Assembly (NCBI GenBank): GCA_020081605.1
Contig: JAHREC010000011.1
Coordinates: 4,898,001-4,962,000, forward strand
DNA length: 64,000 nucleotides
Direction: 5' to 3'
DNA from: Albifimbria verrucaria
Taxonomy: Eukaryota > Ascomycota > Sordariomycetes > Hypocreales > Stachybotryaceae
A program made the position numbers and the translations under genes. Positions within the stretch are counted from its first letter, which is position 1, and each line of letters starts with the position of its first letter. Under the pieces are notes generated by a model, which was given only the letters and a program-made list of their open reading frames with translations, ran no database searches and was not told where the DNA came from. Shown in pieces: positions 1-64,000 of the stretch.

Positions 1-759
1 GATTTCAAGTCCTGCCCTCTCCAGGCCCTGAACCACATCTTTTATTAAAGGAGTTCTGACAAAATGAGGATGAACGATTGTGTGTAGAACACCTGTAGCT
101 TTGTAGACGTGCTTGAGTTCAGCAGAAAGTGTCTCATGAAAAGACATAGCACCTGCTTTGCTAGCACAATACGCGCCGCCCAGAGGCATTCCTAAGAAAG
201 ACGCCATACTGGCAACTGTGATAATATGACCTTTATTTTTCAAGATCATATTAGGAAGGAATTGTTGTGCGGTGAACCAGAGAGAAACGCAGTTGAGGTC
301 GACAATTTTGCGAAGAAGCATTTCTGAGGTCTCTAAAATAGAAGCTCTTCGTTGTATACCGGCGTTATTGACGAGAATAGTGGGATGTCCAAGATTTTGC
401 CTAATTTTCGTTGCAGCTGCCGCTACAGCTTCTCGGCTTGTTAAGTCGCAATGGAAAAAATGTACTCGTATATGGTTCTTCAAAACATTGGGCGGCTCCA
501 CAACATCCAGGACAGCCACTGTTATACCGAGAGCGACAAATTTCTCAACGATAGCTTTGCCAATACCACTAGAGCCGCCAGTAACGACGGCAGTCTCCCT
601 ACCCCAGTCCCAATCTTGGCTTGCTCTCCATTGCCAGTAGTTAAGAGCACTTCGGTTCAGGCGTCTGTTGAGATGGTTTAAGCTAAATAAAGCAACTGAA
701 AGAAAGATCAAGGCTCTAATGAAGGAAAAGCAATTGTTATCGCTCATTGGTATCTCCAT
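1..759 (-). CDS. Short-chain dehydrogenase/reductase, C-terminus cut by window edge
   Basis: Classical NAD(P)-dependent SDR read leftward and running off the window. From the ATG at 759 (a second in-frame ATG lies at 747) there is a hydrophobic stretch at about residues 11-27 (CFSFIRALIFLSVALF), suggesting a membrane anchor. It is followed by the cofactor motif TGGSSGIG near residue 60, the structural motif NNAG, the catalytic Ser in ITVASM, and the catalytic YCASK. The order and the anchor resemble RDH10/17-beta-HSD11-type microsomal dehydrogenases of lipid or retinoid-like substrates. That substrate class is inference from layout only. The frame is open throughout with no break, unlike most genes in the window. 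The C-terminal substrate-binding part is missing because the sequence ends. Confidence 0.85.
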   Translation of the reverse strand, partial: MEIPMSDNNCFSFIRALIFLSVALFSLNHLNRRLNRSALNYWQWRASQDWDWGRETAVVTGGSSGIGKAIVEKFVALGITVAVLDVVEPPNVLKNHIRVHFFHCDLTSREAVAAAATKIRQNLGHPTILVNNAGIQRRASILETSEMLLRKIVDLNCVSLWFTAQQFLPNMILKNKGHIITVASMASFLGMPLGGAYCASKAGAMSFHETLSAELKHVYKATGVLHTIVHPHFVRTPLIKDVVQGLERAGLEI

Positions 760-1831
760 CTTGTACTCCAATAATGAGTACAAGCTGAAAAGAGCATGCC
801 AGTTCGCAAGGTTGCTGTGAAAAAGTACACGTCTCCGTACCAAACAATATATGTGTAAAAGGGTTTAGATTCTTAAGAAATGTGAAAGATCGGAGCTAAA
901 GAAGTCCCAAATAACCCAACTAAGTTCGTAACGTAAGAACTTGGTAAATGCTTGTCTGCTGAGGAATGAGTTGATGGGGGCGAAGTTAGTAGTGACTTAT
1001 TTGTACACAAGATTAGCACATGGTATGGAAAAGTGAGCAACAGAACGAATTGCGTAACCTTCGCCTATTTATTATGCCACGGAGGAATCCAACGGAGGTA
1101 TTGGGGCCATGTCATCCGTTGCCGGGAATAACAGTTAAGATCCGCTATATACCGGAAAGGATTTTAGACACCAACTCAATCATAAATTTGGCCCCTTAGA
1201 AACCTACGAAGTGCCAATTTTGGCGTTTTATCTAGTTCATGGGTGGACTTTAGAGCTTCGGTAGAGCTTAATAGGACGAGTCAATAGCCGTGATCGCAAA
1301 TATGTCCATACTGTCTGGCAAAAGTTTTCGGGCGCACGAAACTATTTAGTGGAAGCGACTGAATGGACAGGAGAACACCCCGTACTGATTATAATATTCT
1401 GGTTCAAATTGTGAGATTACCATTCATGTAAACCTCAAAATGATGCGCAATAGAAACTGCGAGAGAAACGGATCTGAGGGCCAACGGAGAGTTCTGCGCA
1501 CTAGAAGCATGGTTACGCGTCCACATATGTATTGGCTGAAGTTTACATAAAGCGGAGTGATGAAAACTAAATAGCAAATCCAAAATGGAGCTTGTCAAAT
1601 TAACAAATCTTTTGCATTTGCATTAGTAATGCAGACTTAAACATACACCCTGCAGTAAATGATGAAACACAAGTGTTCAGCGTGACACAATCTATGAGAA
1701 CGCTAAATCTGATAAAACGCATGCAAAAGTCATGGCATCAATGGCCAGTGTTTAGTCCGTGAACCGGGATGGATAGGTATGGAGGAGAAGCAGAAAACCC
1801 TGCTGGCTTCATCCCTGGATCAAACCTCAGT
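760..1831. other. Intergenic, no gene seen
   Basis: Contains the promoter of the left-edge SDR and the 3' flank of the MFS gene. No frame in it resembles a protein family and I see no repeat or RNA gene. Confidence 0.5.
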
Positions 1832-3668
1832 CTAAGGAATTCCATGTTCGTTGGAACTCTCGGTGTTGTGGTGATCAGAGTGACTGATTGTTCTTCCCAC
1901 AATTGCTGTTTCGACAACCAGCTCGTGGACGTGCTTTCTGGGCACCCAAATCAACTGCAATGCGCCCAGGAATGCTACACCAGCTCCGCTGAACCAGGCA
2001 GCTGCTGATCCACCATTGTCGTAAATTATACCAACGAGCGGTGGTGACAATGTCCTTGCAGCGCAGCATGCACTCATGGCTAATCCATTGACTCGCCCTA
2101 GGAGTTGCGAGGATGGGGTCGCATCTTTGAGGAGAATAAGTGCAGTAGGGACAACCATGATGCCGTAAAAGACTGGAGAATCATGGAAAGATACACTCCC
2201 GCAGACGTGAATTTGGGCGCCGCGGACAAGAAGGGCATGAGCATATAGGCTGTAGGGTATAGAATGACAGTGGAAACAAAGGAGTACCAGACTCCTAATT
2301 TTGCCACGACAAAGGGGAAGATGAAGGCTTGGATGAAAAGACTAATGACGCCGTTCACAGTCAGATAGCTGCTCACATCATGAAGGGTATATCCTAGACC
2401 TCCAACAAGGTCAAGCTGGCCAGGAGGCCGGGCCGGTTCATCAAGCAAATGGATTGGCAACAGCGCGCCGAATGCCATCTGATGGTAAGCAACAAGTACC
2501 AATGCCACAATCAGCATGATAATGGTACGATTCCATACTCGGCCAGTATAGACGCCATTTTCCGAATCAGACTCCGACTCCGGATCTGTTTGCGCTAGGG
2601 GTAATCGCCGCTCTCTCGTAACTTCAATCGAGTGCATTGTTCCGAATGAACTTCGTCGGATATCGAAACTGCCACCAACGGGGACAGGCAGGCTGTCTTC
2701 TAAGAAGAGTGGCCGGGCGCTATCATTAGCTGACAAGTGAGAAGCTCTCGAAGACTTCCGTCGATCTCGCTGAAGAGGTGTTGTCTCATCATCTTCGTCG
2801 TCGATGGCAAAGTCTTGTGCCACCTGTGCGACGTGCGAGCGAGGGTTGGTTTCCTCCAGGAAGAAGATGCCTTGAATGATGGCCAAAACAATCACCACAA
2901 TCGAAGCCAAGTTAGGAAGCAGGTATGGAAACCTGCCGAAAAGACCGTCCTTCGGGAACAGATGTGGGTAGAAGTGGGCTGGTTGAGCGAGGAAGCCCCG
3001 ACTGCAGATCCCACAATGCTACCTAGCGTCCAGACAAAGGGCTGTGTCGCGTACGCGGCGGCTATCGACGCATACACGTCAGTATCTTCCATTTCGTCGA
3101 AACGATTCGGGCATCACAACTCACGCTCGTGTTCGGGATTCGTGACAATCTCAGCTACCATGGTTTGCATGACGCTGACATTGCCGTTCAGTGCGCCACC
3201 GATAAACCGGGCCAGCAGAGCAACCCAGAAGTGCTTTGCAAATCCGAGGATGAGACAAGAAATAGCTACACCGCCGAGACCAGCTAGGACAATCGGCTTG
3301 CGACCGTAACGATCGGAGAGTGTGCCCCAAAACATAGCGGTGAATGCCTCAGCTACGGCATAGGCTGAGACCAAGAGGCCGCTGTAAAATGAAGCATCCT
3401 CTTCGTCGCCATTGTGGAGATCAATGACCAAGGCGTACGAGTATGCAAGAATGGAATTAAAGGCGATCGGCTCAGAAAACCGACAAAGTGCTGGCCTCCA
3501 GTTAGCAAACTACACGATGCTTTGTCTTCAAGGCTGCATGAGAGGTTGGGGAGGCGGTCTGGGGTAACCGTGGGTGGTATCATGAGGGGAAGACTGGGAA
3601 GACTTACCCAGCACTGTCAGTTGCCAGTACGGGAACGCATTTGGATCTTTGACTTGTGATCGGGGCAT
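1832..3668 (-). CDS. MFS transporter, DHA1 type (ZIFL/YCR023C-like)
   Basis: Twelve-helix major facilitator, about 552 residues, three exons: 3608-3668, 3125-3490 and 1832-3061, with introns of 117 and 63 bp. Splicing gives QLTVLALCRFSEPIAF at the first junction and AAYATQPFVWTLGSIVG after the second. Both are typical of fungal DHA1 drug/metabolite exporters related to plant ZIFL and yeast YCR023C. Motif A is visible as GTLSDRYGRKPIVL. A long acidic loop (DFAIDDEDDETTPLQ) separates the two six-helix halves. The frame slips by one base at the C4 run 2996-2999 and at the A4 run 2167-2170. Restoring one base at each gives continuous family-like sequence, so the gene is probably whole in the organism. 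The start at 3668 (MPRSQ) is preferred over upstream codons because conservation begins there. The substrate is unknown. Confidence 0.88.
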
Positions 3669-6528
3669 GATCCTGACCAAATGTTGTCCTCGGTGAGCCT
3701 GACGGACAAGAGTATGGACAGACCGGTGAGCGTCGACGAGGTGAAATGAGAAAAAGTTCTTATCAACGCGTTGCTGGCTCCCTGGACATTCAAAGGCGAG
3801 TGGCGAAGCGGAGTTCCGGCCCGCAGCTTTCAATCACCGTGCACGATCGACCCTCGATCGTGTCTCTAATTCGCCTAGGATTATAGACAAGACCTCCACA
3901 TCTTGAGTCGTACTAAACAAATGGCGCTACGTCACTGTTTAAATGCGGTGCATCAAGGGCTGGTGGGAGCAAATGCATGTCCCGCATATGGTTGCACACG
4001 ATCGGGAGCTACGATGGCGAAAAAACATCAATGATAATTACAGTTTGTCTCAGATTCACCCAAAGTCAGCCATTTGAGAGACCATCGCGCCGATAAAGGA
4101 ACGGCTGGATGGAAAATTCTGTCTTGGCCATGTGAGACTAGCCTGCACTAGCGACTCAGCAGCGCCTACTATGGCCCGGGATTGATGTAGTGAACGGGTA
4201 CACCGAGGGGTCCTTCACCTTATCATGCATTGTAATTCGGCCGCTTTGCAGGTCAGTGTAACGGTCACGCTAAATGTCTCCGTAGCGCATCGTTCTAATA
4301 TTCCACGCTGTTTCTTAAGTCAAGGGAGATGGGCTCTTGCTGATTCATACGTTCGTTAAAGACGCCTCCACGGTTAGCGTGGAGCCAAGATTTATCTTTC
4401 GAGCTCTTGTTTATACAAGTAATGAACTGGGAGGGCTTTGAACCAAGGGACAAAGATGCAGCATGCTACTCTCCCGTACCCTGTGCCGCATTTTGATAGC
4501 CACGGCCGGCAAGGTGCATACTGGGGTAGCACTCCTTCTAGTCCCAGCCTGGTCGCAGATGATGATACGTCGATCTGAGAACCACTGGCGAGTTAAATTA
4601 TTACCGGCAAAATGATATCTTATTTGATGCATGCCTTGATAATACTCATTACGAAACTCGACATCTCTCCCTACATACTCTAGCCGCTGCACAACCTATT
4701 TATCCCCACAGCCCTACGTAAACTAACCCATTTCTCACCCATAGTCCTGTACCAAATGCTATAGCTCAGCCCTTACTTGCATTGATCAATATTGCTGGAA
4801 ATTCTCCGGTGAAATTAGAACAGGTCGATGTGCATAGCCTCAATGCAGGCTTCACTGTGCTAAGAGGATGTAGTAGCCACACGGATGAGTGTCATAGTTA
4901 TGCTAAGACGGGTAGATGTATTGACCACCTATCAATTAAGCTGTGTGCCTTCACTGCAATGAATTCCATCATCTCCGTTTCACTAGCGCCCGGCAAAACT
5001 AAGACCCTTCCTGGATCCTTCTTCTTGTGGATGATGTGTTCCCTTATGTCTAAGAACCCGGTTTCCTGTACTTACTAGCCAAGGAGATCTTTTGAAGCCC
5101 AAGAGTTCTTCAGACGACCATAAGACTACGTAAACATTCTTATCCCATATTGGTGACTTACAAGGTAGAGGCTAGTCGATGTGTTGTTCGTCCTCGTCGG
5201 GTTATTGTACGCCAGAATTCGGAGAAAATCGAAGTTTAGTGACATCCTAGTTCCGCCATCCAAAAGCTGCCACGAAGTGCAAGGCTAATGTTCCGAGTGC
5301 TATTCACATATATCAGTGATTGGGGGTTGGTTGAGTTGAGTGTTGCTGCAAGATTCCTAGTAATTGCCACTACCTAATATGCTTTTTAAAAGACAACTAC
5401 AATATGGTGCCATATAAGCTCGCATCCTGTCTCCCTACCGATCATTGCAACATATTCTTACATCAGTAGCCGTTAAATTCTCTTTATTATACCAGATGCT
5501 TATTGTATCGTGTTTATTCAAGGCTTGGGGAAAGAAGACCCTCGTCTTAATTAGACTGCTCCCATACTTTCACTGCCCTTTGATGAGAGTGCCAGTCCAC
5601 TGTAGAAAATCTAGCTGAACATTGGCGCTTTAATCATGAACGTCGTAAATTTTCCGATGAGCTAGCCCGCGGATAATAGTTTGGTACACCCGCTGATAGG
5701 ACCGCTAGAAGATTCAATCCGCATGATACACTTTCATACAGTAACTAGACGTTGATCATTTGACCATTCACGAAGCCGCAGTTGATTCCCTGTTGATTAA
5801 GAAGCCCATAGTGCCTCATAATACGCATCGAACTGAGCGATTTCTTGCTTAATGTATTGAGGGATCCCTTCCATGATGAAATCCCTCATAGACAGAGACC
5901 AGCAGTTGGGCATTGTGGAAAAATCATAGATTTGGCAGCTATCTCGGTTTCAAACGGGCGAAAAGCATCTTCAAAAGCATCTTCCAGGGTCCACGGCGGG
6001 CAACATTTTGGCGTACCTAAGCTTGTTTAATCCCGACGGGTATTTGCCCTGAAACCTTGACTGAAGAAGTAATGAGCCTGGTATAACAGAAGAAGTATAA
6101 CTGGTGGATATTCGCATAACAAGCTATACGAGGAGAGAAGTCCATGCTTGGTCGGTTTGGGATTGCGGTTCAGCACCCAAAACAACTGGAGCGAACTCCA
6201 TAAATCAATTGGTGGAGCTGAGATATGCGGGGTGGAAGAAAGATCTACTCTTGTATCTGGATTAGCGAGCCAATAGAACTTATGCTCCTCGTACGGTGAT
6301 TGAGCTACGTTGCAACACTGAGGGCCCTGAGTGGTGGATATATTGCTCAGTATTATACATTTCGGATGCAATACGGACGAAGAAATCCATAAATCTTTGA
6401 CCATTGATGTAGCATTGCAGATCCGTTTTGCCGACTCAAGATTATAAAAGTCATCCCTCGAACCGAGAATGTTGTAGGAAATTCTCTCATGTCGACAAGT
6501 GGATCTTTCTCGGGTTACTGTTCCAACC
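3669..6528. other. Long intergenic spacer
   Basis: Holds the promoter of the MFS gene (reading left) and of the GH127 gene (reading right). Short open frames are scattered on both strands, but none has family-like composition or splice continuity. No tandem repeats or terminal inverted repeats were seen. Confidence 0.5.
6441..6450 (+). promoter_or_regulatory. TATA-like element before GH127 gene
   Basis: ATTATAAAAG lies 79 bp before the GH127 start codon, a plausible core-promoter distance for a fungal gene. This rests on the motif alone. Confidence 0.35.
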
Positions 6529-8633
6529 ATGGGCAAATTTCTCGTCAAGGTATTGGCTTTGGCTTTAGCCATTGCTTTGCCAGCGGCCGGTCAAGCAGCA
6601 CCACCCGTCTCTAACGATAATGGTGTTACAGCTCGGGCATTTGATATAAGCCAAGTTGTTTTGAACGAAGGTCGACTGCAACAAAATCAGGTAAGACTAT
6701 AGATTAAGCATTTAACTTATGTATTCTACCGTAAATCGAGCTGGAGATTTGCAATGATGGACAGAACTTTGGTACTAACATCAATCTTACAGAATCGTAC
6801 TCTATCATATTTGAAGTCTGTCGATATCAATAGATTGCTATACATATTCCGGTCGACTCATAAGCTATCGACGCAAGGAGCTCAATCTAATGGAGGGTGG
6901 GACGCTCCAGACTTTCCGTTCAGGTCACATATGCAAGGCCATTTCTTGAGTGCCTGGTCACAGTGCTGGGCATCCCTCAAGGACACCGAATGCCGCAACC
7001 GTGCAACCTCATTTGTTGTTGAGTTACAAAAATGTCAAAACAATAACGGCGCGGCTGGTTTCGCTGCCGGATACCTCAGTGGCTTTCCCGAATCAGCCTT
7101 CACCGAGCTGGAAGCTGGCCGCAGCAGCACTGTGGTTTACTATGCCTTGCACAAAACTATGGCTGGATTGCTCGACGTGTGGCGCAATATTGGAGACCAA
7201 AACTCCAAGACTGTCCTGCTCAATATGGCAGCTTGGGTGGATAACCGGACTGCCCGTCTCAGTTATCAGCAAATGCAGACAATCCTGGGTGTTGAATACG
7301 GTGGTATGCAAGACGTGCTCACTGAAATTTACCGTCAAACAGGAGACAAGAAGTGGATCACCGTTGCGCAACGGTTTGACCAGGCTTCAACCTTTGACTT
7401 CCTGGCTCAGAATTCCGATAAGCTAAATGGTTTACATGCAAACACAAACATTCCGAAGTGGGTTGGCGCTGCTAGAGAATACAAAGCTACCGGCACTCAG
7501 AAATATCGCGACGTAGCTGCCAATGCCTGGGCTATGACAGTCAATGCTCACTCTTATGCAATTGGAGGAAACAGCCAAGCCGAGCATTTCCGCCCGCCCA
7601 ACCAGATTTCCAACTATCTCGCTACTGACACAGCTGAGCATTGCAACACGTACAACATGCTGAAACTTACCAGAGAACTTTGGACTCTTAACCCTACAAG
7701 CAACTACATGGAGTTCTACGAAAGAGCTTTGATGAATCACATTTTGGGTGCTCAAGACCCAAACAGCTCGCACGGCCACGTCACCTATTTCTCTCCTCTC
7801 AACCCTGGCGGAAGAAAGGGCGTTGGCCCTGCATGGGGCGGAGGAACTTGGAGCACTGACTACAACTCGTTCTGGTGCTGCCAGGAAGTGGGCTTGAGCA
7901 AAATACAAGACTCATGGATGCCATCTATGGATACGACGATACGTCCCTGTTTGTCAACCTCTATGCGCCATCCACATTGAACTGGTCCCAGAAGAACATC
8001 AAAATCACCCAGGCTGGGAATTTCCCGGTTACAGATACTGTGACACTGACCATTTCTGGAACCGCTTCATTTGATCTAAAGCTCAGAATCCCATCGTGGG
8101 CAAAGGGTGCTGAAATCACTGTCAATGGACAGAAACTGGACGTCGATGCTAGTCCAAACACCTACGCTAAGGTCTCGCGTGCCTGGGCTGCGGGCGACAA
8201 GGTCACTATTCGTCTCCCCATGAGCTTCTATCTTGTTCCTGCCAACGATAACAAAGCTATTGCGGCCTTGGCTTATGGACCGCTTATCCTTGTTGGAAAC
8301 TATGGCTCTCAAACTCTCTCGGCAGCACCGACCTTACAGCTCGGAACGCTGAAGCGCACAAGTACTTCCAGTTTATCGTTCACGGGCACAGCGAATGGAC
8401 AGAACATCAACATTGGCCCCTGGTACGATGGAGTTGGGTTTAATTATGTTACCTACTGGGCTTATTCGGGAACATTGCCATCAAGTGGCACTACAACCCC
8501 TCCTGCGCAGCCCAGTAGTTGTATAGCGAAGAAGTATGAACAATGTGGAGGAAGCGGCTACACTGGTTGCACTAGCTGCGAATCCGGGGCCAAGTGCACT
8601 GTAGGTAATGAGTGGTACTCACAATGTCTTTGA
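6529..8633 (+). CDS. Secreted GH127 beta-L-arabinofuranosidase-like enzyme with C-terminal CBM1
   Basis: Signal peptide [20 protein letters not shown], then a DUF1680/GH127 catalytic region and a fungal cellulose-binding module. One phase-0 intron, 6691-6792, joins LQQNQ to [13 protein letters not shown]127 enzymes release L-arabinofuranose using a zinc-bound Cys nucleophile. The matching residues are visible as Glu and Cys in [14 protein letters not shown] and the Cys pair in FWCCQ. After a Ser/Thr/Pro linker ([13 protein letters not shown]) the last 36 residues are a CBM1 ([15 protein letters not shown], ending WYSQCL). The frame slips by one base at the GG of 7884-7885, just after the Cys pair. 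The downstream frame continues as [16 protein letters not shown]. The product should act outside the cell on arabinose-decorated plant wall polymers held near cellulose. An AATAAA motif sits at 8644. Confidence 0.88.
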
Positions 8634-8998
8634 TTGATGGTCAAATAAAGGCTTGTTTCCTGCAAAACAATCTGGCTCTGAATAACGATGAATTTGGGGA
8701 CTGAGCTTCCTGCACATAGCCCATTTCTGTCAAGTTCAATATCAAAGCATAATATGTGCTTGTTTGGACAAGAATTATAATATTCATTGTCTGTTAATAT
8801 CTTTATGATTGTAGAAATCAGTACCTAAATGAGAATCGATGATAAAACACGTATCTTTCAATAATTATGTTTGGCAAACATGTGAAACATTCCATATCCA
8901 ATCCATAAGTTCCTCCTCTTTCTTAAAGAATGCTGGGAACCCAGGCCCAAGAAACTTGCCATGAATATCTCCTTGTTGACAATCTTGCTCATGGTGCT
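8634..8998. other. Convergent intergenic region
   Basis: Between the ends of the GH127 gene and the next SDR, so it should hold both 3' ends. AT-rich; AATAAA at 8644-8649 fits the GH127 polyadenylation signal. No gene seen. Confidence 0.4.
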
Positions 8999-10045
8999 CT
9001 AAGTTCCAAGTGTTGCGCCAACACAACTGAAAATTTCACCACTGGTATAAGTCTGACTCGGTTCCGCCAAACTAACATAAAGAGGTGCCAATTCGGCGGG
9101 CTGTGCCAGCCGGCCATAGGGATACTGTGCAATGAGTCCATCAAGAAGATCCGTGGTGTTGACACCCATCAAGGAACCGGTCGATGCCCATAAAGGAGTG
9201 TAAACAGGGCCTGGAGCAACCCCATTGACTCTAATCCCATTTGGAAGCAGTTGCTGAGATAACCCACGAACCATGTATGTCACAGCTCCTTTCGATGCGC
9301 CATAGTCAACCACGAAAGCTTGGGGATCAACTACGACGTTAGAAGCAGTGAAAATGATACTGCCGCCGCGAGGCAGGTATGGAACAGCTGCCCGTGTTAA
9401 GAAAAACGGAGCGAAAACATTAGTTGCGAAGGTACGGTGGAGTTCTGCCGTAGAAAACTTGTACGGGGCGTTTTCCTCGGATGACAGCATAGCATACCTA
9501 CTTTTATGTTAGCAGCGCTTTGCCTCTGGCAGTAAAGCTCCTTACCCAGCGTTGTTGATCAGAATATCGAGCCCCCTAAGCGGCGTGCCGCTTGCTTGAC
9601 CAATTCTGCGCAGAACTCCTCGCTACGAAGATCCCCAGGGATTCTTTCGATCGAATGACCGCCACGTTTCAAAAAAGTTGCAAGCTCTTCTACATCGGGT
9701 TCTTCTTCGGGGAGGTAGTTTATAGCCACTTTTGCGCCTTCTCGTACAAAAGCAATGACTATGGCCCTTCCGATGCCAGAGTCACCCCCAGTAATGAGGG
9801 CTTTGAGGCCTTGGAGGCGGCCACGCCCTTTGTAGCTCTTCTCGCCACAGTCTGGTGGATTCTCAAAATCTTTCTGCAGGACTGGATAGGCGGGCGGTGG
9901 GAAAGTGTATTCAAAGTCATTAAACCGGCTAACAGGGTCCACTAGCTTGACATCGGGATAGTTATCTGAGAGTTTCAGTCATACATCATAGTAAAGTTTG
10001 AGTGTTCAGAGGCAGATATTTACTCTGGTTCGGGACCCTTTCCAT
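8999..10045 (-). CDS. SDR family oxidoreductase (YghA/general-stress-protein-39 type)
   Basis: Three exons: 10024-10045, 9546-9965 and 8999-9497, with introns of 58 and 48 bp. The first exon encodes MERVPNQ and joins to NNYPDVKLVDPVSRF. A proline-rich N-terminal extension (FPPPAYPVLQKDF) precedes the Rossmann domain. Motifs are TGGDSGIGRA for cofactor, NNAG across the second splice site, the Ser in FTASN, and YGASK. This extended form matches the bacterial/fungal YghA-like oxidoreductases linked to stress. The physiological substrate is not deducible. The frame slips by one base in the C5 run 9572-9576. Restoring one base gives RLGGLDILINNAG, so the enzyme is otherwise complete. Confidence 0.87.
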
Positions 10046-11794
10046 TGTGAATAGTGGATAAGACGTGATTCTATCTGTATAGGCGCTTGAAGAGATTCGA
10101 TGTGAAGAGGGTGAGGTTGATGTTCATTTAGAAGCAAGAACGATCGAAAGCCCACTGATATAGTTTTACGTGACAGCAGAAGCCAACGATTATCGGCCCT
10201 ACCAGAACCGGCAATGAGAACAGAATGTTCAGTTGGTCGAACGTAATATCCCGTCAGACACGTGTAGTCCTTCGGAGCTTTAATCTCATATTCTTGGCAT
10301 TTTTCTGACTGTTTTTGGGGCTTGAGTCTTAGCGTCCACCTGCAATCCTTGTTACTAACCCTGTGTTGGTGTTGGACTACGATTAAATATCCGTGTCCGT
10401 ATTACAGGCTAGTAGGCACATATTTCATTGATACAATATAAGCTTCATAAAATCTTAACTCCGGGATAGGGGTACCACAACCATTTTTCTGGCCCTGAGG
10501 AGGTTATCAATCCAAATCAGGATCCGATGCATACCTTCAAGCAAAGATTTAGCATCTGTCTATGAGTTCATACACGAGCACATAAACTATGTATTGATCA
10601 ATATCGACAAGTCGAAAGTGAGCTATTTGCTTACTGGGGTCCAAAGTTAGTTGAAGCTGACTCCTAACCAACTTCGTGGCAAGGTCCATCGAGCACATGT
10701 GACCATGTCAGCAGATGTCATCGTTAACATGGAGGCGTGAGTGGCCAACGGATTGCTTGAGATGTGAGATCTTAAATTAACAACAGTCCGAGCCTCACAG
10801 CCACGTTATTATGTCTGATTTAACCCAACACTCATTGCACTAACAAATATCGTCAGCTGACAATCCCTTATCTGGCGGTTTCCTAGCAGGTGACAATCCA
10901 CGAATAGCTAGTGAGCCAACACCAATACTGGCCAATAATATTCTAAAATTGGAAGATGCTTGGTAGTACGTCATCGCAAACTCCAAGCGGTCTAATTTTC
11001 TATCCGCCATCTTCATTATATAATTGGTGTTGAATTCTCCTAAATTGGGTCCCACTTTGGGCTTAGAACTGTTCAGATAAAGACTACACCTCGTCGTCAT
11101 AACAAGTCAAGAACTTCCCATAAGTCAAACTAAATCACTTCCTAGACTGCAAAACTCACCTCGCATTTATCAGCCTTATTAATAGAATTCTTATGACTCA
11201 GGGCTTTATAGAAAAAACTAGTACCATTCATCGGTTGAAGCAGGAGGGCAAGCCGCAACATGAAAACACATGCCTTGAGGAGGGGACAATTGCAATACTG
11301 TATGTATAATCGAATCAGTATTGTAAGATAATCTTTCATTCCATTTGACTGTTTGAGCGGCTAAGGGGTATTAGTGGCTAAAACGCTGGGTGGTTATGGC
11401 TCAGAAAAACACCAGGGATTGATGATCTCAGAGACCACAAAAACCTTCCGGATCTAGCACAATGGTGGATTTTCCGCCTGATATGAATTTATGACAGTCG
11501 CCCTGTAATATACTTCCATTAGGAAAGTACTGGTGTTTTACTGTGATCAGGATCTCAGTCATGGGCTGTCTTAAATTAATGTTCATGTTCAGAGACTTTG
11601 GGCAAACAGTCACACAATCTAGTAATTTGAATATGATCTGTTCAATACAATAAAAGTATAGGAGTTTGAAATTTGGGTTCAGAGACCCAAGCAATGTTCT
11701 ATTAGCAAAGATTTCTGATGGTATAGTTATAATTTGAATGACCGCAAACTACATGTATGAAAACTACACTTCGCTCTTGGAAACAGCAGCCAGC
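10046..11794. other. Intergenic, no gene seen
   Basis: AT-rich spacer with the SDR promoter on the left and the 3' flank of the permease on the right. Frames of up to about 90 codons on the minus strand show no recognisable family. Confidence 0.45.
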
Positions 11795-13521
11795 CTAGGC
11801 TTCCAACGGAAGTTGACTTTCTTCTGACTTCCTGATGGCATCCCGCAAAGGGATCTCATCCAAAGATACCACTTTTGTTTTCTTGGCAAATTTCCAGCCA
11901 AAATAAGCTGCTGCCACAAGTGGTATGTCCCTGGGGTGGTGTTAGTTGAGAAGTCTGATTCAGTTATTTGACGAGGTTTTGACTTACAAGTATGACGAGA
12001 CAAAAGTAACCGGATCCCAATTACCCTTCGTGAATACGGAGAAGCCACTGGTGAGAAGGATAGTTATAGTCATAAATAATGCACCGCATGAAGAATAGAC
12101 TGCATCATCAATGTCATTAGATGGGGATACAATTAGGTATGAAGTTTGGAAACTTACAAGTCCACGAGTTATGCCAAGGCAAGCTGGCAAGAGGGATGCC
12201 CTGCTTCTTCATTGCCAGTCGTAATCGAATATGGTTCAGTAAAATTGCTGACCAAGAAACGAGAACTCCAGCAGCAGTCAAGTCAACCAGCCACCAAAAG
12301 ACGGTCATGGCGCCTTCAGACAAGGTCATGAAGCTGAGAAACATGAACAGCGTGAAGACTCCAACGCAGACATAAGGTGTTCCCATGACGTAGTTCGGAG
12401 GAAGATGCGAGGGGCCTGACGTTTGAGAGCCAATGCATACAGAACACGAGTTCCAGCGAGCAGGCTCTGGTTTGATGCCGACCAGGCGGATGTGATAACG
12501 ATAGCATTGACAACGGACGGTATAGCGGGAATACCGGCAGCGGAAGCCGCAATGACAAAGGGACTTTGCGCTGCAGATCCGTACGCATCATCTAAGCGTT
12601 CATCATTGCTTGGGACTAGCATGCCCACAACAATGATGGCCAAGATATAAAAGATCAGGATCCGATAGAAGACGTTCTTGCAGGCCCTTGGAATCGCTTT
12701 CTGAGGGTTTCGGGTCTCGGCAGCTGCCATGGCGATAGACTCAACACCAGCGAACGAGAAAACTGCGCTGGTCATGACGGACCAGTAGCCCAAGAATTTG
12801 CCCCAGTCTCCCGTGCCAATATTTTCGACAAAAGGACCTGGATTTTGCCAATACCTGAAGCCCGTACGGGGCGTTCCGGGCACACCTCCGAGACTGATGA
12901 CCAACCCAAGAATGATAAGGAAGACGACCAGCATGATTTTCAGCAGTGCAAAGTAGAATTCGACCTCGCCGAACACTCGGACCAGGGTGAACCCAACAGC
13001 CGCCGTCAAAACAATGAAGATGATAATGAAGAGAGTCGGGTTGATATCGGTCCAAAATTGAAACAGGACACAAATGGCGGTGATTTCAGCAGGTATGGAG
13101 AGGATGTTGCCGTAGACGAGATTCCATCCAATCGCAAACCCCAAGCTGGATCAACAATAAATTCGGCATGTCGCACAAAGGCACCTGTGACCGGCAGCAG
13201 TGCAGCCACTTCACCGAGAGCAAACTGCACGGCGCAGACAATCAAGCCGACAGTTGCATAGCCGAGCAGGGCACCAAGGGGACCTCCAGTCTGAATTGAT
13301 GAGCCAAGACCTAGGAAAAGGCCTGTTCCGATCGCACCAGCGATGCCAAGCATGGAGAGATGGCGCTCAGCCAAGCCGCGCCGCAGGCTTTGCTCTTCAG
13401 TAGCCGTGACCAGGTCGCCATTATGCTCGTTGACGGAGCTGCATGCGGTGAGGGGTTGATCGCTTATCGTAATGGTCGTCAAGAGCCACAGACTTCTCCC
13501 CGGAAGAATAGTGTCGCTCAT
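11795..13521 (-). CDS. Amino-acid permease, APC superfamily (fungal YAT, GAP1/INDA1-like)
   Basis: Plasma-membrane amino-acid/proton symporter with about twelve helices. After a hydrophilic tail the conserved opening is LSMLGIAGAIGTGLFLGLG, then GEVAALLPVTGAFVRHAEF, ESIAMAAAETRNPQKAIPRA and the C-terminal ENDs typical of YAT permeases. Two introns near the 3' end join HNSWT to FYSSCGALF and TFVSSY to LDIPLVAAAYFGWKF. The protein ends ESQLPLEA. One-base losses occur at the C4 run 13139-13142 (AWG to FAIGWNLVYG) and near 12394-12400 (before NYVMGTPYVCVG). The N-terminal 30 residues may also be misframed, because an alternate frame after MSDTILPG reads the more natural EKSVALDDHYDK. Which amino acids it carries cannot be told from sequence. 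Confidence 0.87.
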
Positions 13522-16161
13522 CTTGCCGCCCTCTGTCTCCGTTACGGCTTATTCTCAACAGCAACAAGAAGGTGGTTGCGGAAGGGCAGCGAGCTAGATG
13601 AAAACCCTGTGAAAGGCCGACCTCGTTCCAATTTTTGTGGCGCTCTTTTTCACGCAATTGGTTTGACGGATGGTGCCATGCAGGGCAGTACAAGGGTATG
13701 GACAGTCAGGGTCCATTGACCACAGCGCCGTCGATATTCTAGACTACAAGAGACCACGCTCCGTTCACGGAAATGAGCCGAGCGGTCCAGTTTTCTCCCA
13801 TGGAAATTTTCTTCGTCCTCGCTGCGGATTTTAGTTTCCAAAATTTTTTAGACACCAGCCAGCCGACCTGTGTTTCCAGCTTAGTCGTGTCTCTCACTTG
13901 GTGAAAATGAAATTATGCTATTGGCTAGAGGCCTCCCAGATGCTTGGACCTTGACATTTGTTACGGATGCGTAGAGTCAACTAACTAAGCTTTACAAGTC
14001 ACTGAAGCAGAAGCTACCGCAACCGTATTTGAGCAAAGATAAGTCAACCATGATCAATTGCATAAGCCCAGTCACTTTGCAAATTGTAAAGTCTCCTTAC
14101 TTCTATACCAGTTGGTCAATTGATCAATTGCTTGCTATTCACAACATGTAATGAGCAGCTTTACTTGAGTCCCACATATTTGGCAATGTGGGTTGCCCAT
14201 TCTGTTGACTATCAAGTCAATATCAAGACCACGTTTCCTACCTCACCTCCAAGAATAGCGTGGGCCGCCTTGCGATTACGAGTGATTGGTGCAGTTAATA
14301 TCGAAGTCATATAGTGCTCAACCTCAACTTGAATGCACGACTGTTTGGCCATATGGACCCTGATGAGACTCGATAAGTTGCGATAAGTCACAACATAAGA
14401 GAGGCTGGCATATTTCCTGAAGCCACGACATCCGTACTACCTAAATAATATATTCTATGAGACCATTTGGCAAGCTGAAGGGACGTCCGCACAAAGTCTA
14501 GCTGGCTGATACCAACGACTTTTGTCGCTGCTGCAGAAAAGAGCACATTCTGTATCCCGGGTTTTATAAGTGGATGCAATTTCTCTGCAGCCTAACAAAT
14601 TTACCTCTCATTCTTCGATGATATTTCCTTGAGCCGGTTGTGTATGCGAAAATTCACAAACATATCTCCAGATAGGTTGAATAGCACTTCCTCGTCTATC
14701 CGTGGCATTCCCGGAGGAGTTTAACTCCAGTCCCAGACCAAACATGCCTCAATCTTTCCTCTTGGAGAAGGGAATTTCTTAGTGACTACTGAATGAAATG
14801 AAGAGCCAAGACTTGACATTTGATAATCTCAGCCAGGCCTTTGGCTGATTCCTGAATTCATTTTGACACGGCCTTGTCCTCAGAAAGAGATTTCAGATGA
14901 CTATTAGATCAGTGTCAGGCAGAATAGTAAGTTAAAGAAGCTCTTCCGACTCTAATGGACAGTGCACCAAGAGTACCCATTGAACGTATCAAATCAATCC
15001 GCCCTTGTTGCGACGGTCGCGTACTAGGATATCGTCAAATAATTAATAACCGTTTCTTGGGACCTTTTGAGTCTTGAGCGGAGTTCATGCATACATCCAT
15101 TACATATTATCTTGGAAAGGCCCCACTAGCAGAACAACCCATCTAAAAACGACGAACACTCTGTCGTTTAAGTTAGCCCAGATACCCTCTGCTAATTTAC
15201 TTTAACCATTCTTGAACTGATTGTTGAAGCAACGAAATACATCCTGTCAGTGCTATTCCAGTCTGTCAAGTTGTGACTAAAGCCCTTGAGGTAGAATGAT
15301 AGGAGGATAGTCTTTGCTCAGAAATCTAGGTCAACTTCCCGGCGCCTGGCTTTCCTTTGCTCCATAGGAAACTGTTGTATTCATCAAGGTTAACCAACTC
15401 TAGACTTTCCTCAATTTCCGCCCATTTGTCTATTGTTATTCTTTATCATCCCATACTTTGTCATTAATATACAAAATCCGATTCGAGCCATTGGTATCCC
15501 ACATTTCAAGAATATTAGCTCAAGTGGTGACGCGATTCGTAACTCAAACCCGGCATTTCGGATGAGTATTCTAGGCAGAATGATTACAGCGTTGCCGTCT
15601 CACCGGTCACCGGCTACGGGTGGCCCTACCCCTGCCTGTCATGGTACTTTTGTAGTGATCCTTCATCGAAACGAGATTGGAGCTTGCCTCAGTGAAGGAA
15701 ATCATCGACTTTTAAATACTATCAAATTGTCATAAAAACAGTTTAACTGCTAAGGATTCAGCACTGAACATCAAGGTGTTTGTTTTTGCATCGGAGAGGA
15801 AGCTTTTGGTCATTTTGGAGATGGGCGTGCACGGAACATGACATTATATGGATTATAAATCGCAATGTTAAAGAAAGGCGCATAAACTCACTATGTTCTC
15901 CTACTATGTACGGCGTGATCTGGGGCGAACTTCATCCCCAGCATGCAGTGAGAGTATATCAGCTGCCTCATTGAGCTAAGTCTGAGTTGATCAAGGCAAT
16001 CCTCCACTTTTTTCTCGTAAAGCAACGCATGACGAGAGGACAATAGTTTTTCAGGGCAATATTTCTGTGGTGGGATTAGGCAACATTTAAACATAAATAA
16101 AGCCTGACATGGCTCATCTTGCCCCAGTATCACCAGCACAGTAAGGTTTGTCGCTATCACG
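13522..16161. other. Long divergent intergenic spacer
   Basis: Separates the permease (left) from the esterase (right) and should contain both promoters. A TATA-like stretch ACATAAATAA at 16091-16100 is 62 bp before the esterase ATG. I see no gene, mobile element or repeat. Confidence 0.45.
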
Positions 16162-17260
16162 ATGAGAATCTTGCAGCATTCGTTTTGCCTTGGCTTTGGG
16201 CTTTTGTTGTCAGTTCCGAATGTCAGTGCCGATCCAATTCCGCCGCCCACAGGAAAGTATAATGTTGGAATCCGTCGTCATGTCGTCCCATTCAATAATA
16301 GAGACGATCCAACATCGCCGAACAACGTCTCAACAGAGTATCTAGCAACGATCTACTATCCAACAACCGATAAGGCAGCGTCGCCGCACACATACTTGGA
16401 GCCTGAATTGGCCAAAGGCTATGCAGATCTTTGGGCCTACAATATTTCACACCTAACTTCAAATCTACGATGGAATGCCTCTTTCTTGCGTGAGCCTTCA
16501 GGACCAACTCTGTTGTTTGGGCCTGGCGGGTGGGGTCCCCAACAGATGGTTACACCATCTTGCTATCCGAATTGGCCTCGCAAGGCTATGTCATTGCTGC
16601 TCTTGATCATGTATATGAGCAACCGTTTTTACGATTCCCTAATGGAACAGGGGTTTACGGGCTGCCACTAGATTACCCTGGCGATTTCCTTTCGTGGAGT
16701 CCCTGCATGATGTTCGTGTCCGCGAGATGTTACACTTCATAAGCTACCTTCCAAAGCTTGTTAAAAAGTGGAATGCACCATTTAAGACAAAAGGGCTTGG
16801 TGCGTTCGGACACTCAGTTGGTGGTTCTGTTGCTCTCACAGTGGCACTTGAGAGTAGCGCGGTAGCTGCGGCGATCAACCAAGATGGCACGAACTGGAAC
16901 AGACTCAACAAAACCTCCGATTCGGATTTGAAAAAGCCATCTCTTTTGCTTGGGTTCGAGCAACACAACCTTGAGACTGATCCCACATGGGAAAATTATA
17001 TTAATTGGCAATCAGGCTGGTGGAGACTCTTCACTGTTAACGGTACCTCTCATCTGGACTGGAGTGATGCTACCTTCTGGAAGACATTTGGCACCAGCAG
17101 ACCTCTCGGGACCATTGACGGAAGGAGGATGGTCGCTCTCACAAACGCCTATGTTTCTGCTTTCTTTGACAAGCATCTCCTGCACAAGAAGCGCCCCATT
17201 CTGGATGGCCCATCCAAGAAATGGCCAGAAATCAATTTCTTGGCAAGCTCCCAGCAATGA
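16162..17260 (+). CDS. Secreted PAF-acetylhydrolase-like alpha/beta hydrolase
   Basis: Intronless, about 366 residues. A signal peptide (MRILQHSFCLGFGLLLSVPN) leads into an alpha/beta-hydrolase fold like the plasma platelet-activating-factor acetylhydrolase family (PF03403 type). The N-terminal strand region contains STEYLATIYYPT, followed by LFGPGG, GYVIAALDHVYEQP, the nucleophile elbow AFGHSVGG, a candidate acid in AINQDGT and a candidate His in GTSHLDW. These families cleave short acyl esters of lipids. A secreted fungal esterase/lipase role is inferred. One-base losses at the G4 run 16532-16535 and the GG at 16695-16696 move the frame twice. The three pieces overlap in the right order, so the gene is probably intact in vivo. 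Confidence 0.83.
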
Positions 17261-18848
17261 GTAATAACTAAGCACTTATTATCGAAGTAGTTATAATGAC
17301 TATCAGTGCTGCCTAGAAGATGAAGATCCAAATTATACTTGAATAATACAACAAGTCTATATTGCTTTGAACAGACAATCTGTGAACGCTTCCAGTCTAC
17401 TACTTACTATATGATGGTGGCTCACCAGATGACATTTCACTGATTAACGTGACAATTACACGTAAATCTAAAATAAACCGTGAATGATGGTGAAGAGAAT
17501 TTCACAGCATCATACAGAATATCGGAAACACAGAACCACAGAGTACGTCTTCAATACTTAACAACAGAATTGACTTCGGTCACAAAATGACTTCAACAGC
17601 TCTTAACAAGCCTAGTTGGAGTTTTCAATATAACTATACATTCCTTCTACCCAGTCCATTCAATACAGTAGACCATTATATGTAGATAAAGGAGTCCTTA
17701 CAAAACCCTGAGCCAATGTTGAGGATTTATTTGAGCAAAGATCGTTTCTTTTGCCACGCCCATTTACCTTCTACATGGATCACTCAAGTCGTGTCTTGCC
17801 AAACAATCCATAAAAAGACCGATCGTATAATGTTATGAGACCTGTGCCTTTATTCGGACTTCAGGCACGAGGAATCCGCGATTAGACCTGGTATCTCGTC
17901 GAATGGTGACAAATCTGCACCCTTGTGAATTAATGACCAACTATCAACTCCTTTAAACTATCATAGGGTCAGAAAAAGAATAGGTTAAGTTTTCAGACTC
18001 TACGTGTCCTGTAGACGTTGAATCAGTTTCGGAAATTCGGATGAGGGAAATTACTAAAAAATCAGGCAAAATTAGAGCATGGTTGCCACTGCGCATTTAC
18101 AACAAGTTGCATCAAATTATCATAAGAACTTGGAAAAATAGATCGAAGAATCACGCAGCTCGCGCAAATTTCGATCGACGGTGCGACGGACAGAGACAAT
18201 ATTCTACGAGACCTATCCAACACATAGAACCATCGTAATTCTTTAGTGGAGTTTCAAGAATGCAGAGTACAGTTACTTCTGATTACGAATGATCAACATA
18301 CTACGGTTTCATTGAAGGACTACACATCAATGGCATCGGTACACTTAGACTTGTCCAAAGGCTCTGAAACGCACGAAGTTATCTCTCGAAGTGGGTCATC
18401 GCCACCTTTATACGCAGTATTCAGATCCAAGCTCACGACCTCTAAATCCAGGAATTGTCCAAAATAAGCTGACCTCCAGCAATTGTATGGCAGCAGCTGT
18501 GTCGAATCAGCTGTTCTGGCGTCAAACTCACTAATGCGTGGTTGGCGACGTGGCGGTAACGGACTTTCCGAGACACTCGCCGAACTACCGAATAGCTGCC
18601 GTGCTAGCCGGCGCCACCTCATTGCGTTTCAACTTCGAGGGCCGTAGCGCCAGGTCCTGCCGAACAGCCTCCCACTAGCAGCTGCAATTATGCAACAACT
18701 CACCGGAATACGTCAGTTCTCGGCTCTCAGCTTCCGGCCGCGTCATTATGCGGCTTTGAAAGCTATTAATTCTGCTGCCACCCGCCTGTGAAATTTCTTG
18801 TGTTAATCATTCACTTACACTTTCACATAGCAACTACAGTGATACACC
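17261..18848. other. Intergenic, no gene seen
   Basis: 3' flank of the esterase and promoter of the CipC-like gene. The last 250 bp become GC-richer. No motif I can defend and no recognisable coding fragment. Confidence 0.45.
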
Positions 18849-19267
18849 ATGGGCTGGTTTGACGGTATGCCAATGTTGCTCGCCTGGCTAGAATGAGGCT
18901 GACACACTGTTAGACGACTCGAGACAGGCTGAAGCCTACGACACTGTCGTGAATCGCCCTCATGAGGCTAAATGGACACATGAATTGCTCGGCAGGGCCG
19001 CAGCCTACGAGGCTGCCAAAGCCTATGAGAATCATGTCTCCAGGAACGGTATGTTAACCCAGTAATTGCTCATATTGATGATACTAACACGTTTTAGGTC
19101 ACCCTGATAGCCATGCCCAGGCCAAGGAGATTCTAGCCGGCTTCATTGGTGCGTTTATCGATCGTGAAGTAGAAACGAAAGGACTCGACGCAATCGACCG
19201 TGAGCAGGCTAAGCGTCACGCACGCCGACAGGCGGAAGATCAGCTCGCCTATGAGGGACGGTATTGA
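18849..19267 (+). CDS. CipC-like small stress protein (DUF3759)
   Basis: Three tiny exons (18849-18864, 18914-19048, 19098-19267) with two introns of exactly 49 bp, giving about 106 residues. The start is MGWFDDDSRQAEAYD, and the body has the family phrases HEAKWTHELLGRAAAYEAAKAYENH and GFIGAFIDREVETKGLD. The protein is Ala-rich, charged and helical with no signal or membrane segment. The family is named for Aspergillus CipC, induced by concanamycin A, and members are often abundant under stress or early infection. The molecular function is unknown. The frame is clean across both splice sites. The small exons hide it from simple open-frame searches. Confidence 0.9.
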
Positions 19268-21017
19268 AGGAGAAATCATAATGGCATTTGAGCGAGTTTT
19301 GTTGACTATATCCTAAAATAACCAAAAAGTTGCTTCCATCCTGCTTTCTCAGACATCGTTGCGGAGCCCAAAAGATGTGACCTGTGTCACGTAAGTTAGA
19401 GCTTATATGACAGTAAATCGTTCATTGAGAGAACAAATCTCATCATATTTATGAATGGCAAAAATTGAAGGAATAGTTATGTTATAAGCGTCGGGTATAG
19501 GATACTTTTCATTCCTTGGCCAGTCATAAGAAATTTTGTTTTGACAAATTCATTCCTCTTCCAAGTCTTTGGCATTCTAATTACGCTCACAGGTATTCAT
19601 GGCTTATTAAATTACATGAAATCTCCACTTAAGCAAGGATGCGAGTTCATTGATGTATTTTTAATCAAGATGGCGAGATAATGTTCGCAATCTGCAACAG
19701 CCATGGTAGTTCTGAGCATTTAGGCAAGTCAATTCTCTCCCATATACAACCAATAACTCCCAAGTATTGATTTTATTTGTGATACGCCCTCCGTGCTTTT
19801 GTAGTTCGAAGGTAATATTTCTGCCTTTGGTCCACAAACATGAGGTTTCCGGTTTGCAACATAGACAATTTGACTGACGTGATCAGGAATCTAGTTTTCC
19901 ACGATTTGCCTATCCCATAAGGAATTAGCGGGAAAGCTCCATCGACTAATTTAAGGTCAGAGACGATGCACAATGCTACTGGGTCATGCTTGATGCTTAG
20001 GATCTTAAGCAGGGTGGCCATATTTCATATTTCGAAAACTAAATGGACCAACTTGAAGTACAAAGCCAGTTTGTTTACTACCTACAATTTTCCAGAATGG
20101 ACGGTGAAACACTTGAGGAGCATAGTTCATGGATTAGTGAGAAGTATGTAACTACTCAAAGGCTCTCACATTCCATGAGTTCTTAGAGACTCTCAATATC
20201 AGTCTGTGATGCTTTATTCAGGAAGCATTGACACAGAAGGATTCAAAAGTCATACAATATAGTAATTTTTCAGTGATTCTCTTCTCATTATTTTTCTCTT
20301 GCCTATTTCCACGATTGACTCTGACTACGCAGAAGAAATATTAGAACTATAAACCACTTACGAACCAGCCACTAGCGTCCTGTCTCTAGACTTTGAAGAT
20401 TTATGGTACCCTAGTGAACCTTCGACGTGAGAAAAGAGCTCTTGAACCCAAGCTGCACCGATCAAATGGCGTGGCTGGTAATTAAATTAATTGACGATAA
20501 GCCAAAAGTGTGCCAATTCTTGCACTCGGTGCATTATGTTGCATCCAGCAGCACGTGTCTCGTATAGCTGCCAAATGACGTCGCTTCATTCATGTTATCC
20601 GGCTTTGTTTGGCGACCCTTAGATTCCCCGCGTCTTATGCCCAACCATAGTAACCTCTAGCTGCGCTCTCATTGGAATATGGATTCTGGTCCAGGTCGAT
20701 CTGACCATTCCTTGCCTAGGTTACCTCCTCACGATGAGGGGACAGTCTGCAGCTACGAGACGCCGGCTAGCGCCATCCAGTTGCGATTGGCCGTCTATCA
20801 TGCGAATATGACGAGACGGTCCATAGTAGTGCGGGCAAGCCGGCTGGGCAACAATTTCCTCAGTCCGAAAGGTTAGGGAGAGAGGCGGCGCAGGCCAAGA
20901 TCCGAACGCTCAAGATATAACTGAAGCCCACCTGCTTGATTCACTCAGTTGAACCATTACATTTTCTCCTTGACGTTGCATTAAAACTTGGCATTCACAC
21001 GACAGAGATTGCGCATC
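19268..21017. other. Intergenic, no gene seen
   Basis: 3' flank of the CipC-like gene and promoter of the oxidoreductase. One AGTCCGA (reverse complement of TCGGACT) lies at 20872-20878, 140 bp before the ATG of that gene. No coding region recognised. Confidence 0.4.
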
Positions 21018-22340
21018 ATGTCCTCCTCCACTCTCAAACGTTATGTCATTGTCGGCATGGGCATCCGGTCTGCCTTCTATTACCAGAGCATTATCCAAGA
21101 CTTTAAGGATATCGCTGTACTAGTTGGCATCTGCGACACAAATCAAACTCGCATGGATGCTGCTAATGATCGCATCGTTGAGTTAGGTGGCAAAAGGTCA
21201 ACACGTACAAAGCCGAGAACTTTGACGAAATGGTCAGAAATGAGAAGGCGGATGTTGTAATTGTGACTACTATCGACCTCTTCCACCACGTCTACTGTAT
21301 TCGCGCCATGGAATTGGGGTGTGACGCCATCACCGAGAAGCCAATGACCATTGATGAAGTGAAGCTTCAGGAGATGATTGATGCTGAGAAGCGAACTGGA
21401 AAGCACGTTCGGGTTCTATTCAATTACCGATACTCCCCCACCACACGAAGGTCCGCGAGGTGATTGAGTCGGGGTCATTGGTGAGATTGCCACTGTGCAT
21501 ATGGACTGGATATTGGATTGTGCCCATGGGTCCGACTTCATGCGTCGCTGGCATAGAACAAAAGACACAAGTGGCGGCATTCAGATGCATAAGTCCATAC
21601 ACCACTTTGATCTTATTCACTTCTGGCTCAACACTGAACCCGAGCTTGTCTACTGCCTCGGCGACCTTCGTTTCTACGGTAAAGAAAATGCATTGAGACG
21701 TGGCGAAACCAACTTGGAAGACCGCTATCTCAACAGTGAAGCAGCTAAAGACGACCCTTTTGCCATCCACATCGACAAAAATGCACAGCTAAAGAAGCTC
21801 TACCTTGAAGCCGAACATGAGGATGGCTACATACGGGACAGAAACTGCTTTGCTGATGGAATCACAATCGAAGACAACCTCTCTATGATCATCAAGTACA
21901 AAAATCGTACAGTAATGACGTATAATACCTACGCATATGCACCGTGGGAAGGCTATAGATGCGTTTTTAATGGAAGCAAAGGACGTGTAGAAGTCAATGT
22001 CGTTGAGAGTGGCTACTCTGCCGGAGGGGAAGCAGTCACCCATGAGAACCTCACGGATTTGGAAAAGAACTACATTCAAGGAGGCGTTGAACAAACCAAA
22101 ATTGTCGTATATCCTCTGTTCAAAGAGCCTTACGTAGTGGAGGTCGAGAAGGGTGTCGGCGGCCATGGAGGAGGAGACCCTGTGCTACTTAAAGACGTGC
22201 TTGTCGGCGATACCGAGGACAAATTTAAGCGCGCCGCGTACATCAGAGATGGTGGAAATGCTGTTCTGGTTGGAGTCGGCGCAAATAAGTCGATGGAAAC
22301 GGGGCTACCCATCAAAGTGCAGGAGTTGGTTAATTGGTAA
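21018..22340 (+). CDS. Gfo/Idh/MocA-family NAD(P)-dependent oxidoreductase
   Basis: About 441 residues, intronless. An N-terminal Rossmann domain opens with YVIVGMGIRS and has the family signature EKP in AITEKPMT. The C-terminal domain follows, with HMDWILDCAHGSDFMRRWH and the HKSIHHFDL stretch that supplies the usual active-site His. Members oxidise or reduce sugars, inositols and related polyols, or act on modified intermediates. The precise substrate is unknown. Three one-base losses break the frame: in AAAAGG at 21192-21197, the C5 run 21435-21439 and the G4 run 21471-21474. Each repair restores conserved sequence, for example YRYSPHH. It converges on the peptide precursor gene and could be part of that cluster, but nothing proves it. 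Confidence 0.85.
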
Positions 22341-22967
22341 ACTTTCACAGATTAGTCCTCAGTCTGTCTATAACAACAGTACTAAGTTAATGCAGACTGG
22401 TATAAATAGTTGACTTTGCAAAAGCTGAGACGGTTTCCCATATGATTTATTCATTAATGACTGCACCTGATTACTAAAATACATCGCAAACCAAAGATAG
22501 GATATACTAGTGAAGATCTGTATAGTATCCTATTTAGAGTAGGCCGATGTAGTATTGCCCTCATAAGACGGTTATTTGGAACATAGAACATATGGAGCTC
22601 ATTATTCTTGGACGCATTTTATCGTTAGATTAGTCCGAGGCTAAATAAAGGCTTAGCCTATCTAGTATCTTGATATGCTTTAAATACACGATGTAAGACT
22701 GTTGATTATAGCTACGAATCCTCGGCTCCTAGGCTTTGTGAACCTTCCAGGTCAGAAATAGAAAGAACTTTGCTAGAGAGCATAGGAGTTATTAATTCAA
22801 AGTATACTTCAAATCAGGGCTAGTCACTTCAGCGTATACTCAAGGTGCATCCAGTCTGCTTTGATCCAGCCACTGTCAGTTGCTCTCGTTAAATATTTCT
22901 TTATTTTGCCTGCATGCACAGGCACGTGACAGCTAGCCACTTGCATGTGCTTTCAAGCTATAGATTC
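22341..22967. other. Convergent 3' region
   Basis: Lies between the stop of the oxidoreductase and the stop of the peptide precursor, so it should hold both terminators. AT-rich, no gene seen. Confidence 0.4.
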
Positions 22968-23554
22968 CTATCTGCCCCAACCCGCCTGGTTGTTGGTAGA
23001 ATCAACTGAGTTCTCACGCTTTCCCCAACCTGCCTGATTGTTTGTAGAGTCAACGGAGTTCTCTCTCTTCCCCAGCCGGCCTGGTTGTTGGTAGAGTCAA
23101 CGGAGTTCTCACGTCTTCCCCAGCCAGCTTGGTTATTGGTAGAGTCGACCGAGTTCTCTCTCTTCCCCAACCTGCTTGGTTGTTGGTAGAGTCAACGGAG
23201 TTCTCACGCTTTCCCAACCTGCCTGGTTGTTTGTAGAGTCAACTGAGTTCTCTCGCTTTCCCCAGCCGGCCTGGTTGTTGGTAGAATCAACTTCGTTTAC
23301 TCGTCTTCCCCAACCCGCCTGGTTATTCGTCGAGTCAACTGCATTCTCACGTTTTCCCCAGCCAGCTTGGTTGTTTGTGGAATCAACCGAGTTCTCTCGC
23401 TTTCCCATCCAGCTTGATTGTTGGTCGAGTCGATTTCGTTCGCACGCTTTCCCCAGCCGGCTTGGTTGTTGGTGGAATCGACGTTCTTGACCGGCGCAGC
23501 AACCGCGACACCAAAGACTGCGAGAAGGACAGGAAGGTATGTAGAGGCTTTCAT
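22968..23554 (-). CDS. Secreted Kex2-processed repeat-peptide precursor (dikaritin-like RiPP candidate)
   Basis: About 196 residues when single-base losses are allowed for. A signal peptide from the ATG at 23554 (MKASTYLPVLLAVFGVAVAA) is followed directly by eleven repeats of 16 residues. Each carries VDSTNNQAGWG (first Val replaced by Ile in copy 2), and copies 1-10 end in KR or RR. The spacer after each dibasic site is mostly ENS, with ANE, ENA and VNE variants. The last copy ends GWGR and stop. This is the layout of fungal Kex2-cleaved precursors such as those of ustiloxin, phomopsin and epichloecyclins. The candidate mature core is about 14 residues with Trp as its only aromatic. Single bases are missing at 23404-23406, 23213-23215, near 23160 and near 23066, seen by comparing copies. 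It faces three UstYa-type genes. The product and activity are unknown. Confidence 0.85.
22971..23485 (-). repeat. Eleven-copy 48-bp coding tandem repeat
   Basis: Repeat unit of 48 bp (47 bp where a base is lost) inside the precursor gene. Copies differ mainly at synonymous positions and in the three-residue spacer, while the NNQAGWG segment is invariant in all eleven. Confidence 0.95.
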
Positions 23555-23732
23555 GATTGAGGAGTTTATCGGAGTGAAACGATCTTGCGGTTGATAAAGC
23601 AAAACCCAGTTCTCCCACACAATAAGCTATTTGCAACCCAACATATACTCCTTTTAAGACCACTGACTATCGGCAGTTGCGGGGTTCAATCCTGAACCAA
23701 GCAGGAATGTATAGGTACCTCTAAGCATTCCT

Positions 23733-23927
23733 TCGGACTGGCACGTTACACTCGGCGACGCTCATAACACTGGTCAATAGTCTTTGATACCTATTGCTGA
23801 TGCAGTCACAAGTGCGGAGATGCCATGGTGGCGGATCCGCCTGCAAGGATCTCGGACTAAAAGCTCGGACTAGGAATTATGACCTATTGTAGTTGTCGAA
23901 CACTGGTGGGGGTATTGGGCAGTCCGA
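23733..23927. promoter_or_regulatory. Cluster of four TCGGACT sites
   Basis: TCGGACT occurs at 23733-23739, 23852-23858 and 23865-23871, and inverted at 23921-23927. The two middle copies are part of a direct repeat CTCGGACTA spaced by 4 bp. Such 7-mers are expected about eight times by chance on both strands of the whole window, so four in 200 bp is dense. CGG-containing repeats suit a Zn2Cys6 regulator, but this is inference. Confidence 0.45.
23830..23841. promoter_or_regulatory. Perfect 12-bp palindrome GGCGGATCCGCC
   Basis: Contains inverted CGG/CCG half-sites with a 2-bp spacer, in the middle of the divergent promoter and flanked by the TCGGACT sites. Inverted CGG triplets are typical Zn2Cys6 dimer targets. 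Binding is not shown. Confidence 0.4.
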
Positions 23928-24325
23928 GATGGTGGGACCTAACAGATAGACCTTCTTCTTTCACTGGCCAACATGACATGCGTGCGCATATGATAGTTCG
24001 TATACCGGGACTGCTGAGGAAAGGAGCGGTGTATGGTATTCTTGCTAGAGCCCCGTGATGCACAGTGCGCCTTTGGACTATATCGATTTCGAGTTATTTA
24101 CCACTCGAAGCTACGCTGACATGGTACTATGCATATGGAAACACATCCAAAGATGGCTTAGTAGATGCCTAGCTTATCGTTGTTTCTCCTCCAAACGAAT
24201 ACTACCAACATTCAATCACATTACCTAGCATCGAACAAGCTTAACATTACTTTCTTGTGAGACTCTCGAGAAGGTTACGAGAACCAGGTCCTCTCAACGC
24301 ATATGATCACTGAATTCGTTTGGTC

Positions 24326-25234
24326 ATGTCATTCAAAAATCTCGACAAAGTCCTGGACCAGGAGAGCCTGCTATCAGCAGAGCAAAAAGAGGAACATGAC
24401 TTTACTCGTAAAGCACCCACTCGACTCAGATGGGGAGTTCTCCTTCCATGTTCAATTGCACTAAATTTTGGTTTGCTTTTGATCATCACTTTCATATGGT
24501 TTTCTTCCAAGCAGAGAAGTGAGCACGCATATATACCAGGTGAAATATTCTGTGCGTATCACTAAATTCCTGTTTCAATTCCTATGCTGACTTACTTTAG
24601 CTCCTGCCCAGGCAGCCGTTGAATATAAAACAGTGGTGTTTAATGGAGGGCTTCGCGGTGACAAGACAGAGTACCAGGGCTCGTCGGAGGAAGTCAACTC
24701 CAAATGGGAGGAATTGTACAATGGTGAGGCTTTGAACCTAGTGCGACATCAAGCTGCGAAGCTTTACTGATCCCAATCTTAACCCCAACAGATATAGGCA
24801 TGTCACAAATCTCTGCCGACGCAGCATCTCGCCTACCAAATGCAACAACGCCTATTGCTGGCGATCCAGACCATTACATGGTGGAGCTCGACGTTTTTCA
24901 TCAGCTCCATTGCCTTAATCTCATGCGAAAGCTAGTCTATCCTAATGTATTTCATCTAGATCTGATTTCAGACTCGGAAGAAGCACAGGATAACATCTAT
25001 CACATGGAGCATTGCTATGATCAGCTGAGACAAGCCCTCCAGTGTGCTTCTGATGTTAGTACAATCTACTGGGAGTGGAGCTTGGAGAAGAAGAAGATGT
25101 TTGGCAATCTTCGTACAACACATACATGCAGGAATTTCGAAAAGATCAAGGAATGGGCTATGGATCACCGCTTAAAGCAAGATTTTGACTGGTTCCAGCC
25201 GGTGGAGGGTGCTCCGATACGGAAATCTGGTTAA
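24326..25234 (+). CDS. UstYa-type (DUF3328) membrane oxidase-like protein
   Basis: Three exons (24326-24539, 24601-24723, 24792-25234), about 259 residues, frame intact. A short cytoplasmic tail is followed by one membrane helix at about residues 37-59 (WGVLLPCSIALNFGLLLIIT). The lumenal domain has the defining paired motifs HQLHC (149-153) and HMEHC (183-187), the second followed by YDQLRQALQC. UstYa/UstYb-type proteins drive oxidative cyclisation or cross-linking of ribosomal peptides in ustiloxin, asperipin and phomopsin pathways and probably bind metal through these His/Cys motifs. It is the first gene rightward of the divergent promoter opposite the repeat precursor, so the precursor is the likely substrate. 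The preferred start at 24326 gives MSFKNLDKVL. Confidence 0.88.
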
Positions 25235-25866
25235 AAATGTACATTATTCTTAATAAACAACCATGATATATCAAATGAAGCAACCTTTCAGGATTGTGGC
25301 AGCGATATTGTCTTGAAGTTTCACAATGGCCTGGATCAAGCTTAGGGATATTTGCCATATCATCAATAGCCACAGAATGAATCGAAACAAAAGCGCTTAG
25401 GATTTCGTAAGTCCTGCATTGCATTGCATTGCCTTGTTTTTCTGAGAACCTATGCAACGTTACAATATTTCTATAGCATAGTATATCACACCCAAGAAAA
25501 AAAGCCAGATGTAGGATTTTTGCATAGGTATGAGTCGCCCTTGGCCATGTCTAGTTTTGGGAGAGACCGACGTCGTAGGTAAGCGAATGTAACGGTTCCA
25601 ATCCTCCGATCCTGCAAGGGCATGATAGACTAGATCTTCGCCATACAACGCTGCATCCTAAAGAACAGGGATGATCGATAGACCAGTGGGTCGCATCTCA
25701 TCGACTGCTTCATACAGTGCAGGAGGGAGGAGTTCAAACGGTGCAGGCATCGGAGGCCGATCCAGCAACGCCATCATATCCGGCTATTCCACCACACGTC
25801 GCTAATCTCATATTTCCTTGAACTTCTACTTTTACGTTATTCTTAGCAGGTAAATCCATCTCCAAT
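25235..25866. other. Intergenic between UstYa-type genes
   Basis: 3' flank of the first and promoter of the second HxxHC gene. An inverted repeat TCGGAGGCCGA at 25750-25760 contains CGG and CCG half-sites about 110 bp before the next ATG. No gene seen. Confidence 0.35.
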
Positions 25867-26563
25867 ATGGGCCACGTTACTCGCGAATACTCCAAAGTTA
25901 CCCAAGATGATGTGGACGAAGAGCCTTCACAAGAGATTTATCGAGAAACTCGCCGGTCATGGCAATTTCAACTGTCATGCTTGATTGCAGCCTTCATATT
26001 TGGTTCGATCATCACAGCGTCGCTATTCGCATCGTTCAACATAGCTCAGGTCACCCAAACGGCCCCTGCACAAGCACCAAATCGCAACTTGCCTGAATTC
26101 CGCGAGGGAACAGATGAAAAGACTGGACTTCCCTTAGTTGGTCCAATGGCGACTGTGGCAACTCAGCAGAAGATGCATTGGCGCTCGGCTGTCGTTATAG
26201 CATCGTGCTTCACGCTTGGTTACCCAAGAATTGCCTGACCGACGATGATGTAGAGGACGAAAAGCTCATGTACGAAGGTCGAACCTGGCCCTATCAGAAA
26301 GACGACGGTACGAACCTGACAATGTCGGAACTGCATAAAGGGATTTCCATCATTTCACCACTTTGTTCGATTGGCATGTCACCCATTGTATGTATGTTTG
26401 GAAGAGGATTCACCGAGCGATGCTTGATGCGGACAGGAAGATTGACTCCTACACGGCCAATATCCATCACACGAACCATTGTGTGAACATGATTGGAGGC
26501 AATGTGGGTGGCATGAAGGACTCGGGAACCAAAATCTTCGTCAAGTATCCAGTTTGTGCTTAG
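25867..26563 (+). CDS. Divergent HxxHC membrane protein, UstYa-related
   Basis: About 232 residues, intronless. An acidic N-terminal tail precedes one membrane helix at about residues 34-58 (QLSCLIAAFIFGSIITASLF). After two one-base losses are allowed for (GG at 26157-26158; around 26356-26361) the lumenal part reads GNSAEDALALGCRYSIVLHA, then CLTDDDVEDEKLMYEG, then HVTHC and HTNHC. The GNS..EA..GC opening and the HxxHC...RIHRA...HxxHC layout mark a fungal family related to, but distinct from, standard UstYa. It is often seen near peptide clusters. The spacing of the two motifs (about 30 residues) matches the neighbouring DUF3328 proteins. A role in peptide oxidation is inferred from motifs and location. 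Confidence 0.75.
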
Positions 26564-27125
26564 CATTTCCTGTATGGATGAGAATAGCTGTTAGATCTTT
26601 GCCGGTATATTATTCAGTGCCGTTGTAAGCTGTTGGTTTCTTGCGTTAGTACAAGAAAATGAACCAGAGACTCTGTATGCCACCGTCTCACCCGCGTCGT
26701 CACCTTGCGGTTTGACTCCTTCAAGTTGCGCCATAATATCACACGATGACCCAAACGATTAGGTCTTCTGATTCGTATTTGCTATAAACCGCTGACATCC
26801 TACGTGTCTTTGGGTATGGTGTGCTGTCAACAAAGCCCCGCGACTTGGCTAGATCTGGCATGTCGCAGCGAAGGATTCGTGTCGATCAATAAATTCGGGC
26901 CTTACCTTAAATCGCGATGTACAGATACTTGGGCGCCACCACGTTGCATGCACTAGGCTGAAAGCTTGGGGTGCAATTGCGAGCGTACTGTGGTTACTAT
27001 CCATCTCGCATCCTGCTCTGCGCGTGAGACTTCTCGTCTACCTATCCAATACTGGCACTTGTTCGGTTTTCACAGCAATTCCCAGTTATGAGCGTCTTCC
27101 TTTAAACAGAAGCGCTATAATCGAA
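26564..27125. other. Intergenic between second and third UstYa-type genes
   Basis: Likely terminator of the second and promoter of the third gene. No TCGGACT site and no coding region seen. Confidence 0.35.
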
Positions 27126-27943
27126 ATGCTGTCTCTATCGAAATCCAAGACTCCATATCAGGCGTTATCACCGTCAGATGCTGAATTGGAGGCTGTTCCA
27201 TTCAATGAGTCAGATACGCTCAAAGGGATCCATGGCCGCCATGAAAAACCAAGTCTTATGAGAGTGCCAAAGGCGATTCACCTTTTCATTATTGGCACGG
27301 AGTTGTTGGTAGCCGGGGTGTTGGCTTTCGCATTCTTCATTCTCAGTCAAAAACACTTGCAATCGGCAAAGCATGTGTCGCTGGATGGCCTGAGAGAATT
27401 AGGGGCTACAACACAACAATGAAGTTTCACAATAACTCGGAGCTTTTACGAGACTCTGATATGGCCAACGATTACTGGAGAAACCTCCTCGGCGGTGGTG
27501 GAGTTATTTCAGTAAACACAGAGTGGGCGTTGGCTCAAGGGCTGCAGCAGTCAGCGACATCCCCGACGGATCCCAATCAAAGCATCTATCAAGTGGATGT
27601 TTTTCATGCTTTGCACTGCTTAGTGAGTTTTGATGCTGTGGCTTTTACCGTGAAACAAGGCTAAGTGTATCGAAAGAATTCGCTTCGACTCAACCTGATG
27701 AGTGCTAATAAGCCTCCGTTCGATGAGAAACATATGCTTCATTGCCTTGACTACATCAGACACCAGCTGTTGTGTCATCCTGACCTTACGCTTGTCAAAA
27801 CTAACGATCTAGACGAGTTTGTACTAACTGGCTCACATCAATGCCGAGATTACGGGGCTATATTAGATTGGGTGCATCGTCACCGCTGGGTAGAATTCCC
27901 CGATTGGCTCAAGACCAAGAGCCAGCAGCAGAAGGGAGATTAA
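27126..27943 (+). CDS. UstYa-type (DUF3328) membrane oxidase-like protein, third copy
   Basis: Two exons with an intron at 27623-27676 (54 bp, branch-like CTAAG), about 254 residues. It has a cytoplasmic tail, one membrane helix at about residues 51-74 (IHLFIIGTELLVAGVLAFAF), and then the family phrases WRNLLGGGG, YQVDVFHALHC and, after the splice, HMLHCLDYIRHQLLC. The C-terminus has HQCRDYGAILDWVHRHRW, as in UstYa homologues. A one-base loss, best placed in the G4 run 27402-27405, separates the N-terminal part from the catalytic part. Restoring it gives YNTTMKFHNNSELL. Same strand and spacing as the other two, so it is probably co-regulated with them. The start at 27126 (MLSLSKSKTP) is the ATG next to conserved sequence. 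Confidence 0.85.
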
Positions 27944-28168
27944 TAAAACGTTGGCTTGGTACAAAGGATAGATGTAAATGTAAGGCAAAAATACTAGCTA
28001 AAACTCTAATAGATCGTGTAGCTGAATGCCTACCGGTTACAAATCGAGCCTTCTCTACTAAGTTTATCCGAAGATGTAGACCAGGTCATTGCATGTTTTG
28101 AAGAAATAAGTTGAATTATTCTAAATCTATCAGATCGCTTCTATCGCAATGGAAAAAATAATGCATGT

Positions 28169-29903
28169 CTAGAGGTGGGTAGTGCCTGCAGTTGAGCCAA
28201 GCGGCTTCCTCACCACAACATTGCGATCCCAGCCGTCGATCTCATCGTACACTGTTTCGCGGACCAACTCGTATCTGCCAATCTTGGGTAAGATGACAGC
28301 CCAAATAACCCAGTAAACACCTCCGCCAAGAATGATGGCAATTCCCACAACACAGTGGATCCAGTACGGGAGACTCTCGTACACGCTGTTGTTGGCATCA
28401 GGGGGCGAATGGGGCCACAACGAGGTAGATGTTGCTGAGGAGGAAGAATACGACGACGGGGAGTGTCGCCTTGAAGGCAGGGTTCCAGTTCCACTCCTGG
28501 CGGTGGAGGTATAGGTGGAGCAGACCTGCAGCCACGAAAACGTTGACGATGGAGAGTGGGTAAGAGATTAAGCTGCGCAAAGGAATTAGCATTTAATTCG
28601 GGTTTCGTTTTTCTGTTGAGGAACTTACTTGAGGATGAAGTTGTATGCATCGCCCGGAGGAGGGGCCAAGATGACAATGATGCAAATGAGCCAGTGCTCA
28701 AACAAGCCAGCCAGGGGCGCGTTGAAGGGCCTGTTGCTGGCCCAGAAGCGGGAAAATGGCAGAATGCCTTCACGTCCAAGCTCCTGGACGAGACGTCCCT
28801 GAGAGAAAATAACTGATAGAACGTTACCAAAGGCGGAAAGCGCCACGAAGACGGACAGAGCTCGCTCAGCCTTCTCGCCCCAGACGTTGCGGAAAAGGGA
28901 TGCGGCAACAAGTCGCTTGGATGCAAGAATCTCTTCCTTAGGCACACCGGCGAAATAGGCGATGTTGGCGAGCATGTAGAGGATAGCGACGGACACGAGC
29001 GCCACGGGGCGGCGATCTTGAGGGTACGAACGGGTCTCCTGGTCTCGCTGAGTGCGTAGTTGGCGTTGCTGTAGCCGATGTAGCTCCAGATGACGTTGTA
29101 CAAGGCCATTACAACACCGTAAGAACTGTTTGTGGTACCCTCAAAGGCATTGGTGAAGTTGTTGGGCTTCTCGTCAATTTTGAGGTGGCCGCCAAGGGCA
29201 ATAAAACCGGCGAGGATGATGATGAGAAGGATGCCGATCTTGAGAATTCCAAGGAAGTTCTGTAGTCGCAGACCCCACTTCAGGGCAGTTCCGTGGATAA
29301 TGAAGGCGACCGTGATGCAGGCCAAACCAATGGCACGCTGGTTCCAGCGGTCGACCTCAACCTGTGCCGCGTGGAGGATGTACTCGCCAAAGACGACGGA
29401 GTTACCAGATGCCCAACCGAGAAGAATGACGTATCCAGCATAGAGTCCGGTGACGAGAAGCTTGGGCTTTCGGTAAACGTATTCCAGGTAGTTCTTCTCA
29501 CCACCATTCTTGGGAAGACCAACACCAAACTCCAGGTAGACGGCGCAACCGGCGGCGGCGATGACGAAACCGAACACCCACATGAAAAGCGCCAAACCAA
29601 CACTTCCGGAAAGAGCCAGGATCGAGGCCGGTGTTGCGAAGACACCTGTGCCAATCATTCGGTTGAAGATCAACATGGACGCGCCCAGAACACCAATCTG
29701 TCTCTTGTTCTCCCGTGCCACCTCCAGACGGCCTGGTGAAAAACTAATTAGCAACCATCTCAAGATGTGTGGAGCGGTCAACTATCCGCAGCATAGGAGT
29801 AGTACATACCAACATCGCTGTCTGTGTCTCCTGCGGTATGCAGAGCATTGTCCTTGCCTACCTCCCCTACAGGGGAGTGGCCGGCCTCCTCGTGCAGAAC
29901 CAT
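28169..29903 (-). CDS. Amino-acid permease, LAT/MUP1-like (methionine-permease type)
   Basis: Plasma-membrane APC transporter with about twelve helices. Three exons: introns at 29733-29809 (77 bp) and 28573-28628 (56 bp) join DSDVG to RLEVARENKRQIG and NFIL to NLISYPLSIVNVF. Signature stretches are LIFNRMIGTGVFATP, GLPKNGGEKNYLEYVYRKPK, SYIGYSNANYALSETRRPVR and VFVALSAFGNVLSVIFSQ, all like yeast Mup1 and fungal relatives. One-base losses occur in the G4 run 29006-29009 and the G5 run 28401-28405 (plus-strand view). Repair gives KIAAPVALVSVAIL and APFAPPDANNS. It sits tail to tail with the third UstYa-type gene and may simply border the peptide cluster. Methionine as substrate is by family only. 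Confidence 0.87.
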
Positions 29904-32769
29904 TGTTTCGAGAGGGCTAAGGAACCAACTTCAAAAGCCGTGTAACCTTCAGATACCGGGCGAGAAGCGGCAGTGTGACCAACGAGAGCCTCTGTGGAAA
30001 GAGTGAGCTTGGAGTGGGAATTGCCTCCTAGGAAGGCGGAAGGCTTTTCTTAATATGTGGAAAACGAGAGTGTGGTTTGATCCAAGGCTCCATCGAGTGG
30101 ACCTCAACCTCCATGGTGGGGCCGGCCCCGTGCAGAATTAGGTGAGGCTCTAGAACGGTGGTGGAAGCGATGAGAGGTGCCCAGGCCTGAATAGTTGCCA
30201 ATCATGTCATCAACAAGGAAGCTCACGACACCGGAAAGGACCGAATCAAGACGTGCTCAGCGCACTGCGCCGTGTCTAAGCGTCCTCGCCCGGGACCGAA
30301 TGCACAATGAGGTCGGCCAACCCGCCAGGGTGTGGCAGAAGCACATGCTTCTAGCTTAAGGGGCAAATAATGGATGTCATGATTTTCAAGCTAGGCTGGC
30401 TAGGCCCAATGACGCGATTTGGGACGAAGGTGACGGAGCCCAATCACAGGCGGAGCCTATGCAAAATTTGACGTTGGCAACTTTAGCTGCCCGTCTAAAT
30501 CGGGAATCGAGCCCTTCTGCGCCTTGCCGCCCCGATGTGAACTTTGTACCTTGGCGTGGAAAGGTGGCTCACTTACTAACTTGGCATGGAGAGAGGTGGC
30601 TCACGATTCAATGCCTCCATCTGTGGTTGGCAGAACTCGTTACATAGCAGGCCACCCGGCGGGGCCTGCTTGGGCCTTGAGTGCTCCAGACTTCCAGCCT
30701 AGCCTGGCCTTGCCGAGATCATCACGAAGCAGCAACGGTTATTTATTGGGCCAAGGCTGAGGGCCCATTCCAACATGCGAGTTTCATCAAAATCACGAGT
30801 TGTGGAGATGGCGACGACAATGTCGTTGCGAAACCCATGCAAGGCCATTAGCTCCTCCTGATCCCAGCAACCCACGTCCTCTTCTCAGGCAGTCGCCCGA
30901 AGGGCTGACAGAAGTTCTGTCCAATTTGGAATTCAGTTGTGTCATAAATTGGGAACCTCGACAAAGCACCGACGCTCCTGTCCTCCACAGGCCAACATTG
31001 CGTGGAAGCAGCCTTGGCAGTGTAAGCCGCTGACCAACGTAGCGAGCAGTGATCCGTAGCATGTGAGGCAAAACTCCAGATGCTGGAGAAACATTCTCAG
31101 CATCCCATGGGGTCGGGATCCCCGCCACACTCCACTTTGCCAGGGACGCTCTACTCCGGCGAATGTGGCTTCATGGTCAGGAGAAGTTATTCAACAAATC
31201 TAGTCAACCTTAAAACCGCATTAGCGCTCGACCCACATAGCCGCTTACCCTATACCGATATGGCCTCGATCGCTTCAGTATTTCCCAGCTTATCATCTCA
31301 AATCTAGGGACGCATAATATGCCCTTCCCATAGAAATAGTAAAACCTTTTGATTCTCAGGTTGATTAGTATCCACCTTCATGCTGGCAATTACCTATGCA
31401 ACACTCTTCAAAAGATGCTACCGAGCATAAATATGCCGCTATGAATCAGTTGGATGTCTGATCACCTCACAGCATGCCGGTAATTGAATGGACCTTGAAG
31501 AAACGAGACTAGCTTGGGTTGCCAATCAGGCATATTTGGTGAATTGTGGCCAACAGGAGAAGTGCAGGCAAAATGCAAACTACTCGCTTGCATATCATGT
31601 CGGAAAATGAGAAAGAACAAACCAAAAAGAAAAACGAATAAACAAAAAGAAAGTCGTGCTAGCTAGCCTAGTAAGACTACAACATAATTCGCTATATAGT
31701 TCTAAGGTCAGAATAGCATAGTATGTTCATGCATCAAATTCATGGTTCACAAAAAAGTAACAATACTGATTGGACTCAAGATGGGGTGCAGTTTGCTTTC
31801 TTGCATCCCCTCGAGCGCACCAAGGACAGAACAAGTAGCAAACCAGAAATTCGCCAACCGGAGCCGGATAAGAAGTAAATAGGTTCGATCCAAGTAAATT
31901 GGCTGATGGTAGATTTACCAGCGTTACCCTACGTTACACAGCTACATCACCACGGAGATTGTCAGTCCCGAACTAGACCACAACACGATGACCATGTTGT
32001 TTATGGGCTGCTACTTACCCTGCACCGTAGGACGTCCAAAGAGATCCATATCAAATCATTTTCCCGAGCACTGATGTCTCTAGGGTAGCTAAGCTAAGCA
32101 AACATTCAGTGCCTCTAAGCCAAAGTGGTTCATTCACAACACTATAACCACATGATAGACTATCCATTTGATACACATTTTTGAGGCAAAGAGAAACGAG
32201 ATAAGGCAAACAGATATTCGGAAGAGCGATTAGTGATGGTACTCTATGACGCTATTTCCTTTAAAGTATGGGAAAGGGCCAGCAACCAAAGTAATCGCGA
32301 CAACCTGGCAAACACTCATCAGATTCCACAAGCAAAAAAAAAAAAAAAAAAAAACTAGACGGCGAAGGAAGTGCGAAAGGTAGTCACGTAGTATTTTAAA
32401 TTATGCAGTGATATATCAACAAATCGTAATTGACGATCCATATAGTCCACAGAAATCCATGAGGGGTCGTCACCATCAGGACTTCAACCAGACTTAAAGA
32501 GCCATGGTAGACAATGGATATTGCACCGTATGACGTGAATAGCTAGAGTCTATTTGCATAATGGATCCAAAATCCACCTCCTGACCAATAAAGGCCATAA
32601 ATTTCTCTGTTTCAGATGGATCTGAGACTTGCTGAATGCTTGTCCGGTGTCTATGACTTGTGAAAGATAGGTTTCATAACGCTATCTGTGGCTGACTAGC
32701 TCGCAACAAGGTCTTTGTTCTCATGCAATTAGCATTGCGCAGTAAGAAACATAGTCTTCAATGAGAAAC
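29904..32769. other. Long intergenic spacer
   Basis: Almost 2.9 kb, mostly upstream sequence of the permease, with the 3' flank of the next SDR at the right. Its first 1.3 kb is GC-richer than the rest. It contains an A-rich patch (31613-31650) and a poly-A run. No gene, transposon end or RNA gene seen. Confidence 0.45.
32334..32354 (+). repeat. 21-base poly-A run
   Basis: Uninterrupted A homopolymer with no target-site duplication or adjacent reverse-transcriptase-like sequence that would make it a retroposon tail. Confidence 0.9.
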
Positions 32770-33754
32770 TTAATACGCTTTGAAACCGGTTGTCTCTAGC
32801 TGCTTCCAGAGCTTCTCCTCCTCCGTGATTAGAGTCGGCACACCAACTCCGCTTGCCGCGGGGTAGGCAAGGTGCACTGGAACCTGACGAACACTGGGCT
32901 TTGGATCCTGTGTTGTACCGATATCCATAACTTCTATAATGGTGCCATCGCCATATTGCTCATCCTCCAGAACATCCCACATGACTCCGGCCACAAAATC
33001 GGATGTAAGCTGGGGATCAGCATCGGTGAGTTTTGCTTTGCAGTGTTCTGCATCCCACAATGGAGTTCTTGTAGCACCAGGCGCCACGCACGCTACTCGG
33101 ATACCTAGGCGACTGCGGATAGATGCAAGACTTCCAACAAATCCATGAAGGCCGTGCTTGCTGGAGTAATAGTAAGGAGTACCGATGGTGGCAGTGTAGC
33201 CAGCAATGCTGCCTAAAAGAGCAAGTGACCTTTGATCTTGTTCTGAGTCCAATAGCTCAAGGCCAGCTGTGATAAGCGAATCGGGTGAATTAGATTGATG
33301 CTAAAGGTCTTATAAGTGCCAGCTTGTGAATCGACATCATCTACTGAAGGGGAACCCTCTCCTGCAGGAGGAAGCCAAAACGAGCTTGAGGGCGGCTCGT
33401 ATACTCCGGCACCGGGAACCACAAGGTCCACTTGCGGGAACATCTCAAGTGCGGTTTTCCAAAGTGAAGAAATATCGGGCCATGATGATACATCTGTTTT
33501 GTGAAAAACAAACTTTGTCTCGCCACTTTCAGGGTACGCTCGAGCTAATTCTTCTGCCTCAGGGCGCAGAACAAGATCGCCAACAATGACAGAGGTACCC
33601 TTAGCTAGTAGAAGCCTTACAAAATCAAGGGTAATTCCTAAATATGGATGCAAAGCGGTCAGACCCGGATTGTGACTTGTAATTGGCAAAACTGCTTACC
33701 AGATCCTCCACCAGTGACAACTGCGAATTTCCCTGATCCTCCGAACGCACTCAT
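32770..33754 (-). CDS. SDR family NAD(P)-dependent dehydrogenase (15-PGDH-like)
   Basis: Two exons with an intron at 33638-33699 (62 bp), which splits the cofactor motif TGGGSG/GI. The start at 33754 reads MSAFGGSGKFAVVTGGGSG. Then come the acidic strand end VIVGDL, the site DLVVPGAGVYEPP in place of the usual NNAG, the catalytic Ser in LLGSIAG and YYSSK as the catalytic Tyr/Lys. The Pro-Gly-Ala-Gly form (PGAG) of the NNAG motif is a small departure. The overall arrangement resembles fungal 15-hydroxyprostaglandin-dehydrogenase-like SDRs. A one-base loss at 33229-33230 sits just before the catalytic Ser segment. Restoring it gives KIKGSLALLGSIAG. Substrate unknown. Confidence 0.84.
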
Positions 33755-35570
33755 TTTTCAAGGCTGGTAGGAGGTGGTAGGTGCTGTTGTGTTTTTGTTC
33801 AGGCCGAGTTCAAGTCAAAATTTCACTGGGAAGAAGTCAAACGCATTGACAACTAGGGGTGAACAGCCTGCTTATGGCCAGGAAATGTAGTGGATACATT
33901 CGCAAGATCCTTGGATTCTTCTCCGCCTAATTTGCAATCGAAAACTCAACAGCTGAAATGATGTTCCAAGATAGTTTCCAAGTTTATGGGTTCTGGTACG
34001 CAGGGCCAAGGGAGTTTCCAGGGTAGAGTGTGGAGGTCTATGGATTGTGCAGGAACTCGAAACCAAGATCCATGGGAATTTTCCTGTCCTCCAGTAAACG
34101 GATGCGATATCCCGAGGCTTGGACATAGAGAGCGGGTACGGCACTGCGTGTGACTGTCGATCTTAGTTCATGTACGGCGTAAATTCCGAACCTGAGAACG
34201 CTCCCATGTTCGGATGCGGGGTTATGCATTTCCGTGACTGATAGATGGATAGAGGAACATGGGTGATTCTCGACAAGGGTGAACTTTGATAACCTGGAAG
34301 ATTCATGTCGGTGTATGTACAGTACCCATAAATACTTGAGTAAGAAGAAATTTGCCAACAAAGGAAATCGAGGGCATTGCTATTGACGAGGTTTATGCGG
34401 TGGCACTCCTCTCTCAGGGGTCTATCATGAATTGTAGCGCAGTGTGCCATTATTACGGAGTACAGTTTCGTCCTAAATGACGTATCCCTGGCACAGATTT
34501 GATTAAACAAGAGCAATGAATGGCCAATGTGCGACGTGATTCGAATTTGACACGTGGGTGATCACCATTGTCCACAACCATGATTGGGAGCCAGCAAGGT
34601 AAACAGAAGGCCTCAGATTGTAGCTGAATATGCCCGTGCTCACTCCCAGAATCTAAAAGTTACTCGATTCTAGTGTTATGTGTTGTATAAAAACTCTAGT
34701 ACTCTGTACACTCCCTGTAATCCGTAATCAACCCAGTTGACTACAAGTGCTTATGCCATGGCTTGGCAGTGACGAGAAGACAATCAACAAGAGCAATGTA
34801 TGTAGCTTTAGAATCAAGGATTTTGACAGAAGCATCCAAGAAGTTTCTGAATATCAAGAGTGCAGAGACCAAGCTCTGGGATTTGATTTGCTAGTCTTAA
34901 GAAAGGCCAACATACAGCCTAGTGCCGAAAGTAAGCATATCATTTCCTCAGAAAACTTGAGCCTCCACTTCTCAACCTGGTCTTTGGGCCCGGGTAGTAC
35001 GGAAACCGGCCCTAGCATGCATGTATCAAAACAAGGGCACATGTCAAGGTACATCGGCCATCGCAGTTTGAGCAAGTGCGAGGCTTGCCATGCAGCCTAG
35101 CACGTGGCACTTGTTTGTACGGCACATCTTATTCTCTTGCTCTTCAATTCTGGGCTCTATTCGATCAATTAGGGCGGAGGACTGAAACTCATGTACATGG
35201 AATACAACCCAAAACGACGCTCTTGTCAATACCCGGGAGAAATGTGTCACGTTGCCATGTGGTATACCGTATGCCGTTATTATTACTATATAATAATTAT
35301 GTGCTACTGGAAACTTGAAGAAAATGATCGACAAGCCTTGACATTCACTACTAAGCAAGCCTGGCAAGGCCCCAGGAAGAAGTCTGGTATTGAGCAGGGT
35401 TTCATTTTCCTTGCTTTTGCAGGCATAACCAGATATATTTATGAATGGAGAGTGTCCCGCGCGAGTCAGTTCATGTTTGCGAAGGCGTTGCTCTCCAAGA
35501 CGCAGACGATGTTAAATGCTCACAAACTGCCAATTAACTGAGTGCAAAAACAACCTACGACAAAACAACC
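33755..35570. other. Divergent intergenic spacer
   Basis: Promoters of the SDR (left) and the Pth11-like gene (right). Frames of up to about 117 codons exist on both strands, but their composition is not protein-like and they match nothing I know. Confidence 0.4.
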
Positions 35571-36976
35571 ATGGTTGCCTCAGAGATCACTGCGGATGCG
35601 AATTTGCCTACACACCTAAGACCCGAGGGACTCGCAGCAGCCATTCTTGGAATTACAATTACCTTGGGCGTGCTGGCAATAATCACAGTCACACTGCGGA
35701 CATTCGTGCGACTGTCAGCAAAACAGTTCGGACTTGATGATGGACTAATGCTGCTTGGAATGGTGCGTATCACCAGCCTATTCTCAAGGTGTTATACTTA
35801 CATGGAGGGTCAAGTTGTTGTTCGTCACAGACTGTGCCGTTGTATCCTACGACACTTATGTAGGACTTGGATCTAAAGACCATCTCCTCAACCCTCCATT
35901 ACAGCTCCAGGGAATCAAGGTAGGGGCCCAGAACCGATGCGACCTACTTGAAGCGATGCTTATAACTCCAGTACATTATCTTTTGGCAGATATTTTACGT
36001 CACCTCGCTCTGTGCCATAAAATGCGCAATTTGTGTTACCCTTTTACGAATTGCTGTCGTCAAAATACATCGAGTCGCTGTGTATGGCATCATTGTCATG
36101 ACCTGCATCACATCTTTGATTGGATTTGTTGGTGTCCTGACTGCTTGTCGCCCCGTCAGTGCGAATTGGGAACCTGGAACCGGAGTCTGTGCTTCCACAG
36201 ATGTCATAACGAACCTGAGTTATCTCGTATCTGCTTCTAGCATTGTCACCGATTAGGCATGTGCTATTGTTCCTATATTCATTTTATGGAGCACACAAAT
36301 GAGATTTCGAACCAAGATTTCTGTCGCTATGATTCTAACACTCGGTGCCATGTAGGTCAATGTTAATTTTTCTGAAACAACTAATCATTACATTTCTTAA
36401 CCTACGCTAACGATGAGTTAACAGTGCTTCTTTAACTACTATTGCTCGCATGCCACTTCTTCGGTACTACAAGGAACCCGAGAACAACTATCTTTGTAAG
36501 GGCTATTGCATTCAGTATTCTGGTTTTGTGATTCATCTAACTTGGACGCCTCGATTAGACTACATGGGATTTGTCATTGTCTTATCCATGGCGGAATGTG
36601 GTATTGGTCTTATTGCTGGATCCCTTCCCATGCTTCGTCGCTTGGTTCATTCGTGGCTAGGGAAGGACGATACAAAAGTCTCGGCGCCGACTCCAAACTC
36701 CAATATCACATTTGGCGGTACAGGACCCAGTGGCAAAACTCTCGGGCACGATTCCACAATCCTACTGATACCGGAATTTCTCGAGTCACAATCAAAACAG
36801 GCAGGCCAAGCCGCGATTGGGAGCAGCTAGACGACAGCATCAGCAGTAGTGGCGAGACGAACAAGGGAAGCAATCACATAATGGAACACCGTACAGTTAT
36901 GGTGGAGTATGAAATGTGGGAACTGCATAGTTCGAAGAGATCGAGCACTAGCTCAATGGAGCGTCTGCGAAAGTAA
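35571..36976 (+). CDS. Pth11-like / SAT4-type seven-helix membrane protein, with in-frame stop
   Basis: Fungal rhodopsin-fold integral membrane protein (the family of many Pth11-like receptors). Five exons; introns are 35767-35830, 35920-35971, 36352-36424 and 36496-36558. Spliced landmarks are LRTFVRLSAKQFGLDDGLML, CAVVSYDTYVGLGSKDH, YIIFWQIFYVTSLCAIKCAI, TACRPVSANWEPGTGVC, ARMPLLRYYKE and MAECGIGLIAGSLPMLRR. In the usual TDWACA motif the Trp codon is TAG (36254-36256), one G-to-A change from TGG. A one-base loss near 36757-36761 puts the last 70 codons (DWEQLDDSISSSGE, ending MERLRK) in another frame. Either this copy is a recent pseudogene or the stop is a base-call error. These proteins are thought to sense surfaces or small molecules. 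Confidence 0.8.
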
Positions 36977-37436
36977 AAATGGTATTTCAGGTCTTAAGGG
37001 ACGGTAGACGCCGTCAATATTCGAAAGCTACTTGCTGGGTGACTGAAGGCACTCAGGCTGGTATCGGATTGATATAAGATCCAGGGAAAGTTATAAGTTT
37101 CGTAAAAATGCCCTAAATAGTACTGTAGCCAACTGAACGAGGTCGGTCTAGTTTGCTCGTTCCTACCCTGGTTACGATAGAAATGGTGGTGCCTCAAACA
37201 GCTTCAGAAGAAGCCAATAAGGGATCTCGATACACAATCCATACAGCGGTCACTGAAATGGACTAGGAACTATCATTAGTCACAAGAGTGTTATGCTTGT
37301 CTCGATCAAGTCCAAGTACAGCATGATATTCCCTAGTGAGTTGTACAAACTGGATGTTTAAACAGCATGATTATTTTTCAGTGATATTTTTTCAATGTTA
37401 ACTACAAAAGCATAATAATGAGGGTATCATTCGAAA
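36977..37436. other. Convergent intergenic region
   Basis: Lies between the ends of two converging genes. Nothing recognised beyond AT-rich 3' flanks. Confidence 0.4.
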
Positions 37437-39459
37437 TCATGACCTGTCGTAAAGAGGGTATACTTCTTGCGTTGCCTCCTTCGCCTCCCCTACCCTGATA
37501 TAAGCACCGTCTGTGGGATCGACGGTCGTTGCAGCTGGTGCGTATCGAATGGTGTTGCGTCGTCGTCTCCAGATCCTAGCAAAGACATTATTAGTAACAA
37601 TCATCGAGTGTAGGATCCTGGCTTACACGAAGGCAGCGATTGCTGCGAGGATAGCTGGAACGCCTAGACCAACACTAAGCCCAATGATGAGCTTATTATT
37701 GACACCGTTTGTATTTCCATCCACCACGTCTTTGATGCGATCCGTTGTACTATCGTCATTCTCATTGTCATCCCCGCTTGGCTGACTGGTAGGCGTAGGC
37801 GTAGGCGTTTCTGACACCATGTCTTTCGCATTAATACCAAACGCAATTGTGCTGATAACTTGATCGTTTGCTGGCTCTGGAAAGGATGCTTTGCTTCCTG
37901 ATGGTACAGCAGTTACCAAAGTCTCGGTTCTGATATTCTCATGAACTGTGAGCAACGAAGCAGGACACTCTACCAGCCCTGTAGATGCACACTGCATTGC
38001 ACTGAACGTCTGTTCCCGTGTCAGAGTAGTAGTTGTCAATGAGTTATCGTCTTCTGCAGCTCGCCCAGTCAATGTCGCACTCGGGGTCGCCGCTGCGGCC
38101 CCAATTGCGCAAACGTTGGCCAAAGTTGTACTGAAGAGGGAACTTCTGTGGCTCCGACAGGACCCCAAATATGCCCCCAATACCGGCTGTTGCACCGGCA
38201 GCGACTCAACGGCAAACGTATACTCTTGCACAACTTCTAAAGCACAGTCAGATGCTTCATCAGTATTCGCTGTGACATTGGTGACAAGTTCCGCTACATT
38301 AGCGTAAACTCGTGCCTCTATACCCGCGGTGGCGGTGGTGAAGTCATCGAGACTAAAGTCACCAACTTCGATGTCAAAACCTGGAGTCAAATCCGGGGTC
38401 GCCAAAGAGAAACCTGAGCGGAGTGAGAGTTGAATGACGCCTCGCAATACAGCCCCTCCAGCCTCTACTGAGACGGGGAGGAACTCAAATTTTCCGCCGT
38501 TGCTGATAACAAATTAGAGAGATACTGAGAATGTGAGGAGTGAATAACGTACAATTCGATATCTGATGTTTCTTTGGCAAACAGAGCCAACTTGAGGAGA
38601 ACACCATCATCGAGTAAAATATGAAAACCACTGGTGATTGTGATTTCCGATTCCACCGTAAGAATGAGATCAATGGAGAAGATGAGTCCAAGGAACAGGT
38701 CATCTGCAAGCTCTATACCAAGCTCTTTGCTTTTGTATAGATTCAATCTGTAATTCAAGCCGGCGCTGAGCATAATATCGAGTTCCACGAAAATTTCGAC
38801 ACCATCAAATTGGAATTAGAGAGTCGTTCCCGGAAAAGCGGGCATGTCGACATCAAAAGTGATGTTTGGTGCAGGAATATCTAGCTCAAATTCCGATATA
38901 TGGAATTCAATGTCGTCGACCCAGTCTGCAATCTGGTGCATTGTGTTGGAAACAGAATTTTCAACTTCATGTAGGGCTTGGGTGGCATTGATCGCCTCAT
39001 CGATTCTCAATGTCGCCATAGCTTTTCCTTTGGTGTAACATCTTTTGCAAACAATTTCGATACTAGCGGATGTTTGGAGTTCTTGTTTTGCTTCTTCATC
39101 GCGAATAGTAACACTCTTCCCTCCAGATTTTGTGTCTTTGGAAGGCCCATCCGCATCAGTGAAGTTTTTTGAAGCTTCTGTCTCGCTGTTACGGTGGGTA
39201 TCAGCTCGTGTAAAAAAATGAATGTGATGAAGTCTTACAATTTGTAAAGCGTCACTCCACTAAACAATTTGTCTAAAGATGTGCTGTTGCTAAATGTTTC
39301 CTTTCTTTTATGATGACTTAATTCAACAAGGCGGCGATGAATGTGTCCAAGCGTAATAAAAGGTTTAGGCTGCTTGGTAGTAGCAAGGTCCGTAGAGCCT
39401 TCAACGAGAACCGTTAGAAGAACAGCGAATGCTGTGACAAGGATAAGTCGAGACAACAT
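37437..39459 (-). CDS. Secreted/type I membrane protein, large, unknown function, with in-frame stop
   Basis: Four exons, about 600 residues. A signal peptide (MLSRLILVTAFAVLLTVLVE) is followed by an extracellular region with LDIPAPNITFDVDMPAF and repeated beta-strand-like acidic stretches such as GVEIFVELDIMLSAG. Farther on come Cys-containing segments (EASDCALEV, NVCAIG, MQCASTG), a Thr/Pro/Ser linker (SETPTPTPTSQPSGDD), one membrane helix (LIIGLSVGLGVPAILAAIAA) and a short basic tail starting IWRRRRNT. Introns fit at each junction (YKF/ETEASKN, DIEF/NGGKFEF, AFV/IWRRRR). A TAA at 38816-38818 lies inside otherwise continuous frame, with CTC before and TTC CAA TTT after. One C-to-T from CAA would explain it. 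This is the common fungal layout of a cell-surface protein with a Mid2-like membrane anchor. No enzymatic motif is visible. Confidence 0.75.
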
Positions 39460-40959
39460 CTCGGACTAGATACCGAATGAGCTGTTGACTCACCCAGTTT
39501 GGAACGTGGGAGGAGTGGTTTGAAGAGCCAAGTGCAATCTGAAGAATAAACTGCCAGTTCATGACTTATGATGGGCGGCGGGCTCAGGGTTAGGATTGGG
39601 GTCCAAGGTTGGTCCCCATCGTTTCAGCCCCTTTTACCTGAATGAAGGCAAGCGGCATGCTCCATCCGGACACTAAGACACGTCTGATGCGCGTTGGTTC
39701 GCCAAAGTTCCAAAAATATACGGTTTCTGATCCTTCGAGTCTCCAGGGGTTCGGAGCTCCCAGTCCCACAGCCCCGCACTAATAGAGCTTAAGCATCGAT
39801 GGCTGCTGAATACAATTGGTACTGGCATATCAGCATCAGACAGAACTATGCGGTAACTTATACCAATCTTTCCAGGGTCTTTTCGTCGTGAATTGATGGG
39901 AAAGATGCCCAACTGCAAGGTATTACTGGTAGAATGCTTGGCAGCTCAGGTTATTATGAGGATCCTGGTTAGTGCAAGTGGAATGGCTCCTTAGCTCTAA
40001 TGGAAGATGTCTTTGGATTTTCAGGTGGAGGCGCTACGAACAACCATGTCCCGGCTTCGCGAAATGATTGTCTTGGCATTAAAAACCTATGTTAACACTT
40101 ACCAGTCCTAGACGGGTCCAGAAAAGAACAAGACCGTGCTTTTCCCTTTCTTGACGGACGGAAATCTTCAGGCTAAATACAGTCAGAGAGAGTTTCCCGC
40201 ATTGGCATGGACCACTGGTGTCTTCATACACGATTATTTGCAAACTCCGTGAGAGGCAATGGTGAAAACTACAGTTTTGTGGACAACGTCTATTAAAAAG
40301 CCCGCGCTCTTTGGCGGCTTCTGTTGTCGATGTCGTGATCGCCATTGATTAGGATGCATATTACATCTTGCATCAAACCAGCTGTCATTACCTATCACGC
40401 TTGTTTACATTAGCTTTGACTCTATTAACTTGTCTACAAGTCTGCCTAGAATGCCCTCAACGGTGCCGTAGCGATAATTAATATGCCTATACACAGAATT
40501 GTATAAAGCTTGTTGTTACCTTGGATTCACCTTGGAAACCATGATAGGAATACACCAGTATAATAACCTGGTTACGACTTAGTTTTCTCCGAAGGTTGAC
40601 AGCCTCAGTTCAAATTATGTAACTCATGGAAATTGTTGAGACTAATTCATGACTTAGTGCGACATGAAAGCGCTGCTGAACTGATTTCAGTCTTGAATCA
40701 ATAAGGGGTTTCGCATTAAGCTAGGTTGTTCAAGAGCGAGGATTATATTATTTTCAGACAGGCTTTTGAAACAGGTCTTTGTCCATGTTTTACTAGATAA
40801 TGTATCCCACAAAAACATCAATGATATCAACTCACCAATGAACGTTGAAATGACCAACTCTGTTGTTAAGCAGAAGCATACAACAAAACGGGCGGCAACG
40901 ACAAGCAATTTAAATGCCCAATAGCTTCTTCATTAGAATCGGCAAGACCCCAGCCTCCG
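39460..40959. other. Intergenic, no gene seen
   Basis: Promoter of the membrane protein at the left and the 3' flank of the secreted protein at the right. Short minus-strand frames here (for example 39673-39918 and 40079-40345) lack family-like features. Confidence 0.4.
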
Positions 40960-41755
40960 TCAATCCACGTAGTCAACCATTACATCGTCGACTTTGATCC
41001 ATGCATTTTCGGAACTAAACCCGAAATCAATTGAAAAAGACAGACTGTCTGAAGAAGGTGTGAATGGCACCACAACGTCTGACCAAATGCGCGGCTCCAA
41101 AGGTGCAAAGAAAAACTGCTTGACCCGGCCTCCATCTGCCAAGATCCTAATGCTACCAGCATCAGGACCTAGGAACTGCGCTTTCAGCGATATCTTCGTG
41201 GGCCTATTCTTCACTATCGCAATATTCCTGTAGTGCACGCTAACGGGAAAGGTGGAATTCCATCCTTTGACTCCGCCCAGCCAAGTCTTGAAAGCTCTTC
41301 GGTTGTAACCGCCATCAAGAATGGCAAACCTCACGGGTGCATCGACTTTGTCCACAATGGGCAGCTGACAGTCCAGACTATCATAGAAAAGAGCACCTGA
41401 GGGCGCCGGACCTGGAGAGCAAGGTCCTTGTTGTGGACTGCATGTGGGCCCACAGACACATGCTGAAAATATCTTGCCTTGACTTCCACTGCACGCTGCT
41501 GTGGCATGGGTCGGATAGTTTGTAGCCGTGGAGCCTTCAAATGTCCTGGTATCACAATACTCAGTGGCAGAGGTATATGCCGGTGCAGAAGCGGTGCGGC
41601 AAGGAAACATGGCTCGATAGCAACTGCTTGATGTCAGTCCCCACTGCAAGGGTCCTAAACATTGTAGAGATTTACTTGTCTTCATAACATTGTGCTTGAA
41701 CAAGAGAGCTAAATGCCGTCAAGCTTGCGAGCATGTGAACCCATAAATGATGCAT
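40960..41755 (-). CDS. Secreted Cys-rich protein with N-terminal CYEDNCYRA-type module, function unknown
   Basis: Two exons with an intron at 41624-41675 (52 bp), about 247 residues. The signal peptide MHHLWVHMLASLTAFSSLVQ is followed by CYEDNCYRAMFPC, in which the splice site falls between the first Cys residues. Then come SATEYCDT, TNYPTHATAACSG and ACVCGPTC. This eight-to-ten-Cys N-terminal block recurs in many fungal extracellular hypothetical proteins, often ahead of a beta-sandwich domain. Here the second half (FYDSLDCQLP, then strands such as RIWSDVVVPFTPSSDSLSFS and a closing WIKVDDVMVDYV) looks like a carbohydrate-binding-type jelly roll. The binding role is inference. The frame is clean. 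No catalytic residues are identifiable. Confidence 0.8.
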
Positions 41756-42429
41756 TGTATTATAGCAAGTACCGCTGACGGACTCTTAGTAGATTGATGA
41801 ACACGGGCAGGGAAAGGCTTGGTGGGACTAGAGGTGCCTGGGTAGCAAGTAGCAACCATTATATGCCTGAATAGTAGGCGATTAAGCTGAGGATGGGATG
41901 TCGGAAAGAATTAAATATGGCTTTCTGCAGGAAGCAATATATGCAAGCCATGTTTCAGAATAACAGCCAGCTAACAGCCAGCTCTGCCACAAAGTCGCTA
42001 ACTCTCATGCACACGGCTTCAACCTCGGAAACAGGAAATACAAATCTTAGCAAAACACTCACAATAATTTCTGATTGCAAGAAAAGAGGACCGGTAAAAC
42101 AATTATAGTGTGGAATATACTAGCGGGGTGTGAACAAATTTGGCGGCAATGTCCAGTTTCAGTCATGAAGACATATGAACAGTACCTATGATGAGAGATG
42201 CACCCACAACCATTTTAGTCCAATATCGAAATTCCAGCCGCATTGGTAACTTTCCGGTTGTTACACACTTACGTTACTGTAATTATCAGATTTGACAGGA
42301 GGCCTGCGTTCCTTTAGGTTCCTTGAACATGGTCAAATTGGGCCACGTAGCGTGAGGCGAGTTATAGCAGTAACCTCGGCAGATTATACACTTTCTGTAA
42401 GTGGTTGAGTCATTCTGTCTATTCATCGC
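41756..42429. other. Intergenic, no gene seen
   Basis: Promoter of the secreted Cys-rich protein and the 3' flank of the second Pth11-like gene. Nothing further recognised. Confidence 0.4.
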
Positions 42430-44096
42430 CTATTCCATGCTACTTGAACCGTCTTCTGTTCCAAGGCTGCGTTGTGTGCCATCCCAGATACGGTCTGGGA
42501 TAATAAGCTCTCGAGCGTCCCGTCGCAGCTGCTCTAATGTTACTTGTGCCTGTGACTTAGATATGGTTTCGCTTTGCCCTTCTATAAAACTAGAATCATC
42601 ACAGTTCTCCGTGGCTAGCCACCCTTCACGTCTCCCGTCGGCAGAATCGTGACGAAGAAGCTTTTGCAAATCCAAGTGGTGCAGAGCTTCGGGCTCTGAA
42701 ATCGGTTCAACATTGGGCCGGTTTGACATCGTACTTGTGGATCCCTCGACATTTCCCTGTTCGACATCGTTCTCTGGAACAACACTTGCACCGCAATCAG
42801 TCCTGCTTGGCATGTTGTCTATTGTTGTGGAAAAGCAAGGTGTCCCTGCGACCCACTTTGACCTTTCCATTATATGCCAGGGGCTTTGTGTTGGCCAGAA
42901 GCGCGTTCGCGAAAAGGTTCGAGAAATGATTGGTTTAAGGAACTTTTCGATGAAGAGATTGATGGGCGGTAAACAAGCGCACACCATTCCGATTGTCAGT
43001 TCGATAGTCCTAATGATGTCAGAGCGAGCAGACCATGCGAAACAAGCAACAGAGTGGCACGAACCCACAGAGATTCAGTACGACAAAATCCCCAGATACA
43101 TCTGTTGACCATTGGAACTTGTAGATTTTGTATTCGCGATAGCAGGCCACAGCCACAGCGCACCCACCGGCGCCCAACATGGCAGCGATCTTAAGCTTCC
43201 TTCGTAACGGCATGCGGAGCTTCCATATTAGAGGTATGGGTATCGCGAGAATCATAGCATCAGTGATGATGGCTAATGCAGTATCAGTCAGAAAGATCTT
43301 TGGTTGATCCATGCATCGACCAGGCACCGCCGAATCCCAGTAGTGTCTGATTGGGGTGCATATAAAGATCTTAATACCCTGGATGGGCAGATAAGCGACC
43401 AATATGAACACAATGTAGATTTTGATGCATTTTGCTGCTCGTTGGTACACCGCAAAAACCCGGGCGGTCAGTAAGAGCAGGGTAATCTTAACAGAGGCGG
43501 CCGCGGGAATCCATATGATAGAGCTTGCATACAACCACTATTGAGATGTCAGAGCGTTGAGTTTTGTATCGACAAGACACACCATACGGACTTTAAGTAT
43601 CTGCTTATAGTGCTCAGGGGTCACTTCCCATGCGTGATAGCCCTCTCCATAGTGTGCCACTGGAAGGATCATGAATCAGCTTCATCGCTTGAGTTACCGT
43701 CTGGTTCACCAGCTTACTCATATAGCACGTAACAATATAAAATAAAGTCAAGCCCTAATAGAAGTCAGTGAAATCTCTCCCTGATGTTCCGTTGCGGCCG
43801 GAGGATCGTACGAAGGCGACTTGGCAAGTCCCTGTCAACCCCAAGCATGTAAGTTAGCTTTCTTTGATAAAGGAGTTGATTAGCTTACAATCCTCGGCTG
43901 TTTTGATCAAGGAGAGCCGCCACCGCGCGATGCATCTAAACGCAAAGAAGAAGACAATGAACGCATTGCAGATTGCGAGACCGACGATGTTGACGGTATG
44001 CAGATTGTCCGTAGGATTTATGAGATCAGGGGTTACGCCGGGTGGTGGCGGAAATGCACCACTCGGTTGCGATGCACTGGCCGATATGCTGCTCAT
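42430..44096 (-). CDS. Pth11-like / SAT4-type seven-helix membrane protein
   Basis: At least six exons. The start at 44096 gives MSSISASASQPSG. Splicing gives KTAEDWTCQVAF, GLTLFYIVTCYMSKLVNQT, VAHYGEGYHAWEVTPEHYK and WLYASSIIWIPAAASVK, which follow the family consensus closely. Later come TARVFAVYQRAAK, FICTPIRHYWD and a long polar C-terminal tail ending TEDGSSSME. The last junction, near 43030-43085, is uncertain. A GTTCGT donor gives NLCGTIELTIGMVCACLPP without change, while a GTGGGT donor with one missing base would give the more usual NLWTIELTIG. No other break is seen. It belongs to the same family as the gene at 35571 but is not a close tandem copy. Function as sensor or receptor is inferred from family. 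Confidence 0.8.
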
Positions 44097-44596
44097 TGCA
44101 GGGACACAAATGTCACGGCGGCGAGCGATCAGGGCATGGCTGTCTTGCTGCAACGCATAGCATTGCTACCGGGTTGTTCGAAGCGCGAGTGCAGGATGAT
44201 GGTTCTGAGTGATCTGTGGTCGTTGTGGTGAACTTATCAGGACGGTTAAGGTTTCCATTAGTTGGACAGGGTTGCCATGCTCGACTCATGCACTGCATTA
44301 GATCTTGGGGTTAGGAGTTGACCGCTACAGACATTCGCCGATCAGACTGCCATACCACAAAACACACTTTTGGAACTTGGAAGTCAAAATCGACGTGTGG
44401 TTTTCAATTACTGCGTAGGGCGTAGCGGTTTCAGAAGCCACAATATATTGTGGCAGTAAGGAATGTCTTGGATGTCGACAATATTTGATGAATAGCTCCT
44501 GGCTTGCCCTTTTCATGTAGGAATTGCATGGAATCTGGTGGGAGCCCTGGTACGTGTGCTACAGCCTTGATCCATTACTCCCCAGGTCTCGTTCTA

Positions 44597-44626
44597 CCAA
44601 AACTAACCAAAACTAACCAAAACTAA
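44597..44626. repeat. Three tandem copies of CCAAAACTAA
   Basis: Perfect 10-bp unit three times. No gene context beyond the long upstream region of the methyltransferase. Confidence 0.9.
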
Positions 44627-45127
44627 GACTGTCTTAGATCACGATGGAGGGTCTTTCTAAGGGTGCAGATCGGGTGACAGGCCTCCAACCAGCGTTGGAG
44701 AGTGTGGCTTAACATGGTCTGCCTGGTCGATCCATCAACTAAACCGTTTCCCACGAACCTAGCCGCCACGGAGCAAGTGGCATCTTGATGGCTACAGGAT
44801 CTTGCACATGGTGGGCGGTGAGCTGGTTGTGCAGCATGGCACGTCCACGATCAGTCTACGTCAGACCACACATGCTGTCGTCAGTGACCACTCAAAGCCC
44901 GAACCTGGGGTAGCATCAAACCACTCTATCCTTGACCTGTTCTAGAAGTATTCTGGATATGTAGAGTGGCACCACCGTTTTGGATGTTGGAAAGCCAGGG
45001 CCATTCAATTCATGAAGGTTGGGCAGTTATCGTGCAGGCTGGGTACCTAGATACCCACTACCTACTTAGTACCTGTAGTTACTGCTTCCACAGGCACCAG
45101 GAGCAGCAGCAGCATTGCTGTCATAGC

Positions 45128-45260
45128 AAAAAAAAAAAAATGAAGAGAGGGAAAAAAATTAGGCTTGCAAAAAGTTGGAGAGAGGGAAAAAAATAAAAAA
45201 TAAACAAGAAATTGAACAAGAAGAGAAAATAGAAAAAAGGAAATAAAATAAAATAAAATA
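45128..45260. repeat. A-rich tract with poly-A13 and (AAATA)4
   Basis: Thirteen A residues at 45128-45140, then GA/A-rich sequence, and four AAATA units at 45241-45260. Confidence 0.85.
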
Positions 45261-45572
45261 AAAAGACGAAAAAGGGAGCGAGGAATGGAGCCGTAAACTT
45301 GTCGACCCCAGTGCCGCCCCATACCAGCCAGAGCACATGCCGTCCGTCGCCAGCGCCAGCGGAACCAGCAACCCTGGAGGAGGGGCCTCTTCGGCGGAGA
45401 GCTTGTCCACCACACACTAGAAAAGGCAACAGATATGCTTGAGGATTACCGGTGTGTGATGACAGGCAGGCAGGTAGCCACGTCAAAGAAGCCCAGCCAG
45501 TTTTACCGAGCTTTCGGCAATTCACCGATCAAGAGAAAGGGGTTGGTTGGTTGACCCGAATTATCCAAAGGG

Positions 45573-45606
45573 CCCTAGACCCTAGACCCAAACAGACCCA
45601 AACAGA
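45573..45606. repeat. Short tandem repeats CCCTAGA x2 and CCCAAACAGA x2
   Basis: Two adjoining direct repeats about 300 bp before the methyltransferase start. The first resembles, but is not, the fungal telomere unit CCCTAA. Confidence 0.7.
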
Positions 45607-45911
45607 CCCAGACCCTAGACCAAGGCTGGGCGGTCTCACGTTTAGCGTCAGCGTCAGGTAGTAACATTAACTGTGGTTGTGGTTAAAGTTAGTGGACTGG
45701 CTGGACATGGGCAGCCAATCTTATTCAACACGCCGACCCCACCTCGTCCCAGCCCTCCAACCCTCCCTTTTCCACCCTTGTGGGCAGCTTTTTCCCTAAA
45801 GCTCCAGCTCCCATCGCACCACATATGTCGTCGTTGTCGTCGTCGTCTTGAGCACCCCGAGATCCACGCAAATCCGTCAATTGACCTGACTCGACTCGCC
45901 TTTCGCCGATC

Positions 45912-47639
45912 ATGGCTTCCACAAAGGAAGACGGCACCCAGCTTGAGGGTGACATCACTTTCATCAAGACCCCGCCCGCGAAGCCCTCCAAATTCGCCGT
46001 CGAGGACTGCGGTGTCAAGATCACCAAGGTAAGGCCTCAGTTGCATCCCCAAGCAATTGCACCTCCCAAGCAATTGCATCACCTCCAAGCCCCAGCCATC
46101 GGCACCCTTTTTGCTGACCTTTGCTCTCCCACGCCCTAGGCAGCTGCCATCCCCAACGCTCCCTCCCGCCGAGGGCTCCGGCAACGAGTCCTTCTCGAAC
46201 CTCATCCTCGGCAGCGCCCTCTTCGGCATCCCCACCTGGCTCGCCTGGAAGGTCGGCGGTGGCTTCTGGACCACCATCTTCTTCATCGTCGTCCTCTTCT
46301 TCCCCATCCTCATCGCCCACTGGTTCGTCTCCTCCAGGCTGGCACCCTGAACCAACGAGAAGGCCAAGCTGCCCGGCCGCCCCATCCACGAATACCTGAC
46401 CTTCAAGAACGAGGCCGACCGCGCACGATGGAACACCCACAACAAGATCCCCATGCAGACCTTCGTCGACAAGTACCTTGACGGCGAGGTCGACTTCAAC
46501 GGTGACTGTCTTGACATCCTCGAGTACCGCCATGACTGGGCCAGCTGGGTCTTCACCTGGCCCCTCATCAAGTTCATCATCTTCAACTTCTTCAAGGACA
46601 TCGTCGTCCACTCTCGCGAGCAGGACGAGGAGCAGATCCGCCCCACCTACGACCGCGGCAACGACCACTACAGCTACTTCCTTGGCCCCCGCATGGTTTA
46701 CACCAGTGGTATCATTTCAGACCCCTCCCGCGAGGAGACGCTCGAGGAGATGCAGGACAACAAGATGGCCATTGTCTGCGAGAAGATCGAGCTGAAGAAG
46801 GGCGAGACCATGCTCGATATCGGCTGCGGCTGGGGTACCCTCGCCCGCTTCGCTTCCGTCAACTACGGCGCCAACGTCACCGGTGTTACCATTGCCCGCA
46901 ACCAGACCCTTTGGGGCAACGACGGCCTCCGCCGAACTGGTATTCCCGAATCCCAGAGCCGCATCCTTTGCTCCGACTACCGTGATATTCCCAAGCAGAA
47001 GTTCAACAAGATCACCCAGCTGGAGATGGGCGAGCACGTCGGTATCCGCAGGTTGACCGCCTTTTTCCGCCAATGCTATGATATGCTCGAGGATGACGGA
47101 ACCATGTACGTCCAGCTCTCTGGTCTGCGCAGGCCTTGGCAGTACGAGGACTTTGTTTGGGGCTGCTACCTCAACAAGTATATCTTCCTGGCGCTGATGC
47201 TTCAACTCCCTTTGGTACTACGTCAGCTGCCTTGAGAAGGCTGGATTTGAAGTCAAGAGGTAAGCAGCAGCATATATTCCTTTGTTTACACGTATTCTAA
47301 CGCCATTGTGTAGCATCGATACCGTCGGTGTCCACTACAGCGGTACCATCTGGCGCTGGTACCGCAACTGGGTCGGAAACTCTGAGACGGTTCACGCAAA
47401 GTACGGCAAGCGCTGGTACCGTATCTGGGAGCTCTTCCTGGCATGGTCCACCATTGCCGCTCGCCAGGGCTCTGCCACCTGCTTCCAGTTCGTCGTCGTC
47501 AAGAACCTCAATGCCACCCACCGAATTGAGGGTGTTCCCACCCAGTATGGCCTCTTCGGCGCTCTTGCTGCCGCCAAGGCTGCGGGAAAATCCATTTTCC
47601 CGCTCTTTCTTAAGAGAAGGAAGAACATTGGCCGATTAG
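45912..47639 (+). CDS. Sphingolipid C9-methyltransferase, frame interrupted
   Basis: SAM-dependent enzyme of the cyclopropane-fatty-acid-synthase fold that adds the C9 methyl branch of fungal glucosylceramides at ER membranes. Two introns: 46029 to 46139 or 46143, and 47260-47313. Two membrane helices (ALFGIPTWLAWKVGGGFWTT, then FFIVVLFFPILIAHWFV) precede PGRPIHEYLTF, YDRGNDHYSYFLGPRMVYT, the SAM site LDIGCGWGTLARFA, MLEDDGTMYVQ and the tail REGRTLAD. Breaks: TGA at 46348-46350 where CGA (Arg) would be expected; probable C losses at 46161-46167 (or the alternative acceptor), 47187-47188 and 47208-47210; and a probable extra T at 47606-47608. The codon bias is C-ending and strong, unlike most neighbours, as in highly expressed genes. 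Either a sequencing-damaged functional gene or a recent pseudogene. Confidence 0.85.
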
Positions 47640-49513
47640 CGCTTTGGTTCCGCTGTGGCCATGGAACCCACGGATATGAGAAAGTATGAGGCATGACTTT
47701 GCTCGCTGTAGAGCAAACCCAGTATACTGTCATGGTGCTCTTGTGCTCACACACGGCACCTGGAAGTGTACTGGTATCGAAAATCATTAATACTTGTGCG
47801 AATGACGGTATTTCGCTGGTGTGTTGGCTCTATGAGAGCCCCTACCAATGTGTGTCCTGTTGGGTCCCAGGTTGTTAATGAATGAAAGAGGCTTGTCGAG
47901 CCTGATAATGGCAGGTCATGTTATGAATTAGGATTGGACGGAGGTTCTTGGGGCATTTATTCGCTTCAGTAACAGATAGAGATTCTGCCCATTATGGTCC
48001 TTGGACGAATGAAGCGCTACAATGCCGGCATTGGCGAAGGGCTTTAATGTTGCAATCAATTAATGATCTGGACATATTATTCTGGTGATCAAAGCGCTGC
48101 CACGTCGGTTTATTTGCTGAAACTGGGTGATGGGCCTGATGCAGTGTACTGATCATGTTCATTGTGTAACACGTCGCTTGATTGACATTTGCCGAAGCAT
48201 CACGTCACGCCACGCCCAAGCTCCTCAGATCTCAAGCTTTTAAAACTAAAGATCGAATTGACAAAGATGAACATTCCTTCAATATCATAAGTTCCTTATG
48301 GAACAAATGGCAAAGACCAGTAGGTCTCACTCTCATGGAGGCTTGCACAAGAGCGTGCTTTACCCCGTCAAGTTTAGGTGCCGCTTGCGTTTTTACTTTT
48401 AATGACCTGAATAATCTGATTATCAAAAGAAAATACGAAAACACGTCCAACCATCATCGTTCTACAACACGGAGGCTTTGGTGGAAATTTACTCCAAATG
48501 GGGCTCGTTTGTTCCTAGGAAGCCTTCTCTAGTAAACACAAACTAGTAGATTTGGATTTTGGCCTTCGTCTTAGCTCTTCTTCAATGATGTATTCCGTCT
48601 CTTCTTAATGACCTTGCAATCCATGCCAGAAGCTCAGTCATGATAGAAAAAGCACCAGAAACCACCGTAGTAGGAAAACACCGCGAAGTAGTTCTTTGGG
48701 TCCATTAAGGTGTCTAATAAAGCCAATATTCATCTGTATACGATGCCTACATCATTGAACACCCTAGGCGGTACATTTGGACAGTTATGGTAACTGCAGC
48801 CATTACAATTGCAGCCGCTTTCTTCTCCTGCTTGGACAGTAGATACTCGACTCTAATGTGAATACCAGACTTGCGACGTAAAGAGTATGGATCATACACG
48901 ATGCGCTCCATACTTATTTCTTTGTATAATGAGATATTTTAGTAAGTTCATATATTGGTAGCCATCTTGGCACATCTTGCGATGTCTTGCTATAAATGGG
49001 AATCTCAAACTCCATGAAGCCAGCTGAACAACGAAGACGATTCAAAGAGAGAACATCCTTATCTGCAGAATAACGAAACATTGCGTAGAATAGATAGACT
49101 TGAATTGCGTATCAATTCATGAAGTGAAACACTAATCGAAGAGTCTGTTTACGTACTGATAGCCTGAATCGTAACAAACAGTATCATGGCTGGTATCAGA
49201 TCCGACTGTTTCTTTCACCAATGCCATGCTAGAGATGAGGCCGACAGAAAGTCCCGATTCTGGACATTGGATAGTCTTCAGAAGCTGAACAATATTGACA
49301 CCCATTGTTTATCAAGAAGACTACACCAAATATCTTATTGGCGTGAAGTAAGTGCCAGCCCAACCTAAGCCCCTCACCAATATGGAGTCATGGTGCCCCA
49401 GCCCTGTGGATCCACGAAACCCCGCGCCTCGCACTGGAGAGCCAAGCAGCCATCAAATCAACATCAACCATAACGAAGATACGCGACAACTGCCCAGTCA
49501 ATAGCATTGCAAG
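47640..49513. other. Intergenic, no gene seen
   Basis: 3' flank of the methyltransferase and promoter of the next SDR. AT-rich; no coding, repeat or RNA signal recognised. Confidence 0.45.
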
Positions 49514-50487
49514 ATGTCTATGAACGTAAATGACACGACCGTTGTGAGGGAAGGATTCCCCGACCGTTCCCTGACACCCCATCCAATGTATTAGAGCAGT
49601 TTCGAATGGGTGGCAAAGTCATGGTGGTTACTGGAGCTTCTGATGGCATTGGGTACGCCGTAGCTGAGGCCATGGCAGAGGCGAATGGCAGCGTGGCAAT
49701 GCTTTACAACACGTGGGTGATCAGGTTATACGATTCCCGCAGAAGCTAATTATTCCAAGAAACGATGCAGCCATTCAAAAGCTGAAGCTTTGGCGAAAGA
49801 ACATGGTGTCAAAACTGCTGCGTACAAGGTCGATGGTATGTCCAGATGTTTTCTTGTCAGTCCAAGGCTAATAAAGGTGATCAGTGTCCAATCCTGAGCA
49901 AGTACAGGCGACAATTTCCAAAGTAGTTGAGGACTTTGGAAAGATAGATGTCTTCATTGCCAATGCTGGAATGGCTATTTCCAAACCTATTCTTGAGCAG
50001 ACATTAGATGAGTATGATAAGCAAATGTCTGTAAACGGTGAGAGCCTCCTTTCCGAAACGGCGGTGAGCTATCTAACAGAGGATAGTCAACGGTGTGGTG
50101 TACTGTGCGAAATATGTCGGCGAGGTGTTTAAAAGACAAGGCAGCGGCAACCTCATTATAACCTCGAGCATGTCTGCCCATATTGTCAACGTTCCTGTGG
50201 ATCAACCAGTGTATAACGCGACGAAGGCTTTTGTTACTCATTTTGGAAAGTCTCTGGCTAGGGAGTGGCAGACATTTGCCCGTGTCAATATTGTGTCTCC
50301 GGGCTTCTTCGACACCAAAATGGGGGCCAATCCTCTTGCCGTGAACGAGGCATACAGGATGGCGGTGCTCGGACGCCAGGGCCACACCAAGGAGATAAAG
50401 GGCCTGTACTTGTATCTTGCCAGTGACGCCTCGACATACACAACTGGAAGCGATATTCTCATCGATGGTGGTTATGTGCTACCTTAG
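49514..50487 (+). CDS. SDR, sorbose/mannitol-type reductase (SOU1/MtDH-like)
   Basis: Four exons; introns are 49713-49759, 49836-49884 and 50038-50086 (47-49 bp). The ATG at 49514 (MSMNVNDTTV) gives the N-terminal extension usual for this group, reading LEQFRMGGKVMVVTGASDG after a one-base loss at 49585-49586. A second loss in the A4 run 49777-49780 falls in IQKAEALAKEHG. Motifs are TGASDGIG, NAG in IANAGMAISKP, the Ser in IITSSMS, and YNATK. The C-terminus ends GSDILIDGGYVLP. These NADPH-dependent enzymes interconvert ketoses and polyols (fructose/mannitol, sorbose/sorbitol, xylulose/xylitol) in the cytosol. The exact sugar is not resolvable here. Confidence 0.87.
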
Positions 50488-51320
50488 GTGGATCTGCTAG
50501 GCGACAGAACACTGCGGACATTACGCGATCAAACAATGCAGACGAATGAATACCAATACATGCATTCAGAATGATCATTTGGTGTCTTGAAGTCAACGAT
50601 TTAACTCGGGTCTGGATCATAATTATACAATGCGTGTTCTTCTTGCACAGTAGCGCAGTGGACGGGTTGGGCTCATATGTTCGTTCCAATAGTAAGGAAG
50701 CACACTAATGGTGATTTGGGTGTGATCCCCACGGTTAAATCATGATCAATCGTTCAGTTCCCTAACGCGTATTTATTCTGTTTCAGGCACTGATTGAAAG
50801 GGGGAAATACGTGCACATTCTTAGGGTGCATTGCTCCTTAGATCAAGGGTAGTATGGGTTTGGGTACTCAATCTCAGAGCCTTGGATGAGAACGTATTCA
50901 CACGTTTATTACCTGTCAGGAGACTTCTCTTTCTGTGTGTCTCTCACCGTTACTCACTCTCAATTTTCTTCAATTTTTTCTCTTTTTTCCCCGGCCTGTT
51001 TGGCCTGTGCTTTGATCATATTGTTGACTAGCTGATAGTGTGATGGGTCTCATAAGCGCACTAATCCCTCCATTTTTCTCATCGACCGATAAGAACTGGC
51101 CAATCCTGTGGTCAAATAGGAAGGTGAATAATTTTGTGAGATGCGATAAGCCCCGGTCACTGAGGCGACTTGGTTGCACCGAGAAAGTTGGCAATCTCTG
51201 ATTTTCGACGCGCAACTTCTCCCACGTGGGCTGTCTCGCTTGACTTCCGCCGACAGACAGCTCGGTTTGTGCTGGCTAGACATAGACCGTAAAGTCATCA
51301 GCCACTAGCACCTGGCCCAG
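50488..51320. other. Intergenic, no gene seen
   Basis: 3' flank of the reductase and promoter of the MFS transporter. T/C-rich stretch near 50930-50995. No gene recognised. Confidence 0.4.
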
Positions 51321-52997
51321 ATGGAAGACTGCTTAGGCGAGGACATCTTGCTTCCCGGCACTCGCAAAATCGTGGCACATGAAGCCGGGAGCGTCTCCAG
51401 TGGGGATCACACCTTGGCAAAGCATGGCGATGTTATTCTCGTGCCCCAGCCGACCGAGTCCCCTAATGATCCGCTGAATTGGAGCCTTTCACGCAAGATC
51501 TGGCATTCGATCCTCGTGTGCTACATCACTGCTCTCACTGCCGCCACGTCCAACATTGCAGGCGCCGCAGCCGTCGGCGTCAACGAGGAGTACGGCATCA
51601 GCTACGAGGTGTTCAACACGGGCGCCGGTGTGCTGTTTATTGGAATTGGCTATTGGACGTTGCTTAGCTCACCCGCCGTGCATCTTTACGGTCGCCGTGT
51701 CTCCTACTTGATCAGTTCGGTTTGGGGGCTGATTGGTAACATTTGGTTTGGAAGGCTACAGAACCAAAACGACACCATATGGTCCCAGCTATTCGTTGGC
51801 GCGTCCGAGTCGGTTGGTGAAGCCGTGGTACAGCTCTCCTTGCTGGATATATGGTTCGAGCACCAGAATGGCACCTCCTGGGCTTCTACACGCTAGCAAC
51901 CTCCGTGGGCACATACATCGGGCCTCTGATCGGTGGACACATTGCAAACAGCGAGCTAGGGTGGCGGTGGATTGGTTACCTGGGGCTATCTTCTCTGCCC
52001 TCACCTTTTTGACTTTCTACTTCGGCCTTGAAGAGACGGCCTTTGACCGCAATCATTATCTCTCTCAAAGCCAGGGTCATAATGTAGCGCAATCAGCAGC
52101 TCTGACACAAAATCCTGATGTGCAACAGCAGCAAGGTCCACAGGATCAAAACCAGCCCCAGGAAAAGGCCGCAGAGCACTATGTTGACAACGAGCGTATG
52201 TCGCTATCTTTTCTCAGCCAAAATCTTATTGGAAGCGTATTGCTGCCATCACTCCTGCTCGCAACCTGCGTGGCTTCGGGTTCAAGCAATATACGTATCG
52301 ACTATGGCACACGTTGAGGATCTTTACTTTCCCAGCGGTATGGTTCGCTGGATTGCAGTGGGGAGCGCAAAATGTTGCTCTATCATATTACCTGACAGTT
52401 GAAGAAGATTACTGGATCGAGGCGCCTTGGTACTACAATGATGCAGCTGTTGCGAACATGAATCTAGCATGCCTCATCGGTAGTGTTATTGGGTGTATTT
52501 ATGGTGGATACTGCAGCGACAAGTTCCTCATCTGGATGAGCCGTCGTAACCAGGGAATTATGGAGGCTGAGTTCCGTCTATACCTCATGTCGGTTTGTAT
52601 AGCTATTTTCCCTACGGGCATGTGGCTGTTTGGAATCGGCACAGCAAAGGGATGGAGTTGGCCTGTTCCTTACGTTGGTCTCGGCTTCATCGGCTTCGGA
52701 TACGGCTGCGCCGGAGATTTGAGCATCACATACCTGGCCGATAGCTACCCAGACATGGTTCTTGAGGGCATGGTGGGCGTTGCAGTCATTAACAATACTC
52801 TTGCGATGATTTTCACATTTGCGGCTAGTCACTGGCTTGATGCTGGGGTGCAGAACTGCTTCATTGTCCTAGGCGTTTTGGGCTTTGTTGTTCTTCTCTC
52901 TTCGCTGCCCATGATTATTTGGGGAAAGGCAGCGCGTCGCTGGACAAACTCGAGATATTCCAACTACCTCAGAATCCGCGACAGTATGGATCAATAG
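51321..52997 (+). CDS. MFS transporter, DHA1 type (HOL1-like)
   Basis: Twelve-helix transporter of about 559 residues, intronless. The N-terminal tail ends in the fungal DHA1 phrase ESPNDPLNWSLSRKIWH. Helix 1 follows, then an acidic start to helix 2 (GVNEEYGISY). After a long Gln-rich central loop (NPDVQQQQGPQDQNQPQ) the second half opens YWKRIAAITPARNLRGFGFK and ends RYSNYLRIRDSMDQ. One-base losses at CC 51874-51875, G4 51982-51985 and A4 52220-52223 break the frame three times. Repairs give NGTLLGFYTLATSVGTYIGP and GYLGAIFSALTF. It resembles fungal HOL1-type exporters/importers of cations, polyamines or drugs. Its true substrate is unknown. Confidence 0.84.
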
Positions 52998-54379
52998 GAT
53001 TAGCTAGAGCGCCGATAGATACATTATGAGCCGTCAACTGCGTTGAAGGATATGGCTTCTCAATCCGATGTGCGTAATGTCGTATCAAAATACTGCTGGA
53101 CCATCCTAGATCAAGTGAGTATTTTTATGTATGCCTGAGACTTCCTACTAGTGTTAAGACGATATATCGGTCTTTCAAATTGAACTATTCATGTTCTTTG
53201 GCTTACTTTTCCTTCCACAGGCTTGGCAAGCCTAAAGCTTTTATGATCGAGCGGAGTCTAACACTGTATTTTATCAGACACGTAGGAAGTATTCGCTTTA
53301 GCTTGCATCTTGGTAGCTAATTGTTCAGAATCTTGCTATGTCATGGTATGATGGCAGCGACTAATGGTCTCCATGTTGTGACAAGCAGAGCAACTCCACG
53401 TCATATATGAGTTGGTTAAACTTCTTCACGACGTCCATAACATGAAGAGTTGTGTGATTTCATAGCCGCAAATGGTGGAAGAATTATGTCATTCTAAACT
53501 TATATCGAGGGTGAAGGCACCGACTGGTAGTCTCACGTGAATTTTGAACGACATGCTGCCGTTCCACATTCACATCATGTTGCGCAAAGAAGATGATAAG
53601 TGCAGGCGATCAGGCATTAATAAATTACACATCAGACCTCGGATACAGCAGCCAATGGGTCGTGATTTTGGAAAATTTGAGTACGAGTCTGCATATTCTT
53701 GATCAATCACCCGAAAACGAGGTGCTCTACAATACGAAACCTCTATTTGCACCTTCTACGCACTGCAGCTCTAACATTCAGCATGCCCATATAGTCCGGT
53801 ATTTCCATTTCGTCTTATCTTTCTTGGAATCCAGAGCGTGCCAGTGGAACAAGATGCTTCTCTTAGGATCTATCTCCACAGCATGCCTTCCAAGGAGGAA
53901 AGTGAGACCATGCAACCTCGGGAGCCCTGGACTTTATCCAGTATTCAATTGGAGCATAAATCTAGCCTTAGAAAATTACAGGCGTTATCACATGAATGAA
54001 AAGTGATTGCATTGAAGATATTCATCAGAAACGTTACTAGTCAAATCATCTTCACTTATGGCTTCTCACTTGCCACATGGTTTCTCAGATGTCCTCCCAC
54101 TTTAGTCGACGGGCAATATGAGGCCGCATTGACGACAGAAATCCGATCACTGCATCTTTCGGAATCTCACTGAATCGGCTTCACATGATCGATAATCCCC
54201 CAAGTGCAGCGGTCATAGTGACTCAGTGATGGGTTGGCCTATGTCTTGACGTCATTCATCTACTATCACACTCAAATACTCCTTCATAACCAAAGCACAA
54301 GATTGAATGCCACATAATATTATACCTCTAAAATCAAAAGACTGACAATAACACCCAAAATATCGAAGCTTCCATCAAG
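52998..54379. other. Intergenic, no supported gene
   Basis: Contains one plus-strand frame of 137 codons (53593-54006) without a recognisable domain, good start context or splice partners. I treat the stretch as non-coding. Confidence 0.4.
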
Positions 54380-55344
54380 ATGTTCAGCAGCAATACCTTT
54401 GACCCAAACAATGACATTCCCGATTTGAGCGGGAAAGTCTTTGTTGTAACTGGTGGTAGTGCAGGAATTGGCTTTGGAATATCAGCACACATTCTTCAAC
54501 ATAACTGCAAAAGCTCTATCTCTTAGGTAAAAAGGAAGAGCATCTCGAAGAGGCTACCGAAGGCTTGAAAAAGTATGGCGACGTGTCTCGAGTCGAGTTT
54601 GTGCAGGTTGAGTTTGAAGACCTCCACCATACAGATGAGGTAGCCAAGAAGCTAGCGGACGAACTCGAACAACTCGATGCCTTGGTCTTGAACGCTGGTT
54701 TGGGTGTTGGGCCTTATGGAGAAACAAAGGATGGCATTGACAGTCATATGCAAGTCAATGTTTTCGCTCAACACCACTTGGCCATGACGCTGCTTCCGAA
54801 ACTCATCGCTACTCCCAACAGCAGACTTTGCTTTCAATCCTCCGACTTGCATCGCATGTCACCTAGTGACGTCAAATTTGCAGATCTAGCAGAAATCAAC
54901 CAAGACATTGGTGCATCATACCTTTACAACCGCAGCAAGCTCGCCCAGTTACTCATCGTCTATGCGCTTCAGCGACGCAAGCAGCGAGGTGAATTGGGCC
55001 TGAAGCCAGGGCAGGCCCCTTGGATCAATGCTACACATCCGGGAGGTGTGCTTACTGACCAGCAAGATCAAGCCATTGAAGCCTATGGGACTCTGGGCAA
55101 GATTGGCGTGATGGCAGTGCGTCCATTCATGAAAGATCCCATTGATCAGGGTTGCAGACCCATGTTGTTTGCGGCAACAAGTGATGCAATCAAAGATGAG
55201 AAGATTGACGGAAGCTACATTGTTCCCGACCGCAAGGTGACGGAGCCTAGTAGCCAAGCACAGGATGAGAAATTGCAGGAAGCTCTCTGGAAACTTACTG
55301 AGAAGGTTTTGAAGGATAAGCTGGGATCTGCCGTAACATACTGA
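54380..55344 (+). CDS. SDR, retinol-dehydrogenase-12/WWOX-like
   Basis: About 321 residues, intronless. It starts MFSSNTFDPNNDIPDLSGKV, then the cofactor site VVTGGSAGIGFG, LVLNAGLG (NAG motif), the catalytic Ser in CFQSSDLHR, and YNRSK as the catalytic Tyr/Lys. The post-catalytic NATHPGGVLTDQ and a long C-terminal helix region are typical of fungal retinol-dehydrogenase-12-like enzymes. These are usually NADP-dependent and act on hydrophobic aldehydes or secondary-metabolite carbonyls. A one-base loss in the A4 run 54509-54512 creates a false stop 44 codons in. Restoring it gives NCKKLYLLGKKEEHLEE. No membrane anchor is seen, and no cluster partner nearby. Confidence 0.86.
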
Positions 55345-57626
55345 GCAATAATGATACGCGAGAACATTGAATAAATAAGTCAACAGCTGCCTATAGGAAT
55401 AAAATATCATGACATTTGTGTGGGGGAGCAAGAAAGATAGGAAATGAAAGAGAATAACGGGAGGTGTATAAGCAAATGCCCTATCGGATAGCTACTAGCC
55501 TCAGTGCATCCGAACTCATGCTTTCAGCAGTCTTTTAAGCAGATCCACTAAATCATCTATATATTCGGCTGCATTGGCTTTGGGTGCCTTCTATCTCTTA
55601 AGTTTACGCATTTCATTTATTCGTGTGTATTCTTCGGCGTACTATTGGTTCTCCTCTAACCACATTTCCTTCCATCCTTGCATAACTTGCACTCCAGTGT
55701 TACTGATAAGTCGGGTACCATCGGCAGAAGCAAGGTGGAATAGTGTCAACGTCACGAAGACCATTTGAAAGCCCATCTTATGGCATTTTAGATATTTTCA
55801 CGGCTATCGTGAATTGGTCAAATAATCATATCAAGCACGCGATAATTAGATTACAGGAATACAGGACTGACGACTAAAACTGTCCAAGTTCCCCCATCAC
55901 CCCCAACTACGGCCGTATCCCATTACGGAATAATAGGTAGTGTGAATCAAGATTTGACCAAATCCTGGAGGATACATGTTTTATTCGCGGCAAGAGAAAA
56001 TACCACCAGTGGATTTGGAGCTCGTTCACCATTTACCAGCCCTTGAACATGACCAGTGGCCGTGTTTCTTCTTGACGATCATGAAAAGACGTCGGGATCC
56101 TATCAATGGTATCTAGATAGCACATAGGTACACGGCGCTGCCATCACAGTTCCTAATAAACGGCCCAATCATCACCCGAAACGGAAGATAGATATGCGAT
56201 GGACGGTGGATGGAAAAGAACAGCGAAGAAACGGACCCCTCACTCTCAGGATGATGCAGGAAACAGTTTTTGGTCATCTTAGCCGGATAGGCAGCTCTAC
56301 ACAGGTCATTCAGACGGAGAGGGCTTTCTAATTGGCTACCAAAGACCTCATGATTGAGTTGATATGCTTAACGCGTCTGCTACAGGATGCATTAATCGGG
56401 CCTACTGCCCTACGACTTCTCCAGCTCGAAGCCGTATATTGGGCCTAATACCTACAGCTTCTATGCGCTGCCGTACACCGCAATACCATACCACACATTC
56501 ATTTCATAAGACACAACCGATTCCGCTCCCACTACGGCTTTTTACCTCCTTCTACTGCGCCAGCGATGATTCATTTAGTGCTGTTTCTAGTACACGTTGA
56601 AGCTCTTAGCTAAGGTATAACCCATGGGTGAAGACGAGTGCTTGGGCAACGATACTGAAGTAGATTGTGCTAATTATGCCCATTCCCAGGAAAGTTCGAG
56701 GCCCTTGCCGATCATTTTGGAATGCATCCCAAACGGCGAGGTGTGTTCCATAGCCCAACCATCTCGTGACGGTGTGGAACTTCTGTCTGTCGGACGAGGT
56801 GGGGTAACGTTACTCTGCGACAATCGAGGCCACCAAGCCCAGAGAGCTCCTTGCTCAAGCATATGAGTGATCCACACACCGTATTCTAACCGTCCAATTG
56901 GGGATATTCCTCTGTAGCTTTTCTCCGAAGGAAGAGGCGTTGAGAGTCTGTTGGTAGCTTAGTTGGGCCGCGGACGTCGCATAATCGGCATATGGTTGGA
57001 GTCCCAGATGGCTGACTCGCTCGGTGGTTCACCCGCTTACTGTACTCTGTGAAACCCTCATCATCCTTGCCATTCTGGATGATGGGGCAATGCGTTGGAT
57101 TAACTGAATTTTGGCCTGTAGAATTTCTGATTGCTCGGGTTCTGATACGGTTCTGTTTTAGGGGAATCGGCGAAGAACTCGGTACCGAAACGTATACAAA
57201 GTCCCGGCTCGGTCGATGAACTTGGTCACAAAAGGGACCATTGCTCATGATATGTGCCAGAAGGTCGGTAAATCCTTCGCAACACACGGGTGGAGGTATC
57301 GCCCAATCTCCATTCTCTTACCCCGGAGTGCCTCCGCACAATTGTGAATCTCTCCACCTATTATAGCCTTGGACACTTACGGGAGGGTGTAGCTGACTTT
57401 GTATGGTGCTCTTTCACAAGCTACATGCACTAATTGAAGGCGAACTGCAAGCTTGCTGCTTGTGAAATGTTAGCTCCGCCCTAGATATGCTGGTGTTGTA
57501 TAAGATGTAAGACCCCGTTTCCCCAGATCTGCCTTGGCTTTCTTGGCCTTTTCTTGGTGGCTTGGCTTTTCTTGGTTTCTGGTCCTTGTTGCCTACTAAG
57601 GCATTGCACATAACAATTAAACGAAG
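55345..57626. other. Long intergenic spacer
   Basis: 3' flank of the SDR and promoter of the sugar transporter. Near its right end (about 57533-57582) the pentamer CTTGG is repeated several times within a T/C/G-rich leader, 45-95 bp before the ATG. Other short frames lack support. Confidence 0.45.
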
Positions 57627-59514
57627 ATGTCGATGGGCATTATCGAGCCACAAGGGGGTCGCAGGAGGCAGACCAGGTCGCCAACAAACGCGATGAAGTT
57701 GTTGTCGACGAGAAGCACGACGGTGTTCACCACGTCGACGTTGCTCATTCCAAAGTTTTGGCCGACTCGGACCTTATGAATGATGCTTTTGACGGCGAGA
57801 ACGAAGAACACGAGCAGAGCTTGTGGGCAGCTGTCAAGAGTCACCCCAAGGCCTGCTTCTGGGCCTTTGTCATGTGCTTCACTATCGTAAGTGTGTCCCA
57901 AAGCCTCGAGTCCGCTGACAGCGGCCTATATGGTACGACAAAGAACAATACCTAATATCTGTCAGGTAATGGAATCGTTCGATATGTTCCTAAACGGCAA
58001 CTTTGTCGCCCAGCGTGCATTCCAAGAGAGATATGGCGTATACGTTGAAGGATCTGGATGGACTATCGAAACCAAGTGGCAGAGTGCCCTATTCCAATCC
58101 GGTCAATGCGGTGCCTTTGTGGGTGTCTTCTTGGCAGGACCTGTCGTTAACCGCTTCGGCTACCGCTTGACCACCATATTTGCTTTAATCCTCATGAACG
58201 CTACAATCTTTGTTTCCTTTTTCGTGAGTGCTTCACACTGTCATTGGTCTCATTGAAAAGTAACTAACCAAGATATAGGCCAACTCTCTTGAAGTCCTTA
58301 CGGTCGGACAAGCATTGGAAGGCGTCCCTGGGGATTCTTCATCGCCGTCGGCCCTGCGTATGCAAGCGAAGTTGTTCCTCTGGCCCTTCGAGGTGCCTGC
58401 ACTGCTACTCTGCAAATGAGTTGGTCCATTGGTTCAATCATCGTCGCCGGTGCCACTCTCGGGTACAACAAGCGTAATGATGAATGGGCTTGGCGGGCAC
58501 CTCTTGCCTTGCAATGGATCTTTCCTGTAAGAGTCCTTATTGGAATATTTGAACACAGGAACTAATTTTCTTCAGACTCCCCTCATAGTGCTTCTATTCT
58601 TCGCCCCGAATCCCCTTGGTGGCTCGTTCGCCGTGGACACAAGGAAGAAGCCCTTCGCTCAGTCAAGCGCCTTGGCTCTGATTCCCCCAGCGAGCTCAAC
58701 AGAAACTTGCTATGATAGAACGAACTGTTGAGATCGAGGCACAGCTTGGTGGTACACCTAGTCTGTTAGACCTTTTCAAGGGTACGGATCTGAGGCGAAC
58801 AATCATCACTTGCTTGATGTATGCTTCACAGAATTTCGCTGGCAACCTAATTGCCAACCAGGCAACCTTTTTCTTCGAACGTGAGTGTATTGCATGGTTA
58901 CTTGCAAGTCTAAGCAACTAATTTTCGCCTTAGAGGCTGGAATGGGTCACGATCGCGCTTTTGACCTGAACCTTATCAACTCTTGCCTGCAGCTCTTTGC
59001 CAATGGACTATCTTGGCCACTTACAGCTTGGTTTGGTCGTCGAACTATCTATCTATGGGGTACAATCACCAATGTCACTTTGCTCATGCTTCTCGGTATC
59101 TGCGCCTCTATCAAGGAGAGCTCTGCTACCAATTACGCTCAGGCTGTTCTAGGAATCCTCATTTCTTTCGTTTTTGCCGGTACACTCGGACCAATTTCAT
59201 ACACCATCATTGCAGAGACGTCAGCTGTCCGACTGCGTGCGTTGAGTACTGCTGTTGGACGTGCCGCCTATTATGTTGCCGAGATCCCCATGATCTACCT
59301 GGCCTCCCAGCTTCTCAACCCAACTGGATGGGATCTTGCAGGAAAGTGTGGTTATGTGTGGGGAGGCACAGCTGTTGTTTGCTGGGTGCTGGCCTATTTC
59401 TTCCTTCCTGAGCTCAAGCACCGCTCTTACCGTGAGGCTGATATCCTGTTTAACCGCAAGATTCCTGCCAGAAAGTTCAAGTCGACTGTAATCAAGGTAA
59501 CGGATAATGAGTAA
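57627..59514 (+). CDS. MFS sugar transporter (SP family, alpha-glucoside/maltose permease-like)
   Basis: Five exons; introns are 57897-57965, 58224-58278, 58528-58576 and 58881-58933. A hydrophilic tail precedes WAFVMCFTI/VMESFDMFLNGNF and GQCGAFVGVFLAGPVVNRFG. Downstream are GGTAVVCWVLAYFFLPELKH with the PELK/R-type signature after helix 12, and FFFE/QAGMGHDRAFDLNL. All suit the fungal maltose/alpha-glucoside permease subgroup of the SP family. One-base losses occur at G5 57654-57658, CCC 58326-58328, C4 58606-58609 and near 58709. Repairs give LEGVPWGFFIAVGPAYASEV and FAPESPWWLVRRG, both diagnostic. It should import a sugar with protons at the plasma membrane. The exact sugar is inferred weakly. 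Confidence 0.88.
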
Positions 59515-60080
59515 GGCATTGTGGCTGGGAAATAGCAGTTATGGAGAAACTCTAGTGACGTGCACACTGCTTGAGCATGGTCGCATCTTAGCTCCCATAG
59601 ACGACACTATCAAGCCTATCCTTCTAGTCAGAGCAGCAATGAATGTTAGAAAACAATGACTTACATCCGAGACCTAACGTCACTTAGGCCCAAGCCTTGG
59701 TAATAAGAAATTAGCGATTATTTTCGAGTTATGAGTAGTACTTCGTTTGCTTTGATATAGTCAAGTGGCTCTTTTGTTACACTTTTCAGGTAGTAATACA
59801 TGCACCACCCTTTTGGTGCTGAATCCATCTGAACTGAAAAGTTGTGGGAAAGTTGCGACTCTTCGCCCAGCCTGGCCACAAAGTCAAAGTAATAGGAGCA
59901 GTTCAGTCAGTGTATATTCTTTTTGGCACAATTGCGCTCCGTCTTGGCACATCTCAGGTCTCAAAGGCTCTGTCGAAAGTGGCAGTGGTACGGTACCCTG
60001 TCTGGCCTCGACACTGACTGACCGGGTTCAAATGAGTCTCCTACTTAGGAGTAGGATACGGTCGCCGACAATCGTGCAAC
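59515..60080. other. Convergent intergenic region
   Basis: Between the ends of the sugar transporter and the VIT-type gene. Nothing recognised; both 3' ends should be here. Confidence 0.4.
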
Positions 60081-60943
60081 TCAGTCCTCACCATTGGAGG
60101 GCTCGTCATATAGCTCATGGTCCATAGGAGCCAATTCACCTATCCTTGTCACTGAACCCCTCTCTAGCAGCTTCACACAAGCAACAGCCGCTCCAGCTGC
60201 CACTGATCCCAATATCAGCATATGTATTCCATCTCGGAGACAACGCCAACCGCGAACTTCACCCTGCAGCACCCAAGCCTTTCCGAAACCAAACGTGAAC
60301 AAAGCCAAGAGGCAGAGACACGTGCTCCAGAGCAGACCTGTACCGACAGTTGTGACAAACAGGTAAGGCAAAAGAGGAATTGTACCGCCGATAAGGTAGC
60401 CTAGTGAAATCGCAAGACCTGAGATGATAGGTGAAGTCTGGCACGGCTGTAGCATGGTTTCCATTGGATCGTCGTTGGATAGTCGTAATCGAGTCGCTGC
60501 TCGCTCAACGCCCTTTGGCTCCTGGCTCAGTGCCATAAAGATGTTCGAAATAGTTGTTTCTGGTAGATTCAGAGGCTCTAGATGCCTTTGGATTGTTTCG
60601 ATATCTGCATCTGAACTGAAGTGTGGTTTTTCGTCGTCTTCCGTGTGTCCATTGCTTCCAGTGCTCCAGCTGTCGCCAAGCATTCGCTTCCCTTCCTCCT
60701 CATCATTGACATCGTCATTTCGACTACGTGGCGCTGCGAGATTCTCGTCGCGTGATGCCAGATATCCCCAATACCCATACTAATACTACCGGCGCATAAT
60801 TCTGCCAAACCAGCATAAACAATTGTATCCGCGTTCCCCAGTAGGCTAAGTCCTGCTGTCAGGGCAAAGGGGACAGTCAATCCATCCGAAAAGCCCAGGG
60901 TAAAGTCCGACAAGAACCGAGTGATGAACGCATTTGGCTTCAT
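60081..60943 (-). CDS. VIT1/CCC1-family vacuolar iron/manganese transporter
   Basis: About 287 residues, intronless. The start at 60943 (MKPNAFITRFLSDFTLGFSD) leads into the family signature GFSDGLTVPFALTAGLSLLG and then GLAELCAGSISMGIGGYLASR. The cytosolic metal-binding region is acidic and contains HLEPLNLPETTISNIFMALS. The C-terminal three helices begin SGLAISLGYLIGGTIPLLPY. Family members move Fe2+ or Mn2+ from cytosol into the vacuole. A one-base loss at the first G run after SMGI (about 60765-60770 in plus-strand C terms) separates the two halves. Restoring it joins GIG to GYLASRDENLAAPRSR. The protein ends DEPSNGED. Confidence 0.88.
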
Positions 60944-61684
60944 GGTAGTTGACTGCCTAGAGATGAGGCGCCCAAAATACAAAGATCAGAAACTACAGTG
61001 GCAGGTCCCTTGCTAGGGTCGGACAACAAGCGTAAATAGAGAGCGCATCTCTCTCAACATAATGCCCCTGCCCTACTTAAGTCCCCAGCCATGGCATAGT
61101 ACATGCACTTTTCGGCAACTTGCTGCCGGGAGAGCACAGAGGATGAGCCACCAGGGCCTTTTGGGAAGGAGGCGGCGATTGAGGGACATTGGCATGGTCT
61201 ATTCCACGTGGTGTGCGCCTCGGATAATTCGTGCCGTTGGCTTTGTTAATGCCCGTTGCTCTAGTGGCTGCCTGCAGACCGAGGGCTGGGGTTTGCTGTT
61301 GTGCGGGTAGATCCGTGGAGAACTGTGATCAGGAGACCTTGGCAGTAAGCCACAGGCAAGGGATCCTTCATCCACGTGCACTCTGGTAGAGATTGCTGGC
61401 AATAGACAGATCCACCAAGGCTAAGGGTCTCTAAAAAGGCGCAGGACAAGGACGCTATTCAGGAACCCAAGTGCATTGGGGCTCTTTGTCCAACCCCGCT
61501 GGAGGAGAACGCCACGCTAGTTGAGCTAACCGTCACTCTCCTCACAATCACAATGGTGGATAATGGGCCTAACCGTGTGTGCCAATCGCTGTGACTGGGT
61601 TTAATTGTGGTTCTACTTGCATTTACTGCTGTATTACTGTATACGGCAACCCCGCTAGAGGGGATGAGCAGCTTGTCTACCTAC
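60944..61684. other. Intergenic, no gene seen
   Basis: Promoter of the VIT-type gene and the 3' flank of the phosphatase. CACGTG occurs at about 61205 and 61374, downstream of the phosphatase, so position gives it no clear role. No coding signal. Confidence 0.4.
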
Positions 61685-62994
61685 CTAGTTGACTGGGGCG
61701 TAACCCTGGGGAGGGTGAAGCCCATCAGGAACCTCGATGTTGTCCGTGTAGTAAGTTGGCGCAGAGCTACCCGCCCACTTAGCCTTGATAGAATCGAGGA
61801 TCTTGCGACCAGAAATGCTACTATCAAGTGCCAGGTTGGGTGCAGGGTATCGGTGGTTACCTCCGTTGGTGTTGTAGAAGCCAGCGTAGGACGAGTTCCA
61901 GAACATACTCTGCAACACGCCCGACTTCCACTGGCGGATCTTGTCGCCCGTTACATCAGCCACCAGCTTGAATACATTGGCGCCAACATCCCAGCGGCCC
62001 AGTGTTGGGAGATCCCAGTTAGCCTCCACGGTCGCAATCTCCGAGTAGTGGTTGTAGAAGCTGTTGTCCGTAGTACCGACGAGGTTCTTGGGTACGGCAT
62101 CACCAATAAGGATGGCGAGAATGTTGTTCTGCAACGAGTATGTCTCGTTCTCGTCCCATGTGATGAGAACAAGGGTGTTGTTCATGAAGTTCTTGTCCTT
62201 GAGGAGAGGGTCAAGGAACTTGCGACACCAAGCGCCAGCTACAGTAGCCGACGTGTCATGGCCATCAGAAGTCATGTTCGGTGTAATGAACATGTATTGA
62301 GGCAGCTTGTTCGCCTTGAGGTCTTGGTGGAACATGGAGCGTGAAGTATCAATCATGGAGAGGTTCTTGATCTGCGACAGACGCTGCTCAGACCGAGTGA
62401 TGCTGTCAAAGAAAATGGCAGGGTTGTGCTTTCGGACGTAGTCGTTTGCACCATTCTTCTGGTTGACCCACGACTTGCCTTCAAATCCCGAGTATGGCAT
62501 GTCCTCTTGGTACATGGCCCAGCTGATGCCACGGTACTCAAGCAAATCAACTAGAGTGCTGACGTTGGCGTCGGCCCGGTTGAAGTCATCATTTTGCATG
62601 CCGAAGTAGTCTCCACCAATAGCCGCCATATAGTTTGGCTCTGACGGGTGAGTGACAGCAAAATAGTTGGAGAGCGTGACACCCTGGGAGGCAAACCAGG
62701 CGAAGTTGGCTGAGAACATTGTGAGTATGAGAGTCAAAGTATACGATAATGCTGGAAAGACTCACGATCGCCGATGGCTTTAGCATAATTCTCGTTCTCG
62801 AAGTAAATTATGGCAATTCGGTCGAAGACCTTTCCCTTCACATTGCTGACTGGGCTGCTTGTCTTAGCTGTGGCGGCGGCGGCAGCAACTTGGGCTGTCG
62901 CGGTAGCCGTGTAGCGTGTTTCCCAGCCAAGACCCCTGCAGGTAGCAGAGGCCATGCCGGCCATCACCAAAGCAGGGAGAATCTGTGGCAACAT
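61685..62994 (-). CDS. Secreted acid phosphatase / phosphoesterase (PF04185 type)
   Basis: Two exons with one intron of about 55 bp near 62714-62768, joining KAIGDP to NFAWFASQG. A signal peptide (MLPQILPALVMAGMASATC) and an Ala/Thr-rich segment lead into the phosphoesterase domain: IAIIYFENENYAKAIGD, VTHPSEPNYMAAIGGDYFG, ITPNMTSDGHDT, VLITWDENETY and DNSFYNHYSEIATVEANWDL. These Asp/Glu/His/Asn clusters match the metal-dependent active site of the family that includes fungal acid phosphatases and bacterial phospholipase C. Several Asn-X-Ser/Thr sites suggest heavy N-glycosylation. The frame is clean. It should release phosphate from organic esters outside the cell. Regulation by phosphate is likely by family but not shown. 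Confidence 0.88.
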
Positions 62995-63838
62995 CTTGGT
63001 CGATTGATCTGGAAATCCGTCGAGGTCAGGTCTTGGACAGCCAATGTTCCTGGAATACCCGGACGGGGATCAAGTCAGTATTAAAAACATATCCGTCTCA
63101 ATGCCAGTATCGAGCCTCGATGGCCATGGTAGATCCTTCGGCTATGCGGCTCGGAGGCGTCCGACCAGCCGTTTCCAGGGTCTCCACCGTCGGTAGACAA
63201 GCACCAATGCTACCCATCTACATTCAACTAGCGCATCGCTGATGCAGCCTCTAGTTCTCCTTCCCTGTATAGTTGGTCTATTTGAGCATTGCAGAAAGGC
63301 TCCGGAGCACGTGGGCATTATTAAATAGGGGTTTCGGACTGGTTGATTTCCTCTGCTTGCGCCGGCACCCCAGAGGTAAAAGACAGACCCAGCGACATGC
63401 AGTAGTCCCCTATAACTCTGCCCAATAAAAATTCTTGGTGTCCTCACGAGCTCTTCGTGTTTGCCGTATAGAGTATTTCTCGTCATTGTGCTTCAGAAAT
63501 TTTCAGCGGGCCGCAAGCTCTTTAGCCACAAGCCACGGTGCCGTTGCTCTGACACGATCCCGAGTGTTGCCGCGAAGTGGGTGTCGCAGAAACTGTTTTC
63601 CAGCCGATGAAGATGAAATGGGAAATCTGAGAACTGGATGAAGCGGGGTTTAATACCATCAAGGCCCATCGTGACAATTGACCGGAACTTCCGGACGTCA
63701 TGGCTGATAGTATGCATCCTAGAACATCCCTGGGGAAGATGGCCGCGGCTTGGAAGAACAGCCATTCTTGAGAAGCGACAAGGTTCACGATGCTGTTGCG
63801 AAAACTCATCGGTCAACATTCCTACAATTCTTTCAACG
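62995..63838. other. Divergent intergenic region
   Basis: Upstream of the phosphatase (left). A CACGTG at 63308-63313, about 314 bp before its ATG, matches the core bound by PHO4/NUC-1-type regulators. CACGTG occurs about as often as chance elsewhere in the window, so this is weak. Confidence 0.35.
63308..63313. promoter_or_regulatory. CACGTG element upstream of acid phosphatase
   Basis: Palindromic E-box followed by GG. PHO4/NUC-1 phosphate-starvation factors recognise this core. The assignment is speculative. Confidence 0.25.
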
Positions 63839-64000
63839 ATGGAGCATGTTCATGCTGATCGTTGTCGTCTCCCTTTGGCACTGGGCAGTCTTGCCCTTGG
63901 GCTGAGACCAAAAGTCGTTGCACATAAGAAAGGCAACAAGGACACGGTCGATCAAGGATCAGGAGATTCCTTGGATGTTTCAGTCATTCAATACCAAGAA
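63839..64000 (+). CDS. Possible 5' end of a gene cut by the right edge
   Basis: From the ATG at 63839 a frame stays open for 54 codons to the window end (MEHVHADRC..., ending SVIQYQE). An overlapping frame from the ATG at 63847 reads MFMLIVVVSLWHWAVLPLG, which looks like a signal peptide, and then stops. With one missing base it could join the longer frame. No family is recognisable from so little sequence. Confidence 0.3.
   Translation, partial: MEHVHADRCRLPLALGSLALGLRPKVVAHKKGNKDTVDQGSGDSLDVSVIQYQE

What the first reader, a model, noticed from the sequence alone, without database searches (positions are those of the whole stretch)
22968..27943. Compact dikaritin-like RiPP cluster with an unrecognised core peptide
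Seen: a signal-peptide precursor with eleven dibasic-bounded repeats, divergent from three membrane proteins with paired HxxHC motifs. Known: UstYa/UstYb-type proteins plus a Kex2-processed repeat precursor define the ustiloxin, phomopsin, asperipin and epichloecyclin pathways. Inferred: this cluster makes a new cyclic or cross-linked peptide from the VDSTNNQAGWG core. I do not recognise the core from any described member.
Basis: partly seen in the sequence, partly recalled or inferred. Interest (0 to 1): 0.88.

Follow-up and report, generated by a model that had tools for sequence, protein, structure and literature searches.

The report
Fungal repeat-peptide cluster with copper-type oxidases
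A fungus carries a gene for a secreted protein built of eleven near-identical short peptides next to three genes for a known kind of copper peptide-modifying enzyme, so it probably makes a chemically modified small peptide; it is a new member of a known kind of pathway, with relatives in Fusarium and other fungi.

Summary
The finding is real and mostly read correctly. On the minus strand (23554-22968) lie a signal peptide and eleven copies of [V/I]DSTNNQAGW, each later copy preceded by KR or RR. Divergent from it are three genes with an N-terminal membrane helix and paired HxxHC motifs. One correction: in this assembly the array is not one open frame; four of ten copy spacings are 47, not 48. 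Frame steps also split HSP70 genes and a neighbouring permease, and the cores differ almost only at silent sites, so assembly error is the likelier cause.

The core is not an orphan. Relatives with units such as DILYNNQAGWG occur in Fusarium, [Torrubiella] and Beauveria, and one with VDSTDNQAGWG on a metagenome contig. Ten further precursor contigs are undecided.

Best explanation: a Kex2-processed, UstYa/DUF3328-modified fungal RiPP of dikaritin kind, with no tyrosinase or S41 peptidase match in the window. The core has no tyrosine; tryptophan is its only aromatic residue. What the enzymes do to it is unproven.

The parts
22968..23554 (-). Precursor gene: start codon 23554-23552, signal peptide, eleven repeat units, last stop 22968-22970. 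In three frames in this assembly.
   Evidence: Six-frame reading and core positions; spacings 48 or 47
22977..23482 (-). Eleven copies of [V/I]DSTNNQAGW separated by (G)KR/RR-xN-x spacers
23495..23554 (-). Signal-peptide-like start MKASTYLPVLLAVFGVAVAA (end judged by eye)
   Evidence: hydrophobic maximum 2.93 over 11 residues
24326..25234 (+). G1: intact UstYa/DUF3328 gene, introns 24552-24600 and 24724-24791; HQLHC at 24899, HMEHC at 25001
   Evidence: relatives
25867..26563 (+). G2: divergent HxxHC gene, HVTHC at 26375 and HTNHC at 26468 in one frame piece; membrane helix in another piece
   Evidence: (E 0.0092, under the cut-off)
27126..27943 (+). G3: UstYa/DUF3328 gene in pieces; HALHC at 27605, HMLHC at 27731; an intron-like GTGAGT...AG stretch between them, seen by eye only

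Best explanation
A compact fungal RiPP cluster of the Kex2-repeat plus UstYa/DUF3328 (dikaritin) kind. The precursor enters the secretory path by its signal peptide. Kex2 cuts after each KR or RR, and trimming leaves about eleven copies of an 11-14-residue peptide ending in VDSTNNQAGWG. Three membrane-anchored HxxHC enzymes in the lumen then oxidise the peptide at a two-copper site, by cross-link, hydroxylation or both. Shown by sequence: signal-like start, repeats, dibasic sites, selection on the peptide, three HxxHC genes, linkage of precursor and G1 relatives elsewhere. Inferred: cutting, copper, the modification itself, and that the genes are whole in the living fungus. Trp, the only aromatic residue of this core, is the most likely residue to be modified (speculative).
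For: Eleven cores under strong selection at the residue level; KR/RR before 10 of 10 later copies; three paired HxxHC genes within 4.5 kb. Precursor relatives (17 repeat proteins) share contig length with G1 relatives in 4 cases, one with neighbouring locus tags F66182_8877 and F66182_8878. G1 is the only close relative of that enzyme in this genome: 82% identity over residues 116-262 of P0021, next best place 38%. The DUF3328 enzyme CctR is a two-copper, O2-using membrane enzyme (PMC12435403). A model of the G1 relative P0021 puts its two motifs on two helices.
Against: The array and G2 are not in one frame in this assembly. G2 is below the PF11807 cut-off. For 10 of 14 precursor relatives on contigs of 4 kb or more, no listed G1 relative has that contig length. 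The core has no Tyr, the residue joined in ustiloxin, phomopsin and asperipin-2a, and Trp is no commoner in repeat proteins with DUF3328 neighbours (20.5%) than without (24.5%) (PMC7329392). No product is known. UniRef names one relative (P0008) 'Mating factor alpha'.
Confidence: 0.8

Rival explanations
1. The array makes an unmodified linear secreted peptide, a pheromone or hormone, and the UstYa genes are neighbours by chance or act on something else.
For: Many Kex2 repeat proteins have no DUF3328 neighbour (6120 of 7878, PMC7329392); UniRef names relative P0008 'Mating factor alpha'; the core has no Tyr.
Against: Four linked cases of precursor and G1 relatives. Four CYRPGQGCW matches within 530 bases at C8:4603612-4604139 look like a separate pheromone array (17 matches in all, reversed-pattern control 13, so only the cluster is telling; the likeness to pheromones is recalled). 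No Pfam family over its cut-off in ten relatives. PMC7329392 reports that almost all repeat proteins annotated as mating factors lack DUF3328 neighbours.
Confidence: 0.1
2. A decayed cluster: the frame steps in the array and in G2 are real and no product is made.
For: Four one-base spacing steps in about 0.5 kb of array and three frame pieces in G2; this is more per kilobase than in the HSP70 genes.
Against: HSP70 matches overlap in different frames with continuous profile positions at five places in 4 of 8 loci; the permease at 28213-29781 steps from PF13520 position 225 to 226 with no room for an intron. Cores keep their residues although silent sites are near saturation, so real breaks would have to be recent. 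G1 is intact.
Confidence: 0.1

Closest known systems
Dikaritins: ustiloxin, phomopsin, asperipin-2a pathways (UstYa/UstYb)
   Same: Secreted repeat precursor with Kex2 sites beside several DUF3328 genes with paired HxxHC (PMC12048977 passages).
   Different: Core without Tyr; no tyrosinase or S41 peptidase match in the window; core sequence different; product unknown.
Hypocrealean repeat precursors with the unit DILYNNQAGWG (P0001-P0016)
   Same: Shared NNQAGWG end, similar signal peptide, linkage to relatives of G1 in 4 cases.
   Different: VDST in place of DILY before the shared end; eleven units here, 1 to 7 there; G1 lies in a sister clade.
P0018, a metagenome repeat protein with VDSTDNQAGWGRRQNT
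   Same: Nearly the same core and spacer.
   Different: Known only from an 868-base contig, so no neighbours can be seen.
CctR and other DUF3328 enzymes of the cyclochlorotine pathway (PMC12435403)
   Same: Membrane helix followed by HxxHC(x)nHxxHC.
   Different: Acts on a non-ribosomal peptide; hydroxylation shown there, reaction unknown here.
Fungal alpha-pheromone precursors
   Same: Secreted Kex2 repeat precursor (background in PMC6339444, passages).
   Different: Different core; a pheromone-like array lies elsewhere in this genome; DUF3328 genes alongside here.

Membership tests
Kex2-processed repeat proteins (KEPs) | Signal peptide followed by tandem repeats | tested here: met
   Signal-like start by hydrophobicity only, no predictor run; eleven cores; tandem repeat
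Kex2-processed repeat proteins (KEPs) | Dibasic Kex2 sites between repeats | tested here: met
   KR or RR before 10 of 10 later copies, each in its own frame
Kex2-processed repeat proteins (KEPs) | Repeats in one open reading frame | tested here: inconclusive
   Three frames in this assembly; frame steps also in HSP70 genes and the permease
Dikaritins | DUF3328/UstYa genes beside the precursor | tested here: met
   PF11807 over cut-off for G1 and G3, under it for G2
Dikaritins | Paired HxxHC motifs | tested here: met
   Three pairs
Dikaritins | Tyrosinase gene (in the older definition; later relaxed, PMC12048977 passages) | tested here: not met
   69 PF00264 matches in the genome, 0 in the window
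Dikaritins | Peptidase or transporter gene (older definition; not in all known clusters) | tested here: inconclusive
   One PF03572 match in the genome, not in the window; amino-acid permease next to G3 and MFS genes further off, link unknown
Dikaritins | Tyr-linked ether ring (ustiloxin, phomopsin, asperipin-2a) | tested here: not met
   No Tyr in any of the eleven cores
Dikaritins | Cyclised or otherwise oxidised product | not testable with these tools
   Needs mass spectrometry
Alpha-pheromone precursors | Cys/Trp pheromone core (recalled) | tested here: not met
   Core has no Cys; such an array lies at C8:4603612-4604139

The most novel reading that the evidence does not exclude
A hypocrealean RiPP family in which DUF3328 copper enzymes join or oxidise a tryptophan instead of a tyrosine. 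GW is kept in all eleven window cores and follows 54 of 56 front halves in the relatives (the two others are a non-repeat stretch and a broken unit), while the Tyr position is Thr in the VDST type. Enzyme and core would have diverged together into two sister types.
Probability: 0.25. Interest if true: 0.65.

Novelty: new member of a known kind. Interest (0 to 1): 0.42.

Why it matters
It would add a peptide family with two natural core types, and perhaps matching enzyme clades, to a class with few known products, and it offers a Tyr-free substrate for DUF3328 copper enzymes, whose chemistry is only now being worked out. It gives exact masses to look for and named Fusarium genes for comparison.

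Tried and rejected
Chance repeats: rejected. A second copy of the core elsewhere: 12 exact matches of a DNA pattern for NNQAGW, 11 in the array; the twelfth (C8:359765) reads TNSANNQAGWEAF without repeats. Searches of the genome with P0001 (4 matches) and P0018 (6 matches) hit only this array. In one search, of 20 hits, the animal proteins P0017 (Capitella) and P0020 (Lingula), with GWGKR repeats, and P0019, without repeats, were dropped before counting. The unit count picked units by their W, so the invariance of GW there is built in; one search picked them by the front half instead. Relatives in viral contigs: 39 pattern stretches, none confirmed. Fold comparison with solved structures: 78 matches at E 10 or below, none at 0.001 or below; sequence search: best E 0.89; NCBIfam: no match for four proteins. 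A strict pheromone pattern: no match; a looser one gave 17 matches against 13 for its reversed control, with one cluster of four. Papers: core strings in 0 papers; five shorter strings in 21 papers, of which the 20 listed have unrelated titles and were not opened. Four broader searches and one on DUF3328 in Fusarium brought no paper whose listing names this core. PMC7099791, PMC6339444, PMC12048977 and PMC9632046: passages only. Supplements were not available, so these precursors may already be in the survey tables.

Full report
Setting. The window is part of a 48.4-Mb genome in 41 contigs (G000, contig C8, 4898001-4962000). The best relatives of G1 are from Conoideocrella (68%), Cladobotryum (66%) and Hirsutella (66%); Conoideocrella is in Hypocreales. 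The fungus is therefore probably hypocrealean, which is inference and not an identification.

Precursor. The minus strand from 23554 codes for a signal-like start and eleven copies of [V/I]DSTNNQAGW, mostly in units like KRENSVDSTNNQAGWG. The array is a 48-base tandem repeat. Silent sites of the cores are near saturation (pS 0.73) with almost no change of residue (pN 0.014; 55 pairs). Of 39 substitutions against the majority core 1 changes a residue; random placement gives 28.2 on average and never fewer than 19 in 10,000 runs. Selection keeps the peptide.

Frame steps. Six of ten spacings are 48 bases and four are 47, so the cores lie in three frames. G2 lies in three frame pieces; an intron at its first change is not ruled out. 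Unrelated genes of this assembly show the same: among 22 HSP70 matches in 8 places, five pairs overlap in different frames with continuous profile positions, in four of the places (C8:3626 kb twice, C10:5393 kb, C15:4866 kb, C36:776 kb). The permease at 28213-29781 passes from PF13520 position 225 to 226 at the same base, in two frames. The GH127 gene is weaker evidence: its catalytic and middle domains end and begin 44 bases apart in different frames, so a short intron is possible. I take assembly error as likelier than decay. The array has more steps per kilobase than the HSP70 genes, and only reads can settle it.

Enzymes. Three HxxHC pairs lie in 24251-27960 (six motifs; shuffled mean 0.2). 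G1 is intact with two introns and a clear PF11807 member. G3 matches in two pieces, one over the cut-off. G2 matches weakly (E 0.0092, under the cut-off); its motif pair resembles one in L036 of the same genome. PF11807 has 35 matches genome-wide, a lower bound. Within the genome the Conoideocrella relative of G1 hits G1 at 82% identity over its last 147 residues and the next place at 38%.

Relatives. The first protein search gave three metagenome proteins; a profile of these with the window piece gave 20 hits, of which 17 are repeat proteins of this type (P0001-P0016, P0018; sequences). Five bear species names: Fusarium sp. NRRL 66182, F. austroafricanum, F. oxysporum f. sp. vasinfectum, [Torrubiella] hemipterigena and Beauveria mimosiformis. 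Sixteen carry DIL-type units (P0014 is itself broken; P0015 and P0016 have DILYF variants). P0018, on an 868-base contig, carries VDSTDNQAGWGRRQNT. Over 29 unit strings, counted within each protein, the position before NN is Y in 25, T in 3 (all P0018) and C in 1. Picked by their front half, 54 of 56 stretches are followed by GW; the others are a non-repeat stretch in P0001 and a broken unit in P0014.

Linkage. In Fusarium sp. NRRL 66182 the precursor is F66182_8877 and the G1 relative F66182_8878, both with contig length 60605. Equal longest-contig lengths occur for F. austroafricanum (136486), F. oxysporum (6138274) and a 7740-base contig. That is 4 of the 14 precursor relatives on contigs of 4 kb or more, and 4 of 17 in all. 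For the other ten, no G1 relative of that contig length is among the 120 shown of 121, which does not prove absence. Equal length is a proxy; the contigs themselves could not be read.

Tree. With G1 and 33 of the 120 listed relatives, G1 falls in a clade of nine with Conoideocrella, Cladobotryum, Hirsutella, three Trichoderma, Clonostachys and Cercophora (98/95). The four precursor-linked relatives fall in the sister clade of fifteen (98/97); the two join at 99/99. The output flags long branches, Clonostachys with Cercophora among them. That enzyme and core type diverged together is a suggestion from one VDST cluster and four linked DILY cases.

Mechanism. PMC12435403 (parts 1 and 2 of 3 read) shows the DUF3328 enzyme CctR to be a membrane-bound dimer with a two-copper site at HxxHC(x)nHxxHC, using O2. 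A model of P0021 from 45 of the 120 listed relatives (mean pLDDT 78.5, pTM 0.64) puts its motifs (residues 153-157 and 187-191) on two helices. PMC7329392 (abstract, section 7, part 1 of section 6) reports DUF3328 neighbours for 1758 of 7878 repeat proteins; 65.6% of those contain Tyr against 38.2% of the rest, while Trp is not enriched (20.5% against 24.5%). That last figure speaks against a general Trp rule, though one type there (P-3) has Trp and some DUF3328 neighbours. Which residue is changed here, and whether a ring forms, is unknown.

Pheromone reading. UniRef calls P0008 'Mating factor alpha'. Against it: a cluster of four CYRPGQGCW matches lies at C8:4603612-4604139 (pheromone likeness recalled), and no Pfam family passes its cut-off in ten relatives.

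Missing parts. Tyrosinase (69 genome matches) and S41 peptidase (1) have no match in the window.

Other clusters. A scan of 20 stretches around other UstYa genes found dibasic repeat arrays in five, so the genome holds at least six such pairings. The weak match C33:1701994 was not fetched.

Verdict. A real and probably working RiPP cluster of a known kind, with a core that the searched paper texts do not contain.

Noticed in passing
L018 4006 (+), L020 6742 (+), L025 6853 (-), L026 4814 (-), L032 6878 (-), positions along the strand read: Five other repeat arrays with dibasic sites near UstYa genes of this genome, with units such as SETYLGYVNNTDAEVA, DAAWVFTGGNV, GAKAKGNGRKNG, VIVADGF and GDGHLGINSDASESSYD.
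   Followed up: partly
L036 3229 and 3328 (-): A second HxxHC pair resembling G2 (NWEYHLRHC and HTEHC), perhaps a divergent branch of the family.
   Followed up: no
G000:C8:4603612-4604139: Four CYRPGQGCW matches within 530 bases, a pheromone-like array.
   Followed up: no
window 28213-29781 (-) and 20988-22340 (+): An amino-acid permease and a Gfo/Idh/MocA oxidoreductase flank the cluster; both are in frame pieces; whether they belong to it is unknown.
   Followed up: partly
G000:C8:3626 kb, C10:5393 kb, C15:4866 kb, C36:776 kb: HSP70 genes split by frame steps, pointing to one-base errors across this assembly.
   Followed up: partly
P0017 and P0020: Animal proteins (Capitella, Lingula) with GWGKR repeats resemble the unit end; probably convergent neuropeptide-type precursors.
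   Followed up: no
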